Assembly: GCF_018069705.1 (NCBI RefSeq)
Contig: NZ_CP072943.1
Location: forward strand, 1,415,260-1,479,259
Direction of reading: 5' to 3'
DNA from: Aminithiophilus ramosus
Lineage (GTDB): Bacteria; Synergistota; Synergistia; Synergistales; Aminithiophilaceae
Length of the DNA: 64,000 nucleotides
Shown here: one piece after another, positions 1 through 64,000 of the stretch
Numbering within the stretch: position 1 is the stretch's first letter
Layout: each line of letters begins with the position of its first letter
Program-made: the position numbers and the translations under genes
The notes under the pieces: model-generated
What the model saw: only the letters and a program-made list of their open reading frames with translations
Database searches by the model: none
Told to the model about the DNA's origin: nothing

Positions 1-2011
1 TGGTGTCGTTGAGGACGCGGTTGGTGCGGGAAAAGGCCTGGATCAGACCGTGGTGTTTGAGGTTCTTGTCCACGTAGAGGGTGTTCAGAAACTTTGAGTC
101 GAAGCCGGTGAGCAGCATGTCCACCACGATGGCGATGTCGATCTTCTTGCTGTGCGGCAGATCGCTGTTCGGGTACTGCTGGTCTTTGATGCGCGTCTGC
201 ACGTCCTGATAGTAGAGGTCGAACTCGCCCACTCCGTGATTCGTGCCGTACCGCGCGTTGTAGTCGGCGATGATGCTCTTGAGGGCCTCTTTCTTCTTTT
301 CCGGCTCCTGCTCGTTGTCGGCCCTTTCCTGGGGCAGGTCTTCCTGTATCTGCTGCACGTCCCTGTTGCCCTCGGCGGGCGGCGAGAAAACGCAGGCGAC
401 GTTCAGCGGCCGGAAGTTCTCGTCCTCCGCCGCTCTTTCGGCCTGTACCGTCTTGAAGAGTTCGTGATACTCGATGGCGTCGTTGATCGACGAGGTGGCC
501 AGAAGGGCGTTGAACTTGCGCCCGTTGGTGGCGGCGTCGTGCTTGGAGAGAATCGATTCGACGATGGCTTTCTTGGCGAGGGGTTCATCGGTCTTCGCCG
601 GAATCTTTCCTTCCGGTTTGAAGTAATCCACATGGAAGCGCAGGACATTCCGGTCTTCGATGGCGTGCGTGATCGTGTAGGCGTGCAGTTGCTGCTGGAA
701 GAGGTCCGCCGTGGTCCGGTAGCTGGCCTGCCGCCCCTCGATCTGCTGATGGGAGGCGTTCTCCTCGAAGATGGGCGTGCCGGTGAATCCGAACAACTGG
801 GCGTCGGGAAAGAATTCCCTGATGGCCCTGTGGTTCTCGCCGAACTGCGACCGGTGGCACTCGTCGAAGATGAAGACGATGCGCTGATTCCGCAGGGGCT
901 CCAGCCGCTCGGCGTAGTTGCGCCTGCTGTTGTTGCCGTCGAGCGCGAGGCCGAGCTTCTGGATGGTGGTGACGATGACTTTGTCGGCATAGTCCTCGGA
1001 GAGGAGGCGCCGCACCAGGGTTTCCGTGTTGGTGTTCTCTTCGACGCACCCTTCCTGAAACTTGTTGAACTCCTCCCGGGTCTGCCTGTCGAGGTCTTTG
1101 CGGTCGACGACGAAGAGGCATTTGTCGATGTCGGGATTGTCCTTGAGGAGGGTCGACGCTTTGAAGGATGTGAGCGTCTTCCCGCTGCCTGTCGTGTGCC
1201 AGATGTAGCCGTTGCCGCAGCGCCGGTGGATGGACTCCACGATGGCCTTGACGGCGTAGATCTGGTAGGGGCGCATCATCAGGAGCTTCTGTTCGCAGGC
1301 CACGAGCACCATGTAGCGGCTGATCGTCTCGCCCAGGGTGCACTTGGCCAGAAAGGCGTCGGCGAAGCTGTCCAGGTGGGTGATCTTCCTGTTGCTTGGG
1401 TCCGCGTACTGGTAGAGCGGCAGAAAGCGCTCGTCGGCGTCGAAGCGGAAGTGACGATTGTTGTTGTTGGCGAAGTACCATGTCTCGCTGCGGTTGCTGA
1501 CGATGAAGAGCTGCATGAAACAGAGCAGCGTTTTTCCGTAGCCGTTGCCGGGGTCGTTCTTGTAATCGACGATCTGCTGCATCGCCCGGCGCGGGCTGAT
1601 CGCCAGCGTCTTCAGTTCGATCTGCACGACGGGGACGCCGTTGATCAGCAGGATCACGTCGTAGCGGTGATGGCTGTAGTCGGTGCTGATGCGCAGCTGG
1701 TTGACGACCTCGAAGGTGTTCTTGCACCAGTCCTTGATGTTGACCAGCGTGTAATGGAGCGCCGTACCGTCATCGCGCTCGAAGGTGCTGCGCTCGCGAA
1801 GACGGCGGGCGGCGGCGAAGACGTCGGGGGTGACGATGTCCCCCAGCAGCCGGCCGAATTCGCCGTCGGTGAGGTTCACGCGGTTCAGTTCCTGAAAGTG
1901 CCGGCGGAAGTTCCGTTCCAGCGCCGCCCGGTCGCCTATGTCCTGGCGGTAGGCGTATTTGAGGTCGATCAGTTTTTCGATCAGAAGTTGTTCGATCTGC
2001 TGCTCGGTCAT
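1..2011 (-). CDS. hsdR: Type I restriction endonuclease subunit HsdR, C-terminal end off the window
   Basis: This is the motor and nuclease subunit of a type I restriction-modification complex, which translocates DNA with ATP and cleaves it. The frame is open from an ATG at 2011 to the window edge, about 670 codons of a family usually near 1,000. The N-terminal PD-(D/E)xK nuclease signature (YDVILLING then VQIELKT) lies near residues 117-133. The Walker A motif TTGSGKT is near 270, the DExH-type box DECHRS near 381 and FTGTP near 408. Helicase motifs V and VI (LLTGFDSK, AFSRTNR) lie near the left edge. An RBS (GGAGGG) sits 5 nt before the ATG and overlaps the end of a small upstream ORF, which suggests translational coupling. 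No hsdM or hsdS is visible; they would have to lie outside the window. Family assignment is firm; activity cannot be judged. Confidence 0.93.
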   Translation of the reverse strand, partial: MTEQQIEQLLIEKLIDLKYAYRQDIGDRAALERNFRRHFQELNRVNLTDGEFGRLLGDIVTPDVFAAARRLRERSTFERDDGTALHYTLVNIKDWCKNTFEVVNQLRISTDYSHHRYDVILLINGVPVVQIELKTLAISPRRAMQQIVDYKNDPGNGYGKTLLCFMQLFIVSNRSETWYFANNNNRHFRFDADERFLPLYQYADPSNRKITHLDSFADAFLAKCTLGETISRYMVLVACEQKLLMMRPYQIYAVKAIVESIHRRCGNGYIWHTTGSGKTLTSFKASTLLKDNPDIDKCLFVVDRKDLDRQTREEFNKFQEGCVEENTNTETLVRRLLSEDYADKVIVTTIQKLGLALDGNNSRRNYAERLEPLRNQRIVFIFDECHRSQFGENHRAIREFFPDAQLFGFTGTPIFEENASHQQIEGRQASYRTTADLFQQQLHAYTITHAIEDRNVLRFHVDYFKPEGKIPAKTDEPLAKKAIVESILSKHDAATNGRKFNALLATSSINDAIEYHELFKTVQAERAAEDENFRPLNVACVFSPPAEGNRDVQQIQEDLPQERADNEQEPEKKKEALKSIIADYNARYGTNHGVGEFDLYYQDVQTRIKDQQYPNSDLPHSKKIDIAIVVDMLLTGFDSKFLNTLYVDKNLKHHGLIQAFSRTNRVLNDT

Positions 2012-2013
2012 CT

Positions 2014-2163
2014 TCAACCCTCCGGAAGTTCCTCGCCAGAGCTTTGCCGGAACGATCGCCTCTCCGGGGTCCCTCCCCTGAAGAGGCGATCGAGGCGCCT
2101 GCTCGCAGAAGGCCGCCGATCATCGTCCGGCCCCTCATCCAGCGACACGAAAACAGCCTCCAT
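2014..2163 (-). CDS. Small conserved ORF (about 49 aa) upstream of hsdR
   Basis: This short reading frame starts at ATG 2163 (or GTG 2166) and stops 2 nt before the hsdR ATG. It is rich in Arg and Asp. I do not recognise a family. A diverged copy of the same frame lies at about 13,662-13,783. Between the two copies the peptide keeps a DRRP motif, RR, DRLFR and TPERRSFR, with Asp/Glu and Leu/Phe exchanges and several synonymous Arg codon changes (for example AGG against CGC). That substitution pattern argues for selection on a protein rather than a chance open frame. The ORF lies directly behind its own promoter (2221-2249). It could be a leader peptide coupled to hsdR or an independent small protein. 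Its function is unknown. Confidence 0.5.
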   Translation of the reverse strand: MEAVFVSLDEGPDDDRRPSASRRLDRLFRGGTPERRSFRQSSGEELPEG

Positions 2164-2264
2164 CACGACAGAGGCCGCAGCAGAAACACCGATCGAAAAG
2201 GCCTTTTTAAATCTTCTTATAACATAAGAGCCGGTCGGCTGCTTGTCAACAGTTTCACCCGCTT
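2049..2264 (-). repeat. Promoter plus small-ORF module, copy 1
   Basis: About 215 bp here is similar to 13,662-13,875 (I estimate 70-75% identity by eye, with a few gaps). The conserved part starts with GCGAAGCGGGTGAAAC upstream of a TTGACA -35 box, runs through the -10 box, an AT-rich leader and the small ORF, and ends at TPERRSFR. Both copies contain a small hairpin with arms AGGCG and CGCCT. Copy 1 is joined upstream to a truncated IS element and downstream to hsdR. Confidence 0.65.
2221..2249 (-). promoter_or_regulatory. Sigma-70-type promoter for the small ORF and hsdR
   Basis: Read on the minus strand, a perfect TTGACA (2249-2244) is followed by a 17-bp spacer and TATGTT (2226-2221). 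The same arrangement is conserved in the second module copy. Transcription would enter the small ORF and hsdR. Confidence 0.65.
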
Positions 2265-2533
2265 CGCCGGGGGACCAAGACTGAGGGCGACGGCCGTTGC
2301 CGGGGACGGGCGAACCCGTCTCGATACGAGCCTGCTTCCTCCACTGCCTGAGCGTTTCGAAGCTGATTCCCGTCTCACGCGCCAGAGACGAGAGGGAGGC
2401 GTTCTCGGGGGGCATCATTCGTTTGACAAGCTGTTCTTTCACGTCGGGACTGTAGGGGTTCATGAGGCGAACCTCCTCTGGAGTTCAATCATAACCTACT
2501 CAGGAGAGGCGACAACTATTGTGGCACAGGGGG
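2265..2533 (-). mobile_element. Truncated IS3-family element, orfA end only (remnant 1)
   Basis: This is the first 269 bp of the same 1,720-bp IS3-family element found complete at 4690-6409 and 10627-12346. It has the terminal repeat ending in five G at 2533, the orfA start (ATG at 2463) and the HTH region (ETGISFETLRQW). It breaks at about 2265, where the small-ORF module begins. The hybrid frame across the junction (2014-2463) is a by-product of the fusion and not a real gene. Confidence 0.85.
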
Positions 2534-2656
2534 TTCAGTTTGTGCCACAGGCTGTGGCACAAACTCCAGGTGCGGATATTTACGATAAAAGGCCAGCATT
2601 CGCTTGATGTTGCGCTCGGAAAAACCCTTTTCCTCGGGCAACTCGCTGTCATAGCA
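2534..2656 (-). pseudogene. Fragment of a DUF1016 (YhcG-type) PD-(D/E)xK nuclease gene
   Basis: About 40 codons on the minus strand read ELPEEKGFSERNIKRML, then AFYRKYP, then VPQPVAQ. This matches the family's conserved segment around its GFS-RN-LK-M motif. Both ends are cut by IS remnants, so the gene is dead. DUF1016 proteins often accompany type I restriction operons, which fits hsdR next door. A perfect inverted repeat, TTTGTGCCAC with its complement around GCT, falls inside the Val-Pro-Gln repeat and is probably incidental. Assignment rests on a short stretch. Confidence 0.55.
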
Positions 2657-3218
2657 AAAAAGACCTTCATGAAACCGCTGGTCCTCCACTCCGACAACGG
2701 CAGCCCCATGAAGGGCTCGACCTTCCAGGCCCGCCTCGCGGCCCTGGGAATCCTCCCCAGCAGAAGCCGCCCGAGAGTGAGCAACGACAACGCCTACTCA
2801 GAATCGCTCTTTCGGACCTACAAATACCGCCCTGCCTTCCCGTCGCAGGGATTCGCCGGCCTCGAAGAGGCCCGGGAATGGACGGCCGCCTTCGTCCGCT
2901 GGTACAACGAAAAGCATCGCCACAGCGCCATCGGCTTCGTCACCCCCGACGCCCGCCACAGAGGCGACGACGTCGAGATCCTGAAGAAAAGAAAGCTTCG
3001 CTACGAAAAGGCCCGATCGGCCCACCCCGAACGGTGGAGAGGCAAAACCCGCCGACGGGAACCCATCGGCCCCGTCTTCCTCAACCCCGACAGATCGGGT
3101 AAGGAGGAAAAAGCGGAGAAGGACCCCGGCTGAGCGATCGAGAAGGAGCCGCCGGAAGAGGGAAAGTCAACCGGATGCATATATGACTCTTGGGCGACAA
3201 CTACCTTGACAAAAACCG
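2657..3218 (+). mobile_element. Truncated IS3-family element, orfB C-terminal end (remnant 2)
   Basis: This is the 3' third of the 1,720-bp IS3-family element on the plus strand: the last part of orfB from KTFMKPLVLHSDNG to the stop at about 3133, then the right terminal repeat ending near 3218. It includes the second catalytic Asp (HSDNG) and the E-region (VSNDNAYSES). It differs from the complete copies by scattered substitutions. It cannot encode a full transposase. Confidence 0.87.
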
Positions 3219-3231
3219 TCTCTGTCGTTTG

Positions 3232-3326
3232 GCTGTCACGATGTCCCCTCTTTTTCCGGAATCCTGTGATACAACTCGACTTCAATGACAACTTAGCTCG
3301 AGATCCAGTTTTGAGGGTCCACTATA
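3232..3326 (-). mobile_element. Left-end remnant of the 1,269-bp IS3-family element
   Basis: About 95 bp matches, in reverse orientation, the left end of the element at 8510-9778, including the terminal TATAGTGGACCC, the CTGGA motif and the sequence before orfA. Identity is roughly 80% by eye. It ends 1 bp before the stop codon of the ABC-3C ATPase gene and is cut on the other side by IS remnant 2, so one old insertion has eaten another. Confidence 0.7.
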
Positions 3327-3327
3327 G

Positions 3328-4689
3328 CTATCCACCATCGTTTTCACCTTCGCCTACCTGCTCTTCAATCCATTCTGCCGGGATCAGTGCGGCTCCTCTC
3401 CTCCACCGCTCAACAACGGCGGCCTGGTACCAGTCTTCCGTCACATCGGCGTGCTCTGTGATGATGACCTGTAGTCCAGGACTCAGCTCAGCAACGACGT
3501 CTCGGATCAGCTCGAAGATGCGGATGACCGCAGTTCGATCCTCGTCGTCGAGGACAGCCATGGAACCACCGATGTCTTGCTCAGCAGGAAAGTAGACCTG
3601 TGATGGCTGATCCAAAAAGAGGAAACGAGGAACTGGGCGGCTATTGCGCACGAACCAGATGTGGAGCGCCAGGTGCGCAATAATGTGACAGCAGAGCGCG
3701 TTCGCACCGCTTCCCATTCTATCCATGGGTATCGGTCCCACTTCAGTCTCTGCGTCCGCCACAAGTTGAAGGCGACGCGGATCTAGTCGAAATGGGTTTC
3801 CGCTGTGCTCGTGTTCGAGCCGCTCAGCCCAGCTCGTCAGTTTCTTACTGATGACCGAGAGGATAGAGTCCAACCGCTCCTGCATTTTCTCATCGCTCAG
3901 TTCAGCCTTGATCCCTTCGATCTCGATCTGCAGCTGTTCAATCTCGCGACGGAGCTTAGAAGAGTCTGCGATCTGCGGCAGAGTCTCAAGGAACAAGCTA
4001 ATTCGCCCGAGGACGAGAGCTCGACGCAACGCTGCATCGCGAAGCGCTGTGAGCCGATCATCAGACCGACGGATCGCCTCCAGCGCGCCCCGATTCTCCT
4101 TAAGCAAGCGACGCGTCTCGGCCAGCTTTGTTTCTTGCTCGATGATGAGAGACTCGAGCCCAGGCGTATGTTTCGAGACACTACTGAGCTGGTTGGAGGC
4201 GCGGTCAAGCTCGGACTGGAGCTGCGACACTGTTGGCACGCGGTCAGATGTTGGCTGTTCGCAAAGCGGGCAGCACCCAGAACTAGCCGCTGCGAAGATT
4301 CCCAGGCTTGAAAGCCGCGACACCTGCTCCCCTGTCTCCTGTGAGTATCCCCCTTCGTCGTCGAGCAGTGACTGCATCGCATCGAGCTCATTCTGCTGCC
4401 GGCGCAGCTGCTCCCGGAGCCGCACGTGCTCGCCGTTCAATCGACCTAGCTCTGCCTGATCGACGCTTTCCTCGTACCTGGTGAGCTGCTCCTCCGGCGA
4501 TACACTCATAGCGGATCGTAACTCAGCGACAGCATCTTCCCACGTGGCTGGTGCGGCGTCCGCTGGCAGAAGGCCCACAGCCCTGGCCTCGGCCACAAAT
4601 GGGGCCGCACCACCTAGTCCATCTAGTCCATCTAGTCCATCGCCTGCAATGGCCTCCAGGCGAGCGAGTGAGCGCTCTCGATCTCGGAG
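3328..4689 (-). pseudogene. ABC-3C system ATPase (DUF3732), C-terminal part
   Basis: This is the last 454 codons, including the stop, of a Rad50-like ABC ATPase whose 5' parts lie at 6410-6741, 8261-8509 and 9779-9856. It contains long coiled-coil stretches flanking a zinc-hook-like CPLC motif (in SSGCCPLCEQP). Near the C-terminus is a signature-like region (RMGSGANALCCHI), then the Walker B region FLFLDQPSQVYFP typical of DUF3732 proteins, then IITEHAD. The stop is the triplet at 3328-3330. Joining it to the upstream pieces after removing the IS at 4690-6409 restores the frame (RRQL then RDRERSL). No internal stop or frameshift was seen, so the break looks recent. Assignment to the DUF3732 ATPase of an ABC-three-component system is confident; the system's target is unknown. 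Confidence 0.85.
4614..4640. repeat. Three tandem copies of a 9-bp repeat
   Basis: CTAGTCCAT is repeated three times without interruption. It lies in frame in the ABC-3C ATPase and codes for a repeated Gly-Leu-Asp tract on the minus strand. It is a likely site of length variation between strains. Confidence 0.9.
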
Positions 4690-4774
4690 CGGTGTTTGTC
4701 AATATAGTTGTCGCCCAAGAGTCATGCATGCATCAGGTTGACATTTCCTCTTCCGGCATCTCCTTCGCGATCGT

Positions 4775-5868
4775 TCAGCCGGGGTCCTTCTCCGCTTTTT
4801 CCTCCTTACCCGATCTGTCGGGGTTGAGGAAGACGGGACCGATGGATTCCCATCGGCGGGTTTTGCCTCTCCACCGTTCGGGGTGGGCCGATCGGGCCTT
4901 TTCGTAGCGAAGCTTTCTTTTCTTCAGGATCTCGACGTCGTCGCCTCTGTGGCGGGCGTCGGGGGTGACGAAGCCGATGGCGCTGTGGCGATGCTTTTCG
5001 TTGTACCAGCGGACGAAGGCGGCCGTCCATTTCCGGGCCTCTTCGAGGCCGGCGAATCCCTGCGACGGGAAGGCGGGGCGGTATTTGTAGGTCCGAAAGA
5101 GCGATTCCGAGTAGGCGTTGTCGTTGCTCACTCTCGGGCGGCTTCTGCTGGAGAGGATTCCCAGGGCCGCAAGGCGGGCCGGGAAGGTCGAGCCCTTCAT
5201 GGGGCTGCCGTTGTCGGAGTGGAGGACCAGCGGTTTCGTGAAGGTCTTTTCCGAAACGACTGCGCGGGTGACGAGTTCGGAGGCGTGGTCTTCCGATTCC
5301 CTCTCCCAGATCTCCCAGCCGACGATCTTGCGGCTGTAGATATCCAGGATGAGGTAGAGGTAGTAGTGGAGCCCGACGATGGGGCCCGGCAGCCAGGAGA
5401 TGTCCCAGGACCAGACTTCGTTGGGCCCTTTGGCTTCGTGTGTCGTCGGTACCTTGGGCGAGCCGGTTCGGGACCGGCCGCGACGGTTCTGTCGATTCGT
5501 GGACCGGAGGATGCGGTAGAAGGTCGATTCCGAGGCGAGGTAGATGTCCCGATCGGCGAGGATAGGGACGATCTGACTCGGGGGCAGGTCGGCGAACTCT
5601 TCGCTGTCGACGACGGAGCGGATCGTTTCGATTTCCTCTTCCGTGAGGCTCCAGCGGGGCTTGGGGCGATTCGCCTTCCTGCGGCCGTCTTCGGCGACCT
5701 GTCCCTCCCTGGTCCAGCGCTGGAAGGTGCGGAGAGTGAGGCCCAGCTCGGCGCAGGCCTTTTCCCTGCGGGCTCCCTGGCGGCAGGCTTCTCGGACGAG
5801 GTCGCAGGCCGCCTGGCGATCGGGGAGGCTCAGATACCGTCCTCGTCGTCCCCCCAGATCGCCTGGGC
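4775..5868 (-). CDS. IS3-family transposase OrfB (DDE integrase domain), copy 1
   Basis: This is the catalytic part of the transposase. It has no obvious start of its own and is read in the -1 frame relative to orfA. The T7 run at 5869-5875 (A7 on the coding strand, after CG) is a typical slippery site that would give an OrfAB fusion. A helix-turn-helix-like segment (LGLTLRTFQRW) comes first. The rve/DDE domain follows: WSWDIS supplies the first Asp, HSDNG the second, and the catalytic Glu is in the ND-NAYSES region. The C-terminus is basic and runs to the stop at 4775. It matches copy 2 almost residue for residue. Confidence 0.88.
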
Positions 5869-6339
5869 TTTTTTTCGCAGCGTGAGCAGGGCCGCCGTTT
5901 CAGCCAGGGCCTTTTCCTTTCTCCGAAGTTCCCGCTCCAGCTCCTTCAGGCGTCCCCTGTGCGACGTGAGTTCCTCGCGCAGCTCCCTGACGTTGTCTCT
6001 GTCCCGGCCGGCGGCGAGGCCGTCGAGGCAAGCCTCGCGCCAGCTACGGATCTCCTCGACGTAAAGACCCTTCGATCGACAGTATTCGGCCTGTTCCGTC
6101 TCGTTCATCCCCGCCGTGGCCAGGACGGCGAGAAGCTTGTCGCCGGGGGACCAGGACTGAGGGCGACGGCCATTGCCGGGGACGGGCGAACCTGTCTCGA
6201 TACGGGCCTTCTTCCTCCACTGCCTGAGCGTTTCGAAGCTGATTCCCGTCTCACGCGCCAGAGTCGAGAGGGAGGCGTTCTCAGGGGGCATCATTCGTTT
6301 GACAAGCTGCTCTTTCACGTCGGGACTGTAGTGGTTCAT
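5830..6339 (-). CDS. IS3-family transposase OrfA (HTH), copy 1
   Basis: This 169-aa protein starts at an ATG preceded by AGAGGAGG. The N-terminus carries a helix-turn-helix (SLSTLARETGISFETLRQW). The C-terminal third is a charged leucine-zipper-like coiled coil (RGRLKELERELRRKEKAL) expected for OrfA multimerisation. It overlaps orfB at the A7 slippery run. Alone it would bind the ends and regulate; fused to OrfB it makes the active transposase. Roles follow from the family. Confidence 0.88.
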   Translation of the reverse strand: MNHYSPDVKEQLVKRMMPPENASLSTLARETGISFETLRQWRKKARIETGSPVPGNGRRPQSWSPGDKLLAVLATAGMNETEQAEYCRSKGLYVEEIRSWREACLDGLAAGRDRDNVRELREELTSHRGRLKELERELRRKEKALAETAALLTLRKKAQAIWGDDEDGI

Positions 6340-6409
6340 GGGGCGCACCTCCTCTGGAGTTCAATCATAACCTACTCAGGAGAGGCGACAACTATTGTGG
6401 CATAGGGGG

Positions 6410-6741
6410 GAGCTGTCTGCGCAATTCTCTGAGCTTCGCCTTCTTCGCGACGAAATCGTCGTCGACGGCACCTAAGAAGTATGGGAGCGTGTCCTTGATG
6501 GTCTGGGCAACCCAATTGTCACTCTGTTCGTGGAAGAGAAACTTGGGGTGAGAGACTTCTTCCTGCTTCTGAAAGACAAAAGCAAGGGCGTGCCGCAACT
6601 TCGCAGATACGGGCCTCCGAGTCTGGCCTTCCGGTGGTTCATGAAGGTTCAGTCCAATTCCCACTACGGCGGTGAGACGTTCCACAACGCTGTCAATGTT
6701 CGTGGTTGCAGAAATCTCGGGAGCCTCGGGCAACGTCAGCG
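6410..6741 (-). pseudogene. ABC-3C ATPase (DUF3732), middle part
   Basis: This segment of the ATPase gene lies between two insertions. Its first 17 bases read on the minus strand (6741-6725) duplicate 8277-8261, the target duplication of the ISNCY-type element; the remaining 105 codons run APEISATTN to LRRQL with no stop. It covers the end of the N-terminal ATPase half and the start of the coiled coil (AFVFQKQEEVSHPKFLF, then KKAKLRELRRQL). A start codon apparent inside the flanking IS is an artefact of the junction. Confidence 0.83.
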
Positions 6742-8260
6742 TGTCAAGGGACACTAAAAATGTCATCTAAAAAGAGGGTCTGAGGGACAATGAAAGTGTC
6801 GCTTTCGAGGGGCTGAAATCGCCCCCGTCAACAGCCCGCCTTGGCTTTCCTCCGCGGCGGAGGTCCTTCTAGGGAGGGGAACCCGTCCCTTGCTCGGAGC
6901 CGACCGCCGCGGCAGGAGGAGCGGGATTCTGTCGCCAGGGATGGTCTGCCGCCGGCTTCCTCTGCTTCTTCGTTTTGCATGGAGTGCCTGTCTTCGTCTC
7001 GATGACAGGCGGGGGAGTCGCAGGGGGCTCTTTGTCGACGGCTGCGAGATCGTAGAGCCCGTCATGGACAAGAGCCAGGAGTTTCCCGTCGAGCTTCTCG
7101 ATGACCTTGACCGCCTGTCCCCTGGCAAGAAGCAGGGGGCGTCTGCGGGGGCCTATCAGGGCGTACTGTTTTCCGTCGAGGGAAATCGTCGAGTCTCCCG
7201 AGGCCTTCCGGTCGGTCTGGCGAGTCAGGAGGAGATCGAGAGCGGGTCCGTCCGGCGGAGGGAGAAAGGCAGATGCCCCCTCTGCGGGAGGACGAGCGAA
7301 CCTCGGGTTATGGACCTCTCCCGGGTAGGCGGCGAGCAGGACGTTGGCCTCTTCGATCGTTTTCACTCCGGCCCGTCGGAAGGCGACGACGAGACGATCC
7401 TGAAGAGTTCCCCAGAGCCTTTCGATCCGCCCCTTCGCCTGGGGAGACCCTGCAGGGACATAGCGAGTTCCGAGAGCCTCCAGAGCGCGGCCGAACTGGG
7501 TTACAGGCGCCGAGTCCTCCAGCTCCTCCTTGATCGTCAGTTTTTCCGACTTGGGAGAAAGGAAGATGGTGTGGCGGTCGGCGTAAAGCTCGCGAGGCAC
7601 GCCGTGGCGATCAAGCATCTGACGGAGCACGCGGAAGTAGCCGAAGAGGCACTCATTCCTGGCCATCCACAGACCGAGGACCTCTCCTGTGGCATCGTCA
7701 ATCACGCCGTGGAGAGTGCAACGCTCACCGATCTCGAACCAATCGAAAGGAGAGGCGTCCATCTGGACCAGATCGCCTCGTCGGGACCGTCGGACCCTGC
7801 GGGAACGCCGCTTCGGGGCCCGGTGGCGATGAACGAGGGACAGGTTCTCCGCGCGAAGGAAACGGGCGATGCTCTTGGCGCTCAGCACGAGATCATGCTC
7901 TTCGGCAAGGAGTTCGGCCATGTGCTGACAGCTCGTATCCCTGTAAAGACCCTTGGCCAGACTGACGACGAAATCCCGTGTCTCCTGAGAGATTCTGCGC
8001 CGGGACGGTTTGCCTCGTCCCTTGTGCAGGAGCCCCTGCGCTCCTTCTTCCCGGTAGCGTCGTTTGAGCCGAAAGACCTGACGGCGGCTCAGACCGAGCC
8101 GATCGGCCACCTCCTGAACCGTCAGGTTGCCCGCGACAGCCTCTTCCACCAACCCCAAGCGCCTTGCTTCTTTTGTCTTCATGAGTAGGTCTCTCCTGGT
8201 CGTCATAAGTGACATTTTCCCTGTCCTCTTCACGAGTGACAATACCATTGTCCGGCGACA
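6742..8260 (-). mobile_element. Complete ISNCY/IS1202-like element (1,519 bp), copy 1
   Basis: The ends read inward as TGTCGCCGGACAATG and TGTCAAGGGACACT, with further TGTCA repeats just inside. It carries one transposase gene. It is flanked by a perfect 17-bp direct repeat, CTCGGGCAACGTCAGCG, at 6725-6741 and 8261-8277. Removing the element and one repeat restores the ABC-3C ATPase frame. Long target duplications are a known trait of IS1202-type elements. A near-identical inverted copy lies at 15415-16933. Confidence 0.9.
6869..8182 (-). CDS. ISNCY/IS1202-family transposase, copy 1
   Basis: This 437-aa DDE transposase starts at the ATG at 8182, preceded by GGAGAG; the frame is open further upstream to the IS end, but those codons overlap the terminal repeats. 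Two N-terminal HTH segments (VQEVADRLGLSRRQVFRLKR, then SAKSIARFLRAENLS) precede the integrase core. Catalytic residues are Asp in LVQMDAS, Asp in YADRHTIF and Glu in GRIERLWG. The TQFGRALEALG and SPQAKGRIERL motifs are typical of ISNCY transposases. The C-terminal tail is basic and Pro-rich. It sits inside the ABC-3C ATPase gene in the same orientation. Confidence 0.9.
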   Translation of the reverse strand: MKTKEARRLGLVEEAVAGNLTVQEVADRLGLSRRQVFRLKRRYREEGAQGLLHKGRGKPSRRRISQETRDFVVSLAKGLYRDTSCQHMAELLAEEHDLVLSAKSIARFLRAENLSLVHRHRAPKRRSRRVRRSRRGDLVQMDASPFDWFEIGERCTLHGVIDDATGEVLGLWMARNECLFGYFRVLRQMLDRHGVPRELYADRHTIFLSPKSEKLTIKEELEDSAPVTQFGRALEALGTRYVPAGSPQAKGRIERLWGTLQDRLVVAFRRAGVKTIEEANVLLAAYPGEVHNPRFARPPAEGASAFLPPPDGPALDLLLTRQTDRKASGDSTISLDGKQYALIGPRRRPLLLARGQAVKVIEKLDGKLLALVHDGLYDLAAVDKEPPATPPPVIETKTGTPCKTKKQRKPAADHPWRQNPAPPAAAVGSEQGTGSPP

Positions 8261-8509
8261 CTCGGGCAACGTCAGCGTTGACCCTACTGCGTAATAAGCG
8301 TCCGAAGTGGTGGTTCTCCCCGGGTCGGGAGAACGACGAGCGACGAAGTGTTCGGATGAGCCATCCGTGAGGTGAATACCGTACCAAGAAACGTTATTAC
8401 GTATGATGCCTTCGGGGACTTCACATGACGAGCTGCCAAGGCAGTAGTCCACTATGTCAATGAGCGCGGACTTCCCCGTCTTCGCGTCGCCGGTGATGAT
8501 GTTCAGCTC
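8261..8509 (-). pseudogene. ABC-3C ATPase (DUF3732), Walker A part
   Basis: This segment encodes ELNIITGDAKTGKSALIDIV, the nucleotide-binding loop characteristic of DUF3732 ATPases, followed by DYCLG and the family's EVPEGIIR segment, and ends at TLTLPE. It is cut upstream by the IS at 8510-9778 (target repeat CTC, read GAG on the coding strand) and downstream by the ISNCY-type element. Both joins restore the frame when the elements are removed. Confidence 0.87.
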
Positions 8510-8596
8510 TATAGTGGACCCCGAAAACTGGACCACGAGCTAAGTTGCAGTTGAAGTCGGGCTGTATCATAGGGTCCCAGAAAGAGAGGGGACATC

Positions 8597-8881
8597 ATGG
8601 CAGCCAAGCGACAGAGGCGTTCAGCGGAGTTCAAAAGCAAAGTGGCCTTCGCTGCCCTGAAAGGGGATAAGACCCTGGCTCAATTGTCGGGTGAGTTCGA
8701 GGTTTCCGCCGTCCAGATCGGTCAGTGGAAGAAGCAGCTTCTGCAAGGGGGTCCGGAGATCTTTCAACGCAAAGGCACTCCGATGGATGTCGAGACGTTG
8801 ATGGCCCCCCTCTACCAGGAGATCGGTCGGCTCAAGATGGAGCTCGACTGGCTCAAAAAAAAATCAGGCGCTGACGCTTGA
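8597..8881 (+). CDS. IS3-family transposase OrfA (HTH)
   Basis: This 94-aa protein has the usual OrfA layout: a basic N-terminus (AAKRQRRSAEFKSKVA), an HTH (TLAQLSGEFEVSAVQIGQWK), and a short coiled coil (EIGRLKMELDWLKKK). The RBS GAGAGGGGA precedes the ATG by 5-7 nt. It ends just after an A9 run at 8855-8863, where the frame can change into orfB. Confidence 0.88.
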   Translation: MAAKRQRRSAEFKSKVAFAALKGDKTLAQLSGEFEVSAVQIGQWKKQLLQGGPEIFQRKGTPMDVETLMAPLYQEIGRLKMELDWLKKKSGADA

Positions 8882-9728
8882 GGGAAAGCGGACCTCCATC
8901 GATCCCGAGCACCCTTCGATCAGTGTTCGTCGGCAATGTGACCTCCTTGATCTTAACCGGTCCAGCTTCTACTACGCGAGCTCTTCCGCGACGGAGACGG
9001 CGGAGAACCTTGAAATCATGGAGCTCATCGACGGCCGGTACACCTGCGCCCCCTCTTACGGGAGCCGCCGGATGACGGCCTGGCTGCGTCGACAGGGACA
9101 GGACGTGAACCGCAAACGGATCGGACGGCTGATGAGGCTTATGGGGCTCGAAGGGATTGGCCCCAAACCGGGAACCAGCAAGCCTCACCCCGAACATGAG
9201 ATTTATCCCTACCTGCTCCGGAACGCCGTCATCGTCAGACCGAATCAGGTCTGGAGCACCGATGTCACCTACCTCCCGATGAGTGGCGGTTTCATGTACC
9301 TCGCGGCCGTCATCGATTGGCACAGCCGCTTCGTCCTCTCCTGGGAACTTTCCAACACCCTGGACGCAGAGTTCTGCGTCGTCGCCCTCGACAGGGCTCT
9401 TCGGCAGGGAACGCCGGAGATCTTCAACACCGACCAGGGCTGTCAGTTCACCAGTAAGGCCTTTCTGTCTCTGCTCAAGGAAAAGGAGATCCGGATCAGC
9501 ATGGACGGTCGTGGCAGGGCCCTCGACAACATCTTCGTGGAACGCTTCTGGCGGACCCTCAAGTATGAGTGGCTCTACTTGAACGACTATGAGCGGGTCC
9601 GCGATCTCCGCTGCGGCCTGCGGGAGTATATGGACTTCTACAACGACGAAAGGCTTCACTCCTCACTGAACTACAGGACACCGCGGGAGGTTCACTTTGC
9701 CGACCGGGAGGGACCGATGGCGGTCTGA
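8871..9728 (+). CDS. IS3-family transposase OrfB (DDE integrase domain)
   Basis: This frame is open from the A9 run through TLEGKRTSIDPEHPS, then RSSFYYAS, an HTH_21-like region (GSRRMTAWLRRQGQDVNRKR), and the rve core with WSTDVTY (Asp), NTDQGCQF (Asp) and NIFVERFWR (Glu), to the stop at 9728. Relative to orfA it lies in the +1 (equivalently -2) frame, not the usual -1. No convincing independent start and RBS was seen; expression may need transcriptional or translational slippage on the A9 run, or the run may have lost a base in this copy. The start given is approximate. Confidence 0.83.
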   Translation: MTLEGKRTSIDPEHPSISVRRQCDLLDLNRSSFYYASSSATETAENLEIMELIDGRYTCAPSYGSRRMTAWLRRQGQDVNRKRIGRLMRLMGLEGIGPKPGTSKPHPEHEIYPYLLRNAVIVRPNQVWSTDVTYLPMSGGFMYLAAVIDWHSRFVLSWELSNTLDAEFCVVALDRALRQGTPEIFNTDQGCQFTSKAFLSLLKEKEIRISMDGRGRALDNIFVERFWRTLKYEWLYLNDYERVRDLRCGLREYMDFYNDERLHSSLNYRTPREVHFADREGPMAV

Positions 9729-9778
9729 CTTTAACTAACTTCGGGCCTCAAATGGTCTTGACAATGGGGTCCACCATA

Positions 9779-9856
9779 CTCACCTGGGCGGAGTGACAAT
9801 ACGCGACGATTTCCGTGCTTCGAATAGAGGACGATATCGAGTATCTGGATGCTCAC
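9779..9856 (-). pseudogene. ABC-3C ATPase (DUF3732), N-terminal 26 codons
   Basis: This is the true start of the ATPase gene: GTG at 9856, overlapping the stop of the middle-component gene (GTGA). It reads SIQILDIVLYSKHGNRR and then SLRPGE, the beta-strand lead-in usual before the NIITGD Walker A region. The IS at 8510-9778 follows directly. Joining to 8506 gives RPGELNIITGD in frame. Total length after removing the three elements is 665 codons plus stop, within the normal range for the family. Confidence 0.82.
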
Positions 9857-10353
9857 GGCGCAACCCCCCAGAGAGCCATGACAGTTGCGTATTCACCAGA
9901 AAGCGCGAACCATTTCCCAACAAACTCGGCCTGCTTGATGCAAGCCCGGACTTCGTCAGTGGCTTCGCGCTCGAACCTCGCCATGGATCGTGGTCGAACT
10001 CCAGCCACAACCCGCGCATCCTCAACCCGAAGCAGCCCCCCACTGGATGCAAACAGGAGGGCCTCTTTAACCAGAGGGACCAGACTCTTTGCTCGCTCGG
10101 AAAAGCCAACGAGAACTCGGGGATTCTTGCCCAGCCAAGCGACGAGCGACGTTCGGGTCGTCGTGGGAAGGCTTTCCCGAGTGCTTTTGTGCAGCACCAC
10201 GGGCACGACGAGGAACGAGAGCGCGAACGGTTGGTTCACGATAGCCTCCAGCGAGTATGCCCTGGCGCAACTCCAGAGGAGCGTGCCGAGAAAAGCAGGA
10301 TTGAGGAGCCGGGCGTGCTCCAGTGGCCGCTCGTTCCAAGGGGTAGTCGTCAT
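9853..10353 (-). CDS. ABC-3C system middle component
   Basis: This 166-aa protein is the small middle component that links effector and ATPase in ABC-three-component systems. It begins TPWNERPLEHARLLNPAF and contains the family's LLNPAFLG/L-W and NQPFALSFLVVPVVLHK segments, with GKWFALSGE near the C-terminus. It is the only gene of the operon with no insertion. It starts at ATG 10353 overlapping the effector stop (ATGA) and ends overlapping the ATPase start (GTGA), so all three were translationally coupled. As it stands, it is cut off from its promoter side by the IS in the effector gene. The exact Pfam assignment is from memory of the family. Confidence 0.8.
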   Translation of the reverse strand: MTTTPWNERPLEHARLLNPAFLGTLLWSCARAYSLEAIVNQPFALSFLVVPVVLHKSTRESLPTTTRTSLVAWLGKNPRVLVGFSERAKSLVPLVKEALLFASSGGLLRVEDARVVAGVRPRSMARFEREATDEVRACIKQAEFVGKWFALSGEYATVMALWGVAP

Positions 10354-10626
10354 AACTCCTCCCGGGTTTCGAGGAGGTGCTTGAGTCGACGCATGAACTC
10401 GGGATGCCAGCCAACCCTGAGGGTATCGGCGAGAATGTGAAACGAGCCCCGCGTCATGCTGGGATGCAACACCCGCGGCCGAATAGGGTAACAGCTGTCC
10501 TCAACCCATGCATAGACCTTCTGGGCGGCTGACCGCATGGTGTCCTCCGCAGCCGCGTCGCCAATCTCATCAACGAGCCGGTTGAACTGAATCTCCCACT
10601 CCTCGCGCAACAGCCGCTCGTAGCTC
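10350..10626 (-). pseudogene. ABC-3C effector, C-terminal part
   Basis: This is the last stretch of the effector, split from 12347-13279 by IS copy 2. From 10622 it reads YERLLREEWEIQF and continues to MTRGSFHILADTLRVGWHPE and the stop TGA at 10352-10350. The RGS-HxLAD-xxVGWHP segment is characteristic of the C-terminal domain that tethers these effectors to the ABC-3C complex. The apparent ATG at 10610 (MREEW) is not the real start. Confidence 0.8.
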
Positions 10627-10696
10627 CCCCCTATGCCACAATAGTTGTCGCCTCTCCTGAGTAGGTTATGATTGAACTCCAGAGGAGGTGCGCCCC

Positions 10697-11206
10697 ATGA
10701 ACCACTACAGTCCCGACGTGAAAGAGCAGCTTGTCAAACGAATGATGCCCCCTGAGAACGCCTCCCTCTCGACTCTGGCGCGTGAGACGGGAATCAGCTT
10801 CGAAACGCTCAGGCAGTGGAGGAAGAAGGCCCGTATCGAGACAGGTTCGCCCGTCCCCGGCAACGGCCGTCGCCCTCAGTCCTGGTCCCCCGGCGACAAG
10901 CTTCTCGCCGTCCTGGCCACGGCGGGGATGAACGAGACGGAACAGGCCGAATACTGTCGATCGAAGGGTCTTTACGTCGAGGAGATCCGTAGCTGGCGCG
11001 AGGCTTGCCTCGACGGCCTCGCCGCCGGCCGGGACAGAGACAACGTCAGGGAGCTGCGCGAGGAACTCACGTCGCACAGGGGACGCCTGAAGGAGCTGGA
11101 GCGGGAACTTCGGAGAAAGGAAAAGGCCCTGGCTGAAACGGCGGCCCTGCTCACGCTGCGAAAAAAAGCCCAGGCGATCTGGGGGGACGACGAGGACGGT
11201 ATCTGA
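10697..11206 (+). CDS. IS3-family transposase OrfA (HTH), copy 2
   Basis: 169 aa, identical to the copy-1 protein as far as I can compare. The ATG at 10697 follows AGAGGAGG at an 8-nt spacing. N-terminal HTH and C-terminal coiled coil as in copy 1. The A7 run at 11161-11167, following CG, lies 40 nt before the stop and is the likely -1 frameshift site into orfB. Confidence 0.88.
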   Translation: MNHYSPDVKEQLVKRMMPPENASLSTLARETGISFETLRQWRKKARIETGSPVPGNGRRPQSWSPGDKLLAVLATAGMNETEQAEYCRSKGLYVEEIRSWREACLDGLAAGRDRDNVRELREELTSHRGRLKELERELRRKEKALAETAALLTLRKKAQAIWGDDEDGI

Positions 11207-12261
11207 GCCTCCCCGATCGCCAGGCGGCCTGCGACCTCGTCCGAGAAGCCTGCCGCCAGGGAGCCCGCAGGGAAAAGGCCTGCGCCGAGCTGGGCCTCAC
11301 TCTCCGCACCTTCCAGCGCTGGACCAGGGAGGGACAGGTCGCCGAAGACGGCCGCAGGAAGGCGAATCGCCCCAAGCCCCGCTGGAGCCTCACGGAAGAG
11401 GAAATCGAAACGATCCGCTCCGTCGTCGACAGCGAAGAGTTCGCCGACCTGCCCCCGAGTCAGATCGTCCCTATCCTCGCCGATCGGGACATCTACCTCG
11501 CCTCGGAATCGACCTTCTACCGCATCCTCCGGTCCACGAATCGACAGAACCGTCGCGGCCGGTCCCGAACCGGCTCGCCCAAGGTACCGACGACACACGA
11601 AGCCAAAGGGCCCAACGAAGTCTGGTCCTGGGACATCTCCTGGCTGCCGGGCCCCATCGTCGGGCTCCACTACTACCTCTACCTCATCCTGGATATCTAC
11701 AGCCGCAAGATCGTCGGCTGGGAGATCTGGGAGAGGGAATCGGAAGACCACGCCTCCGAACTCGTCACCCGCGCAGTCGTTTCGGAAAAGACCTTCACGA
11801 AACCGCTGGTCCTCCACTCCGACAACGGCAGCCCCATGAAGGGCTCGACCTTCCAGGCCCGCCTTGCGGCCCTGGGAATCCTCTCCAGCAGAAGCCGCCC
11901 GAGAGTGAGCAACGACAACGCCTACTCGGAATCGCTCTTTCGGACCTACAAATACCGCCCCGCCTTCCCGTCGCAGGGATTCGCCGGCCTCGAAGAGGCC
12001 CGGAAATGGACGGCCGCCTTCGTCCGCTGGTACAACGAAAAGCATCGCCACAGCGCCATCGGCTTCGTCACCCCCGACGCCCGCCACAGAGGCGACGACG
12101 TCGAGATCCTGAAGAAAAGAAAGCTTCGCTACGAAAAGGCCCGATCGGCCCACCCCGAACGGTGGAGAGGCAAAACCCGCCGATGGGAATCCATCGGTCC
12201 CGTCTTCCTCAACCCCGACAGATCGGGTAAGGAGGAAAAAGCGGAGAAGGACCCCGGCTGA
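11168..12261 (+). CDS. IS3-family transposase OrfB (DDE integrase domain), copy 2
   Basis: Read in the -1 frame from the A7 run, with no stop until 12261. The order is a linker, an HTH-like segment (LGLTLRTFQRWTREG), a second DNA-binding helix region, then the integrase core with WSWDIS, LDIYSRKIVGWE, LHSDNGSPMKG and RPRVSNDNAYSES. It needs fusion to OrfA for a start codon and RBS. Intact, so the element is probably active. Confidence 0.88.
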
Positions 12262-12346
12262 ACGATCGCGAAGGAGATGCCGGAAGAGGAAATGTCAACC
12301 TGATGCATGCATGACTCTTGGGCGACAACTATATTGACAAACACCG

Positions 12347-13279
12347 GCTCTCCAGCTCGCCAACGAGGAGCAACTCTTCGCGTATCCAACGGGACCGCTG
12401 GGCAAAGGCCCTGTAGTAATCGCGGATAGCCGCCAGGATTCGCCCTGTACCTACTCCAGCGAGCCGAACCTGGTGGACAAACACCGCATTGTCGTAGGCG
12501 TTCGCTTCAGTCTCTTTCTCAAGGATATCGCGGTCCACGGGCAATGCGTCGCGGTTGAACTGCTCCCGGAGATCATGCCACTCGCCTTCAAGTTCCGAAC
12601 TGAAGATGGGCGGCGAGGTTCCGTCCACGAGTTGGCGAAGGGCGCGCCCGAACCACCACCCTTCGAGCCGCTCGACAAATCCGTCGAGGTGTTCACGACG
12701 CACGACCAACCGCGCCTCCGCACGAATGGCATCCCCCACGTCGGTAATATTTGGCGCCTTTGGAGCGATTATGACTGTGCTTAGAAGTTCCTGCTTCTCC
12801 GAGGCGGAAAGAGCCCTGAAGAGAGTGTACGCCGTTTGGTTGGTGTCGCTCGTCGAGGTCGCCGCGGTTTGTTCCAACAGCCTCGACGCCTCGGGTACAT
12901 CGCGTTCGCAAGCCAGTAACCGGCTGGCAGCAGCCCCAGCACCAACGTCGCTGGTTGTGATGAGAAACAGACGAGCATCGGCAGGGATGGCACCATTGGA
13001 CCGCCCCTCCATCCAAACGCGAAGCGATTTCCACAAATCAGGGCTGGCGTCGGTCAGATTAGCGGCTCGATCGGAGTGGTGTTTCAGCTGCAGCAACTCG
13101 ATGGCTGAACCTGTTGTCTCGAATACAACATCATCTAGGGTCTCCAAATACAACGCAAAGGAGGCAGCCTGTGCGAAACGCTGTAAAGAGAGACACAGAG
13201 CCAGTCGCACTTGGTACAGGTATCCTAGCGCTGAATTGGCCGCTGAGAAATCCGTCGGCTTGCCAAAACTTGACGCCAT
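12347..13279 (-). pseudogene. ABC-3C effector, nuclease-like N-terminal part
   Basis: This is the first gene of the ABC-3C operon, 311 codons before the interruption, starting at an ATG preceded by AAGGAG. The N-terminus (SAANSALGYLYQVRLAL) followed by LDDVVFE and ELLQLKHH resembles the restriction-endonuclease fold of DUF4297-type effectors, where Asp and a Q-x-K motif sit in the active site. The C-terminal portion (VRLAGVGTGRILAAIRDYY, then RWIREELLLVGELES) starts the ABC-3C attachment domain completed at 10622-10350. Total length would be 401 aa. Nuclease activity is inferred from the motif; DNA cleavage gated by the ATPase is the usual model for such systems. The last few codons visible before the IS stop (12329-12346) belong to the element. 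Confidence 0.8.
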
Positions 13280-13390
13280 CAGTCAATCTCCTTCGACGAC
13301 TTCTTAAAAATTCGACCTCAATTATTGCCTGTCGCAAAACACTGGAGCTTCCTGTCCGACGTGACACCGTGCGAACGCCGCAAACTTAAG

Positions 13391-13618
13391 CGGTGTTTGT
13401 CAAGAAATTTGTCGCTCAAGTCTCTTGCATGCATCAGGCTGACTTTCTCTCCTCCGCCGTCTCCCTCGCGTCGGTTCCGTCCGGTTCCTTTTCCTCCCCA
13501 CCCGATCCGCCGGGGTTGAGGCAGACGGGGCCAACAGGCTCCCGTCGGGGAGGTTTGCCTTTCCACCATGCGGGGTGGGCCGATCGGGCCTGTTCGTGGC
13601 GAAGCTTCCTTTTCTTCC
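13391..13618 (-). mobile_element. Diverged right-end remnant of the IS3-family element
   Basis: About 228 bp matches the right end of the 1,720-bp element (terminal CGGTGTTTGTCAA, a TTGTCGC box, and the last part of orfB around HPERW/GK) at roughly 75-80% identity by eye. It is older than the other copies. It stops near GAAGCTTCCTTTTCTTC, shortly before the second promoter/small-ORF module begins. Confidence 0.7.
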
Positions 13619-13661
13619 GTTATCGGAGCCAACGACGATGCGGACTGTCTGGGGTTCACCC

Positions 13662-13875
13662 TTTCGGAAAGACCGGCGCTCCGGGGTCCAGTCCCTGAAG
13701 AGGCGATCGAAGCGCCTGTTCCTGAAAGGCCGTCGATCCTCTTCTTGCCCTTCCTCCAGCCACGCACAAACGACCTCCGCCACGGAGGCAACACCGATCA
13801 AAATCTTTTCCCTAAATTTTCTTCTAATATAAAAACAAGTCAGCTGATTGTCAACAGTTTCACCCGCTTCGCGCG
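13662..13875 (-). repeat. Promoter plus small-ORF module, copy 2
   Basis: Diverged copy of 2049-2264. It keeps the upstream GCGAAGCGGGTGAAAC, the promoter, an AT-rich leader and the small reading frame (from GTG 13783 or TTG about 13803) with WLEEGQEEDRRP, then DRLFR and TPERRSFR. Beyond the conserved part the frame stays open into the IS remnant until 13400, which is probably meaningless. Unlike copy 1 there is no recognisable gene downstream. Confidence 0.6.
13826..13854 (-). promoter_or_regulatory. Sigma-70-type promoter of module copy 2
   Basis: TTGACA (13854-13849), a 17-bp spacer and TATATT (13831-13826) read on the minus strand. It is a better match than the copy-1 promoter and is flanked by AT-rich sequence in an otherwise GC-rich region. 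Confidence 0.65.
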
Positions 13876-14243
13876 TCTCGTCGCGAGGGGTGCCATGGCG
13901 GGCTTTTTTCAGAGGGGAAGGGAGATCCCGCGAGGGGTTTCGCAGAGGGGCCGGTCGCGGAGAAGTCGGCCACGAGCCGCCCGCATTCCGGCGCAAAAAA
14001 CCGGAGAGGGCAGCCTCTCGGGCGGCCCCGGCCGAGGAGGTTCTCGGGCGGTGAGCGGATGAGGCGTCGCCGGCGGCGCTGCGATGTTCGGCGGTCCGGC
14101 CGCTGACTTCGCCGACCTTGACGAAGGGAGTTCCCTCCAGGGCCCACGCCCAAGGCAGCCTGGCCTCTTCGCCCGGACCGCCGCGACAGGACGCCGCTCC
14201 GATCAGGACCGGGAGGGCACAGGGACGGCGGCACGTCCGGCCT
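13876..14243. other. About 370 bp with no recognisable gene
   Basis: GC-rich sequence open in several frames on both strands, with no recognisable protein, RNA or repeat. It separates the IS-rich part of the island from a P-loop kinase gene. Confidence 0.5.
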
Positions 14244-14762
14244 TCATCGGGTTTGCAGGATCAGGTCGCGAACCTCCTCGGCGGTTTCTGTCGGCGTCCG
14301 GCCCGTCGTGTCGACGAGCTCCGTCCCCAGATGCGCATACAGCGGCAGCCGGGCGAGGCTGCGCCTCATGTCCTCTTCGCTTCGATGGTCGGACTTCATC
14401 CGCCGGAGAAGTTCCTCCTCGGAGCAGATCAGGCTGAAGCGACGGGTCTCCCGATCACAGGGGATCAGCCCGGCCTCGACTTCGTCGATGATCGCCCTTT
14501 CGTGGAGGACCCAGTCGAAAAACACGATTTCGAATTCGTCGTTGCGGAGGAAGTTGTTCAGCAGAAAGACGATGTTCTCCATGACCATCTGCCGGTTCCT
14601 CCCCGAGAAAGACCAGGGGTGCATGGTCCAGCACCAGTCGCCGTCGAGCCAAAGGGATCGGTCGAACATCCGGTACAGCTCCCGGCAGGTCGTCGTTTTT
14701 CCGACTCCCATGGTGCCGCCGATCAGGATCAGCGTCTTCGGGGCCATCAGGTCAGGTCGCAT
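14244..14762 (-). CDS. P-loop kinase-like ATPase (AAA_33 type)
   Basis: A small nucleotide-binding protein of about 172 aa from the ATG at 14762; a second ATG at 14747 is equally likely. The Walker A motif GGTMGVGKTT is near the N-terminus, followed by a WLDGDWCW segment and a hydrophobic strand ending in FFDWVLHERA, as in small-molecule and nucleotide kinases of the zeta-toxin/chloramphenicol-phosphotransferase-like group. The C-terminus has LVDTTGRTPTETAEEV. No clear RBS was seen and no neighbour suggests a substrate. It is monocistronic between the island and the tRNAs. It could be a resistance kinase or a metabolite kinase; I cannot tell which. Confidence 0.7.
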   Translation of the reverse strand: MRPDLMAPKTLILIGGTMGVGKTTTCRELYRMFDRSLWLDGDWCWTMHPWSFSGRNRQMVMENIVFLLNNFLRNDEFEIVFFDWVLHERAIIDEVEAGLIPCDRETRRFSLICSEEELLRRMKSDHRSEEDMRRSLARLPLYAHLGTELVDTTGRTPTETAEEVRDLILQTR

Positions 14763-14828
14763 GACGGATTCGGGCTGCGTCGACACATCACCGGGCAGAT
14801 TTCCCCCTTGCCCTCCCCGCTTTTTCAC

Positions 14829-15065
14829 AACCTCCGGCTCCTTTCCGTCGCCTGGCCCAGGCAGGCGTTCTCGTTGCGCCCTGTCAGGAATTCTCCTGAA
14901 GGTCGGTCGTCGAAGGCTTCAGGCGCCACTTGCATCGTTTTTCCGTCAAGGTCGTGGAGGGGTTCCGTCCGGCAAGGCCGCCGGGGAAGGTCGCCGCCGC
15001 GCCGACCTGGGCCTGGAGCGGCGTTCCGTCGCTCAGAATCGTCGGGCCGGAAAACGCAAAAGCGA
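14829..15065. other. No recognisable feature
   Basis: About 240 bp between the kinase gene and the tRNA terminator. Several overlapping open frames exist on both strands but none has a recognisable motif, RBS or start. Confidence 0.4.
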
Positions 15066-15100
15066 ATGCCGGCCGCCTTTGTGAAAAGGCCTGCCGGCAT
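15066..15100 (-). terminator. Terminator after tRNA-Asn
   Basis: A long hairpin with arms ATGCCGGC/GCCGGCAT extended by AAAGGC pairs (one mismatch), followed on the minus strand by TCGCTTTT. It sits 11 bp beyond the tRNA-Asn 3' end. Confidence 0.7.
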
Positions 15101-15111
15101 CCGATGTCTTT

Positions 15112-15187
15112 TGGCTCCTCGGGCAGGACTCGAACCTGCAACCTAGTGGTTAACAGCCACCCGCTCTGCCTATTGAGCTACCGAGGA
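15112..15187 (-). tRNA. tRNA-Asn (GTT)
   Basis: Cloverleaf with a 7-bp acceptor stem TCCTCGG/CCGAGGA, anticodon loop CTGTTAA and T-loop GGTTCGAGTCC. CCA is encoded. It is the second gene after tRNA-Cys on the minus strand. Confidence 0.95.
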
Positions 15188-15227
15188 ATGCTATGAAGCT
15201 GGAGGCGTCCGCCGAGACCAGAAATGT

Positions 15228-15301
15228 TGGAGGCGGCACCCGGATTCGAACCGGGGATGAAGGATTTGCAGTCCTCTGCCTTACCACTTGGCTATGCCGC
15301 C
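15228..15301 (-). tRNA. tRNA-Cys (GCA)
   Basis: Acceptor stem GGCGGCA/TGCCGCC, anticodon loop CTGCAAA, T-loop GGTTCGAATCC, encoded CCA. It is the first gene of the minus-strand Cys-Asn pair. Confidence 0.95.
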
Positions 15302-15366
15302 TCATGAGACTTTCCGCGAGTCAGCGTCAGGACTCATCGAACACCCCAGGACGCGCTACAGGAGCC

Positions 15367-15395
15367 ATTCTAACGCCCCTGATGGGCTACGTCAA
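15367..15395 (-). promoter_or_regulatory. Promoter of the tRNA-Cys/tRNA-Asn pair
   Basis: TTGACG (15395-15390), 17-bp spacer and TAGAAT (15372-15367) on the minus strand. The ISNCY-type element at 15415 lies only 19 bp upstream of the -35 box, so upstream activating sequence may have been lost. Confidence 0.7.
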
Positions 15396-15414
15396 GGCCG
15401 TCGGGACCGGTGTG

Positions 15415-16933
15415 TGTCGCCGGACAATGGTATTGTCACTCGTGAAGAGGACAGGGAAAATGTCACTTATGACGACCAGGAGAGACCTACTCATGAAGAC
15501 AAAAGAAGCAAGGCGCTTGGGGTTGGTGGAAGAGGCTGTCGCGGGCAACCTGACGGTTCAGGAGGTGGCCGATCGGCTCGGTCTGAGCCGCCGTCAGGTC
15601 TTTCGGCTCAAACGACGCTACCGGGAAGAAGGAGCGCAGGGGCTCCTGCACAAGGGACGAGGCAAACCGTCCCGGCGCAGAATCTCTCAGGAGACACGGG
15701 ATTTCGTCGTCAGTCTGGCCAAGGGTCTTTACAGGGATACGAGCTGTCAGCACATGGCCGAACTCCTTGCCGAAGAGCATGATCTCGTGCTGAGCGCCAA
15801 GAGCATCGCCCGTTTCCTTCGCGCGGAGAACCTGTCCCTCGTTCATCGCCACCGGGCCCCGAAGCGGCGTTCCCGCAGGGTCCGACGGTCCCGACGAGGC
15901 GATCTGGTCCAGATGGACGCCTCTCCTTTCGATTGGTTCGAGATCGGTGAGCGTTGCACTCTCCACGGCGTGATTGACGATGCCACAGGAGAGGTCCTCG
16001 GTCTGTGGATGGCCAGGAATGAGTGCCTCTTCGGCTACTTCCGCGTGCTCCGTCAGATGCTTGATCGCCACGGCGTGCCTCGCGAGCTTTACGCCGACCG
16101 CCACACCATCTTCCTTTCTCCCAAGTCGGAAAAACTGACGATCAAGGAGGAGCTGGAGGACTCGGCGCCTGTAACCCAGTTCGGCCGCGCTCTGGAGGCT
16201 CTCGGAACTCGCTATGTCCCTGCAGGGTCTCCCCAGGCGAAGGGGCGGATCGAAAGGCTCTGGGGAACTCTTCAGGATCGTCTCGTCGTCGCCTTCCGAC
16301 GGGCCGGAGTGAAAACGATCGAAGAGGCCAACGTCCTGCTCGCCGCCTACCCGGGAGAGGTCCATAACCCGAGGTTCGCTCGTCCTCCCGCAGAGGGGGC
16401 ATCTGCCTTTCTCCCTCCGCCGGACGGACCCGCTCTCGATCTCCTCCTGACTCGCCAGACCGACCGGAAGGCCTCGGGAGACTCGACGATTTCCCTCGAC
16501 GGAAAACAGTACGCCCTGATAGGCCCCCGCAGACGCCCCCTGCTTCTTGCCAGGGGACAGGCGGTCAAGGTCATCGAGAAGCTCGACGGGAAACTCCTGG
16601 CTCTTGTCCATGACGGGCTCTACGATCTCGCAGCCGTCGACAAAGAGCCCCCTGCGACTCCCCCGCCTGTCATCGAGACGAAGACAGGCACTCCATGCAA
16701 AACGAAGAAGCAGAGGAAGCCGGCGGCAGACCATCCCTGGCGACAGAATCCCGCTCCTCCTGCCGCGGCGGTCGGCTCCGAGCAAGGGACGGGTTCCCCT
16801 CCCTAGAAGGACATCCGCCGCGGAGGAAAGCCAAGGCGGGCTGTTGACGGGGGCGATTTCAGCCCCTCGAAAGCGACACTTTCATTGTCCCTCAGACCCT
16901 CTTTTTAGATGACATTTTTAGTGTCCCTTGACA
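15415..16933 (+). mobile_element. Complete ISNCY/IS1202-like element (1,519 bp), copy 2
   Basis: Same length and ends as copy 1 at 6742-8260 and nearly identical (one difference noted near 16,813). The flanks (GTCGGGACCGGTG on the left, CGAGGCGGCCCG on the right) show no target duplication, unlike copy 1. This suggests a rearrangement or deletion on one side after insertion. It lies between the divergent tRNA promoters. Confidence 0.9.
15493..16806 (+). CDS. ISNCY/IS1202-family transposase, copy 2
   Basis: 437 aa, same sequence as the copy-1 transposase over the parts compared. The ATG at 15493 follows GGAGAG with a 9-nt gap. Two HTH segments, then the DDE core with LVQMDAS, YADRHTIF and GRIERLWG. 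The frame is open upstream through the tRNA-Cys gene by chance; that extension is not real. Intact, so it can probably act on both copies. Confidence 0.9.
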   Translation: MKTKEARRLGLVEEAVAGNLTVQEVADRLGLSRRQVFRLKRRYREEGAQGLLHKGRGKPSRRRISQETRDFVVSLAKGLYRDTSCQHMAELLAEEHDLVLSAKSIARFLRAENLSLVHRHRAPKRRSRRVRRSRRGDLVQMDASPFDWFEIGERCTLHGVIDDATGEVLGLWMARNECLFGYFRVLRQMLDRHGVPRELYADRHTIFLSPKSEKLTIKEELEDSAPVTQFGRALEALGTRYVPAGSPQAKGRIERLWGTLQDRLVVAFRRAGVKTIEEANVLLAAYPGEVHNPRFARPPAEGASAFLPPPDGPALDLLLTRQTDRKASGDSTISLDGKQYALIGPRRRPLLLARGQAVKVIEKLDGKLLALVHDGLYDLAAVDKEPPATPPPVIETKTGTPCKTKKQRKPAADHPWRQNPAPPAAAVGSEQGTGSPP

Positions 16934-17119
16934 CGAGGCGGCCCGAACCAGCAGGCTACGCAGGAGAAACTCCGCTGGATCCAGGGACTCAAAATCCGCT
17001 TGAATCACCTCGCCGGTGCGGATTCGAGGCAACCGTCTCAGCTGTACAGACGATTCCCGGCCGGGCCGATGGAAGCTTTTATCCTGTTCTACCTACGGAT
17101 CCAGGGGAAAAAGAGACTC

Positions 17120-17148
17120 TTGACGGCTTGTCCAAGGCCCCCTATAAT
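17120..17148 (+). promoter_or_regulatory. Promoter of the Leu-fMet-Met tRNA operon
   Basis: TTGACG, a 17-bp spacer and a perfect TATAAT, 11 bp before the tRNA-Leu 5' end. The strongest-looking promoter in the window. The 186 bp between the IS end and here contain nothing else I can name. Confidence 0.85.
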
Positions 17149-17159
17149 GTTCCCTGCTG

Positions 17160-17245
17160 GCCGGGCTGGCGGAAGGGTAGACGCACGGGACTTAAAATCC
17201 TGTGGACGCAAGTCCGTGCGGGTTCGATTCCCGCGCCCGGCACCA
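17160..17245 (+). tRNA. tRNA-Leu (TAA)
   Basis: 86 nt with a long variable arm. Acceptor GCCGGGC/GCCCGGC, anticodon loop CTTAAAA, T-loop GGTTCGATTCC, encoded CCA. Confidence 0.95.
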
Positions 17246-17258
17246 AGGAAGTCAACGT

Positions 17259-17335
<77 letters not shown>

Positions 17336-17336
17336 G

Positions 17337-17413
17337 GGCGGTGTAGCTCAGATGGCTAGAGCATGCGGTTCATACCCGCAGTGTCACTGGTTCGATTCCA
17401 GTCACCGCCACCA
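17337..17413 (+). tRNA. tRNA-Met elongator (CAT)
   Basis: Acceptor GGCGGTG/CACCGCC, anticodon loop TTCATAC, encoded CCA. It starts 1 bp after tRNA-fMet. tRNA-Ile with a lysidine-modified CAT is the alternative, since tilS is nearby, but the sequence resembles elongator Met more. Confidence 0.85.
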
Positions 17414-17420
17414 GCGTTCA

Positions 17421-17450
17421 AAGCGAGGCCCCTGGGGCCTCGCTTTTTTC
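17421..17450 (+). terminator. Terminator of the Leu-fMet-Met tRNA operon
   Basis: Perfect 10-bp stem GCGAGGCCCC/GGGGCCTCGC with a TG loop and six T immediately after. Confidence 0.93.
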
Positions 17451-17476
17451 ATCGGATTCGCATTGAGGTGAGATGA

Positions 17477-18391
17477 ATGTCGAGCGAAAGGGAAGACCGG
17501 ATCGATGCGCTTCTGGATGAGGCTTACCAGTCTAAAGACTGGGAGGAGACCCGTCGCCTGGCCCTGAAGGTTCTCGAGCTGGATTCCACCCAAGTGGAGG
17601 CTCTGGTCCTTCTTGCCGATGCGTCGGAAGAGGAGGCGGAGCAGATTGCTCTTCTTCGTAGGGCTCTTTCCCTTCTCCCCCCCATCGATAAGGGAGGAAA
17701 AAAGAAGGTGACGCAGGAGGAGAGAGAGCTGCGGGCCACGGTTCTGGAGCGGCTTGGCGTGGCTCTTCTGCTCGTCGACCCCGAAGAGGTCCTCCTCCAT
17801 GCGGCGGAATCGATACAGGTCGATCCCGTCGAGTGTGAGGTCGGGCGATCCCTGACCTATGCGGCGCTTCTTTTGCTCCATCGCGGCGGCGATGTTCTGC
17901 AGGAATACTTTCAGGACCAGAGCGAATTTCCGGCCCGATTTTACGGAAGGGCCCTTGCCCTTTATCAGATGACCGGGAAAGGCGAGCCCTTTTTCGTCGC
18001 CCTTTGGGAGGCTCTCGCCAAGGAGTCGGATATCGCTTTCTATGCCCTCGGCCTTTGGCCCGATCCCTCTCCCGACAAGGAGGAGGAGTGGGAGTATGTG
18101 CGTCTGTCGTCGATCCTCATCACGCCCTGGTGGCACGATGAGGAGGCCTACGCCTGGCTCCTGACGGCGACGGTCCTCTTCGGTTACCTGACGGACCGGA
18201 TTCCCGACGAGATCTTCGATGAATTGAGGCCCGATCTGGCCGAAAGCGGTTTTCTCGACAAGATGAATCAGTGCCTGGGCGAGTTTGATGCCCTTCTGCG
18301 TCCTCTGGGCGAGCTCTCCGTGGAGGCCATCGACGGCCTCGCTCTCGACTATCTCTCGAAGCGCCGATTTTCGGAACCGCTCTGGATTTGA
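17477..18391 (+). CDS. TPR-like hypothetical protein, 304 aa
   Basis: An acidic, helical cytoplasmic protein with no signal peptide or membrane segment. The N-terminus (DALLDEAYQSKDWEETRRLA, then VLELDSTQVEALVLLADAS) has the spacing of tetratricopeptide-type helices, and the rest is Leu-rich. No catalytic motif was found. The ATG follows GAGGTGAG. It stands alone between the tRNA terminator and a hairpin at 18421-18441. Function unknown; scaffolding or protein-protein binding is the most that can be inferred. Confidence 0.75.
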   Translation: MSSEREDRIDALLDEAYQSKDWEETRRLALKVLELDSTQVEALVLLADASEEEAEQIALLRRALSLLPPIDKGGKKKVTQEERELRATVLERLGVALLLVDPEEVLLHAAESIQVDPVECEVGRSLTYAALLLLHRGGDVLQEYFQDQSEFPARFYGRALALYQMTGKGEPFFVALWEALAKESDIAFYALGLWPDPSPDKEEEWEYVRLSSILITPWWHDEEAYAWLLTATVLFGYLTDRIPDEIFDELRPDLAESGFLDKMNQCLGEFDALLRPLGELSVEAIDGLALDYLSKRRFSEPLWI

Positions 18392-18420
18392 GCCGATGGA
18401 CAAGGCCCCTTTCTTGTGAT

Positions 18421-18441
18421 ACAAAACCCCCATGGGGTTTT
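18421..18441 (+). terminator. Hairpin terminator after the TPR-like gene
   Basis: Perfect stem AAAACCCC/GGGGTTTT with a CAT loop; the T tract is part of the stem, so it may work in both directions. Confidence 0.6.
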
Positions 18442-18545
18442 CTGGAGAGGAATCGCTTCCCCCATCTTGAGGTGTATATGCCCTTTTCCGAGAGGGGCCT
18501 CTTTGTGTCGATGAACGGTGAGTTTTCCGCACGGAGGTGTCTAAC

Positions 18546-18770
18546 ATGAGCCGAGCCTTCATCAAAGAAGATGACGGCCAGATTAATTTCGTCGATCGCG
18601 AGCAGGCGAGAAGGGAAAGAGAGGAGAGACTGGGCCTTCTCATCCGAAAGATCGACCACCTGAGCAGCGCCGAGGCGGTCTCCCTCGATCCTTTCAAGAA
18701 GGAGGCCATGCTGGCTAGGATCTGCCGGGAACGGGAGGAACTGGAGGCCCTTCTTGAAAGGGACAAGTGA
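18546..18770 (+). CDS. Small charged hypothetical protein, 74 aa
   Basis: Starts at an ATG placed 7 nt after GGAGGTG; an in-frame GTG inside that RBS is too close to be the start. The protein is highly charged and probably helical: an N-terminal FIKEDDGQINFVDREQARRE segment and a C-terminal Glu/Arg coiled-coil-like tail. No known family recognised. It overlaps the likely tilS start by 17 nt, so the two are probably co-translated. Confidence 0.65.
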   Translation: MSRAFIKEDDGQINFVDREQARREREERLGLLIRKIDHLSSAEAVSLDPFKKEAMLARICREREELEALLERDK

Positions 18771-20094
18771 ACCCCCGTTGCCAAGAGCCTCCTTAAAGCT
18801 TAAAGACATCCACCGAAGGTTTCGCGATGCCGGCGAAAGCCAGGGATGGTGGAGGGATCGAGGGCCTCTGGTCGCCGCCGTTTCGGGAGGCGGCGATTCC
18901 ATGGGACTCTTGGTTTTGCTGCATCGTTTTTGGCGAGGCCCTGTCGTCGTGGCCCACGTGGAGCATGGCATCAGGGGAGGGGACTCCCTTGAGGATGCCC
19001 GCTTCGTCCAGGCCATGGCTCTCAAGCTGAATTATCCCTCTGTCGTGGTCTCCGTCGATGTTCCTCGGCAGAGGCGACGGGGCGAGAGCCTTGAAGAGGC
19101 TGCAAGGCGCCTTCGCTACGAGGCTCTGGAGAAGGTCAGGCAGGATTGGCTGGCCTCATGGGTCCTTCTTGCCCATCAGGCTGACGATCAGGCCGAGACG
19201 GTGCTTTTCCATCTTTGTCGAGGGACGGGGCTCCGTGGCCTTATCGGAATCCCGTCCCTGCGGCCTCCTTTCGCCCGACCGCTTATGGCCTTTTCCGGAT
19301 CCGAACTGAGGGTTTTCCTCGAGCGGGAGGGTTTTAGCTGGGTCGAGGACGGGACAAACAGCGATTCTCGGTATGCCCGCAATCGGATTCGCAATGAAGT
19401 CCTTCCGCTGATGAGAAGAACCCTCAATGCCCGTGTCGACGAACACCTCGCTGCGTTGGCCCGCGAGGCGGCGGAGTTGGCTGTCCGTATGGAAGAGCGG
19501 AGTCGGGCTCTTTTGGGGGAGCTGAGATCACCCTTTCCCGGTGCCTTGCGTTCCTGGCTCTGGGAAAAAGCCAAGAGGCTCTCGCCCTTCGAGCGATGTG
19601 AAGCCCTCCGTGCCGAGGCGCTCTCTCTGGGATGGCCCTCTCTGGACCGGGGGAGGACGGAATCGCTAGCCGGACTGGTCGGCAAGGGAGGACGTTGGAC
19701 CTTTCAGTGGAAGAAGGACCTCCAAGTCCTCTGCGGCCAGCGGTGGATAACCTGGACGAGCGGGCGTTTCCCGACCTTTCCTACCCGGAAGATCCCCTCG
19801 GGAAGAGGGCTCTACCAGGGTCCTTTCTGGACTTTGTCTTGGGAAAACGCTTCAGGGGCCTTTCCCCTTCTTTCTCCCCTCGGTGATCGGGCTGCGGAAG
19901 AAACAAAGGGAAAAATTCCCTGGTGGCTTCGCGAGGGGTGGCCCACGATCGTCCAAGGAAGTACAATGATCTGGTGCCCTTTCTTCGGCGGAGAGGCCGA
20001 GCTTGCAGCCGAACCGTCGTCGGGCCTTGCCTTGCGCCTGCAGTGGTCCATTGAGGGGAGGAGTCGATTAAGGAATGAACTACAGACTTTCTGA
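18754..20094 (+). CDS. tilS: tRNA(Ile)-lysidine synthetase TilS
   Basis: Modifies C34 of tRNA-Ile(CAU) to lysidine so that it reads AUA, using ATP and lysine. The N-type ATP pyrophosphatase PP-loop SGGGDS is at residues 44-49. HVEHGIRGGDS and LLAHQADDQAETVL (residues about 72-82 and 140-155) are the conserved substrate and ATP motifs, and RNRIRNEVLPLM is the family's signature helix. At 446 aa it has the usual length. The start chosen is TTG 18754, 6 nt after GGAGG. It overlaps hpt by 20 nt; the tilS-hpt-ftsH order is common in bacteria. Confidence 0.9.
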   Translation: MKGTSEPPLPRASLKLKDIHRRFRDAGESQGWWRDRGPLVAAVSGGGDSMGLLVLLHRFWRGPVVVAHVEHGIRGGDSLEDARFVQAMALKLNYPSVVVSVDVPRQRRRGESLEEAARRLRYEALEKVRQDWLASWVLLAHQADDQAETVLFHLCRGTGLRGLIGIPSLRPPFARPLMAFSGSELRVFLEREGFSWVEDGTNSDSRYARNRIRNEVLPLMRRTLNARVDEHLAALAREAAELAVRMEERSRALLGELRSPFPGALRSWLWEKAKRLSPFERCEALRAEALSLGWPSLDRGRTESLAGLVGKGGRWTFQWKKDLQVLCGQRWITWTSGRFPTFPTRKIPSGRGLYQGPFWTLSWENASGAFPLLSPLGDRAAEETKGKIPWWLREGWPTIVQGSTMIWCPFFGGEAELAAEPSSGLALRLQWSIEGRSRLRNELQTF

Positions 20095-20611
20095 CGTGCT
20101 CATCGACGAGCAGCGCCTACGTGGCCGGGTCCGTGAGATTGCCGACGAGATCGGCCGCGAACATCGGGGCGGAGAACTGATCGTCATCGGTGTCCTCAAG
20201 GGGGCCGTTCTCTTTTTGTCGGATCTGATCCGAGAGATGGATGTCGACATCTGTGTGAAAATTGATTTCATGGCCGTCTCCTCCTATGGGGCTTCGACGA
20301 AATCGAGTGGTGTCGTCCGCATCGTGAAAGATCTTGATACGGACATCAAGGGCAAGGATGTCCTTCTCGTGGAGGATATCGTCGACAGCGGACTGACTCT
20401 GTCCTATCTGACACGCCTTCTCAAGGAGAGGGATCCGCGGTCCCTCAAGACCTGTGTCCTTCTCGATAAACCCGACAGGAGGCAGGTGGCGGTCAGGGTC
20501 GATTATCGCGGTTTTTCCATTCCCGACGAATTCGTCGTCGGTTATGGCCTGGATTACGCGGGGCTGTGGCGGAACCTTCCCGCCATTTATACCCTGCGGA
20601 CGGAAGCCTGA
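20075..20611 (+). CDS. hpt: Hypoxanthine phosphoribosyltransferase
   Basis: Salvages hypoxanthine or guanine with PRPP to IMP or GMP. The 178-aa protein has the PRPP loop LLVEDIVDSGLTL at residues about 97-109, the N-terminal VLKGAVLFLSDL segment and the C-terminal PDEFVVGYGLDYAGLWRNLP motif that binds the purine. It lies between tilS and ftsH; the start overlaps tilS. Confidence 0.95.
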   Translation: MNYRLSDVLIDEQRLRGRVREIADEIGREHRGGELIVIGVLKGAVLFLSDLIREMDVDICVKIDFMAVSSYGASTKSSGVVRIVKDLDTDIKGKDVLLVEDIVDSGLTLSYLTRLLKERDPRSLKTCVLLDKPDRRQVAVRVDYRGFSIPDEFVVGYGLDYAGLWRNLPAIYTLRTEA

Positions 20612-20644
20612 AGCTAGCGACGGAGACGGAGGGGTGGAAAGAGT

Positions 20645-22561
<1,917 letters not shown>

Positions 22562-22676
22562 ACGGAGAATTTGGGGTCCTCTCTGGTGTCGGGGGCGCTG
22601 CCGGTTCTGATGAACCCGGCTCGCCCCTGGCTTTTTCCCTTGCCGGGTCCGATGTCGTCGGAGGGGAGGGATAGCC

Positions 22677-24710
22677 GTGATCGGAGGTTTTCGCCTTCAG
22701 GCTCCTTGGCCCCCCTCGGGCGACCAGCCGGAGGCCATCCTTCGGCTGGTCGAGGGCCTCGGCAGGGAGGAACGCTACCAGACTCTCCTGGGCGTGACGG
22801 GCAGCGGTAAAACTTTCACGTTGGCCAATGTCGTCGCCCAGGTTCAGCGTCCCACTCTCGTCATCGCCCATAATAAAACCTTGGCGGCCCAGCTCTACAG
22901 CGAATTTCGCTCCTTTTTCCCCGACAACGCCGTCGAGTACTTCGTCAGCTACTACGATTACTATCAGCCCGAGGCCTATGTGGCCGCTCAGGACCTCTAC
23001 ATCGAGAAGGATGCCTCCATCAACAGCCGCATCGAGAAGTTGCGCCTGGCGACGACGAAGGCCTTGCTCGAGCGCCGTGATGTCCTTGTCGTCGCCAGCG
23101 TTTCCTGTATTTATGGCCTGGGCAAGCGTAAGGCTTACGAAGAGGCCGTCTTTCGCTTTCGCGTCGGCGAGGAAATCGATCGCAGGACTTTCCTCCTCCG
23201 CCTTGTCGAGATCTACTACGAGCGCAACGATGTACTTCTTGAGCCGGGAAAATTCAGGGCCCGAGGCGATGTCATCGAAGTTTTTCCCGCTTACAGCGAC
23301 AGGGCGCTGAGAATTTCCTTTTTTGACGACGAAGTGGAACGCATCGAGGAAATCGAGGCCATGACGGGCAAGGCCGTTCTTTCCAAAATGGCGGGGGCCA
23401 TTTTCCCTGCCAAACATTATGTGACGACGAAAGAGGAGATCGCCGTTGCCCTTTCCTCGATCGAAGCCGATCTGGTGGAGAGAACGGCCCGTTTCAAGCG
23501 AGAGGGAAAGCTTCTCGAGGCCCAGCGGCTTGAGATGCGGACGCGCTATGACATGGAGATGCTCTCCGAAATGGGCTACTGCTCCGGCATCGAGAACTAC
23601 TCCCGCTACCTTGATGGCCGCGAGCCCGGCGAGCCGCCGGGGACGCTGCTCGATTTCTTCCCCGACGACTTTCTCCTCGTCATCGACGAATCGCATATCA
23701 CCCTTCCCCAGATTCGCGGGATGTACAACGGCGACAGGGCCAGAAAGGAAGTCCTTGTCGACTACGGTTTTCGCCTGCCGGCCTGTCTCGACAACCGTCC
23801 CCTGCGCTGGGAAGAGTTCCAACAGTTTATGAGGCAGGCCATTTTCGTGTCGGCGACGCCTGGCGATTGGGAACGAGAGATATCGTCGAGCCTCGTCGAG
23901 CAGGTCGTCAGGCCTACGGGTGTCGTCGATCCCGAAATCGTCGTCTCTCCCGCGAGCGGGCAGGTCGACGATCTCGTCGGTCGTCTCAGGGATGTCGTGG
24001 CAAGGGGAGAACGTGCCCTCGTCACGACGCTGACGAAGAGGGCTTCGGAGGATTTGGCCGAATATCTGGCCGAGCTCGCGTTTAAAGTGCGCTATATCCA
24101 CTCAGAGCTGGATGCCTTCGAGAGGGCCGACCTTCTCCGCGACATCCGCAAGGGGACCTTCGATGTCCTCGTCGGAGTCAACCTGCTGAGAGAGGGTATC
24201 GATCTGCCTGAAGTCTCGCTTGTGGCCATTCTCGACGCCGATCGAGAGGGTTTTTTGCGCTCCTACCGCTCCATCGTTCAGATGACGGGACGGGCGGCAC
24301 GGAATGTGGGCGGACTCGTCGTCCTTTACGCCGATGTCCTCACCGGGAGCCTCACTGCGGCGATCGATGAGACGAACCGACGGAGAGCGGTACAGAAAAG
24401 ATACAACGAGGAGCGGGGGATCACCCCCACCACGATACACAAACCCATCGTCAACCTTCTGCCAGAGGAGCTTCTGGAGGAGCCGGGGAGGGGGGCTTCG
24501 GACGGCGCCCTCGCCGAGCTTCCCCTTGAAGACATGGAAAAGATGATGTGGGCCGCCGTGGAACGCCTTGATTTCGAGGAGGCGGCCCGGTTGAGAGATT
24601 CCATCGCTCAAGCCAGAGAGGGAGACATTGATCGTGTCGCAAGTCATCGAAGTCCGCGGAGCAAGAGAGCACAATCTAAAAAATATCGACGTCGTTCTTC
24701 CCCGAAATAG
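22677..24710 (+). CDS. uvrB: Excinuclease ABC subunit B
   Basis: Damage-verification helicase of nucleotide excision repair. GTG start after GGAGGGAT. Walker A GVTGSGKT at residues 39-46, the beta-hairpin YYDYYQPEAYV near 91-101 that clamps the strand, helicase motif DESH, motifs V/VI (LLREGIDLPE and QMTGRAARN), and a UVR motif near the C-terminus (KMMWAAVERLDFEEAARLRD) for UvrC contact. The last 35 or so residues are basic and lie within the region that also encodes the uvrA N-terminus. 677 aa. Confidence 0.96.
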   Translation: MIGGFRLQAPWPPSGDQPEAILRLVEGLGREERYQTLLGVTGSGKTFTLANVVAQVQRPTLVIAHNKTLAAQLYSEFRSFFPDNAVEYFVSYYDYYQPEAYVAAQDLYIEKDASINSRIEKLRLATTKALLERRDVLVVASVSCIYGLGKRKAYEEAVFRFRVGEEIDRRTFLLRLVEIYYERNDVLLEPGKFRARGDVIEVFPAYSDRALRISFFDDEVERIEEIEAMTGKAVLSKMAGAIFPAKHYVTTKEEIAVALSSIEADLVERTARFKREGKLLEAQRLEMRTRYDMEMLSEMGYCSGIENYSRYLDGREPGEPPGTLLDFFPDDFLLVIDESHITLPQIRGMYNGDRARKEVLVDYGFRLPACLDNRPLRWEEFQQFMRQAIFVSATPGDWEREISSSLVEQVVRPTGVVDPEIVVSPASGQVDDLVGRLRDVVARGERALVTTLTKRASEDLAEYLAELAFKVRYIHSELDAFERADLLRDIRKGTFDVLVGVNLLREGIDLPEVSLVAILDADREGFLRSYRSIVQMTGRAARNVGGLVVLYADVLTGSLTAAIDETNRRRAVQKRYNEERGITPTTIHKPIVNLLPEELLEEPGRGASDGALAELPLEDMEKMMWAAVERLDFEEAARLRDSIAQAREGDIDRVASHRSPRSKRAQSKKYRRRSSPK

Positions 24711-27471
24711 ACTTGTCGTCGTCACCGGTCCCTCGGGGTCGGGCAAGTCGACGTTGGCATTCGACACGATCTACGCCGAAGGCCAACGTCGTTACGTCCA
24801 ATCCCTTTCGGCCTATGCCCGGCAGTTTCTGGGCGTATTGAACCGTCCCGCCGTCGACGACATTTCCGGCCTTTCTCCGGCCATCTCCATCGAACAGAAG
24901 GGGGTCTCTCACAACCCCCGTTCCACGGTGGGAACGGTGACGGAAATCTACGATTACCTCCGTCTCCTTTTCGGCCGGGCGGGCACGCCCTACTGCCCCG
25001 ATTGCGGCTGCCCCGTGGAGCGTCACTCTCTCGACGAGATCGTCGAACATGTCCTTCACTCTTTCGAGGGGGAAAGGGTCGAGATTCTGGCTCCTCTGGT
25101 GAAGGGAAAGAAAGGCGAACACCGTAACGTTTTCCTGCGGGTACGACAGAAGGGCTATATGAGAATCCGTGTCGACGGAACGGTCCTCTGGCTCGAGGAA
25201 GAGATTTCCCTCGACAAGAACCGTCGGCACTCCATCGAGGTCGTCGTCGATCGTCTCAAGGCCGAGAAGGATCGGCGCGACCGTCTCGGAGAGGCCGTCG
25301 AAGCCGCTCTTTCCCTCAGCGGCGGCGAGGTCCTCCTCGTCATTCCGGGCCGAGCCGAGGAGCTCCTGACGGAAAAGGACGTCTGCACTCGCTGTGGCTT
25401 CTCCCTTCCGGAAGTGGAGCCCCGCCTTTTTTCCTTCAACGCTCCTCAGGGAGCCTGTCCCGATTGTTCCGGGTTGGGAAGTCACGAACATTTCGACGAG
25501 GAGATGGCTGTCGATCCCGATCGATCCGTCGTCGACGGAGCCCTTCTCCCCTGGAAGAAGAACCATTACATGTTGAATCGCCTCACGGCCTTGGCCACAA
25601 ACCAGGGTTGGGATCTCTCCCGTCCCTACAGGTCCCTGCCTCAAGCGGTCCGAGAGGCCATCCTTCACGGTCACCCGGAAAAACTCGACCTCACCTACCG
25701 GGAAAGGGGGGAGGAGTTTCCCTACAGGGGGCGTTACGAGGGGCTTCTCGTCTGGCTCGAAAGACGATGGAGCGAAACAGAGTCGGAAACCGTCAAGGAG
25801 GAACTGGCCGGATTCCGCGCGGAAGACCTCTGTTCCGCCTGCAGGGGACTTCGCCTCAGAAAAGAGGCCCTGGCCGTGAGGCTTGGGGATTACGGAATCG
25901 GTGACATCGTCTCCATGCCCGTCTCGGAGGTCCTGTCCGTGTTGCGGAAGATCTCCCTTGCCCCTGCCGTCGCCCCCGTCGTCGCCCCCGTCGTCGAGGA
26001 GGTGGCCAAAAGGCTGAGCTTTCTCGTCGATGTCGGTGTCGGTTACCTGACGCTCCATCGTCGTGCCGACACACTGAGCGGGGGAGAGAGTCAGCGTATT
26101 CGCCTGGCCACGCAGATCGGCTCCAAGCTTTCGGGCGTCCTCTATGTCCTCGACGAACCCACGGTGGGGCTCCATCCTCGGGATACGGGACGGCTGCTGA
26201 AGACGCTCCTGGCGATCCGTGATCTGGGCAATACCGTTCTTGTCGTCGAACATGACCGCGATACGATGATCGCGGCAGATTACATCGTCGAGATGGGGCC
26301 AGGCGCCGGAGAACGAGGCGGTTTCGTCGTCGCCGCCGGAACGGCCCAATCGCTGGCTCGAGGAGAATCTCTCACCGCTCCTTACATCAAAGGGGAGACG
26401 TCGGGCGTCGTCCTGCCCGGAGGTGGGAGAAGGAGGCCGCAGGGGTGGCTCACCGTTCGAGGAGCGGCGGAGCACAACCTCTCCGACATCGACGTGGCCT
26501 TCCCTCTCGGCACCTTGACGGTCTTGAGCGGCGTTTCCGGCTCGGGTAAAAGCACCCTTCTCTATGACGTTCTCTACAAAGGGCTTCGGCGTCGGATGGA
26601 CCGGAATTTTCGGGGGCGTGCCGGGCGCCATCGCGACATCGAGGGGCTGGAAGAGCTGAAAAACGTCGTCCTCGTCGATCAGAGTCCCATCGGACGAACC
26701 CCTCGTTCCAACCCGGCCACCTATACGGGGCTTTTCACGCCCATCAGAGAGCTCTTCGCTCAATTGCCCGAGGCCAAAATTCGAGGCTACGGTCCCGGGA
26801 GATTCAGCTTCAACGTCCGTGGCGGCCGCTGCGAGGCCTGTGGCGGTGACGGCGTGACGCGCGTCTCCATGCTCTTTATGGCCGACGTTTTCGTCACCTG
26901 CGATGTTTGCGGCGGCAGGCGCTTCAACAGGGAGACCCTCGATATCCGATATCGTGGAAAGACCATTGCCGACGTTCTCGATATGACCGTCGAAGAGGCG
27001 GCCCTTTTCTTCCGAGATCATCGCCGCATCGCCCACCGACTTGATGTCCTGGCCGAGGCCGGCCTGGGATACATTCGTCTGGGACAGTCGGCGACGACTC
27101 TCAGCGGAGGCGAGGCTCAAAGGGTCAAACTGGCGACGGAATTGGGAAAACGTTTCAACGGCCAGACGCTCTACCTCCTCGACGAACCGACGACAGGGCT
27201 TCATTACACCGATGTGGCCAAGTTGCTTCGCCTTCTTCACCGCCTTGTCGATCAGGGCAACAGCGTCATCCTCATTGAACATAACCTCGATGTCCTTGCC
27301 TCCTCGGATTACATCATCGATTTGGGACCTGAGGGCGGTCAGGGAGGAGGTCACCTCGTCGCCGCAGGAGAACCTCAATCGTTACTTGACGTCAGAGGAA
27401 GTTTCACGGCCCAGCACCTTCGGGCTTTCATGGAGGAGCAGAAGGGAGGACTTTTCGCCCATGTCGGATAG
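24628..27471 (+). CDS. uvrA: Excinuclease ABC subunit A
   Basis: DNA-damage sensor ATPase partnered with UvrB. Two ABC modules: the first Walker A is GPSGSGKS (about residues 34-41) with signature LSGGESQRIRLA, the second is SGVSGSGKS with LSGGEAQRVKLA. Zinc-finger CxxC pairs are present (CPDCG; CTRCGF with CPDCSG; CEACGG with CDVCGG). Start is TTG 24628 after GGGAG, or GTG 24634; either puts the gene's first 77-83 nt inside uvrB, an unusually long overlap. 947 aa, normal length. Confidence 0.95.
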   Translation: MIVSQVIEVRGAREHNLKNIDVVLPRNRLVVVTGPSGSGKSTLAFDTIYAEGQRRYVQSLSAYARQFLGVLNRPAVDDISGLSPAISIEQKGVSHNPRSTVGTVTEIYDYLRLLFGRAGTPYCPDCGCPVERHSLDEIVEHVLHSFEGERVEILAPLVKGKKGEHRNVFLRVRQKGYMRIRVDGTVLWLEEEISLDKNRRHSIEVVVDRLKAEKDRRDRLGEAVEAALSLSGGEVLLVIPGRAEELLTEKDVCTRCGFSLPEVEPRLFSFNAPQGACPDCSGLGSHEHFDEEMAVDPDRSVVDGALLPWKKNHYMLNRLTALATNQGWDLSRPYRSLPQAVREAILHGHPEKLDLTYRERGEEFPYRGRYEGLLVWLERRWSETESETVKEELAGFRAEDLCSACRGLRLRKEALAVRLGDYGIGDIVSMPVSEVLSVLRKISLAPAVAPVVAPVVEEVAKRLSFLVDVGVGYLTLHRRADTLSGGESQRIRLATQIGSKLSGVLYVLDEPTVGLHPRDTGRLLKTLLAIRDLGNTVLVVEHDRDTMIAADYIVEMGPGAGERGGFVVAAGTAQSLARGESLTAPYIKGETSGVVLPGGGRRRPQGWLTVRGAAEHNLSDIDVAFPLGTLTVLSGVSGSGKSTLLYDVLYKGLRRRMDRNFRGRAGRHRDIEGLEELKNVVLVDQSPIGRTPRSNPATYTGLFTPIRELFAQLPEAKIRGYGPGRFSFNVRGGRCEACGGDGVTRVSMLFMADVFVTCDVCGGRRFNRETLDIRYRGKTIADVLDMTVEEAALFFRDHRRIAHRLDVLAEAGLGYIRLGQSATTLSGGEAQRVKLATELGKRFNGQTLYLLDEPTTGLHYTDVAKLLRLLHRLVDQGNSVILIEHNLDVLASSDYIIDLGPEGGQGGGHLVAAGEPQSLLDVRGSFTAQHLRAFMEEQKGGLFAHVG

Positions 27472-28258
27472 ACCACGGGAAGCACAAGGGCCTCTGCCGC
27501 CGGAGGGAGCGGATTTCTGCTGGGGGCGTCATCCTGTCCTGACTCTTCTGGAGGAGACGCCCCAGCGCTGCCTCAAACTCTATGTCGCCAAAGGGGCGGC
27601 AGGAGAGGCTGTCTCAAGGGCTCTCGATCTTTGCCGCGAGGCCTCCGTTTCCTTCCAGGTCGTCGATGTCTCCGTCCTCAAACGCCTCTCGCCGGGAGTA
27701 AACCACCAGGGGCTTCTCGCCCAGGTGAGTTCTGTCGCTCTCATCCCCTGCGAGAGCTACCTGGATCGTCTTCCGTCGAAGGGACCCGTTCTGATTCTGG
27801 CCGTCGATCACGTCCAGGACCCGCAGAATCTGGGCAGCATGATTCGCAGCGCGGAAGTGGCCGGGGCGGAGGCCGTTCTGCTGCCGATGAGAAGATCCGC
27901 TCTGCCCACAGGGACGGTCATGAAAGTCAGCGCGGGAGCGGCCCTGCGTCTGCCCCTTCTTTCCGTGACAAACCTTTCGAGGACTTTGAAGCTTCTGACC
28001 CAGGACCATGGCTTCTGGTCTGTCGGTCTCGACCACAGAGCCGATCGGACTCTTTGGCAGGAACCTCTGCCCGAACGCTGCGTCCTTGTCGTCGGATCGG
28101 AGGGGACCGGTCTTTCTCCTCTCGTCGCCAAGGGGTGTGATGATCGGCGACGTATTCCCATGCACGGAGGGACCGGTTCTCTCAACGTTGCCGTTGCCGC
28201 CTCGATTGGCCTTTTCGAATGGCTCAGAGGCGTTGACAAATCCTCTGAAGGCCTGTAG
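27461..28258 (+). CDS. rlmB: 23S rRNA (guanosine-2'-O-)-methyltransferase RlmB, TrmH family
   Basis: SPOUT methyltransferase that 2'-O-methylates G2251 of 23S rRNA. The 265-aa protein starts at ATG 27461 inside the end of uvrA. An N-terminal L30e-like RNA-binding domain (CWGRHPVLTLLEE) precedes the knot: VQDPQNLGSMIRSAEVAGA, then VVGSEGTGLS, then SLNVAVAASIGLFE. Longer open frame upstream belongs to uvrA's other frame and is not real. The tRNA-Val promoter lies in its last codons. Close TrmH homologues with other targets are the only alternative. Confidence 0.9.
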   Translation: MSDRPREAQGPLPPEGADFCWGRHPVLTLLEETPQRCLKLYVAKGAAGEAVSRALDLCREASVSFQVVDVSVLKRLSPGVNHQGLLAQVSSVALIPCESYLDRLPSKGPVLILAVDHVQDPQNLGSMIRSAEVAGAEAVLLPMRRSALPTGTVMKVSAGAALRLPLLSVTNLSRTLKLLTQDHGFWSVGLDHRADRTLWQEPLPERCVLVVGSEGTGLSPLVAKGCDDRRRIPMHGGTGSLNVAVAASIGLFEWLRGVDKSSEGL

Positions 28259-28261
28259 AAT
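28233..28261 (+). promoter_or_regulatory. tRNA-Val promoter inside the rlmB 3' end
   Basis: Perfect TTGACA, 17-bp spacer, TAGAAT; 11 bp before the tRNA. The -35 and most of the -10 box are coding sequence of rlmB. Confidence 0.75.
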
Positions 28262-28272
28262 GCTGTCTCGTT

Positions 28273-28347
28273 GGGTGGTTAGTTCAGAGGAAGAACGCTT
28301 CCTTGACACGGAAGAGGTCACAGGTTCGATTCCTGTACCACCCACCA
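28273..28347 (+). tRNA. tRNA-Val (GAC)
   Basis: Acceptor GGGTGGT/ACCACCC, anticodon loop TTGACAC, T-loop GGTTCGATTCC, encoded CCA. Confidence 0.95.
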
Positions 28348-28444
28348 ATGATCGTTCGAGCCGCTTCCCCACCCTTCGGTGGTGGCAGCGGCTCTTTTGT
28401 TTGCCCCAGGATTTCCTTCTCTTCCACAAAAGGAGGTGACCGTT

Positions 28445-28828
28445 CTGCCCGTCAGGGGAATCGGAGTCGATCTCTGTAAAATCGAGCGTATGCGCCGTTT
28501 TATCGGGAAAGAGGCCTTCTTGGCGAGAGTTTTCTCCGAAGAGGAGCGTGACTATGCCCTGGCTCGATCCGATCCGGCGCGTCATCTGGCCGGTGCCTTT
28601 GCCGCAAGAGAGGCCTTGGCCAAGGCAGGAGGATGGGGGCTTGCCAAAATCGGCCTCAAATCCCTTTCCGTCCGGCATGTCGACGGCAGGCCCTTTCTCT
28701 CCGTAGGCCCCGACCTGCGTCTTCTTTTCGATGAGGCGGGCGTCGAAAGGGCCCATCTTTCTCTGAGCCACGATGGAGACTATGCCGTGGCCGTCGTCCT
28801 TCTGGAGGGGAGGGAACCGGCGCGATGA
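28445..28828 (+). CDS. acpS: Holo-[acyl-carrier-protein] synthase
   Basis: Transfers phosphopantetheine from CoA to acyl carrier protein. RGIGVDLCKIERM at the N-terminus supplies the Mg-binding Asp, and FAAREALAKAGG the catalytic Glu/Lys region; SLSHDGDYAVAVVL is the C-terminal motif. The start is unclear. A perfect AAGGAGGTGA Shine-Dalgarno lies at 28431-28440; the in-frame GTG at 28438 is inside it, while the codon at the proper distance is CTG 28445, used here. The C-terminus overlaps nnr by 4 nt. About 127 aa. Confidence 0.9.
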   Translation: MPVRGIGVDLCKIERMRRFIGKEAFLARVFSEEERDYALARSDPARHLAGAFAAREALAKAGGWGLAKIGLKSLSVRHVDGRPFLSVGPDLRLLFDEAGVERAHLSLSHDGDYAVAVVLLEGREPAR

Positions 28829-30363
28829 GGGGCCTTTATTCTCCAGAGGAGCTTCGTCATGCCGACTGGAAGGCCATGAACGCCTTCAACATTCCGGGGG
28901 CGCTCCTGATGGAGAACGCCGGACGGAACGCGGCGGAGGCGATCGTCCGGCGTTTTCGGGTACCCTCGGCGCTGATCCTTGCCGGCAGGGGCAACAACGG
29001 TGGCGACGGCTTCGTCGTCGCCCGTCATCTGGCCCTTCGAGGCCTGTCCGTCGAGGTCATCCTGGCCTCTCCAAGCGAGGTTTTCCGAGACGACGGAGCC
29101 CTCAACCTGGCCATTCTTCGCTCTCTTCAGATCCCCTGTCTGGAAAGTCCCTCCCTCGACGAGGGATACCTGTCATCGAAGATCGCCGCATCACCGCTCC
29201 TCGTCGATGCCCTCCTCGGAACGGGAGCTTCCGGCGCGCCTCGCGGCGAAATCAGGAGACTCATCGCCCTTTCCGAGGGGCATCGGCAGATCGTCTCACT
29301 CGATCTTCCAAGCGGTGTTGACGGGGCGACGGGAGAGGTGCCCGATGTTGCCGTCAGCGCCGCCCTTACGGTCACCTTTGCCGCCTCCAAGCCGGGGCTT
29401 CATATCCTCCCCGGTGCCGCCCGGGCGGGGGAGGTCGTCGTCGTCGATATCGGGCTGGAAGCGATGAAGATCCTTCCCCCGCCTCATGTCTTTCTTGCCC
29501 GCCCCGACGACCTGGTCCCGTCACTGCTTTGTCCACGTCACGAGTTTCATAAGGGGAGGAGGGGGACCGTCGTCGTTGTCGGCGGCTCCAGAACCTACCA
29601 GGGAGCACCGCTTCTGGCCGCCCTCGGCGCTCTGCGGGCGGGAGCCGGAATCGTCCTCGTCGCTATTCCCGAGGATAATCTCGTCGCCGGCGCCTCGTTC
29701 TTGCCCGAAGCCGTTTTCGAACCGCTTCCGTCGCGGGGAGAGACTCTTTCGGCGGCATCGATCGACCGGCTCCTTTCTCTGCAGGAAAGGGCAGATGCTC
29801 TTATCGTCGGTCCCGGTCTGGGTCGCAGCCCTGACACGAGAGAGCTTGTCGGGCGTCTCTGGCAGGCGTGGGAAAAGCCTCTTCTCGTCGACGGAGACGG
29901 CCTCTGGGCTCTCGCTGAGGAGGGAGACTGCCTTTCGAGGCGCGGTGACGCCCTGCTGACGCCTCACGAGGGAGAGGCCGGCCGTCTTCTCGGAGAACAG
30001 GCCTCCAATGTGGCCGCCTCTCGACTTCGTTCCCTTTGTCGCCTCTCCGGGCGTTGGGGAACGGTACTTCTCAAAGGATGGGACAGCCTCATCGGCGATG
30101 GAGAAAAGACGCACATCGTCTCTCTCGGTTCCCCTTCGCTGGCTGTTCCCGGATCGGGCGACGTCCTGGCCGGGATGATCGGCGCCTTTCTGGCCCAGGG
30201 GCAGGAGACGGCGACGGCGGCCTTGGCGGGGACAATCCTGCACGGTCAAGCGGGGCAGGCCTGGACCGCTTCGAAAGGAGTTCACGGCCTTCTCGCCAGA
30301 GAAATTGCCGAAACGGCGCCGTCCCTGTTGAAGAGGTTTTCGAATGGCGCCGCGGCGACGTAG
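28825..30363 (+). CDS. nnr: Bifunctional NAD(P)H-hydrate repair enzyme (epimerase/dehydratase)
   Basis: Repairs hydrated NADH/NADPH. The N-terminal YjeF epimerase domain has MENAGRNAAEAI and GRGNNGGDGFVVARHL (residues about 28-75). The C-terminal ribokinase-like dehydratase domain (residues about 230-500) has the VVVGGSRTYQGAPLLAA segment and the anion-hole motif PGSGDVLAGMIGAFLAQG. 512 aa, normal for the fused form. It overlaps acpS upstream and the small membrane protein gene downstream, so all are in one operon. Confidence 0.95.
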   Translation: MRGLYSPEELRHADWKAMNAFNIPGALLMENAGRNAAEAIVRRFRVPSALILAGRGNNGGDGFVVARHLALRGLSVEVILASPSEVFRDDGALNLAILRSLQIPCLESPSLDEGYLSSKIAASPLLVDALLGTGASGAPRGEIRRLIALSEGHRQIVSLDLPSGVDGATGEVPDVAVSAALTVTFAASKPGLHILPGAARAGEVVVVDIGLEAMKILPPPHVFLARPDDLVPSLLCPRHEFHKGRRGTVVVVGGSRTYQGAPLLAALGALRAGAGIVLVAIPEDNLVAGASFLPEAVFEPLPSRGETLSAASIDRLLSLQERADALIVGPGLGRSPDTRELVGRLWQAWEKPLLVDGDGLWALAEEGDCLSRRGDALLTPHEGEAGRLLGEQASNVAASRLRSLCRLSGRWGTVLLKGWDSLIGDGEKTHIVSLGSPSLAVPGSGDVLAGMIGAFLAQGQETATAALAGTILHGQAGQAWTASKGVHGLLAREIAETAPSLLKRFSNGAAAT

Positions 30364-30601
30364 GCGGGTTGATTGGGAGGAGGAACGCCGAAAGACGGAG
30401 CAGAGCCAAGCCAAAGGGTTTCGCTATTCGGCCCTTTCTTTCTTCATGGTTTTTCTCTTTATGCTCATGATCAAGGTCTTTCATCGAGAGTACTCTCTCG
30501 GAGTGCCCATGAGGGTGCTCGGCGCGCTACTGGTAGGTACCGTCGTTCTGTTTATCCTCGTCCACCGTAGGAGGGGGAATCGTCATGGCAAATCGCGTTG
30601 A
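30344..30601 (+). CDS. Small membrane protein, 85 aa
   Basis: A basic, cytoplasmic N-terminus (RRRRRVDWEEERRKTEQ) and two hydrophobic segments (SALSFFMVFLFMLMIKVF and VLGALLVGTVVLFILV) separated by a short loop, ending in a basic tail: a two-helix inner-membrane hairpin. No family recognised. It overlaps nnr by 20 nt and tsaE by 17 nt, so it is translated with them. Function unknown. Confidence 0.7.
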   Translation: MAPRRRRRVDWEEERRKTEQSQAKGFRYSALSFFMVFLFMLMIKVFHREYSLGVPMRVLGALLVGTVVLFILVHRRRGNRHGKSR

Positions 30602-31097
30602 TCGCTTGGAGATCCTCTCCCCTTCCGAGGCGGAAACGCTTCGGCTTGGCACCGTTCTCGCTTCCGCCGCCTTTCCGGGATTGACCCTCCTCCTGAGGGG
30701 GCCCTTGGGTTCGGGCAAAACGACCTTGATAAGGGGAATCGCCGGTGCTCTGGGAGCTCGTCATGTTCGAAGCCCTTCCTTCACCCTGATCAACGAATAC
30801 GATGGATACATCCCGATCGTACATGTCGATCTTTACCGGTTGTCTGACGGAGGAGGCGACGAACTCGGGCTGGAGGAATACCTTCTTCGAGACGTCCTGT
30901 TGCTTGTCGAATGGCCTGAACGATGGACTTCTCCTCCCTCGGAGGATCTCTGGTCCCTCTCTTTCGACTTCCATGGCGACGGGGAGAAGGGCGGAGGACA
31001 ACGACGAATCACGATCGAAGCGACGGGAGCAAGAGCTGTGGAGGCTCTGTCCTTTGTGAAATCGGTCCTGAATTCGGAGGGGCCCGAGGGGAGTTGA
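30585..31097 (+). CDS. tsaE: tRNA threonylcarbamoyladenosine biosynthesis ATPase TsaE
   Basis: ATPase of the TsaBDE complex that makes t6A37 in ANN-decoding tRNAs. Walker A GPLGSGKT at residues 39-46, switch-like PSFTLINEY near 68-76, and HVDLYRL. 170 aa with a slightly long C-terminus. Followed by tsaB after 6 nt, which supports the assignment. Confidence 0.93.
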   Translation: MANRVDRLEILSPSEAETLRLGTVLASAAFPGLTLLLRGPLGSGKTTLIRGIAGALGARHVRSPSFTLINEYDGYIPIVHVDLYRLSDGGGDELGLEEYLLRDVLLLVEWPERWTSPPSEDLWSLSFDFHGDGEKGGGQRRITIEATGARAVEALSFVKSVLNSEGPEGS

Positions 31098-31103
31098 AAG
31101 ACC

Positions 31104-31766
31104 GTGCCATTCGTTCTCTCCATCGACTGCTGCAGCCGATGGACCAATGTCGGTTGTTCCTGTAACGGAACGATTCTGGGTGAGGTTCACCTCAATATCG
31201 GACGCAACCAATCCTCTCAGTTGCCCCTTGTCGTTGAAGGTCTCTTGCGGTCCATCGATAAGACCTTTCATGACGTCGATTTTCTCGCCGTCACGACAGG
31301 GCCCGGCTATTTTACCGGTCTCCGCGTCGGTGTTGCCTATGCGATGGCTTTGGCCGAGGCGCTCAATGTCCCTGTCGTGCCCGTAAACACTCTGGAGGCC
31401 ATGATCTTCGACCTCCTTCACGAAGGTCCGCTGTTTCTCCCCCTTCTCTGGGCACGAAGAGACGAGGTGTACGGTGCCATCTACCGGGCATCCGCCTCGT
31501 CGTCCACGCCAGAGCCTCTTCTGTCTCCTGTTTTTATTCCTTTCAATCAACTGCTGGAATTTTCTCGAGAACAGAAAAAGAGAGTTCTTTGGGTGGGGGA
31601 AGATCTTCATCGCTTTGCCTCTTCGCTTGATGGAGAAAGTATCCTTTCCAACAGAGCGAGCGCTCGGGCAGGCAATGTCGCCCTTCTGGGAGAACGTGAC
31701 GCTGATCGAGCTCTTCCTGTCGAGAAAATCGTCGTCGATTATTTTCGCGGCGCCGACATGGGTTGA
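31104..31766 (+). CDS. tsaB: tRNA threonylcarbamoyladenosine biosynthesis protein TsaB
   Basis: Non-catalytic ASKHA-fold partner of TsaD. The N-terminus (VLSIDCCSRWTNVGC) and TTGPGYFTGLRVGVAYAMALAE (the conserved GPGSFTGLRIG-type motif, Ser replaced by Tyr) are clear; the C-terminal half is poorly conserved as usual. GTG start. 220 aa. Last gene of the acpS-nnr-tsaE-tsaB operon; tsaD is not in the window. Confidence 0.88.
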   Translation: MPFVLSIDCCSRWTNVGCSCNGTILGEVHLNIGRNQSSQLPLVVEGLLRSIDKTFHDVDFLAVTTGPGYFTGLRVGVAYAMALAEALNVPVVPVNTLEAMIFDLLHEGPLFLPLLWARRDEVYGAIYRASASSSTPEPLLSPVFIPFNQLLEFSREQKKRVLWVGEDLHRFASSLDGESILSNRASARAGNVALLGERDADRALPVEKIVVDYFRGADMG

Positions 31767-31835
31767 AGGAGCTCGGAGACCTCGCTCAATCGACGAAAAG
31801 TTTTCTTTTTTATTTTTTAGATACTCTCTGCATTA

Positions 31836-31864
31836 TTGCCAAAAGAGAACACAAGTGATATATA
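31836..31864 (+). promoter_or_regulatory. Probable promoter of the dehydrogenase cluster
   Basis: TTGCCA, 17-bp spacer, TATATA in an AT-rich stretch. It leaves a leader of about 110 nt before the first gene. A second -10-like TACAAT at 31865 could give an alternative start site. Confidence 0.5.
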
Positions 31865-31984
31865 TACAATGTACCGTCTTTCACATGCCTTAATCATCAT
31901 CAGCGGCCGAAGAGGGGGAAAGAGTGAGGCCGAGCCGGTGTTGCGTCGTTTTCGAACAGCCTTAGGGAGGGGTGTGCGTCTTTC

Positions 31985-32305
31985 ATGGAACTGATCAAGC
32001 AGCATCCGATCCTGGAGTTCAGCCATGCCCAAGAGGTGAGTTTCAGCTTCGACGGCAAGGAGCTGAAGGGATTCGAGGGAGAGCCGATCGCGGCGGCGCT
32101 TCATGCCAACGGCGTGCGGATCTACCGTGTGACGCCGGAGCGCAAGGAGCCCCGAGGCTTCTTCTGCGCCATCGGAAAATGTTCGTCCTGCTTCATGGTC
32201 GTCGACGGAGTCCCCAACGTGCGGACCTGTGTGACGCCGCTGAAGGCGGGCATGAAAGTGGAAACGCAGCACGGGCGGGGCGTCGTGGCCCTGGCCGAAG
32301 AATAG
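31985..32305 (+). CDS. (2Fe-2S)-binding protein of an amino-acid dehydrogenase complex
   Basis: 106-aa Fer2_4-type ferredoxin domain. The cluster ligands are CAIGKCSSC (Cys-x4-Cys-x2-Cys) and the Cys in NVRTC. FEGEPIAAALHANGV is the typical entry of the fold. In sarcosine-oxidase and dye-linked proline/opine dehydrogenase alpha subunits this domain is fused to the FAD protein; here it is a separate gene 14 nt upstream of it. It probably relays electrons between the flavin subunits. First gene of a five-gene cluster. Confidence 0.85.
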   Translation: MELIKQHPILEFSHAQEVSFSFDGKELKGFEGEPIAAALHANGVRIYRVTPERKEPRGFFCAIGKCSSCFMVVDGVPNVRTCVTPLKAGMKVETQHGRGVVALAEE

Positions 32306-32319
32306 GGGGGCGGCTGAAG

Positions 32320-33417
32320 ATGAAGACGACAGAAGTCCTGGTCATCGGCGGCGGTCCGGCGGGACTCTCGGCGGCCCTCGAGGCGGCCTCCCAGGGAGCG
32401 CAGGTCACCCTCGTCGACAGCGACCTCCAGCTCGGAGGTCAGCTCATCAAGCAGACCCATAAATTCTTCGGCTCGGAAGACGAACACGCCGGCACGCGGG
32501 GTTACAAGATCGGCGACCTTCTCTTCGAGGAACTGGAAGGGCTGAAAGAGCGCATCGACGTTCGCGTCAACACGACGGCTTTGGGTTACTACAAAGAGGA
32601 CGGCATGATGAGCTTCAGCACGGGAGAAGAGGAATACTTCCGCATCAAGCCGGAGCGGATCGTCATGGCCACGGGAGCGATGGAGCGGCTCATCCCCTTC
32701 CCGAAGAACGACCTGCCGGGCGTCTACGGTGCGGGAGCGATCCAGACGCTGATGAACGTCTACGGCGTCACGCCGGGCAAGCGGGTCCTCATGATCGGTG
32801 CGGGGAACATCGGACTCATCGTCAGCTACCAGCTGATGCAGGCCGGAGTGGACGTGGCGGGCGTCGTCGAATTCATGCCTAGAATCGGTGGCTACTGGGT
32901 GCACGCGGCGAAGATCCGTCGTCTGGGCGTGCCCATCCTGCTGAGGCACACCATCGTCGAGGCCCTCGGCGAGGACGTCGTGACGGGCGCGATCATCCAG
33001 GCCGTGGGCGACAAGGGTCTCGAAGGGGAACCCATCAAAATCGACTGCGACATCATCTGCATGGCCGTCGGTCTGACGCCCACGTCGGAACTGCTCTGGC
33101 AGGCCGGGTGCGACATGAAGTTCGTGCCCGAACTGTGCGGCTACGTCCCCCGTCGTGACGGACAGATGCGCACGAGCCACCCGCACATCTGGGTTGCCGG
33201 AGACGCGGCGGGAATCGAAGAGGCCTCGTCGGCCATGGTGGAGGGTCGTCTGGCCGGACTGGGAGCGGCCCGCAGCCTGGGACACGTCAAAGACAGCGTC
33301 TACGACGAGCGTCTTGCGGCCTACTGGCAGCGACTGACCCACCTTCGTGCGGGAGAAGTGGGCGAAAAGATCCGCTGCGGCCTGGACAAATGCTGCTGTG
33401 CCTGCTGGGAGGACTAA
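32320..33417 (+). CDS. FAD-dependent oxidoreductase, alpha-like subunit of an amino-acid dehydrogenase
   Basis: 365-aa pyridine-nucleotide-disulfide-oxidoreductase-fold protein. FAD-binding GGGPAGLS is near residues 9-16; a second dinucleotide motif GAGNIGLIVS near 156-165 suggests NAD(P)H or a nucleotide. WVAGDAAGIEEASSAMVEGR is the FAD-side C-terminal motif. The C-terminus ends in a Cys cluster, CGLDKCCCAC, which could hold an extra metal site. The composition matches alpha subunits of heteromeric proline or opine dehydrogenases without the fused 2Fe-2S and aminomethyltransferase-like domains. The substrate is not readable from sequence. Confidence 0.82.
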   Translation: MKTTEVLVIGGGPAGLSAALEAASQGAQVTLVDSDLQLGGQLIKQTHKFFGSEDEHAGTRGYKIGDLLFEELEGLKERIDVRVNTTALGYYKEDGMMSFSTGEEEYFRIKPERIVMATGAMERLIPFPKNDLPGVYGAGAIQTLMNVYGVTPGKRVLMIGAGNIGLIVSYQLMQAGVDVAGVVEFMPRIGGYWVHAAKIRRLGVPILLRHTIVEALGEDVVTGAIIQAVGDKGLEGEPIKIDCDIICMAVGLTPTSELLWQAGCDMKFVPELCGYVPRRDGQMRTSHPHIWVAGDAAGIEEASSAMVEGRLAGLGAARSLGHVKDSVYDERLAAYWQRLTHLRAGEVGEKIRCGLDKCCCACWED

Positions 33418-33421
33418 AAAG

Positions 33422-33934
33422 ATGACCGACAACGAGAAACTCTTCAACAGCGGAATCCTGACGGAAAGCCGTCCGGGAGCGGAGCAGCCGCCCCTGTCCC
33501 TCTGGGAGGGGAAAAGAAACGGCCTGGTCCTCATCGAATGCCCCCAGCGCATCCCCTGCAACCCCTGCGCGTCGAGCTGCCCGACGGGAGCGATCCTCCC
33601 CTTCGAGGACATCAACGACACGCCGCGGATCGACTACGAGAAATGCATCGGCTGCGCCAAATGCGTGGCCATCTGCCCGGGCCTGGCCTGCTTCGTCGTG
33701 GACCTCACGGCAGGAGGCGAGGGCAGGGCTCTGATGAAGCTGCCCTACGAAATGCTTCCCCGCCCGGCCAAGGGGGAGGAAGTGGCCTGCCTGAACCGTG
33801 AGGGTGCGGAAGTGTCCCGCGGCACGGTGAGGGCCGTCACGGAGCCACTGAAAGACCGTACGATCGTCGTCCACGTCGACGTGCCCCGTGACCTGGTGAG
33901 CGTCATCCGAGCCATCAAGGTGGTGAAGAAGTGA
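33422..33934 (+). CDS. 4Fe-4S ferredoxin-type electron-transfer subunit
   Basis: 170-aa protein with two iron-sulfur motifs: IPCNPCASSCPTGAI and CIGCAKCVAICPGLAC. Between them is a PRIDYEKC linker. The C-terminal 80 residues are beta-rich and resemble nothing I recognise. It starts 4 nt after the FAD subunit and overlaps the Bfd-like gene by 1 nt, so it belongs to the same complex and probably hands electrons to a ferredoxin pool. Confidence 0.82.
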   Translation: MTDNEKLFNSGILTESRPGAEQPPLSLWEGKRNGLVLIECPQRIPCNPCASSCPTGAILPFEDINDTPRIDYEKCIGCAKCVAICPGLACFVVDLTAGGEGRALMKLPYEMLPRPAKGEEVACLNREGAEVSRGTVRAVTEPLKDRTIVVHVDVPRDLVSVIRAIKVVKK

Positions 33935-34206
33935 TGGAAAAGGAAATCGTCGTCTGTCGCTGCGAAGAAGTGACGATGGAGGAGATCCGCAAGTGGATCG
34001 ACAGGGGCTACGACAGCTTTGACGAGCTGAAGCGGGTTCTGCGCGTCGGCATGGGGCCCTGTCAGGGCCGGGGCTGCCGGGACATCATCCTCAAGGAGAT
34101 CGCTCGGGCCAGGAACGTTCCCGTCGAGTCCGTTCCCCCCGGAACCTTCAGGCCCCCCGCAAAGCCTATCAAATTGGGCATCCTGGCCGAAGGCGGTGAC
34201 AAGTGA
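33934..34206 (+). CDS. BFD-like [2Fe-2S]-binding protein
   Basis: 90-aa domain with VCRCEEVT (Cys-x-Cys) near the N-terminus and GMGPCQGRGCR (Cys-x4-Cys) in the middle, the four ligands of the bacterioferritin-associated-ferredoxin fold. ATG at 33934 overlaps the previous stop; the next gene overlaps its stop (ATGA). In dehydrogenases of this type the domain is often fused to the alpha subunit. Confidence 0.87.
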   Translation: MEKEIVVCRCEEVTMEEIRKWIDRGYDSFDELKRVLRVGMGPCQGRGCRDIILKEIARARNVPVESVPPGTFRPPAKPIKLGILAEGGDK

Positions 34207-35357
34207 TGACGTGGAAGACGAAGGCGGAAGCGGTTGTCGTCGGCGGTGGCGTTCAGGGGATGGCCACGGCCTACCACCTGGCCAAGATGGGAATGAAGGA
34301 TGTTGTCCTGCTCGAGAAGGGGACGGTCTGTTCCGGTTCGACGGGACGTTGCGGCGCCGGTATCCGGGCCCAGTGGGGCCTTGAGATGAACTGCCGTTTC
34401 GGACTGGCCTGTGTCGACCGGTTCGAACACCTCGCCGAAGAGCTGGGCATGGACGTGGGCCTCAACCAGGGCGGCTATCTGATGGTCGCCTACGAGGAGA
34501 GCGAGTTCGATCAGCTCAAGGCCAATATGGCCCTCCAGAACAGGCTGGGAATCACGACGCACGTCGTTTCCTACGACGAGGCCAGGGAGATCTGTCCCGG
34601 CCTTTCCGCAGCCGACGCCGTGGGCTTCACCTTCCACGCTCGTGATGGTCATGCCGATCCCTTCCTGACGACTTTCGCCTTTCAGGAGGCGGCCAAACGT
34701 CTCGGCGTGACGATCTACAAGAACACGGAGTGCACGGCTGTCCGCGTCGACTCGGGCCGTGTTGTCGGCGTCGATACGACCGGGGGGGCCATCGCCACGC
34801 CCATCGTCGTCAACGCCGCAGGTGGCTACTCCCAGTTCATTGCCAAAATGGCCGGCGTCGATATTCCCAACTACTCGGAGCGGCACGAGATCCTCATCAC
34901 CGAGCCCGTCGAGCCCGGCGTCTGCCCGCCCATGCTCATGAGTTTCTCCGGCAACTACTACATCCAGCAGCGGCCTCATGGCTCCATAATCGGCGGTTGC
35001 AGCCCCGAAGGGCATCCCGCCGATTACGAGCTGGGCAACAGCTGGGACTTCGTCGAGCAGATGTCGCGGACCATCACCAAGCTTCTTCCCCGGACCAAGG
35101 GAGTCCGCGTCGTCCGCCAGTGGTCGGGACTCTATAACATGACGCCCGACCGGGCTCCGATCATGGGTGAAGCCGATACGGTCAAGGGATTCTTCCTGAC
35201 CTGTGGCTATTCGGGACATGGCTTCATGTTCGGACCTGTCTCCGGTGATCTGATGGCCCAGCTCATCCTGACGGGCAAAACTGCCATCGACATCGAGCCC
35301 CTGCACTACAGAAGATTCGCCGAAGGCAAGCTGCTCATCGAGCCGGCCGTGGTCTAG
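34206..35357 (+). CDS. FAD-dependent oxidoreductase, DAO family (beta-like catalytic subunit)
   Basis: 383-aa D-amino-acid-oxidase-fold flavoprotein like the beta subunits of sarcosine oxidase and dye-linked L-proline dehydrogenase. FAD-binding GGGVQGMATAYHLA at residues 11-24, EKG with the substrate-side SGSTGRCGAGIR, and the C-terminal DRAPIMGEADTVKGFF followed by GYSGHGFMFGPVSG. It is the probable site of amino-acid oxidation, with electrons leaving through the four upstream proteins. Last gene before a terminator. Proline, sarcosine or another N-substituted amino acid are all possible substrates. Confidence 0.85.
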   Translation: MTWKTKAEAVVVGGGVQGMATAYHLAKMGMKDVVLLEKGTVCSGSTGRCGAGIRAQWGLEMNCRFGLACVDRFEHLAEELGMDVGLNQGGYLMVAYEESEFDQLKANMALQNRLGITTHVVSYDEAREICPGLSAADAVGFTFHARDGHADPFLTTFAFQEAAKRLGVTIYKNTECTAVRVDSGRVVGVDTTGGAIATPIVVNAAGGYSQFIAKMAGVDIPNYSERHEILITEPVEPGVCPPMLMSFSGNYYIQQRPHGSIIGGCSPEGHPADYELGNSWDFVEQMSRTITKLLPRTKGVRVVRQWSGLYNMTPDRAPIMGEADTVKGFFLTCGYSGHGFMFGPVSGDLMAQLILTGKTAIDIEPLHYRRFAEGKLLIEPAVV

Positions 35358-35388
35358 GCGTAGACTTAATTTGCTGAATAGTCAAATA

Positions 35389-35433
35389 AAAGAGGAGCCG
35401 GGGCGTCCTTGGGGGTCTCGGCTCCTCTTTTTC
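35389..35433 (+). terminator. Terminator of the dehydrogenase cluster
   Basis: Stem AAAGAGGAGCCG / CGGCTCCTCTTT, preceded by A-rich and followed by T-rich sequence. Confidence 0.87.
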
Positions 35434-35511
35434 TGCCTTTATAGTAGGACTTTCGAATCAAATTAACCTATGTTGTAGAAAAAAAGGCAGCTTTCAGCTC
35501 CGTGCCGGAGC

Positions 35512-35540
35512 TTGTGGTTGGTGAGCTTTGTAACTATAAT
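35512..35540 (+). promoter_or_regulatory. Probable promoter of korDABC
   Basis: A perfect TATAAT 17 bp downstream of TTGTGG (a weak -35), about 50 bp before the korD start. Confidence 0.5.
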
Positions 35541-35590
35541 CGCTGGGGAACAATTGTCGCTCTAAACCGTACTTTTCTTCGGGGAGGAAG

Positions 35591-35809
35591 GTGAGTTCAT
35601 TGGCAAAAAAGTTTCAGGTTACAATCCATGAGCCCTGGTGCAAGGGTTGCGGACTCTGTATCGCGCTCTGCCCCAAAAAGGTGCTTGAACTGAACGATCG
35701 GGTGAAGTGCGAGGCCGTTCGTGTGGAGGATTGCATCGGCTGTCGGCAGTGTGACAATATCTGCCCTGACCTGGCGGTGACTGTGAAGGAGCGTGAAGAG
35801 AATGCCTAA
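35591..35809 (+). CDS. korD: 2-oxoacid:ferredoxin oxidoreductase delta subunit (ferredoxin)
   Basis: 72-aa 2x[4Fe-4S] ferredoxin subunit with CKGCGLCIALCPK and CIGCRQCDNICPD. It passes electrons from the thiamine centre to external ferredoxin. GTG start 4 nt after GGAGG; a TTG nine bases further on is possible. It overlaps korA by 8 nt. Confidence 0.9.
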   Translation: MSSLAKKFQVTIHEPWCKGCGLCIALCPKKVLELNDRVKCEAVRVEDCIGCRQCDNICPDLAVTVKEREENA

Positions 35810-36935
35810 GGTCGCTTTCTGGCAGGGTAATGCCGCCATTGCCATGGGGGCCCTTGCCGCAGGCTGTCGGTTCTTCGGCGGCTATCCCATCACCCCCTCG
35901 TCTGAAATTGCCGAGGTCATGGCCGAAGAGCTGCCCAAGATCGGCGGCAAGTTCATCCAGATGGAGGACGAGATCGGCGGCATCGCCTCGGCCATAGGGG
36001 CTTCCATCTCCGGAGTCAAGGCCATGACGGCCACTTCGGGCCCCGGCTTCTCCCTCAAGCAGGAGAACCTCGGCTTGGCCTATATCGCCGAGATCCCTCT
36101 CGTCGTCGTCGACATCATGCGCGGCGGCCCTTCGACGGGGCTTCCCACGAAAGTCTCTCAGCAGGATGTCATGCAGGCCCGCTGGGGAACTCACGGTGAC
36201 CATGGCACCATCGCCTACGTTCCCTCTTCCGTCAAGGAGATGTATGAGCTCACCATCAAAGCCTTCAATATGGCCGAGCGGTTCCGTCAACCCGTCCTCA
36301 TTCTCGGCGACGAGATCATCGGCCACATGAGGGAGAAGGTTACGCTCGACGATGAAAGCAGCGTCCAGATCGTCAACCGCAAGGCTCCTAACGTCGCTCC
36401 GGAAGATTTTGTTCCCTACAAGGCCGACCCGGAAGACGATGTCCCCCCCATGGCCGATTTCGGCGGAGAGTACCGCTGGCATGTGACGGGCCTGACCCAC
36501 AACGACTGGGGTTTCCCCACGAATGACGCCGCTCCCATCGAGAAAAAAATGCTCCGTCTCATGCGGAAGATCGACCGTTTCCGCGACGATATCGTCAAAT
36601 TCGATACCTACGAGGCCGAAGACGCTGAGATTCTCATCGTTTCCTATGGCTCCGTCTCCCGCTCGGCCCTTCGCGCCGTCAGGGAGATGCGTGCCCAGGG
36701 CATCAAGGTCGGCCACTTCCGTCCCATCACCGTTTGGCCCTTCCCCGACAAGGAGCTTGAGGCCTATGCCTCGAAGGCGAAGCACATCGTCGTTCCCGAG
36801 CTCAACTGCGGACAGATGGTCCTGGAAGTCGAGAGAGCTGTTCACGGAAAATGTCCTGTCCACTTCAAGGGACTCGTAAACGGCGAGCTTTTCAAGCCCG
36901 CCGAGATCATTGCCGCCGTCAAGGAGGTGGCCTGA
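35802..36935 (+). CDS. korA: 2-oxoacid:ferredoxin oxidoreductase alpha subunit
   Basis: 377-aa pyrimidine/CoA-binding subunit. GYPITPSSEIAEVMA near residues 28-42 and MEDEIGGIASAIGAS are the conserved first-domain motifs; GPGFSLKQE follows; the C-terminal third has the domain-II pattern (SYGSVSRSALRAVREMR, VPELNCGQMVLEVER). The architecture (separate delta, alpha, beta, gamma genes in this order) is that of 2-oxoglutarate or branched-chain 2-oxoacid enzymes. With gdhA 500 bp downstream, 2-oxoglutarate to succinyl-CoA is the likeliest reaction, but a branched-chain substrate is not excluded. Confidence 0.9.
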   Translation: MPKVAFWQGNAAIAMGALAAGCRFFGGYPITPSSEIAEVMAEELPKIGGKFIQMEDEIGGIASAIGASISGVKAMTATSGPGFSLKQENLGLAYIAEIPLVVVDIMRGGPSTGLPTKVSQQDVMQARWGTHGDHGTIAYVPSSVKEMYELTIKAFNMAERFRQPVLILGDEIIGHMREKVTLDDESSVQIVNRKAPNVAPEDFVPYKADPEDDVPPMADFGGEYRWHVTGLTHNDWGFPTNDAAPIEKKMLRLMRKIDRFRDDIVKFDTYEAEDAEILIVSYGSVSRSALRAVREMRAQGIKVGHFRPITVWPFPDKELEAYASKAKHIVVPELNCGQMVLEVERAVHGKCPVHFKGLVNGELFKPAEIIAAVKEVA

Positions 36936-36936
36936 G

Positions 36937-37752
36937 ATGCCTCGTCCTGAAGTCCTGAGCTGGATCCGTCAGCAGTTTTTCCCCCACGTCTGGTGCCCTG
37001 GCTGTGGACATGGCATCATTATGCACGCCCTTCTACGCGCTCTTGTGGCTGAAGGCAAGGATCCCACCAAGACCGCTCTCTGCTCGGGAATCGGCTGTTC
37101 CAGCCGTCTTCCGGGCTACATCAACACCTGCACCGTCCACACGACTCACGGCCGCTCTCTCGCCTTCGCCACGGGCATCAAGCATGCCAAGCCGGAGCTG
37201 ACCGTTCTCGATGTCATGGGCGACGGCGACTGCTCTGCCATCGGAGGCAATCACTTCATCCACGCCTGCCGCCGCAACATCGACATCACGGCCATCGTCA
37301 TGAACAACAACATCTACGGAATGACGGGCGGTCAGGCCTCTCCCACGACGCCTGTGGGTTCTTATGCCACGACGACGCCCTACGGCGCCATCGATCCCAC
37401 TTTCGACATCTGCAAGCTCGCTGAAGGCGCCGGCGCCTCTTTCGTGGCTCGGAGCACCATTGCCAACCCCGTCCAGTGCGAGCAGCTGATCCGCAAGGGC
37501 ATTCAGAACAAGGGCTTCTCCGTCATTGAAATCGTCTCCAGCTGCCACACCCAGTACGGACGCAAGAACAAGCGCCGTCGTCCCATCGACAACATCAATT
37601 TCTTCAAAGAGAACGCCGTTCCCCTGGCCAAAGCCAAGACGATGACGGAGGAAGAGCTGGCCGGCAAGATCGTCACCGGAGAGTTTGTCAGCCGCCAGTC
37701 CCCTGAGTACACCGAGCAGTACCAGAAGCTGATCGACAGGGTAAGGGGGTAG
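36937..37752 (+). CDS. korB: 2-oxoacid:ferredoxin oxidoreductase beta subunit (TPP-binding)
   Basis: 271-aa thiamine-diphosphate subunit. CPGCGHGI and SGIGCSSR supply cluster and active-site cysteines; the TPP motif runs from GDGDCSAIGGNHF to MNNNIYGMTGGQ (residues about 93-128). It starts 1 nt after korA. The heavy use of C-ending codons suggests high expression. Confidence 0.93.
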   Translation: MPRPEVLSWIRQQFFPHVWCPGCGHGIIMHALLRALVAEGKDPTKTALCSGIGCSSRLPGYINTCTVHTTHGRSLAFATGIKHAKPELTVLDVMGDGDCSAIGGNHFIHACRRNIDITAIVMNNNIYGMTGGQASPTTPVGSYATTTPYGAIDPTFDICKLAEGAGASFVARSTIANPVQCEQLIRKGIQNKGFSVIEIVSSCHTQYGRKNKRRRPIDNINFFKENAVPLAKAKTMTEEELAGKIVTGEFVSRQSPEYTEQYQKLIDRVRG

Positions 37753-37758
37753 AGGAGA

Positions 37759-38307
37759 ATGAGCGAGCGCTACGAGATCCGTTTTGCCGGTTCCGGTGGC
37801 CAGGGCGTCATCCTCGCCTCCGTCATTGTTGGCGAGGCCGCTGCCCTTTTCGATGAGGGCTGGGATTCCGTTCAGAGTCAGTCCTACGGTCCTGAGGCCC
37901 GTGGGGGTTCCTGCAAGGCCGACGTCGTCCTCTCAAGGGGCGAAATCGACTATCCCAAGGCCGTTGCGCCGAGCCTCCAGGTCATCCTCACCCAGAAGGC
38001 CTGTGACGAGTACATCGGCGGAACCCAGCCGGGGGGCACTGTCATTCTGGACGACTTCTTCGTCACTGATGTGCCCAAAGTCGACGCCGAAGTTCACCTT
38101 CTCCCCATCGTCCGCACCGCCAGAGAAAAATTGGGCCGGGAACTTGTGACGAACATGGTTGCCCTCGGTGCGGCGGCCCGCGTCATGGAAAAAAAGATCA
38201 GCCTCAAGCCTGAAGCTGTCAAGGAGGCCATCCTCTCGCGCGTTCCCAAAGGCACGGAGGAGCTCAACTCGAAGGCCTTCGACGAAGGCTATTCGATGGT
38301 CGGCTGA
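37759..38307 (+). CDS. korC: 2-oxoacid:ferredoxin oxidoreductase gamma subunit
   Basis: 182-aa gamma subunit with the N-terminal FAGSGGQGVILASVIVGEAA motif and QSQSYGPEARGGSCKADV typical of KorC/PorC. Six nt after korB. It completes a four-subunit enzyme. Confidence 0.93.
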   Translation: MSERYEIRFAGSGGQGVILASVIVGEAAALFDEGWDSVQSQSYGPEARGGSCKADVVLSRGEIDYPKAVAPSLQVILTQKACDEYIGGTQPGGTVILDDFFVTDVPKVDAEVHLLPIVRTAREKLGRELVTNMVALGAAARVMEKKISLKPEAVKEAILSRVPKGTEELNSKAFDEGYSMVG

Positions 38308-38427
38308 AAAACCCCTGAACTGAACTGCTTGTCATTGTTCTTTCAGCGATAATGTGATATCCTTGTCAAAGGTGGACCAAGAGGGTTGTCATGGACAGCC
38401 CTCGATCGATTGAGGAGGGGTTTTGAT

Positions 38428-39705
38428 ATGTCCGTGGAAAAGCGTACCTCGACTAACGTTCTCCTCGACACGGCTCTCAAGAATTTCTACGGCGCCGCTG
38501 CCGAAATGGGTCTGGAAGACGGGCTCGTCGAGATCCTGAGCCGGTCCGAACGGAAAGTCTGCGTCTCCATTCCCGTTGAACTCGACGACGGCACCATCCG
38601 CGTCTTCGACGGTTTCCGCGTTCTCCACTCGTCGGCTCTCGGCCCCGGCAAGGGCGGTGTCCGCTTCCACCCCGACGTCTGCGTCGATGAGTGTGAAGCC
38701 CTTGCTTTCATGATGACCTGGAAATGCTCCCTCGCCGGCATCCCCTACGGCGGAGGCAAGGGCGGCGTTTCCTGCGACCCGCTTGAGCTCTCTCCGAGGG
38801 AGAAGGAGCGCATTGCCCGCACCTTCGCCGCTCGGATCGAGCCCTTCGTCGGCGCCTGGACTGACGTGCCCGCTCCTGACGTGAACACCGGCGGACCGGA
38901 GATGATCTGGTTCATGGACACTATCAGCAAAATGCGTGGTCGCCTCGAACCGGCCATCTTCACCGGCAAGCCCATCTCCCTCTGGGGATCGAAGGGTCGC
39001 ACGGCCGCCACGGGACTGGGTGTCGCCACCTGCGCCATGGAGCTTCTGAAGGTCCTGGGCAAGCCTGTCAAGGATGCGACCGTCGCCGTTCAGGGCTTCG
39101 GCAATGTCGGAACCTATGCGGCCAAGGTCCTTTCCGAGGCTGGAGCTAAGGTTGTCGGCGTCAGCGATATCACGGGTACCTACTTCTGCAAGGATGGTTT
39201 GGACATTGCCAAGGCCATGGCCCACGTGAGCAATCATCCCAAGAAACTCCTCGAGGGATACCAGCAGGCCGGTCTGGAGAAGTTGCCTCTGGCCGATGTC
39301 CTTTTCCTCGACGTCGATGTCCTGTTGCCCTGCGCTCTCGAGGGCGCCATCAACGCTAAGAATGCCGACATGGTCAAGGCCACTTTTATCGTCGAAGGCG
39401 CTAACGGCCCCGTCACGCCTGAGGCCGATGCCGTTCTCGATGCCAAGGGAATTCTGATCGTTCCTGACTTCCTCGCCAACAGCGGCGGTGTCGTGGGCTC
39501 CTACTTCGAGTGGTGCCAGGACCTTGCCGGCTTCTTCTGGACTGAGGAGGAGTACAACGAGAGACTCCTGCGGATCATGCGCGACAATTTCCACCGCGTC
39601 TGGGAGTACTCTCAGGAGAAGAGCATCAAGATGCGTCGTGCCGCTTTCATGGTCGCCATCAAGCGCGTTGCCGACGCTGTCCGCATGCGCGGCATCTTCC
39701 TCTAG
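38428..39705 (+). CDS. gdhA: Glutamate dehydrogenase
   Basis: Oxidative deamination of glutamate to 2-oxoglutarate with NAD(P)+. 425 aa. GPGKGGVRFHPDV and GGGKGGVSCDP hold the substrate and catalytic lysines, PAPDVNTGGPEM the conserved Asp, and GFGNVGTYAAKVL the nucleotide fold. The ATG at 38428 follows GAGGAGGGG by 8 nt; the frame is open 14 codons further up but without an RBS. It is separated from korC by about 120 bp that include a GATAAT box (38363-38368) and so may have its own promoter. Product feeds korABCD. Confidence 0.95.
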   Translation: MSVEKRTSTNVLLDTALKNFYGAAAEMGLEDGLVEILSRSERKVCVSIPVELDDGTIRVFDGFRVLHSSALGPGKGGVRFHPDVCVDECEALAFMMTWKCSLAGIPYGGGKGGVSCDPLELSPREKERIARTFAARIEPFVGAWTDVPAPDVNTGGPEMIWFMDTISKMRGRLEPAIFTGKPISLWGSKGRTAATGLGVATCAMELLKVLGKPVKDATVAVQGFGNVGTYAAKVLSEAGAKVVGVSDITGTYFCKDGLDIAKAMAHVSNHPKKLLEGYQQAGLEKLPLADVLFLDVDVLLPCALEGAINAKNADMVKATFIVEGANGPVTPEADAVLDAKGILIVPDFLANSGGVVGSYFEWCQDLAGFFWTEEEYNERLLRIMRDNFHRVWEYSQEKSIKMRRAAFMVAIKRVADAVRMRGIFL

Positions 39706-39721
39706 ACATCTCCCTCAGCGA

Positions 39722-39760
39722 AGAAGAGAGGGGCAGGCGCAGCCTGCCCCTCTCTTCTTC
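39722..39760 (+). terminator. Terminator after gdhA
   Basis: Perfect 16-bp inverted repeat (GAAGAGAGGGGCAGGC and its complement) with a GCA loop; the T-rich part is inside the stem, so it may also act on the opposite strand. Confidence 0.8.
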
Positions 39761-39803
39761 GCGTCTTTCGTGAGGAGTAACCTTTTCAAGGAGGTGAGAC
39801 TCG

Positions 39804-41177
39804 ATGCCCCTTCAGGGAGAAACGCGGCTGCTCCGTGCCCGTGGCGTCAACAGCGAAGGCGACGGGCTCTGTGATTGCGACGATGGCCTGGTCGTCTTTG
39901 TCCCCATGATGTTGCCGGGAGAGGAAGCTCTCGTGCGCCTTGTCAAGGTCAAGCGCTCCTATGGAATCGGCAAGGTGCTGGAATCGAAGGCCGTCAGTCC
40001 AGAGCGGGTCACGCCCTTCTGTCCCTGGTTTGGCAAATGCGGAGGCTGTCGCCTCCAGCACGGAAGCTATTCCCTTCAGCTTGAGATCAAAGAGGGTTTG
40101 CTTCTGGATGCCATGATGCGTCTGGGCGGGTTCCTACGGGAAAACATCCCCCTCCGCCCCTGTGTCCCCTCTCCCCGGCAGAGACACTACAGAAACAAGG
40201 CCTCTTTCCCGATCCAATCCTTCCGAGGTGTCGTCACCCCCGGTTTTTTCCAGAGAGACAGTCATCACCTGATTCCCGTAGACCGTTGTCCCCTGATAGA
40301 CCCCTCGCTGGAAGAGCTGATGAAGGTCTTTCGTGAAACGCTGCCGACTCTTTCCCTTCGTGCTTACGATGAACGCAGCCAAAGGGGGAGTCTCCGTCAC
40401 GTCCTTCTTCGCAAAGGCAGTCATTCCGGCCAGGGAGCGGTCCTGCTCGTCCTTAAAGAGCGGCCTTCGTCGGCCCTTTTCGACGAACTACGCGTCTTTG
40501 CGAGGAAAACGCGGGCCCGCTTCCCCCTTTTTTCCTCCTGGGCGATCAACATCCATCCCGATCCTGGCAACGTCATCATTGGTTCCAGAACGTTGCCTCT
40601 CTCCGGAGCTCCCTACATAGAGGAACGATTGGGGAAATACGTCTTTCGCATGGACCTGACGGCCTTTTTCCAGGTCAATTCCTCTCAGGCCGAAAATCTT
40701 TATGAAAGCGTGAAGGCCTCCCTGGGACAGGAGGAAAAAGGCGATATCCTAGAGCTCTACAGCGGCGTCGGCAGCCTCACGGCCTATCTGGCCTCGACTG
40801 GACGCCGCGTAACTGCCGTCGAATCATGGGAGCCATCGTCGCGCAGTCTGGAACATAACATGAAAAGCAATGCCGTGAAAAACGTCTCCGTCTTCAGAGG
40901 CAGGGCTGAGGACTACTGTTCGACAGGTGTACTTCCTCCCTTCCGAACGGTCGTTCTCGATCCTCCCCGGAGCGGCAGTACTCCCGAAGTGATCGCTGCC
41001 ATCAGTCGCCTTTCCCCGCTGGAGATTCTCTATATCTCTTGCAATCCGGCGACTCTTGCCCGAGACCTCCGAAGCTTCGTCGATACCGGCTATCGGCTGA
41101 TCTCTCTGACCCCCTTCGATCTTTTTCCTCAGACGGCTCATGTCGAAACCCTCGCAATCCTGAAACGGACCCGGTGA
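39804..41177 (+). CDS. rlmD: 23S rRNA (uracil-5-)-methyltransferase RlmD/RumA family
   Basis: 457-aa SAM-dependent m5U methyltransferase. N-terminal TRAM-like RNA-binding domain (residues about 1-55), a [4Fe-4S] cysteine group in CPWFGKCGGCRLQHGSY (about 72-88), SAM motif LELYSGVGSLTAYLA (about 315-330), and the catalytic Cys in SCNPATLARDL. ATG follows AAGGAGGTGA. RlmD, RlmCD and TrmA-like specificities cannot be separated from sequence alone. Confidence 0.88.
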   Translation: MPLQGETRLLRARGVNSEGDGLCDCDDGLVVFVPMMLPGEEALVRLVKVKRSYGIGKVLESKAVSPERVTPFCPWFGKCGGCRLQHGSYSLQLEIKEGLLLDAMMRLGGFLRENIPLRPCVPSPRQRHYRNKASFPIQSFRGVVTPGFFQRDSHHLIPVDRCPLIDPSLEELMKVFRETLPTLSLRAYDERSQRGSLRHVLLRKGSHSGQGAVLLVLKERPSSALFDELRVFARKTRARFPLFSSWAINIHPDPGNVIIGSRTLPLSGAPYIEERLGKYVFRMDLTAFFQVNSSQAENLYESVKASLGQEEKGDILELYSGVGSLTAYLASTGRRVTAVESWEPSSRSLEHNMKSNAVKNVSVFRGRAEDYCSTGVLPPFRTVVLDPPRSGSTPEVIAAISRLSPLEILYISCNPATLARDLRSFVDTGYRLISLTPFDLFPQTAHVETLAILKRTR

Positions 41178-41192
41178 AATGAGGCTGGGCCG

Positions 41193-41221
41193 TTGCCAAA
41201 GAGGGCGCAGCTCGCTATACT
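41193..41221 (+). promoter_or_regulatory. tRNA-Gly promoter
   Basis: TTGCCA, 17-bp spacer, TATACT, ending 14 bp before the tRNA. Confidence 0.7.
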
Positions 41222-41235
41222 ACATGGCGTTACAG

Positions 41236-41310
41236 GCGGACATAGCTCAGTGGTAGAGCATCGGCTTCCCAAGCCGAGGGTCGCGGGTTCGAATCCCGTT
41301 GTCCGCTCCA
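41236..41310 (+). tRNA. tRNA-Gly (CCC)
   Basis: Acceptor GCGGACA/TGTCCGC, anticodon loop TTCCCAA, T-loop GGTTCGAATCC, encoded CCA. Confidence 0.95.
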
Positions 41311-41322
41311 AATCCGACAGAG

Positions 41323-41343
41323 AAGGGGCGCAAGCCCCTTTTA
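41323..41343 (+). terminator. Terminator after tRNA-Gly
   Basis: Stem AAGGGGC/GCCCCTT with a GCAA tetraloop followed by TTTAT. Confidence 0.85.
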
Positions 41344-41355
41344 TCATAGGGACAT

Positions 41356-41399
41356 CTCCTGCCTTCTGAGCCAGCTAGGTGACGCAGGAGCTTTTTTTT
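41356..41399 (+). terminator. Second terminator before the V-ATPase operon
   Basis: Stem CTCCTGC/GCAGGAG with a long loop, followed by a run of eight T. Confidence 0.65.
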
Positions 41400-41462
41400 A
41401 GGTAAAATATCCAGAATTTTCCATTTGATCTTCGTCTTCTTGCTGAATAAGCCTTGTTAAAA

Positions 41463-41491
41463 TTGACACATTACCGGCATGCCTATACAAT
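41463..41491 (+). promoter_or_regulatory. Promoter of the V-ATPase operon
   Basis: Consensus TTGACA, 17-bp spacer, TACAAT, giving a leader of about 60 nt. No other promoter was recognised within the nine-gene operon. Confidence 0.82.
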
Positions 41492-41556
41492 GCGGAGGGG
41501 ATGTATTTCGGTAATGGCATGACAGCCGATTTATCCCATCGGAAGGAGGACTGGCG

Positions 41557-41889
41557 ATGAGTTTCAATGTAGCAGACGAGATCCGTTCAGCCGAGGAAGA
41601 AGCCCGACAGATTCTCTCTACGGCCAAGGCGGAAGCGGCGAAAGTCCTTGCGGAGGCCAGAGCCACGGCGGAGAAGACGATACAGGAGGCCAAACAGCAC
41701 TCGCACAGAAAGATGACCGAGGAAGTTCAGCGCTTGGAAGCGGATGCAGAGTTGAAAGCGACAGAAATGATTGATAAGGGAAAGCAGGATGCCAGGGCTT
41801 TCGTAGAATCCCACCAGGCCCGAGTAGAGGCGGTTTCCGTCTGGATCGGTGATGAGGTGGTGAAGCGATATGGCGATAGCATCCTTTAA
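41557..41889 (+). CDS. V-type ATPase subunit H/G (peripheral stalk)
   Basis: 110-aa, nearly all-helical Ala/Glu-rich coiled coil (EEARQILSTAKAEAAKVLAE), as in archaeal AhaH and bacterial NtpF. It pairs with subunit E to form the peripheral stalk joining the catalytic head to subunit I. ATG after AAGGAGG. It overlaps the subunit I start by 20 nt. Confidence 0.85.
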   Translation: MSFNVADEIRSAEEEARQILSTAKAEAAKVLAEARATAEKTIQEAKQHSHRKMTEEVQRLEADAELKATEMIDKGKQDARAFVESHQARVEAVSVWIGDEVVKRYGDSIL

Positions 41890-43870
41890 AAGGGTTGATA
41901 TTGTTGCTCATAAATCCGTTACAGAAGATTTGGTTGCAGAATTGCAGCAAATGGGTTTTTGTGAACAAATCAAAGAGGTAAATGACCAATCAATAGAGAC
42001 AACAAAAAAAGACCTTCAGGAAAATGACTTCGAAAATGTCCAGGCCGAAATTAAATTTCTTCTCAGATTTTTGGAGCCAAAGTACAAAGACGATGGCGGG
42101 ATAGGAAAGATGCTATCCCCAAAACCCAAATATAAATTAAATGAGCTGCAGTGTCTTTTTAACAACAACATGATTCCTGCTCTATCTGAAGAAATAAGGA
42201 AAATGGAAAAAGAGTCTTCTAATTTAAGGTCAAAAGAAACTTTCTTGAAGACGACAAGAGATGTTTTGGTTAATTTTAGTGGCATGAGCTTCCCCCTTGC
42301 TTTTTTTAGTCAAGGTACAGCTAAGGTTCATGGAATACTTGGATCTGTAGCTACATCTCAATTTGTTGGACTTAAAGATTTTGTGGCTTCACTAGATAGT
42401 GATTTAGTGGATTTTTATTCTAGTGAATCTAAAAAAAACGACAAAGAAACATATTTGGCTATAGTGTATAGCAAAGAAATAGAAAGAGAGATTTTGGACG
42501 CTTGCGCTCAATTTGGTTTATCTAGGATAGATCTTGACGAGAGTTTGGTGGATTTCCCAGAAAAAGAAAAAAAAATGATCGCTAGGTCTTTAGAAATTAT
42601 TGAAAAACAAAATATTCAAGCGGAAGATAGAGCTGTATCGCTTGCTGACAAATGGGTGCCTAAGCTTCGCTTGCTTTCTGATTATCTTTCAGTTTTAGCT
42701 GATCGCTTTGAGGTTGTCAAAGGGGCCGGATCTACTGAGAAGATCGTTTTTTTAAGTTTTTGGATTCCAGAAAAGAGCATTCTAAGCTTTAAAAATAAAA
42801 TAAAGCGGTTTGAAAATTTAATAGACTATAGAATATCGGATCCGGATAAAACGGACAAACCACCTGTTCTTTTGGATAATAGTGGTTTTTTTGGGGCCTA
42901 TGAGCCATTGACTAGTCTCTATGGGGCTCCGGCCTACGGATCTATCGACCCAACTTCGTTAATGGCTCCTTTTTTCTTTGTTTTTTTTGGAATGTGTTTA
43001 GGGGACGGCGGTTATGGTCTCCTTCTCGCATTTGTGTTTTTCGGTGCCATTAAAAAGTATCACATGGTCGGAGATTCCAGGCGTTTTTTCTCTATTTTGG
43101 GATTGGGTGGAATTTCCACCATTTTTATGGGTATGGTTACTGGCTCATGGCTTGGGGATATGATTGATGTGTTCCCTTTTCTAGCTTTTTTGGCCCCCAT
43201 AAAGAATGCTCCTGCGTTCCTTGATCCCCTGAATGATCCGATTACATTTTTGATTATATCTCTTGCTTTGGGTGTAATCCAAATTTTGTATGGACTTTCT
43301 GTTGCGCTGATTCATAACTTCAAAAAAGGCGATAAAGTGGCAGCTTTTGCTGATCAAGGTGGATGGATTGCTCTTTTAGTGGGTATACTTCTTTACGCTG
43401 GTGGATTGAGTGGCTTCTTGGGTGGGACCCTCGCTTCGCTGGGCAAAGTGCTTGGTTGGGGCGGCGTGGTGATCCTGGTCGCGACTCAGGGAAGGCACAA
43501 GCCGACGATCGTGGGTAAAATCGTTTCGGGAGTGCTCAGCCTCTACAACCTGACATCCTATCTCGGCGATGTCCTCAGTTACAGTCGTCTTCTCGCTCTC
43601 GGTCTTGCGTCGTCCGCCGTTGCCATGATCATCAACATGTTGTCTGATCTTGTTGGCGGTGTTCCTTACGTGGGTTGGATCTTTGGGGCTCTTATTTTCG
43701 TCGGTGGCCACCTCTTCAATTTGGCCATCAATGTCCTGGGAGCCTTTGTCCACTCGCTCCGCCTTCAGTACGTCGAGTTTTTCAGCAAGTTCTATGTCTC
43801 TGGAGGGCGCACCTTCGACCCTCTCCGCTATCGGACCGATCACGTCACCATCTGTGAAGGGGCAGAGTAG
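41870..43870 (+). CDS. ntpI: V-type ATPase subunit I (membrane stator)
   Basis: 666-aa stator subunit: a soluble coiled-coil N-terminal half (residues about 1-330) and a membrane half with seven or eight helices (from LMAPFFFVFFGMCLGDGGYG on). LSYSRLLALGLASSAVAMIIN near the C-terminus holds the conserved Arg facing the K ring. The sequence up to about 43,420 uses A/T-ending codons heavily; after GKVLGWGGVVILV it switches sharply to the GC-rich usage of its neighbours. The reading frame is intact, so the protein is probably functional despite this mosaic. Confidence 0.92.
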   Translation: MAIASFKRVDIVAHKSVTEDLVAELQQMGFCEQIKEVNDQSIETTKKDLQENDFENVQAEIKFLLRFLEPKYKDDGGIGKMLSPKPKYKLNELQCLFNNNMIPALSEEIRKMEKESSNLRSKETFLKTTRDVLVNFSGMSFPLAFFSQGTAKVHGILGSVATSQFVGLKDFVASLDSDLVDFYSSESKKNDKETYLAIVYSKEIEREILDACAQFGLSRIDLDESLVDFPEKEKKMIARSLEIIEKQNIQAEDRAVSLADKWVPKLRLLSDYLSVLADRFEVVKGAGSTEKIVFLSFWIPEKSILSFKNKIKRFENLIDYRISDPDKTDKPPVLLDNSGFFGAYEPLTSLYGAPAYGSIDPTSLMAPFFFVFFGMCLGDGGYGLLLAFVFFGAIKKYHMVGDSRRFFSILGLGGISTIFMGMVTGSWLGDMIDVFPFLAFLAPIKNAPAFLDPLNDPITFLIISLALGVIQILYGLSVALIHNFKKGDKVAAFADQGGWIALLVGILLYAGGLSGFLGGTLASLGKVLGWGGVVILVATQGRHKPTIVGKIVSGVLSLYNLTSYLGDVLSYSRLLALGLASSAVAMIINMLSDLVGGVPYVGWIFGALIFVGGHLFNLAINVLGAFVHSLRLQYVEFFSKFYVSGGRTFDPLRYRTDHVTICEGAE

Positions 43871-43913
43871 CCTCCAACTGTTGGTATCCTACATCTTTGA
43901 GGGGAGTGCTTGA

Positions 43914-44396
<483 letters not shown>

Positions 44397-44416
44397 CTGC
44401 GGCGGAGGAGATTCCG

Positions 44417-44998
44417 ATGTCTCTCGCCGACATTAAAAAAAGGATCGAAAAAGACGCCAAGCAGGAGGCTCTATCTTTGTTGGCCAAGGCCGATGCCCAG
44501 GCCAAGGTTGTCCTACAGGAAGCCGCGGAGGCGGCCGTCCAGATGGAGAACAACCTCAGAGCTAAGTTGGCCAAGGATGAACCCGAAATTTTTCGCCGGC
44601 GTGACGTTGTCGCTCGTCTTGATGTGCGAAAAGTAGACCTGGGTGCGAAACAGGAACTTATCGATCAGTCCTTTACTGAGGCTTTAAAAAAGCTACAAAG
44701 CATGGATAAGAAGAAATATATGAGTTTTTGTGGAAAGCTTCTGGAAAAAGCTATAGTTACAGGTGATGAGTTTTTTATCGTCGGGCAGGAAGAGAAAAAT
44801 CTCGATTCTGCATGGCTTGAGAGTTTTAACCAGAAAAACACGACTCGACTCGTCTTTGCTGAAAATAGACTTCCTATCAAAGGCGGTTTCATCCTTCGTC
44901 GTGGTCTGGTTGATGTTAATTGCTCTTTCGAGATGCTGGTCCGTTCCCTGCGCGAGGAACTCGAGAAGGACGTTGTGACACGTCTCTTTTCGAGTTGA
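44417..44998 (+). CDS. ntpE: V-type ATPase subunit E (peripheral stalk)
   Basis: 193-aa protein with a helical N-terminus (KKRIEKDAKQEALSLLAKAD) that would pair with subunit H, and an alpha/beta C-terminal head ending FILRRGLVDVNCSFEMLV. The middle (about 44,640-44,780) is AT-richer than the ends. 20 nt after ntpK. Confidence 0.88.
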   Translation: MSLADIKKRIEKDAKQEALSLLAKADAQAKVVLQEAAEAAVQMENNLRAKLAKDEPEIFRRRDVVARLDVRKVDLGAKQELIDQSFTEALKKLQSMDKKKYMSFCGKLLEKAIVTGDEFFIVGQEEKNLDSAWLESFNQKNTTRLVFAENRLPIKGGFILRRGLVDVNCSFEMLVRSLREELEKDVVTRLFSS

Positions 44999-45015
44999 TC
45001 CGGGGAGGTGAGGTG

Positions 45016-46029
45016 ATGGCCCAATCGGAGCGTTACGGCTATGCCGTTTCGAGGCTCCGTGCTATGGAGAGTCGCTTTATCGAGTCATCCCTTATGCAAC
45101 GTATGCTCGATAGCGACGATCTCTCTGGGGCTCTAAAAGTGTTGGGAGAGACCGGCTACGTTCAGTGGATGGCTGATAGTGGCGGAGAGGGACATTTTGA
45201 CCGTATCGTGGAGGCCGAGCTCGATTATGTCCTCCGAGAAGCGCAACATTTCGTGCCCGATTTGCAACTCGTCGACCTCTATCGGCTTCCTTACGATTTC
45301 CACAACGTCAAAGTCATCCTGAAGAGCCTCTTTCGTAAGGCTTCGGGCGAGGTAAGGCGGTGGGATCTTCTCTCCTCTCTCGGTACGGTGCCGTCCGACG
45401 ATTTGATCACGGCTATTGAAAGTGAAGACTACCGAATGCTTCCTTTCGGACTGGCCGCTGTCGTTCCGGCTTGCATCGCCCTATGGGATCAGAACGGAAC
45501 GCTTCCTGAAATCGAGAGGCGCATCGATGCTCAGCTTTTCCGGACCATGATGGCTTTGGGGCGCGAGGTCCCTTCCGAAGGGATCTCCGATTGGATCTCC
45601 GCCCGCATCGACGCCGAAAATGTTCGTAATTTGGGAAGGCTGAAGAGAACGGGTACGGATCTTTCCAAGGTTCGCCTCTTTCTCCACGATGAAGGACATG
45701 TACCGGTGGACCATCTGCTGTCCATCTACAGCGAACCCTTCGAGTTCTGGAGCAGGTCCCTTGCCTTTACGGCAGTGGGACCCACTCTGATCAGTCTCTC
45801 CGCAAGGGGGTCCGATCTGGGGCTTCTCCTGGTAGAGATGGAGAAAATGTTGGATGACTATGTCTCTTCAGCCATCCATCCCTATCGTTATAGCCCCTTC
45901 GCTCCGGAGAACGTTCTTCGCTATCTGTGGATGAAGGAAATGGAGACGAAAAACGTTCGGATTCTTCTCGTAGGTAAGAGCAACGGGGCTGAAAAGGAAC
46001 TTCTAAGGGGGTTGCTTCGCCATGTTTAA
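45016..46029 (+). CDS. ntpC: V-type ATPase subunit C (central shaft base, AhaC type)
   Basis: 337-aa, all-helical subunit linking the D/F shaft to the K ring. YGYAVSRLRAMESRFI at the N-terminus, RLPYDFHNVKVILKSLFR, and the C-terminal segment PFAPENVLRYLWMKEMETKN are typical. ATG after GGGGAGGTGAGGT; an open stretch upstream belongs to ntpE's other frame. It overlaps ntpF by 8 nt. Confidence 0.9.
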   Translation: MAQSERYGYAVSRLRAMESRFIESSLMQRMLDSDDLSGALKVLGETGYVQWMADSGGEGHFDRIVEAELDYVLREAQHFVPDLQLVDLYRLPYDFHNVKVILKSLFRKASGEVRRWDLLSSLGTVPSDDLITAIESEDYRMLPFGLAAVVPACIALWDQNGTLPEIERRIDAQLFRTMMALGREVPSEGISDWISARIDAENVRNLGRLKRTGTDLSKVRLFLHDEGHVPVDHLLSIYSEPFEFWSRSLAFTAVGPTLISLSARGSDLGLLLVEMEKMLDDYVSSAIHPYRYSPFAPENVLRYLWMKEMETKNVRILLVGKSNGAEKELLRGLLRHV

Positions 46030-46360
46030 GGAAAGCGATCTCAAGCTTGCCGTTGTCGGAGACTACGAGAGCGCTCTCCCCTTTCAATCCGTCGGAGTGG
46101 AGCCTCACTATGTAGACGGAGAAAAACGGTCCGAATTTCCCTCCCTGATAGCCGGACTGGCTCGTTCCGGTTATGCCGTCATCTTCCTTCTGGAAGATCT
46201 CTATTTCCAGCACAAAGCGTTGATCGACGAGCTCAACGAGCAGCATTCCGTGGCCATCATCCCCATCCCCGGACTTAAGGGATCGCAGGGGGTCGGCATC
46301 AACTCCATCAAAGACAGCGTCGAGCGCGCCGTCGGCATGGACATCTTTTCCGTTCAGTAA
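46022..46360 (+). CDS. ntpF: V-type ATPase subunit F
   Basis: 112-aa small shaft subunit: KLAVVGDYESALPFQSVGVE, then AVIFLLEDLYFQH and the C-terminal GINSIKDSVERAVGMDI. Follows subunit C with overlap, as in other bacterial V-ATPase operons. Note that E. hirae calls the equivalent gene ntpG; naming varies. Confidence 0.85.
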   Translation: MFKESDLKLAVVGDYESALPFQSVGVEPHYVDGEKRSEFPSLIAGLARSGYAVIFLLEDLYFQHKALIDELNEQHSVAIIPIPGLKGSQGVGINSIKDSVERAVGMDIFSVQ

Positions 46361-46384
46361 AGACAGGGCTGGAGGCGATACAGA

Positions 46385-48178
46385 GTGGCCAACGACAAGA
46401 TCATAAAAGGGTCCATCGCTAAAATATCAGGTCCTCTCGTCGTGGCCGAGGGCATGGCGGGAGCTTGCATGTTTGACGTCGTTCGCGTGGGGGATATGGG
46501 GCTCGTCGGAGAGATCATCGAGCTCCGAGGCGAGACGGCCTCCGTCCAGGTCTACGAGGAGACGTCGGGGCTCATGCCGGGCGAACCGGTCACGAGCACG
46601 GCCGAGCCGTTGAGCGTTGAGCTCGGGCCCGGACTCATCGAACAGTTTTACGACGGCATACAGAGACCTCTCCGTCTCATCGAAGAGGTAGCGGGAAGCT
46701 CGTTCATCCCCCGCGGCATTTCCGTCCCGTCCATAGACAGGACTCGCAAGTGGGCTTTCGTTCCCAAGGTGAAAAAGGGCGATCGCGTTGCGGCAGGAGA
46801 CGTCCTTGGCGTCGTCCAGGAGACGGTCCTCGTCGAACACCGCATCCTCGTCCCGCAGGGCCTTGCCGGCGAGGTGAGTGAGATCCGTGCCGGAGAGTTC
46901 ACCGTCGAGGAGACCGTCGCCGTCATTAAGGACGGAGCCGAGAAGACGAACGTCACCATGCTGCGGAGGTGGCCTGTCCGTGTCGGACGTCCCGTGGCCA
47001 GGCGCCTTCCTCCCGTCGTTCCTCTCTCGACGGGACAGCGCGTCGTCGACATGCTCTTTCCCATCGCCCGAGGGGGAACGGCCTGCGTTCCTGGGCCTTT
47101 CGGATCGGGCAAGACCGTCATCCAGCATCAGCTGGCCAAGTGGGCCGACGCTGAGATCGTCGTCTACGTCGGCTGCGGCGAGCGGGGCAACGAGATGACC
47201 GACGTCCTTCTCGAGTTCCCCGAGCTGGAAGATCCCCGTTCGGGACAGCCTCTGATGAAGAGGACCGTCCTCATTGCCAACACCTCCAACATGCCCGTGG
47301 CCGCCCGAGAGGCCTCCATGTACACGGGGATCACCATCGCCGAGTACTATCGGGATATGGGCTACTCCGTGGCTCTCATGGCCGATTCCACCTCGCGTTG
47401 GGCCGAGGCGCTGAGGGAAATGTCGAGTCGCCTCGAGGAGATGCCTGGCGAAGAGGGGTACCCGGCCTATCTGGGAACTCGCCTCGCCTCTTTCTACGAG
47501 CGGGCGGGAAGGGCCGTCTGCCTCGGTTCCGACGGAAGGGAGGGTGCCATCAGCGCCATCGGTGCCGTCTCCCCCCCGGGAGGAGACCTTTCGGAGCCCG
47601 TCACGCAGAACACGTTGCGCGTCAGCAAGGTATTCTGGGGGCTTGACGCCACGTTGGCCTATCAGCGCCACTTCCCGGCCATCAATTGGCTCGACAGCTA
47701 CTCCCTCTATGCGGAAAAGCTCGGAGAGTACTGGGATGCCCGTTACGAAGGGGAGTGGAGTGTCTTCCGAATCGAGGCCATGTCCCTCCTTGAGGACGAG
47801 AACGGTCTGAAGGAAATCGTCCGCCTCGTCGGTATCGACGCTCTCTCCAAAGAGGAGCGCATGGTCCTCGAGACGGCCAAGTCTCTCCGGGAGGACTTCC
47901 TCCATCAGAACGCCTTCCACGAAATCGACACCTATGCCTCCATGGACAAACAGTTCCGCATGCTCCGCAACATCCTTGTCTTCCACCATCTGGCCATGGA
48001 TGCCCTGAAGCGGGGGGCTCTTCTCAAGGAAGTCTTCGATCTTCCCATTCGTGACCGCATCTCCCGTATGCGCTATCTCGAAGAGGCCAAGCTGGAAGAT
48101 CTGGACCGACTGGAAGAAGAGCTGAAGCAGGTTTTCGGCGATCTTCTCTCCGCTGGAGGTGAGAGCGATGTTGCCTAG
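46385..48178 (+). CDS. ntpA: V-type ATPase catalytic subunit A
   Basis: 597-aa catalytic subunit. Walker A is GPFGSGKT (family usually GxFGxGKT), preceded by the extra bulge domain characteristic of A subunits (residues about 110-190: [17 protein letters not shown]). [19 protein letters not shown] carries the catalytic Glu, and [30 protein letters not shown] is strongly conserved. GTG start. It overlaps ntpB by 11 nt. Confidence 0.96.
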
Positions 48179-49586
48179 GGAGTACAGGACCATCTCCGAT
48201 CTTTCCGGACCTCTCATGATCGTCGAAAAGGTGCGCGATGTGCGCTACGACGAGCTGGTCGAGATTGAGCTTTCCAACGGCGAACGCCGCAGGGGGCGGG
48301 TCCTCGAGATCACGACCGATCGGGCCATGGTACAGGTTTTCGAGGGAACGAGCGGTATCGACGTCGCCAGCACAAAAGTCCGCTTCCTGGGAAAGGTGCT
48401 CACGCTTCCCGTGGCGCGTGACATGTTGGGCCGTATTTTCAACGGCCGAGGCGAGCCCATCGACGACGGGGCCCCGGTCATCCCCGAAAAATCTCTTGAC
48501 GTCAATGGAAATCCCATGAACCCCTTCTCGCGGGATTACCCTTCCGAGTTCATTCAAACGGGGATTTCCACCATCGACGGCATGAACCCTCTCGTACGCG
48601 GCCAGAAGCTTCCCATCTTCTCGGGAAGCGGCATGCCCCATAACCGCATCGCTGCCCAGATCGCCCGCCAGGCGACCGTCATCAGCGGCCACGAAGAGTT
48701 CGCCGTCGTCTTCGCCGCCATGGGTATCACCTTTGAAGAGGCCTCCTTCTTCATGGAAGATTTCCGGAAGACCGGCGCCATCGAACGGACGGCGATGTTC
48801 GTCAACCTGGCCGATGACCCTGCCATCGAGCGAATCACGACGCCTCGTCTGGCCCTGACGACGGCCGAGTATCTGGCCTTCGAGAAGGACATGCAGGTTC
48901 TCGTCATCCTGACCGATTTCACCAACTACTGCGAGGCCCTGCGTGAGATTTCGGCGGCCCGCAAAGAGGTCCCGGGGCGCCGCGGTTTCCCGGGCTACCT
49001 CTACACGGACCTGGCGACTCTCTACGAGAGGGCCGGCCGTCTCAAGGGCAAAAAGGGATCGATCACCCAGTTCCCGATCCTGACCATGCCGGAGGATGAC
49101 AAAACCCATCCCATTCCCGACCTGACGGGCTACATCACCGAGGGGCAGATCATCCTGGGACGCCCGCTCCACCGCAAGGGCATTTTCCCTCCCGTCGATG
49201 TCATGCCCTCCCTTTCCCGCCTCAAGGACAAGGGCATCGGAGCCGGCAAGACGCGTGAGGACCATGCCGACCTGATGAACCAGCTCTTTGCCGCCTACGC
49301 CCGAGGAAAAGAGGCCAAGGAGCTTGCCGTCATACTCGGCGAGGGAGCCCTGACGGAAGAGGACAAGGCCTTTGCCCGCTTCTCCGATGCCTTTGAAGAT
49401 CGCTATGTTCGTCAGGGTGAGTATGAAAATCGCACCATCGAAGAGACCTTGGGCCTTGGATGGGAGCTTCTCGCTCTCATTCCCGTCAAGGAGCTCAAGC
49501 GGGTTCGCGATGCCTACATCGAAAAGTATCTTCAGCCGATTCTCCAGGAAAAAGAGGAAAAAAATCCTTCTTCCGTAAAGGCTTGA
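48168..49586 (+). CDS. ntpB: V-type ATPase regulatory subunit B
   Basis: 472-aa non-catalytic subunit: [22 protein letters not shown]-like region ([14 protein letters not shown]), [19 protein letters not shown] in place of a P-loop, and [21 protein letters not shown]. Start is ATG 48168, 7 nt after GGAGGTGA; three extra codons upstream are open but lack an RBS. Ends with a Lys/Glu-rich tail. Confidence 0.96.
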
Positions 49587-49597
49587 GGTGAGGCCCG

Positions 49598-50224
49598 ATG
49601 GCAAAGCGACTTAGCGTCAACCCCAACAGGATGGAGCTCTCAAGGCTCAAAAAGCGTCTTGTCGTCGCCAAACGGGGACATAAGCTGCTCAAGGACAAGC
49701 AGGACGCTCTGATCAAGGCTTTCCTGGAAAGGGCGCGTCAAGTCAAGGCCCTCCGGGAAGAGCTGGAGAAAGAGCTGGCCCTCTGTTACCAGAGCTTCCT
49801 TCTCGCCCGTGCCCAGACGCTTCCCGTCATGCTTGAGCAGGCCCTCATGATCTCTTCGATGCGCTGTCGTGTCGAAGTCGGGCAGCGCAACGTCATGAGT
49901 GTCCTCATTCCCGAGTACGAAGTGCATCAGGAAGGAGAGGGGCTCTCCTATGGCCTGGCGAACACGTCGGGCAGTCTCGATCTCTCGCTGGAGCGTTTTT
50001 CGGCCCTCCTGCCCAGGCTGATTCATCTCGCCGCCGAGGAGAAGGGGCTGAAGCTGATGGCGACGGAGATCGAGAAGACGAGACGGCGCGTTAATGCCCT
50101 TGAACACGTCCTCATCCCCTCCTTCCAGGAAACGGCTCGCTACATAACGATGAAACTCGACGAGCAAGAGCGGGCGGGGTTGAGCCGTCTCATGCGCATC
50201 AAGGAGATTGTACGATCTCATTGA
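49598..50224 (+). CDS. ntpD: V-type ATPase subunit D (central shaft)
   Basis: 208-aa coiled-coil rotor shaft: NPNRMELSRLKKRLVVAKRGHKLL at the N-terminus and EIEKTRRRVNALEHVLIP near the C-terminus are the two family signatures. Last V-ATPase gene; its stop overlaps the next start (TTGA). Confidence 0.95.
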   Translation: MAKRLSVNPNRMELSRLKKRLVVAKRGHKLLKDKQDALIKAFLERARQVKALREELEKELALCYQSFLLARAQTLPVMLEQALMISSMRCRVEVGQRNVMSVLIPEYEVHQEGEGLSYGLANTSGSLDLSLERFSALLPRLIHLAAEEKGLKLMATEIEKTRRRVNALEHVLIPSFQETARYITMKLDEQERAGLSRLMRIKEIVRSH

Positions 50225-50778
50225 CGAAGAAACGATCGGAAGAGGTGGCGGGATTGACCGACGAAGCGGTGTTCGTGCCCTTTGAAGGCCGCCTTCCCTC
50301 GGTGGCGGAGGGAGCTTTTGTGGCTCCCTCCGCCGTTCTTGTGGGGGACGTGGTCATCGAAAAGGGTGCCAGCGTCTGGTTTCATGCGGTGCTGAGAGGA
50401 GATCTTCAGGCGGTTCGAGTGGGTGCCAGAAGTAATGTCCAGGACGGTGCCGTTCTCCACGTGACGAAAGCGCTCCCCGTCGTCATCGGCGAAGACGTGA
50501 CCGTCGGCCATTGTGCTGTGCTGCATGGCTGCCGCATCGGTCGAGGTTCGCTCATCGGCATGTCGGCGACCGTTTTGGATGGGGCGGAGATCGGCGAAGA
50601 ATCGATCGTGGCCGCAGGCTCCGTCGTTTCACCAGGGAAAAAAATTCCATCGCGATCAATGGTCATGGGAGTGCCAGGTAGAGTCGTTAGAGAATTAACA
50701 AAAGACGAAATAAATGATATTCAAGCAAATACGGCGGAATATGTTTGTCTTGCAGCGATTTATTCCGGCCGAGAGTAA
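50221..50778 (+). CDS. Gamma-carbonic-anhydrase-family protein (left-handed beta helix)
   Basis: 185-aa hexapeptide-repeat protein. The fold is read from repeats such as ARSNVQDGAVLHV and GEDVTVGHCAVLHGC, with the zinc-ligand histidines in LHV and GHCAVLHGC. Carbonic anhydrase activity is known for some family members, but many are of unknown function. TTG start overlaps ntpD. The last 45 or so codons, from about 50,636, switch to AT-rich usage that continues into cheR on the opposite strand. Confidence 0.85.
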   Translation: MTKKRSEEVAGLTDEAVFVPFEGRLPSVAEGAFVAPSAVLVGDVVIEKGASVWFHAVLRGDLQAVRVGARSNVQDGAVLHVTKALPVVIGEDVTVGHCAVLHGCRIGRGSLIGMSATVLDGAEIGEESIVAAGSVVSPGKKIPSRSMVMGVPGRVVRELTKDEINDIQANTAEYVCLAAIYSGRE

Positions 50779-51557
50779 AGGAAGGGGCCAGCTGACTTAA
50801 AGCCTATCGATCTGTATTCGAATATTTGCTCAGTTGCTCCGACCATCAAAAAACCTCCAGGCTTAAGTGCATCATAGAATTTTTTGTATAGCTTTGATTT
50901 GGTTTCAGGGGAGAAATAAATAACAACATTTCTGCATAATATCAAATCAAAAGAAGACTCATCAAATGCATCCTCTATTAAATTCCCTCTGCGAAAATCG
51001 ACTTTTTGCCGAATGTCGGCGTTGATTCTAACCTTTTCTGAGTCTATCGTAGAAAAATGACGTTTAACCCATTCCGAAGGCGCTCCTGCGATCTGCCTGA
51101 TGTTGTAAATGCCCTCTCTTGCCTTAGCGATCGCGCCTTGGTCAATGTCCATAGCTAAAATTTTAGATTCAAGCCCAAGCTCCGTGGCAAGGATAGCTAA
51201 AGAGTAAGGCTCTTCGCCCGTGGCAGATCCTGCGCTCCATAGTTTTAACTTTTTATTTTTTCGCAAGGCAATGAGATGGGGTATTACATTGTCCTTTAGT
51301 TCCCACCAGCGCTGTGGGTTTCTGAAAAACTCAGACACGTTAATTGTTATATAATCAAGAAAATCTCGGCGTTTCGTTTCATTGTCTTTGATTAGCTTGA
51401 AGTAATCTTCATAGGAGCTGATGCCCCAGCGTTGCATCAACATGTGAACTCTTCGATGAATTTGATACTTATAGGCATTAAGGTCAATGCCTGTAAGCCG
51501 TTGAATCTCGGTTTTGAAGCGTTCGTACTCTGGCGGTGCCGGGTAGTCTTTTTCCAA
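50760..51557 (-). CDS. cheR: Chemotaxis protein methyltransferase CheR
   Basis: 265-aa SAM-dependent enzyme that methylates glutamates of chemoreceptors. The N-terminal helical domain (YERFKTEIQRLTGIDL, YKYQIHRRVHMLMQRW) precedes the catalytic domain with FFRNPQRWWEL, LWSAGSATGEEPYSLA (SAM motif) and DLILCRNVVIYF. The start chosen is TTG 51557, 6 nt after GAGGAGGG; open codons further upstream have no RBS. It stands alone, convergent with the preceding gene (they overlap by 19 nt), with no other chemotaxis gene near. It is markedly AT-rich compared with the flanks. Confidence 0.92.
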   Translation of the reverse strand: MEKDYPAPPEYERFKTEIQRLTGIDLNAYKYQIHRRVHMLMQRWGISSYEDYFKLIKDNETKRRDFLDYITINVSEFFRNPQRWWELKDNVIPHLIALRKNKKLKLWSAGSATGEEPYSLAILATELGLESKILAMDIDQGAIAKAREGIYNIRQIAGAPSEWVKRHFSTIDSEKVRINADIRQKVDFRRGNLIEDAFDESSFDLILCRNVVIYFSPETKSKLYKKFYDALKPGGFLMVGATEQIFEYRSIGFKSAGPFLYSRPE

Positions 51558-51629
51558 CGTTGGCCCTCCTCGAGAGGTCGATTCGACGGCAGACCGCCGA
51601 GCTTTTATTATAAGGATTCTAGCGTTCCT

Positions 51630-51660
51630 TTGCACCTTTCTTCTCTTTTCATGGTAAAAT
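51630..51660 (+). promoter_or_regulatory. Probable rnpB promoter
   Basis: TTGCAC, 19-bp spacer, TAAAAT, 8 bp before the RNA 5' end. The spacer is long; the -10 is the better supported half. Confidence 0.5.
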
Positions 51661-51668
51661 CGTCCCTT

Positions 51669-52003
51669 GAGGGAGTATCACAGGCAGCCGCTGCCCGTCA
51701 GGGGAGAGGAAAGTCCGGGCTCCGCAGGGCGGAGCGCTGGGTAACGCCCAGCAGGTGTGAACCTGGGAAAGTGCCACAGAAACATACCGCCGGTTCAGGC
51801 CGGTAAGGGTGAAAAGGTGAGGTAAGAGCTCACCAGCCGTCGGGTGACCGTCGGGCTAGGCAAACCCCGCTCGGAGCAAGACCGAATAGGGGGGGATGAA
51901 GCGGCCCGCTGACCCCCGGGTACGGTCGCTTGAGGCTGCGCGAGAGCGCAGTCCTAGATAAATGGCTGTCGCATACAGGACCCGGCTTACGGGATACTCC
52001 CTC
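51669..52003 (+). ncRNA. rnpB: RNase P RNA, bacterial class A
   Basis: Catalytic RNA that removes tRNA 5' leaders. The P1 stem is formed by GAGGGAGTATC and GATACTCCCTC at the two ends. Universally conserved elements are present: GAGGAAAGTCCGGGCTCC (CR-I), ACAGAAACATACCGCC, the GGTAAGGGTGAAAAGGTG segment, and AGATAAATGGCTGTC followed by ACAGGACCCGGCTTA (CR-V). About 335 nt. Confidence 0.96.
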
Positions 52004-52073
52004 TAATTGTTTTAAATGAATGAAATGAATCGGCAAAGGCAACGCTGAAGGAATTAAATAATGCTAAAGACCT

Positions 52074-52107
52074 AGGGCCTTGGGAGAAAATTGATTCCAA
52101 AGGCCCA
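52074..52107 (+). terminator. Terminator-like hairpin between rnpB and mraZ
   Basis: GGGCCTTGG pairs with CCAAAGGCCC (one bulge) and is followed by ATTATTTAT. It lies about 70 bp beyond the RNase P RNA and would end rnpB transcription. Confidence 0.55.
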
Positions 52108-52133
52108 TTATTTATGCCTTTGTCATGGTAAGG

Positions 52134-52168
52134 TGGGACAAAGTGGGAGGCTATGGAGGGGAATGGGG
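52134..52168 (+). promoter_or_regulatory. MraZ operator: four TGGGN-type repeats
   Basis: TGGGA, TGGGA, TGGAG and TGGGG start at 52134, 52144, 52154 and 52164, exactly 10 bp apart, immediately before the mraZ start. MraZ is known to repress its own operon by binding such spaced TGGG repeats, so autoregulation of the whole dcw cluster is expected here. Confidence 0.8.
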
Positions 52169-52175
52169 CATAGGC

Positions 52176-52601
52176 ATGTTCATCGGGAGTTACGAACACC
52201 GTCTGGATGAAAAAGGCAGACTCGTGTTGCCGGCGCCTTTCCGTGAACCGATGGAGGCGGGTATGGTTGCCAGCGCCGGAATCGGTCACTGCGTCTCGAT
52301 CTACAGCCGGGAACGGTGGAGTTCAATCTTGACGAAAGTTCAAAATTTGCCCTTCCCGAAGGGGAAAACCCGAGATTTTCTGCGCGTGCTTCTCGCTACG
52401 GCCCAGGAACTGGAGCTTGACCGATCCGGTCGCATTCTTATCGGAGCCCCCTTGAGGCAACATGGAGGGATTCTCCAGGATGTCGTCGTTCTGGGGGCCG
52501 GAGATCATCTCGAAGTTTGGGATGCGGCGAGTTGGAAGGAATATAGCCAAAAGGTTTTGGACGATTTTGCAGAGATAGCCGAGGAGGTCGAAGGGCTATG
52601 A
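52176..52601 (+). CDS. mraZ: Transcriptional regulator MraZ
   Basis: 141-aa DNA-binding protein with two SpoVT/AbrB-like domains: FIGSYEHRLDEKGRLVLPAPFR and, in the second half, AQELELDRSGRILIGAPLRQ. The ATG at 52176 is chosen because the fold starts MFIGSYEH; the frame is open 17 codons further up but that part overlaps the operator. First gene of the dcw operon; overlaps rsmH by 4 nt. Confidence 0.92.
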   Translation: MFIGSYEHRLDEKGRLVLPAPFREPMEAGMVASAGIGHCVSIYSRERWSSILTKVQNLPFPKGKTRDFLRVLLATAQELELDRSGRILIGAPLRQHGGILQDVVVLGAGDHLEVWDAASWKEYSQKVLDDFAEIAEEVEGL

Positions 52602-53512
52602 CGGAGCACGTGCCGGTCATGATCACGGAAGTTTTGGAACACGTGCCGGAGGAGCTTCGGGGCTGGGCTGTCGATGCCACTTTGGGCTTGGGCGGTTATA
52701 GTGAGGCCCTTCTCGTGAAGTGTCCCCTCCTCTCTGTCTTGGGTATCGATCAGGATCCACAGGCTCTTCGGCTGGCTCAAGAACGTTTAGCCCCCTTTTC
52801 CTCTCGCTTTAGGGCTCTTGAGGGGAATTTTCGCCAGATTAGTGCTCTTGTTGCCTCTCTTCCGGAAAAATTTTCCGTAATTCTTTTCGATCTGGGGCTC
52901 TCCAACCTTCAACTGACGGAACGCGAGAGGGGGTTTTCATTCAACGAAGATGGACCGCTTGACATGCGCATGTCACCTCTCTTACGGAAAAGTGCCTATC
53001 ATTGGATCAACAATTCCTCCCCGCAAGAATTGTCGGAAATTTTTCGACTCTATGGGGAAGAGCGTTATGCCTGGCCATTGGCCAAGGGAATCGTTCGCCA
53101 TGTCTTTCAAAAGGGGCCTATTGAAACGACAGGGGCGCTGGTTTCCGTCGTGAGAAGTATTCTGCCCGCGCCGATTCAGCGAAAAATGGGTGGTCACCCG
53201 GCCAGGCGAATTTTCCAGGCTCTTCGAATCGCCGTCAATGATGAGATCGCAGCCCTTGAGGAAGCGCTTGATGCCGTTGCGAAGATAGGAGCCGATCCCT
53301 GTCGTGTCATCGTCGTCAGTTACCATTCCCTAGAAGATCGCGTCGTGAAACATCGTTTCCGATCGTGGAAGCAGGAGGGGTTGGGCCGGGAACTTACGCG
53401 TAAACCTCTCATTCCGACAGAAGCGGAGATAGAGGGTAACTATAAAGCCCGAAGCGCCAAACTTCGAGTCTTCCGTCTGGAGACAGAGGGGGAGGGAGAG
53501 TATGGAAATTGA
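52598..53512 (+). CDS. rsmH: 16S rRNA (cytosine1402-N4)-methyltransferase
   Basis: 304-aa MraW/RsmH. SAM motif VDATLGLGGYSEALL (the usual GGGGH is GLGGY here), LFDLGLSNLQLT, ERGFSFNEDGPLDMRM, and the C-terminal VVSYHSLEDRVVKHRFR. Second dcw gene. It overlaps ftsL by 11 nt. Confidence 0.94.
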   Translation: MTEHVPVMITEVLEHVPEELRGWAVDATLGLGGYSEALLVKCPLLSVLGIDQDPQALRLAQERLAPFSSRFRALEGNFRQISALVASLPEKFSVILFDLGLSNLQLTERERGFSFNEDGPLDMRMSPLLRKSAYHWINNSSPQELSEIFRLYGEERYAWPLAKGIVRHVFQKGPIETTGALVSVVRSILPAPIQRKMGGHPARRIFQALRIAVNDEIAALEEALDAVAKIGADPCRVIVVSYHSLEDRVVKHRFRSWKQEGLGRELTRKPLIPTEAEIEGNYKARSAKLRVFRLETEGEGEYGN

Positions 53513-53879
53513 GAGGAGGCTGAAGAGAACCCAATGGGCGCTCTTGCTCCTTTCCGCCTTTCTCCTCCTCCTGGGGCTTGGGAGTATGCGCCTTTACGCG
53601 GTTTATCTGGAGCATCGCCTGAGTGAGGTGACGCGCCTTGTCGATGAAGCTCAGGAGCGTCAGTTGCTGTTGAGGCAGGAGCTGGCTTCTTTACTCTCTC
53701 CAGCGAGGGTGTATAGTTATGCCCATGCTGAACTCGGCATGGGCTACGCAACGCGAATCGTCGTTTGCAAGGTTCAGGCCGATGGCGCAAGCGATCTCTT
53801 CCGCGAGGAGGCAGCGCCTATCTCCCTTTGGGAGCGCTTCGCTAGAATCGTCGGCCGCGAGGCCTCGGCAAAGGACTAA
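53502..53879 (+). CDS. ftsL: Cell-division protein FtsL-like
   Basis: 125-aa bitopic membrane protein: a short basic N-terminus, one transmembrane helix (WALLLLSAFLLLLGLGSM), and a periplasmic coiled-coil segment (HRLSEVTRLVDEAQERQLLLRQ with AELGM downstream). Sequence similarity to known FtsL is low, as usual; position between rsmH and ftsI decides the call. Confidence 0.78.
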   Translation: MEIERRLKRTQWALLLLSAFLLLLGLGSMRLYAVYLEHRLSEVTRLVDEAQERQLLLRQELASLLSPARVYSYAHAELGMGYATRIVVCKVQADGASDLFREEAAPISLWERFARIVGREASAKD

Positions 53880-53905
53880 ATCGATTCCGTCTGTGAGGGG
53901 TTGTT

Positions 53906-55594
53906 TTGAGTCGTAAGGGAAGCCTCTCCTCGTGGGGCCCGGTATGGGTCGTCTTTGTTGTTCTTTTTATTCATCTCTACAGGCTTCATTTTACTCCTGA
54001 TCCGAGAGTTGTCGCCCAAGCCAATAGTCAATATTGGGTTCGTGTTCCTGTAAGCACGAACCGAGGCGCGATCCTAGATCGTAATGGAATCCCCCTTGCT
54101 GTTTCCGTTCCTGCCTATAGTCTTTTTGTCGATCCTAAGTTTTGGGAGCCAGGCCAGGCTGTGAAGCTTGCTGGACTTCTGCCGCCTCGTACTTTATCTT
54201 TCCTCTCGTCAAGCCTTCCCGGTCGTTTCCACTGGATTGCCAGGAAAATATCGCCAGATCGTTCTCGGCCTATTCAAGATCTTTCCTTGGAAGGCATATC
54301 TTTCTTGAAGGAAAAAAAGCGAATTTATCCGCAAGAAGATCTTCTTTCTCATGTTTTGGGCTATTGTGATGTGGATGATAACGGACTGGCTGGAATTGAG
54401 CGAAATTGGGATCTAGCCCTTTACGCTCCTCCTCAAATTCGTTTTTTAATACGAGATGCTGCAGGCAATTTGTTAACCACTATAGACGACGGAGTTGTCA
54501 CGGATGATACGCCAGGAAGCGTTGTGTTGACTATAGACTCGCGTTTCCAGCATGTGATTGAAAGACGTCTCGATGAAGGAGTTCGTAGTGCCGGAGGCAA
54601 ATGGGGCGCTGCCGTTTGTATTGATCCAAGAACTGGGGATATCTTGGCTTCGGCAAGCTGGCCGAAATACAACCCCAATATTCGGGAAAGCTTTGAGCCT
54701 GAGTTGTTGCGCAATAATGTCATAAGTAGGGTTTACGAACCTGGGTCTACTTTAAAGCCAATTATAGTCGGATTTTCATTGGAGGAAAAGTGGATTTCCC
54801 CTAATGAAAAATTTGTTGGCAAGGGATCTATTAAGATAGCCGATGCTGTTATTAGCAATGTCAATAAAAAGGCGTTTGGCTTGGAGACACCTGAGGATAT
54901 CCTTGTAAACTCCTGTAATGTGGGAATGTCTCAGATAGGGATGCGCTTTGACGTCTATCGGGCCTATGAGACGCTTCGCCAGTGGGGACTTGGAGTGGCA
55001 ACGGGAGTGGAATTGCCCGGCGAAGAGATCGGGTTGCTTCGGCCTCCGGACCAATGGCGCGGTGTCGTGCCGGCCAACATCGCCATAGGGCAGGGGCTGG
55101 CCCTGACTCCCCTGCAGCTGGCGCAAGCCTATCTGCCCATCGCGAACGGCGGCAAGTTGCTGCGCCTTCATATTGTCCGTCGCGTTGCGGATGGTCGGGG
55201 GGCAGTCATCTATGAGTCGCAGAGAGAGGTTTTGAGGGATGTCCTGGCCCCGGCAACGGCAGAGTGGCTCCGACGTGTCCTGCGAAAGGTCGTCGCGGTC
55301 GGAACGGGAAAGGCGGCATCGACGTCTCTTGCGGACATCGCAGGTAAAACGGGTACGGCACAGGTCGCCGAAAAGGGGCTTTATTCGGAAAACCGCTATG
55401 TTGCCTCCTTTGCCGGGTTCTGGCCCTGGGACGATCCTCAGTTCGTTCTGCTCATCGTTATCGGAGAGCCGGCTGGGACGATGACTTACGGAGGACAAAT
55501 CGCCGCTCCCATTTTTCGACACATCGTTGAGGATATGCATTACCTCCATTTTGCAGAGGAAATCCAGGGTGGGAGGTCTTCGGAAAGTGATTAA
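53906..55594 (+). CDS. ftsI: Peptidoglycan transpeptidase FtsI (PBP3-like)
   Basis: 562-aa division-specific class B penicillin-binding protein. One N-terminal membrane anchor (VWVVFVVLFIHLYRL), a dimerisation domain beginning RGAILDRNGIPLAVSV, and the transpeptidase with the active-site Ser in PGSTLKP, SCN as the second motif and KTGTA as the third. TTG start. The part from about 53,960 to 54,960 is AT-rich; the 3' third returns to GC-rich usage at about AYETLRQWG. Confidence 0.93.
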   Translation: MSRKGSLSSWGPVWVVFVVLFIHLYRLHFTPDPRVVAQANSQYWVRVPVSTNRGAILDRNGIPLAVSVPAYSLFVDPKFWEPGQAVKLAGLLPPRTLSFLSSSLPGRFHWIARKISPDRSRPIQDLSLEGISFLKEKKRIYPQEDLLSHVLGYCDVDDNGLAGIERNWDLALYAPPQIRFLIRDAAGNLLTTIDDGVVTDDTPGSVVLTIDSRFQHVIERRLDEGVRSAGGKWGAAVCIDPRTGDILASASWPKYNPNIRESFEPELLRNNVISRVYEPGSTLKPIIVGFSLEEKWISPNEKFVGKGSIKIADAVISNVNKKAFGLETPEDILVNSCNVGMSQIGMRFDVYRAYETLRQWGLGVATGVELPGEEIGLLRPPDQWRGVVPANIAIGQGLALTPLQLAQAYLPIANGGKLLRLHIVRRVADGRGAVIYESQREVLRDVLAPATAEWLRRVLRKVVAVGTGKAASTSLADIAGKTGTAQVAEKGLYSENRYVASFAGFWPWDDPQFVLLIVIGEPAGTMTYGGQIAAPIFRHIVEDMHYLHFAEEIQGGRSSESD

Positions 55595-55595
55595 G

Positions 55596-57101
55596 ATGGT
55601 CGATCTCGTGCGTTACTTGATGGAGTGCGGATTTGAGTTGAGAGTGCCTTCCTGTCCCGAAGAGCTCTTTCTCCGTGATGTGACTCAGGATAGCCGGAAA
55701 GTCGAGCAGGGGGCGCTTTTTTGTTGTGTTACGGGCTGCAGGGCCGATGGTCACGATTACGCAGAGGAGGCCGTCGCCAAAGGAGCGGCCGCTCTTCTCT
55801 GTGAGAGGCCTTTGGATATCCCCCTTCCTCAGATCATCGTCGGCGACGTCCGAAGGGCCATGGGGCATGCGGCTTCGGCCGTTCACGGTTTTCCCTGCGA
55901 AAAGCTCCAACTCCTGGCCGTTACGGGCACAAACGGAAAAAGCACCTCGGCTTATTTGATCCGCCATCTCCTGGCCGAGGCCGGTCGCCGTTCCGGCCTG
56001 ATCGGAACGATCGTCTACTCTGACGGACGCTGCGACGTGGAGGCCGATCGAACGACTCCCGAAAACTGCGACATCCATCGCTGGCTGGCCCGGATGGTCG
56101 AGGCGGGATGCGACAGCTGTGTGATGGAGACATCCTCTCACGGATTGGAGCAGGGAAGGCTCGCCGGTTGCCTCTTCGATAGGGCGCTCTTTACGAACCT
56201 GACTCCGGAGCACTTGGATTACCATGGTGACATGGAGAACTATTTTGCCTCGAAAAGTCGGCTCTTTTCAGAATACATGAAGCCCGGCTGGAAAGGTGCC
56301 GTCAACGTCGATGATCCCTATGGAGCCAGGCTTCACGATCGCTGGCCGGATCAACTCATGCCCTTCAGCCTCAAGGCCGACGTGGAGCGGGGGCTCCGGG
56401 TGGAGAGGCGTCGCATGGATATCAGTGGCCTGACTCTTGATATCCGTTTCCCTGACGGCCGTTCTGTAGAGGGGCTTCACGTCCCCCTCATGGGCAACTT
56501 CAATGTTTACAATACAGCCGGGGCTCTGGCCCTGGTTGAGACGCTCTCCCTCAAGGAGAGCGATCTCAAGGTTGCCATGAGGCGTATCCCTCAGGTGCCC
56601 GGCAGAATGGAACGCTACTGTTTCCGCAACGGCAGCTGCGCCGTCGTCGATTATGCCCACAGCCCCGATGCTCTTGAAAACGTTTTAACGGCACTGAGAG
56701 AGGTGACGGAAGGGCGCATTTTTGCCGTCTTTGGCCTCGGGGGCGAGCGTTACGTCGAAAACCGTCCCGCCATGGGAGCTATCGCCGCTTCCCTGGCTGA
56801 TTTTGTCCTGATCACCTCCGATAATCCCCGAAGTGAAAACCCTCGAGAGATTGCCCGTCAGATTGCCGTAGGAATTGAAGGAATCAGTCGATCCGTTCCT
56901 TATGCCATTGAGATCGATCGAAAAAAGGCCGTTTTTCAGGCGCTTTCCATGGCGCATGCCGGAGATGTCGTCCTGATAGGGGGCAAAGGACCGGAACGTT
57001 TCATCCTCTTCAGCGATCACAAAGAGCCCTATAACGATACGGAAACCGTATTGGAGTGGGCGAGGCTCAATGGAGAGGTCGGGGAGCTTCCCTTACGATG
57101 A
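55596..57101 (+). CDS. murE: UDP-MurNAc-tripeptide synthetase MurE, DAP type
   Basis: 501-aa ligase adding the third residue of the stem peptide. ATP motif VTGTNGKSTSAYLIRHLL near residues 108-125, LTPEHLDYHGDMENYF, and the specificity motif DNPR (in ITSDNPRSENP), which is associated with meso-diaminopimelate rather than lysine. The ATG at 55596 is used; the open frame further up overlaps ftsI and lacks an RBS. Confidence 0.93.
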   Translation: MVDLVRYLMECGFELRVPSCPEELFLRDVTQDSRKVEQGALFCCVTGCRADGHDYAEEAVAKGAAALLCERPLDIPLPQIIVGDVRRAMGHAASAVHGFPCEKLQLLAVTGTNGKSTSAYLIRHLLAEAGRRSGLIGTIVYSDGRCDVEADRTTPENCDIHRWLARMVEAGCDSCVMETSSHGLEQGRLAGCLFDRALFTNLTPEHLDYHGDMENYFASKSRLFSEYMKPGWKGAVNVDDPYGARLHDRWPDQLMPFSLKADVERGLRVERRRMDISGLTLDIRFPDGRSVEGLHVPLMGNFNVYNTAGALALVETLSLKESDLKVAMRRIPQVPGRMERYCFRNGSCAVVDYAHSPDALENVLTALREVTEGRIFAVFGLGGERYVENRPAMGAIAASLADFVLITSDNPRSENPREIARQIAVGIEGISRSVPYAIEIDRKKAVFQALSMAHAGDVVLIGGKGPERFILFSDHKEPYNDTETVLEWARLNGEVGELPLR

Positions 57102-58483
57102 AGAACGGCATGTCTCCTTCACTTGCGTGGGCGGCTCCTCTCGTTCATGGCGAACTCTGGGGTGGAGATGTCCTGCTGCCTCTTCCCGTTGTCGTAGACA
57201 GCCGCCTCATAAAGGATGGAGAGGCTTTCCTCGCCCTCAAAGGGGAGCACCACGACGGCCATCGTTTCATCGGCGAGGCCCTTGATCGCGGGGCCAAGGT
57301 CTTTTTTGGGGAGAGGGAGGGGCTGATGCCCTGGAGGGATCGGTTTGCGCGCTCGGGAGCCGCCGCGTTGGCCTTTTCCCGCGATTCGGAGGCCTCGTTC
57401 GTCGATTTGGCGCGTCTCTATCTGGAAGAGGTCGCTCCCCAGACGATTCTGGCCATAACGGGCAGCGTCGGCAAGACGACCTGCCGCGAGTTGACGGCGC
57501 TTGTCCTGGCGAAACGCTTTCGGGTTCATCAGGCCCGAAAAAGCCACAATACGGCCCTTGGCTGCGCCCTAACCGTGCTCGCGATGGATTCCGCCACGGA
57601 GATGCTCCTTCTCGAAATGGGCTGCAACCATCGGGGGGAGATCGCTGAAATGGTGGATCTCTTCCCTCCCCATCTTGCCGTCATCACCGAGGTGGCCCCG
57701 GCCCATCTCGAGGGGCTGGGGAGCATAGAGGGGGTTCTTCGTGCCAAGCTGGAGATCCTTCGTTCCCGCAACTTGCGGGCTGTGTCCTATAATATAGATA
57801 ACGACGCTCTTCGGCAGGCGATGGCCTCATTCTCTCGAGAAGTTGACATTCTATCCGTGGGGTACCATCGAGAGGCGATCTTTCGCCTCGTTCAGACGAC
57901 ACAGGACCAAGATGAAGAAGGTGTTCGTCTTTTTGTCCGCGCTCACTATGAGGGAGGAGAGATGGAGCTCGCAAGCCGTCTTTTCGGTCGTCATCACGCG
58001 TACTCCATGGGTTTTGCCGGAGCCGTGGCCTCTTATTTAGGCATTGATGACTTTGGCAGTGCCTTTCGGGATCAACGGAGCTTGACAGGGCGAGGGCGAG
58101 TGCTTTCGCGCCGTCAGGGGGGGGTAGTCGTCGATGAGTCCTACAATGCCAACCCCCTCTCGATGAGAGCCGCCTTGACGGCTTTTCGTGAAGTGGCCGG
58201 GGCAGAGGGCAATTGGGCTCTTCTGGGAGCCATGGGGGAATTGGGCCCCACCTCCGCCGATCTTCACAGGCTGCTGCTCAGCGAGGCTCCTCTGCCGGAA
58301 AGGGTGCTCCTACTCGGAGAGGGGTGGCCGGCAACCCTTCCTCCTGGAGCGAGAAGGGTTGCCGGAGCCGATGAGGCCATTGCCCTTCTGACAGAAGAGA
58401 TGGCGCCTGGCGAAGCTCTTCTCGTCAAAGGATCTCGTCTTTGGAAATTGGAAAGAGTCGTGCAGAAAGCCTTGTCATTATGA
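57098..58483 (+). CDS. murF: UDP-MurNAc-pentapeptide synthetase MurF
   Basis: 461-aa ligase that adds D-Ala-D-Ala. ATP motif ITGSVGKTTCRELTALVL, HNTALGCALTVL, and DESYNANPLSMRAAL near the C-terminal domain. Start ATG 57098 overlaps the murE stop (ATGA). It overlaps mraY likewise. Confidence 0.93.
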   Translation: MKNGMSPSLAWAAPLVHGELWGGDVLLPLPVVVDSRLIKDGEAFLALKGEHHDGHRFIGEALDRGAKVFFGEREGLMPWRDRFARSGAAALAFSRDSEASFVDLARLYLEEVAPQTILAITGSVGKTTCRELTALVLAKRFRVHQARKSHNTALGCALTVLAMDSATEMLLLEMGCNHRGEIAEMVDLFPPHLAVITEVAPAHLEGLGSIEGVLRAKLEILRSRNLRAVSYNIDNDALRQAMASFSREVDILSVGYHREAIFRLVQTTQDQDEEGVRLFVRAHYEGGEMELASRLFGRHHAYSMGFAGAVASYLGIDDFGSAFRDQRSLTGRGRVLSRRQGGVVVDESYNANPLSMRAALTAFREVAGAEGNWALLGAMGELGPTSADLHRLLLSEAPLPERVLLLGEGWPATLPPGARRVAGADEAIALLTEEMAPGEALLVKGSRLWKLERVVQKALSL

Positions 58484-59433
58484 TTATTCGTTTGATTTTT
58501 GCTTCACTGCTTACTTTTTGTGCTGCCGTCTTTCTTCAGGGCTATTGGATCCGTTGTCTTCTGCGTCTTAATGTGTCCCAGACGTTGAAGGCTTACGGAC
58601 CACAACGACATTTGGAAACAAAAAAAGGCACGCCGACAATGGGTGGCATCGTTTTCCCTTTTGCCTTTTTTATTGGTTTGGTCTTAGCGCGACCGATTAT
58701 TGACCTTACTGATAGCGAATTGTTTCTTGTTCTTTTCTTCCCCACAGCAATGGCCATCATCGGTTTGGTAGATGATGGGATGAAATTCATGAGGCATTCC
58801 AGCGAGGGGCTCAGCAGCCTTCAAAAACTGACCCTTCAGATATTTTTTTGTTTTCCATGGGCTTTGCTGGTTAGTTTTGGTGAAGGTCTTTCTCTTTGGC
58901 CTGGTCAAGTCTTTTCTGCTGGCATATCAGTTCCAATTTTGCTTTTCATGTCTGTTGGTGTTCTTAATGCTGTTAATATCACGGATGGGCTTGATGGCTT
59001 GGCCTCTGGTGCTTTTTCTATATCAATGATAGCTGGGGCTTTCTTTTTCAAAACTCCATGGATGGTTTTGTCTGTTATTGCCGCTGCGGTTTCTTTGGCT
59101 TTTATGTGGCACAATGGACATCCGGCTAAAATTTTTATGGGAGATGTTGGTGCTCATTTTTTGGGAGGATTGCTTATTGTTCTATGCGTTCGTTCTCAAT
59201 GGACTATTGCTCTTTTCCCCTTGGGTTTTATCTTTGGGATAGAGGCTATCTCTGTCGTTATCCAGCTTTTCTCTATTTGGGTGAGAAAAAAGAAAATTTT
59301 TCTCATGAGTCCAATCCATCATCATTTTGAGTTGTTGGGATGGAATGAGACGGAGATCGTGTTGCGTTTTTGGCTCTTGCATTTATTGGGCATGGTGTTT
59401 CTGCTCGGTCTCATTTTAATGATTATCGCCTGA
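58480..59433 (+). CDS. mraY: Phospho-MurNAc-pentapeptide transferase MraY
   Basis: 317-aa integral membrane enzyme making lipid I. Conserved motifs: KKGTPTMGG, LVDDGMKF, NITDGLDGLASG, FMGDVGAHFLGG and HHHFELLGW; about ten transmembrane helices. The gene is clearly AT-rich in third codon positions, unlike murF and murD on either side. The start overlaps the murF stop (ATGA). Confidence 0.95.
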   Translation: MIIRLIFASLLTFCAAVFLQGYWIRCLLRLNVSQTLKAYGPQRHLETKKGTPTMGGIVFPFAFFIGLVLARPIIDLTDSELFLVLFFPTAMAIIGLVDDGMKFMRHSSEGLSSLQKLTLQIFFCFPWALLVSFGEGLSLWPGQVFSAGISVPILLFMSVGVLNAVNITDGLDGLASGAFSISMIAGAFFFKTPWMVLSVIAAAVSLAFMWHNGHPAKIFMGDVGAHFLGGLLIVLCVRSQWTIALFPLGFIFGIEAISVVIQLFSIWVRKKKIFLMSPIHHHFELLGWNETEIVLRFWLLHLLGMVFLLGLILMIIA

Positions 59434-59458
59434 TTCATGGCTTTTCAGGAGGGAGACC

Positions 59459-60832
59459 ATGTTGCAGATGACTACCGGCAAAGAGCGAGTGACCGTCATC
59501 GGCGCCGGAATCAGCGGTTTTGCCACGGCTCTTCTGGCTGCCAAGGAAAGCGCCTCTCTCCTGCTCTCAGATCAGGGGCCCATATCGGAGGCGGTAAAAG
59601 ACCGGGCCTATGCGGCGGGGATAGAACTGGAAGAGCGAGGTCACAGCGACAAAGCCTGGCAATGTGACCTTGTCATCGTCAGTTCCGGAATCGCACCCAC
59701 GGCAGCGCCGATAAAGGAGGCTAAAAAACGGGGTTTGCCACTCGTCAGCGAGGCCGACTATGTCTATCCCCATTTGAAAGCCAGGCTGATCGGCGTCACG
59801 GGCAGCAACGGCAAAACGACGACGACGGCCCTTCTTGCCCATCTCCTCCGTTGTGGCGGCTTGCGCGCAGAGGCCGCCGGCAATATCGGAGCTCCCCTGG
59901 CGGACTTCGCCGGGAGAGAGCTTGATTATCTCGTCGTCGAGCTGAGTAGCTTTCAGTTGCATTGGGCCCGAAAGCTCCGTCTTTGCGGCGCTCTTTTGAC
60001 GAACCTTGCGCCCGATCACATCGATTGGCACGGGTCATATGAGGCTTATGTGGCAGCGAAAGCGAACATTTTCTCCCTTGTCGAAGATGGGGGATGGGGA
60101 ATTTTCCGTGCCGCAGACGAAGAGGTCCTGACGGGTTCTTTGAAGGAGACGGTGCGTCGCTGCCGCCTCGCTTGGGATGATAGAGGCCTTTCCGCAGGTG
60201 ATCTTCTGCTGGCTGCTGACGGGGCCTCTCTTTTGACGGGAGACGGTTCGCGATGCCTTTTTCAAAGGGAGGTCTTCTCCCTTCCCGGAAGGCACAATCT
60301 GGAGAATGCGGCAATGGCTTCCGCCGCAGCCACTCTGGCCGGGCTTGAAACGGGAAGCCTCGACGGCGGGCTTCGCTCTTTCGAGGCACTGCCCCATCGT
60401 TGTCAAGTCGTCGGTATTGTTGACGGAGTGACCTTTGTCGACGATTCGAAGGGCACAAATGTCGCTGCGACGATAACGGCCTTGACCTCGCTGGAAGGGC
60501 CCAAGGTCATTCTTCTGGGAGGAAAAGGCAAAGGCGAAAGTTACGGCGAACTTGCCCTGGCCGTGAAAGCCGAGGCTAAGGCGGCCGTGCTTTTCGGAGC
60601 CGAAGCGGAATCTATCGCCGAAGCCCTCTGTTCCGTGGGTTTCCGTCGCTACTTCATCGAGCAGGACCTGGCCCGTTCGTTCGACCGGGCGTTGGAGGAA
60701 GCCGAGTCAGGCGAGATGGTCCTTCTTTCCCCTGCCTGTACCAGTTGGGATCAGTATCCCAACTATAAAGAGAGAGGACGGCATTTCCGGCGGCTTGTCG
60801 AGGAAAAGGCCCATGGAACGGGAAAGCCCTGA
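59459..60832 (+). CDS. murD: UDP-MurNAc-L-alanine:D-glutamate ligase
   Basis: 457-aa ligase. N-terminal Rossmann-like domain (VTVIGAGISGFATALLAA), ATP motif GVTGSNGKTTTTALLAHLL near residues 116-134, TNLAPDHIDWHGSYEAY, and DDSKGTNVAATITAL in the C-terminal domain. ATG 4 nt after GGAGGGA. Returns to the GC-rich usage of the operon. Confidence 0.94.
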   Translation: MLQMTTGKERVTVIGAGISGFATALLAAKESASLLLSDQGPISEAVKDRAYAAGIELEERGHSDKAWQCDLVIVSSGIAPTAAPIKEAKKRGLPLVSEADYVYPHLKARLIGVTGSNGKTTTTALLAHLLRCGGLRAEAAGNIGAPLADFAGRELDYLVVELSSFQLHWARKLRLCGALLTNLAPDHIDWHGSYEAYVAAKANIFSLVEDGGWGIFRAADEEVLTGSLKETVRRCRLAWDDRGLSAGDLLLAADGASLLTGDGSRCLFQREVFSLPGRHNLENAAMASAAATLAGLETGSLDGGLRSFEALPHRCQVVGIVDGVTFVDDSKGTNVAATITALTSLEGPKVILLGGKGKGESYGELALAVKAEAKAAVLFGAEAESIAEALCSVGFRRYFIEQDLARSFDRALEEAESGEMVLLSPACTSWDQYPNYKERGRHFRRLVEEKAHGTGKP

Positions 60833-61931
60833 CCAGGTGAGATGTGGCCCGGACCCTTTCATCTGGGCCATCCCTCTCGTTCTCACGGGACTGGGAATCT
60901 TGATGATCTCCTCGACGACTAGCTATCGCTCTCTGGCCCTTTTCGGCAATCCCTTCGTCTTCGGCCTCAGGCAGCTTCAATTTCTTGGAATAGGTTTGAC
61001 CGCCATGGTCATGACCTACATGATTCCTCTCGGCTGGTTGCGCAGGCTTACGGCCCCTTTCTGGGTTCTGGCTCTTGTGTTCACCTGGCTCAGCCTTGCC
61101 CCGCTCGTCGGCCATGCCGCCGGAGGAGCCTCTCGTTGGCTGCGTCTGGGGCCCTTCTCCTTTCAGCCCTTCGAGCTTCTCTCGCTGGCCTCCGTTGCCC
61201 ATCTCGCCAACAGGCTCACCGTCGAGGAGCTTACTCCCAAGAGAGCTTTCACCAGAACGCTTTTGCTCCTCTCCCTTTCCGTTCTGCCTGTCCTCCTGCA
61301 GCCGGATCTGGGAGGAACGCTGCTTTTGACGGCCCTCTGCATGGGGCTTTATGTGGATCATCACGGGTGGCGCTATCCTCTCGGAGGAGGGGCTGGCCTG
61401 GCCCTGATCGTCACCTTTCTCATTCGCGGCGAGAATTACCGGCTACGTCGCATCTGGGCTTTCCTCGACCCGTGGAAAGATCCCAGGGACAGCGGCTTTC
61501 AGGTCATTCAGGGATTGGTCGCCTTTGCGAACGGCGGATTCTGGGGCGTGGGATTGGGCAAGGGTTTTCAGAAATTACACTATCTACCTGCCTCCGACAC
61601 GGATTTTATTTTCGCCGTATTAGCCGAAGAGCTGGGCTTCCCAGGCACAGCCCTGGTCCTCTCTCTTTTCGCCTTCTGGGCCTTTCGCGTCATGAAACTT
61701 GCCAGAACCCAGACAGATTCATTTTTCGCTCTTCTTGTCTGGGGACTGGGGCTCTCCGTTCTCCTGCCCATGATCATCAACGTGGGGGGAGTAACCAAGC
61801 TTCTGCCTCTCACAGGCATGCCGCTGCCCTTCCTGAGCTATGGGGGCAGTTCTCTCGTCTCCATGTGGATCAAGATAGGCCTGCTTTTGGGACTCGCCAA
61901 AGAATCAGGAAGGGAGGGCGTTCCGCAGTGA
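60813..61931 (+). CDS. ftsW: Lipid II polymerase FtsW (SEDS family)
   Basis: 372-aa multi-spanning SEDS glycosyltransferase working with FtsI at the septum. About ten hydrophobic segments; the family motif GGASRWLRLGPFSFQPFELL and the C-terminal GMPLPFLSYGGSSLVSMW are clear. The ATG at 60813 lies inside the end of murD; six extra codons upstream are open. RodA or SpoVE are alternatives by sequence; position favours FtsW. Confidence 0.92.
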   Translation: MERESPDQVRCGPDPFIWAIPLVLTGLGILMISSTTSYRSLALFGNPFVFGLRQLQFLGIGLTAMVMTYMIPLGWLRRLTAPFWVLALVFTWLSLAPLVGHAAGGASRWLRLGPFSFQPFELLSLASVAHLANRLTVEELTPKRAFTRTLLLLSLSVLPVLLQPDLGGTLLLTALCMGLYVDHHGWRYPLGGGAGLALIVTFLIRGENYRLRRIWAFLDPWKDPRDSGFQVIQGLVAFANGGFWGVGLGKGFQKLHYLPASDTDFIFAVLAEELGFPGTALVLSLFAFWAFRVMKLARTQTDSFFALLVWGLGLSVLLPMIINVGGVTKLLPLTGMPLPFLSYGGSSLVSMWIKIGLLLGLAKESGREGVPQ

Positions 61932-63004
61932 AGCCTCTTAGGGTGGTCTTCGTCGCAGGAGGTACGGGGGGACATGTTTTCCCGGCTCTTTCCTTCGGAG
62001 ACTGGATACGGAAGAAGCATCCGGGTACGGAACTGTTCTACGTCTGCGGTGACCGCCCCCTGGAAAAAGACATTTATGCCTATTGCGGTATCGAGCCCGA
62101 TGTCCTACCTCTTGAGGGCTCTCCCCGGGGGGTTTGCGGGTGGGATTCCGCAAAAAGATGGAAAAACCTAGTCCTCGCCTTTCTCCGTTCCCTTCAGTTG
62201 TTGCGTCGCTTGAGACCTGACGCGGTCTGCCTTTTCGGCAGCTATATCTCCTTGCCTGTCATGATGGCGGCCAAGATGCTTGGTATACGCCAAGTTATCC
62301 ATGAACAGAACGCGAGGGCGGGACAGGTGACTGTCCTGGCACAAAGATGGGGTCTTCCCGTGGCCTCCGGCTGGCCGAGGTGCGAACCATTCAAGGAGGG
62401 GACCACTTTTTTTACGGGCGTGCCCATTCGTTCCGTCAATCGTTTGCATCGCGACGAGGCTTGGCATAAACTGGTGTCTGGTCGTCTCTGTCCGCAGAGG
62501 CGGATGCTGCTTGTCCTCAGCGGTTCTTTGGGAAGCAGTGATCTTGAGTCCTTTGCTGAGCGCGTTGTCTCTTCCGGTTCGTTCCGTGACTGGTTGCTGG
62601 TCGAAATCGGCACCGTGTCGGAGCCGACCTGGCGGAGAGAAACGTTCCTGCGGCTGCCTCGGACGTGGAACATGGCTCCTCTGTTTTCCTTGGCCGATTT
62701 TGCCCTTTGCCGTGGCGGAGCCTCGACGCTTTGGGAGCTTCTGCTTTGGGGAATACCGGCCTTGGTCGTTCCCTGGAGACAGGCCTGTGACGATCATCAG
62801 CTTGCCAATGCGTGCTCTTTCCAAGCCCTGGGCGGCGGTTCTCTCTGGCTCGAAGGCGTCCATCGTTCAGAAGATATACCGGACCTCCTGGAGGCTGTCC
62901 GGATGAAGCCCGATCAAGGACCAGATCAGGGGAGATCGATACCCGGCTTCACCGGCGATGACATATGTCAGTCACTGTGGAGGGTTCTCACCGATACACA
63001 TTGA
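61928..63004 (+). CDS. murG: UDP-GlcNAc transferase MurG
   Basis: 358-aa GT28 enzyme converting lipid I to lipid II. N-terminal VAGGTGGHVFPAL and VIHEQNARAG are typical. The usual GGSQGA loop at the start of the C-terminal domain is replaced by LSGSLGSSD, and the donor-site segment reads RGGASTLWELLLWGIPALVV, then DDHQLANA. GTG start overlaps the ftsW stop; the frame is open far upstream inside ftsW but that is a shadow. Confidence 0.9.
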   Translation: MKPLRVVFVAGGTGGHVFPALSFGDWIRKKHPGTELFYVCGDRPLEKDIYAYCGIEPDVLPLEGSPRGVCGWDSAKRWKNLVLAFLRSLQLLRRLRPDAVCLFGSYISLPVMMAAKMLGIRQVIHEQNARAGQVTVLAQRWGLPVASGWPRCEPFKEGTTFFTGVPIRSVNRLHRDEAWHKLVSGRLCPQRRMLLVLSGSLGSSDLESFAERVVSSGSFRDWLLVEIGTVSEPTWRRETFLRLPRTWNMAPLFSLADFALCRGGASTLWELLLWGIPALVVPWRQACDDHQLANACSFQALGGGSLWLEGVHRSEDIPDLLEAVRMKPDQGPDQGRSIPGFTGDDICQSLWRVLTDTH

Positions 63005-63018
63005 AGGGAGAGGGCTCT

Positions 63019-64000
63019 ATGGATGTCGAGCGACAGAAGGTTATGGACGCAAAGCGCGTCCATCTTCTGGGAATCGGAGGAGCGGGCATGAGCGGTCTTG
63101 CCCTTCTTCTCAAGGATTTGGGGTATGAGGTCAGCGGATGCGACGTCGCTCGCACGTGTTATACAGACAAAGTGGAGGCTCGTTCCATCGAGGTGGCTTT
63201 GGGGCATGGTTCGGACCATCTTGATCGCTACAACCCCGATTTGCTGATCTACAGCAGCGCCGTTGCCGCCACCAATCCTGAAATCGTAGAGGCCCTGAAT
63301 AGGGGCATCCTGACGGCACGACGAGCCGAGGTTTTGAGCATTCTTTTCAACAGCCGAATCGGCGTCGGTGTGGCCGGCACTCACGGGAAAACGACGACGT
63401 CGTCGATGATCTCCCTCATCATGGAAAGAAGCGGGCAGAATCCCACAGTGGCCATCGGAGGGGAGCTTTGCGACATCGGCTGCAACGCCAAGCTGGGCGA
63501 GGGGGCGGTGATGGTCGCCGAGCTGGATGAAAGCGATGGTTCTTTTGAGCTCTTCGCTCCTCATGTCGCGGTTGTCACGAACATCGACTGGGACCATGTC
63601 GACCACTATCCCGATCTTGACAGTGTCATTGACGGCTTCTCCCGTTTCCTCTCCAAAAGACACGTCGAGGGGGTAACCGTCCTCTGTGCCGAAGATGTCG
63701 GCGTCCGCAAGCTTTTGGCCCGAGAAAACCTCTCCGGACTCATCACCTACGGTTTGGGCCCCTCTTGGGATTGGGGAGCTCAGCGTATCGAACATCTTGC
63801 CGGAGGCGGGGTCGTTTTCGAGCTGCTGCGTCGAGGCATCGCTACGGGTAAAGTTCAGCTCAGCGTTTCGGGTGAGCATAATGTCCTCAACGCCTTGGCC
63901 TCGTTGGCCGCCGCAGATTTTCTGGGTGTCAACCTTACCGAGGCCATCAGGTCGCTGGGGGCCTTTCGGGGAGCCAAACGGCGGCTGCAATTTGTGGGCA
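63019..64000 (+). CDS. murC: UDP-MurNAc:L-alanine ligase MurC, cut by the window end
   Basis: 327 codons visible. N-terminal HLLGIGGAGMSGLALLL Rossmann motif, ATP motif VAGTHGKTTTSSMISLIM near residues 117-134, VAELDESDGSFELFAPHVAV, and VSGEHNVLNALASLAAA. ATG 8 nt after GGGAGAGG, 14 nt behind murG. The C-terminal domain lies outside. Confidence 0.94.
   Translation, partial: MDVERQKVMDAKRVHLLGIGGAGMSGLALLLKDLGYEVSGCDVARTCYTDKVEARSIEVALGHGSDHLDRYNPDLLIYSSAVAATNPEIVEALNRGILTARRAEVLSILFNSRIGVGVAGTHGKTTTSSMISLIMERSGQNPTVAIGGELCDIGCNAKLGEGAVMVAELDESDGSFELFAPHVAVVTNIDWDHVDHYPDLDSVIDGFSRFLSKRHVEGVTVLCAEDVGVRKLLARENLSGLITYGLGPSWDWGAQRIEHLAGGGVVFELLRRGIATGKVQLSVSGEHNVLNALASLAAADFLGVNLTEAIRSLGAFRGAKRRLQFVG

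Follow-up and report, generated by a model that had tools for sequence, protein, structure and literature searches.

A shared promoter core and leader as a candidate front end for defence operons in one genus of Synergistota

Introduction

Host control of horizontally acquired defence operons is poorly known. Among the systems described so far, RptR represses a type I RM island via sites that overlap the -10 element, with the motif TAGCTA, TAGATA, TATCTA or TATATA (PMC12255303). The WYL regulators BrxR and CapW form modules, each a regulatory gene with its operator, that stand ahead of diverse phage-defence operons (PMC9122589, PMC9122588, PMC9122601). In the CapK/CapS system, one regulatory front end is found upstream of diverse immune operons (PMC13373217).

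Here, we describe a repeated promoter in Aminithiophilus ramosus, within a stretch of 64,000 nucleotides (the window; NZ_CP072943.1, positions 1,415,260 to 1,479,259). With a probability of about 0.6, we consider each repeat to be a promoter with a 5' leader, used in this genus of Synergistota as an interchangeable front end for operons of anti-phage defence. The best reading is a genus-specific defence-operon promoter/operator, which would work like the promoters controlled by RptR or BrxR.

Two copies of a promoter and leader

The first-pass annotation proposed a duplicated promoter followed by a selected small protein; the promoter, which is the important part, has stood, and the protein has not. 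The two diverged direct copies, both on the minus strand, are recovered by repeat finding in the window and by whole-genome blastn (74% identity, E 3.6e-35), and align over about 215 bp at 74% identity with a 12-bp gap. They are termed copy 1 (c1) and copy 2 (c2), and the orthologue of c2 in strain L-13 is termed c3.

2048-2267, minus strand: c1, promoter and leader of about 200 nt before the hsdR-hsdS-rhuM-hsdM operon; 74% identical to c2
1-2011, minus strand: hsdR, running beyond the window; the operon hsdR-hsdS-rhuM-hsdM is called by PADLOC as REase_I, Specificity_I, PDC-S05 and MTase_I
2264-2533, minus strand: truncated left end and orfA of an IS3-family element abutting c1; 96% identical to 6140-6409; HTH_Tnp_1
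13660-13875, minus strand: c2, the same promoter and leader at the edge of the defence island, pointing inward; 95% identical to its orthologue c3
13389-13617, minus strand: IS3-type orfB/right-end relic between c2 and lmuA; 78-84% identical to the intact IS at 4690-6414
12329-13279, minus strand: lmuA-like gene (Lamassu) downstream of c2; PADLOC LmuA E 6.7e-47, Pfam CTD7 and weak Cap4_nuclease

The 5' end of c1 lies against the truncated IS3 orfA and its 3' end at the hsdR RBS. The second copy had been described as having no gene behind it; lmuA in fact begins about 380 bp downstream, across the IS relic. A whole-genome search found no third copy in the 3.1 Mb, single-contig genome, and strain L-13 of the same species (CP074691.1) has one copy, c3. 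The 215-bp DNA returned nothing beyond chance fragments from 188 Synergistota genomes, GTDB, IMG/VR, plasmids and phages.

Both copies contain the proposed TTGACA-17-TATRTT promoter, and the shared upstream box, CGAAGCGGGTGAAACTG before TTGACA, is identical in c1 and c2. The hexamers match the consensus at 10 of 12 (c1) and 11 of 12 (c2) positions, against 0.1 expected in shuffles, and each forms the strongest promoter match in its surroundings.

2244-2249, minus strand: c1 -35 element, TTGACA, invariant in all six family members
2221-2226, minus strand: c1 -10 element, TATGTT, after a 17-nt spacer
2207-2220 (c1), minus strand: conserved element directly after the -10, ATAAGAAGATTTAA in c1 and AGAAGAAAATTTAG in c2, kept across c1-c6
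13849-13854, minus strand: c2 -35 element, TTGACA
13826-13831, minus strand: c2 -10 element, TATATT

The element after the -10 may be an operator or the initial transcribed region.

The c1 leader contains a strong hairpin of its own.

2053-2092, minus strand: very stable hairpin in the hsdR leader, in copy 1 only and not conserved in c2 and c3 (z -3.4 in c1, +0.3 in c2, -0.5 in c3)

The leader RNA showed no compensatory pairs and no covariation, and two tRNAs were the sole matches in an Rfam search.

The small open reading frame

2014-2166, minus strand: proposed small ORF, GTG/ATG to TGA, judged not to be a conserved gene; start and stop not conserved

Several features had suggested a selected peptide here, ending in DRLFR-xx-TPERRSFR. 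The frame is open in both copies, several differences between them are synonymous, and dN/dS in the shared frame is 0.44 for c1-c2. As the first-pass annotation stated, the copy 1 frame stops (TGA 2016-2014) two bases ahead of the hsdR ATG (2011-2009). In c2 and L-13 the frame passes beyond TPERRSFR into IS DNA, so that the copies have no common stop. The c1 frame is also open upstream, continuous with the truncated IS3-type orfA (ORF 2463-2014); in DNA this rich in GC, an open frame is therefore of little weight.

The substitution pattern gives little indication of selection on a peptide. The c1-c2 value has P about 0.10 against random placement of substitutions, the c1-c3 and c2-c3 values are 0.76 and 0.63, and an antisense frame across this DNA scores 0.47, equally well. 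Residues change at 17 of 42 codons between c1 and c2, against 19.7 when the same substitutions are placed at random (P 0.15). The L-13 leader carries an inserted T upstream that causes a +1 frameshift; no SD-led start was found, and SD and start positions differ between copies. The three codon positions differ far less in GC content (0.69/0.55/0.74) than those of hsdR do (0.58/0.34/0.88).

The annotation had named three findings that would count against a peptide: a dN/dS near 1, no further copies elsewhere and no homologous frame in other genomes. The last two largely apply: further copies of the repeat were not found, and no homologous frame occurs in 188 Synergistota genomes, 84,980 GTDB species or IMG/VR. 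The only other protein match to the peptide, in G115, is antisense to secD and was rejected. The frame is probably fortuitous and a selected peptide unlikely, given the weak dN/dS, the L-13 insertion, the frames continuous with IS DNA and the flat GC by codon position.

A promoter core at six sites

Profile scans across four genomes of the genus indicate that the recurring part is a promoter core of about 45 bp. Its parts are TTGACA, A(T/G)CnG opening the spacer, the -10 element and a conserved AGA..A...TTTA element beyond it. Outside the hexamers, every site has an A after the -35 and, within the spacer, a C at position 3 and a G at position 5. Counting from the end of the -10, each site also has A at positions 1, 3 and 6, followed by TTT at positions 10-12. 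TTGACA and a TATAAT-like hexamer, 17 nt apart, exceed chance in c1 and c2, and the hexamers are present at all six sites.

c1, A. ramosus: before the type I RM gene hsdR
c2, A. ramosus: before the Lamassu gene lmuA, IS DNA now between
c3, L-13: before a DrmD-like/type III system, IS DNA now between
c4, L-13: before an HTH_17-helicase-type III operon
c5, G002: before an HTH_17-type I RM operon
c6, G002: before the same helicase operon as c4

A fourth site, TTGACAAGCAG-N12-TATATTAGAAGAACATTTAG, was read by eye at the opposite edge of the L-13 island, also facing inward. A model built from c1-c3 alone scores it at 19.8 bits (E 1.1e-4), the sole extra match in 158 kb. Scanning 188 genomes with a c1-c4 model added c5 and c6, two weak matches in G002, a genome of this genus (E 0.004 and 0.1); individually they are at or near chance in this phylum-wide scan and were accepted on context. 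Across the four genus genomes, the strong matches to the six-site model are these six and no others (E at most 2.1e-10; next best 0.09), with no strong match in G003 of the same genus; these E-values are rough. Because c4 was found by eye and c1-c4 come from one species, the sites are not independent draws. All six sites stand before defence operons or at the edge of a defence island facing inward, and among the genomes searched they are confined to this genus. The exact promoter pattern has eight matches in IMG/VR, all with unrelated flanks.

The defence island and its insertion sequences

The locus is a hotspot for defence islands, bordered on one side by a kinase gene, close to which lie two tRNA genes, and on the other by a permease gene beyond the window.

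14244-14828: kinase gene at the island border
15115-15187 and 15231-15301: two tRNA genes beside the island edge and the kinase gene, a possible integration hotspot

On one side, homology between the A. ramosus genome and L-13 breaks off precisely where the repeat ends 3' (13660); on the other, it ends near genome position 1410124. Between these borders A. ramosus carries lmuA/lmuB (Lamassu, IS-broken) and hsdR-hsdS-rhuM-hsdM; L-13 carries a DrmD-like/type III system, an AAA ATPase (PDC-S06) and an HTH_17-helicase-DinD-type III operon. PADLOC calls the operons type I RM, Lamassu, DrmD-like/type III, and HKD+Snf2 with type III. Both c2 and c3 point into the island.

The lmuB-like (DUF3732) gene appears split, with a C-terminal part at 3328-4596, an N-terminal-looking piece (6869-8536) fused to a transposase frame starting at 8536, and IS copies between the pieces. 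Two copies of an IS3-type element of about 1725 bp (4690-6414 and 10622-12346), inverted and 100% complementary, bracket part of the island, and L-13 has the same element at 99.9-100%. A 119-bp remnant between IS fragments (2531-2649) is 94% identical to a DUF1016/YhcG-like region of L-13 (L103:6804-6922), which suggests that this island once carried the L-13-type gene set. RhuM-like genes lie within both the type I RM operon of A. ramosus (L080:14043-15062; PADLOC PDC-S05) and the L-13 type III operon (L102:7407-8480; judged by eye).

Shuffling of front ends and operons

The same front end can precede different operons, and the same operon can follow different front ends. The c4 and c5 sites have promoter, leader and a first gene encoding HTH_17 (PF12728, an excisionase/AlpA-like small protein) in common, and the operons behind them differ; at c5, the HTH_17 gene matches the query consensus with 92% identity and precedes a type I RM operon. 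The helicase operon behind c6 is 96.4% identical to that behind c4 over 1823 bp, starting just before the start codon; upstream, the two are unrelated except for the promoter core, and the c6 leader holds an apparent remnant of an HTH_17 gene. The hsdR genes of G020, G022 and G037, 88-93% identical, are preceded, upstream of the RBS, by sequence that has nothing in common with c1. With a helicase operon behind different leaders, a front end before different operons, and an RM operon with and without the front end, these comparisons indicate that front ends and operons have recombined while the core was kept.

Interpretation

The simplest account of these sites is a promoter and operator devoted to the defence operons of this genus. 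We infer an active promoter of the sigma-70 type in the core, and we regard the conserved positions outside the -35 and -10 hexamers as a putative operator for a shared regulator. The core of about 45 bp would be the functional part, because it alone persists across sites whose leaders, first genes and operons are different. The predicted transcription start lies about 7 nt beyond the -10, near 2214 in c1 and 13819 in c2. The c1 transcript would run through the leader of about 200 nt into hsdR-hsdS-rhuM-hsdM, and the c2 transcript into the defence island (lmuA), where the IS relic now intervenes. For the regulator, the obvious though unproven candidate is the HTH_17 protein, whose gene heads two of the six operons.

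The front-end reading has to accommodate c2 and c3, which are now cut off from their defence gene by IS DNA; c1-c3 could also be explained by duplication and slow decay of a strong promoter, without a dedicated operator. A broader proposal, which we hold only tentatively, is a genus defence regulon, in which a single regulator acting in trans would recognise the extended core (A(T/G)CnG after the -35, AGA..A...TTTA after the -10) and co-control unrelated systems, newly acquired operons being selected for joining the promoter. Against HTH_17 as a common regulator, its gene is not detected in the A. ramosus genome at E 1e-10, only a remnant stands before c6, the G020 homologue (80% identical) has a different promoter, and homologues in other genera lack the extended core.

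It is doubtful that the repeat is a passive relic, a segment duplicated at the hotspot boundary and rearranged by insertion sequences, with no present function. The exact end of A. ramosus/L-13 homology at the repeat, on the island edge, would fit such a relic, as would the IS fragments that abut both copies and the IS relic that separates c2 from lmuA; however, c4, c5 and c6 carry the core ahead of other defence operons, in flanking DNA that is not homologous, and c1 has a near-consensus promoter directly before the hsdR RBS. We give little credence to a selected product of the small ORF, be it a regulatory protein or a leader peptide, that in copy 1 would be coupled to the translation of hsdR; the reasons are set out with the small ORF. 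The small mobile unit that the first-pass annotation had also entertained found no support, and a non-autonomous mobile element of 215 bp is highly improbable: its copies are scattered and adjoin insertion sequences, but there are at most two per genome (two in A. ramosus, one in L-13, none elsewhere), no terminal inverted repeats appear among inverted repeats of at least 20 nt, and operon junctions explain the differing flanks.

The front-end reading matters in that one promoter core is found ahead of several unrelated defence systems, with matched cases (same operon behind different front ends, same front end before different operons) that show recombination with the core kept. It offers a concrete candidate for how a defence island might come under common control, in a phylum that has been little studied.

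Comparison with known systems

The locus resembles the RptR system in having a promoter before type I RM operons with a conserved sequence overlapping the -10, in standing before other defence modules as well, and in that the first gene may encode a small DNA-binding protein (PMC12255303). It differs in that its core is unrelated and restricted to one genus. Direct reading of the six cores found none of the RptR sites (TAGCTA and variants). RptR does not appear to be the first ORF; c4 and c5 have HTH_17 there, and c1-c3 have no first-ORF regulator. With BrxR/CapW and CapK/CapS the locus has in common that a candidate regulatory front end is joined to diverse defence operons. Unlike BrxR/CapW, the front ends considered here contain no gene for a WYL protein, and the c1/c2 frames and HTH_17 proteins gave no match to the WYL domain. 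Unlike CapK/CapS, the front ends hold no kinase/STAS pair, and the promoter core alone is common to all six. HTH_17 heads the c4 and c5 operons but is absent from c1-c3 and reduced to a remnant before c6. Since the cores lack the RptR site and c1-c3 have no gene for such a regulator beside them, we do not count the front end among the RptR, BrxR/CapW or CapK/CapS families, though it may work like them.
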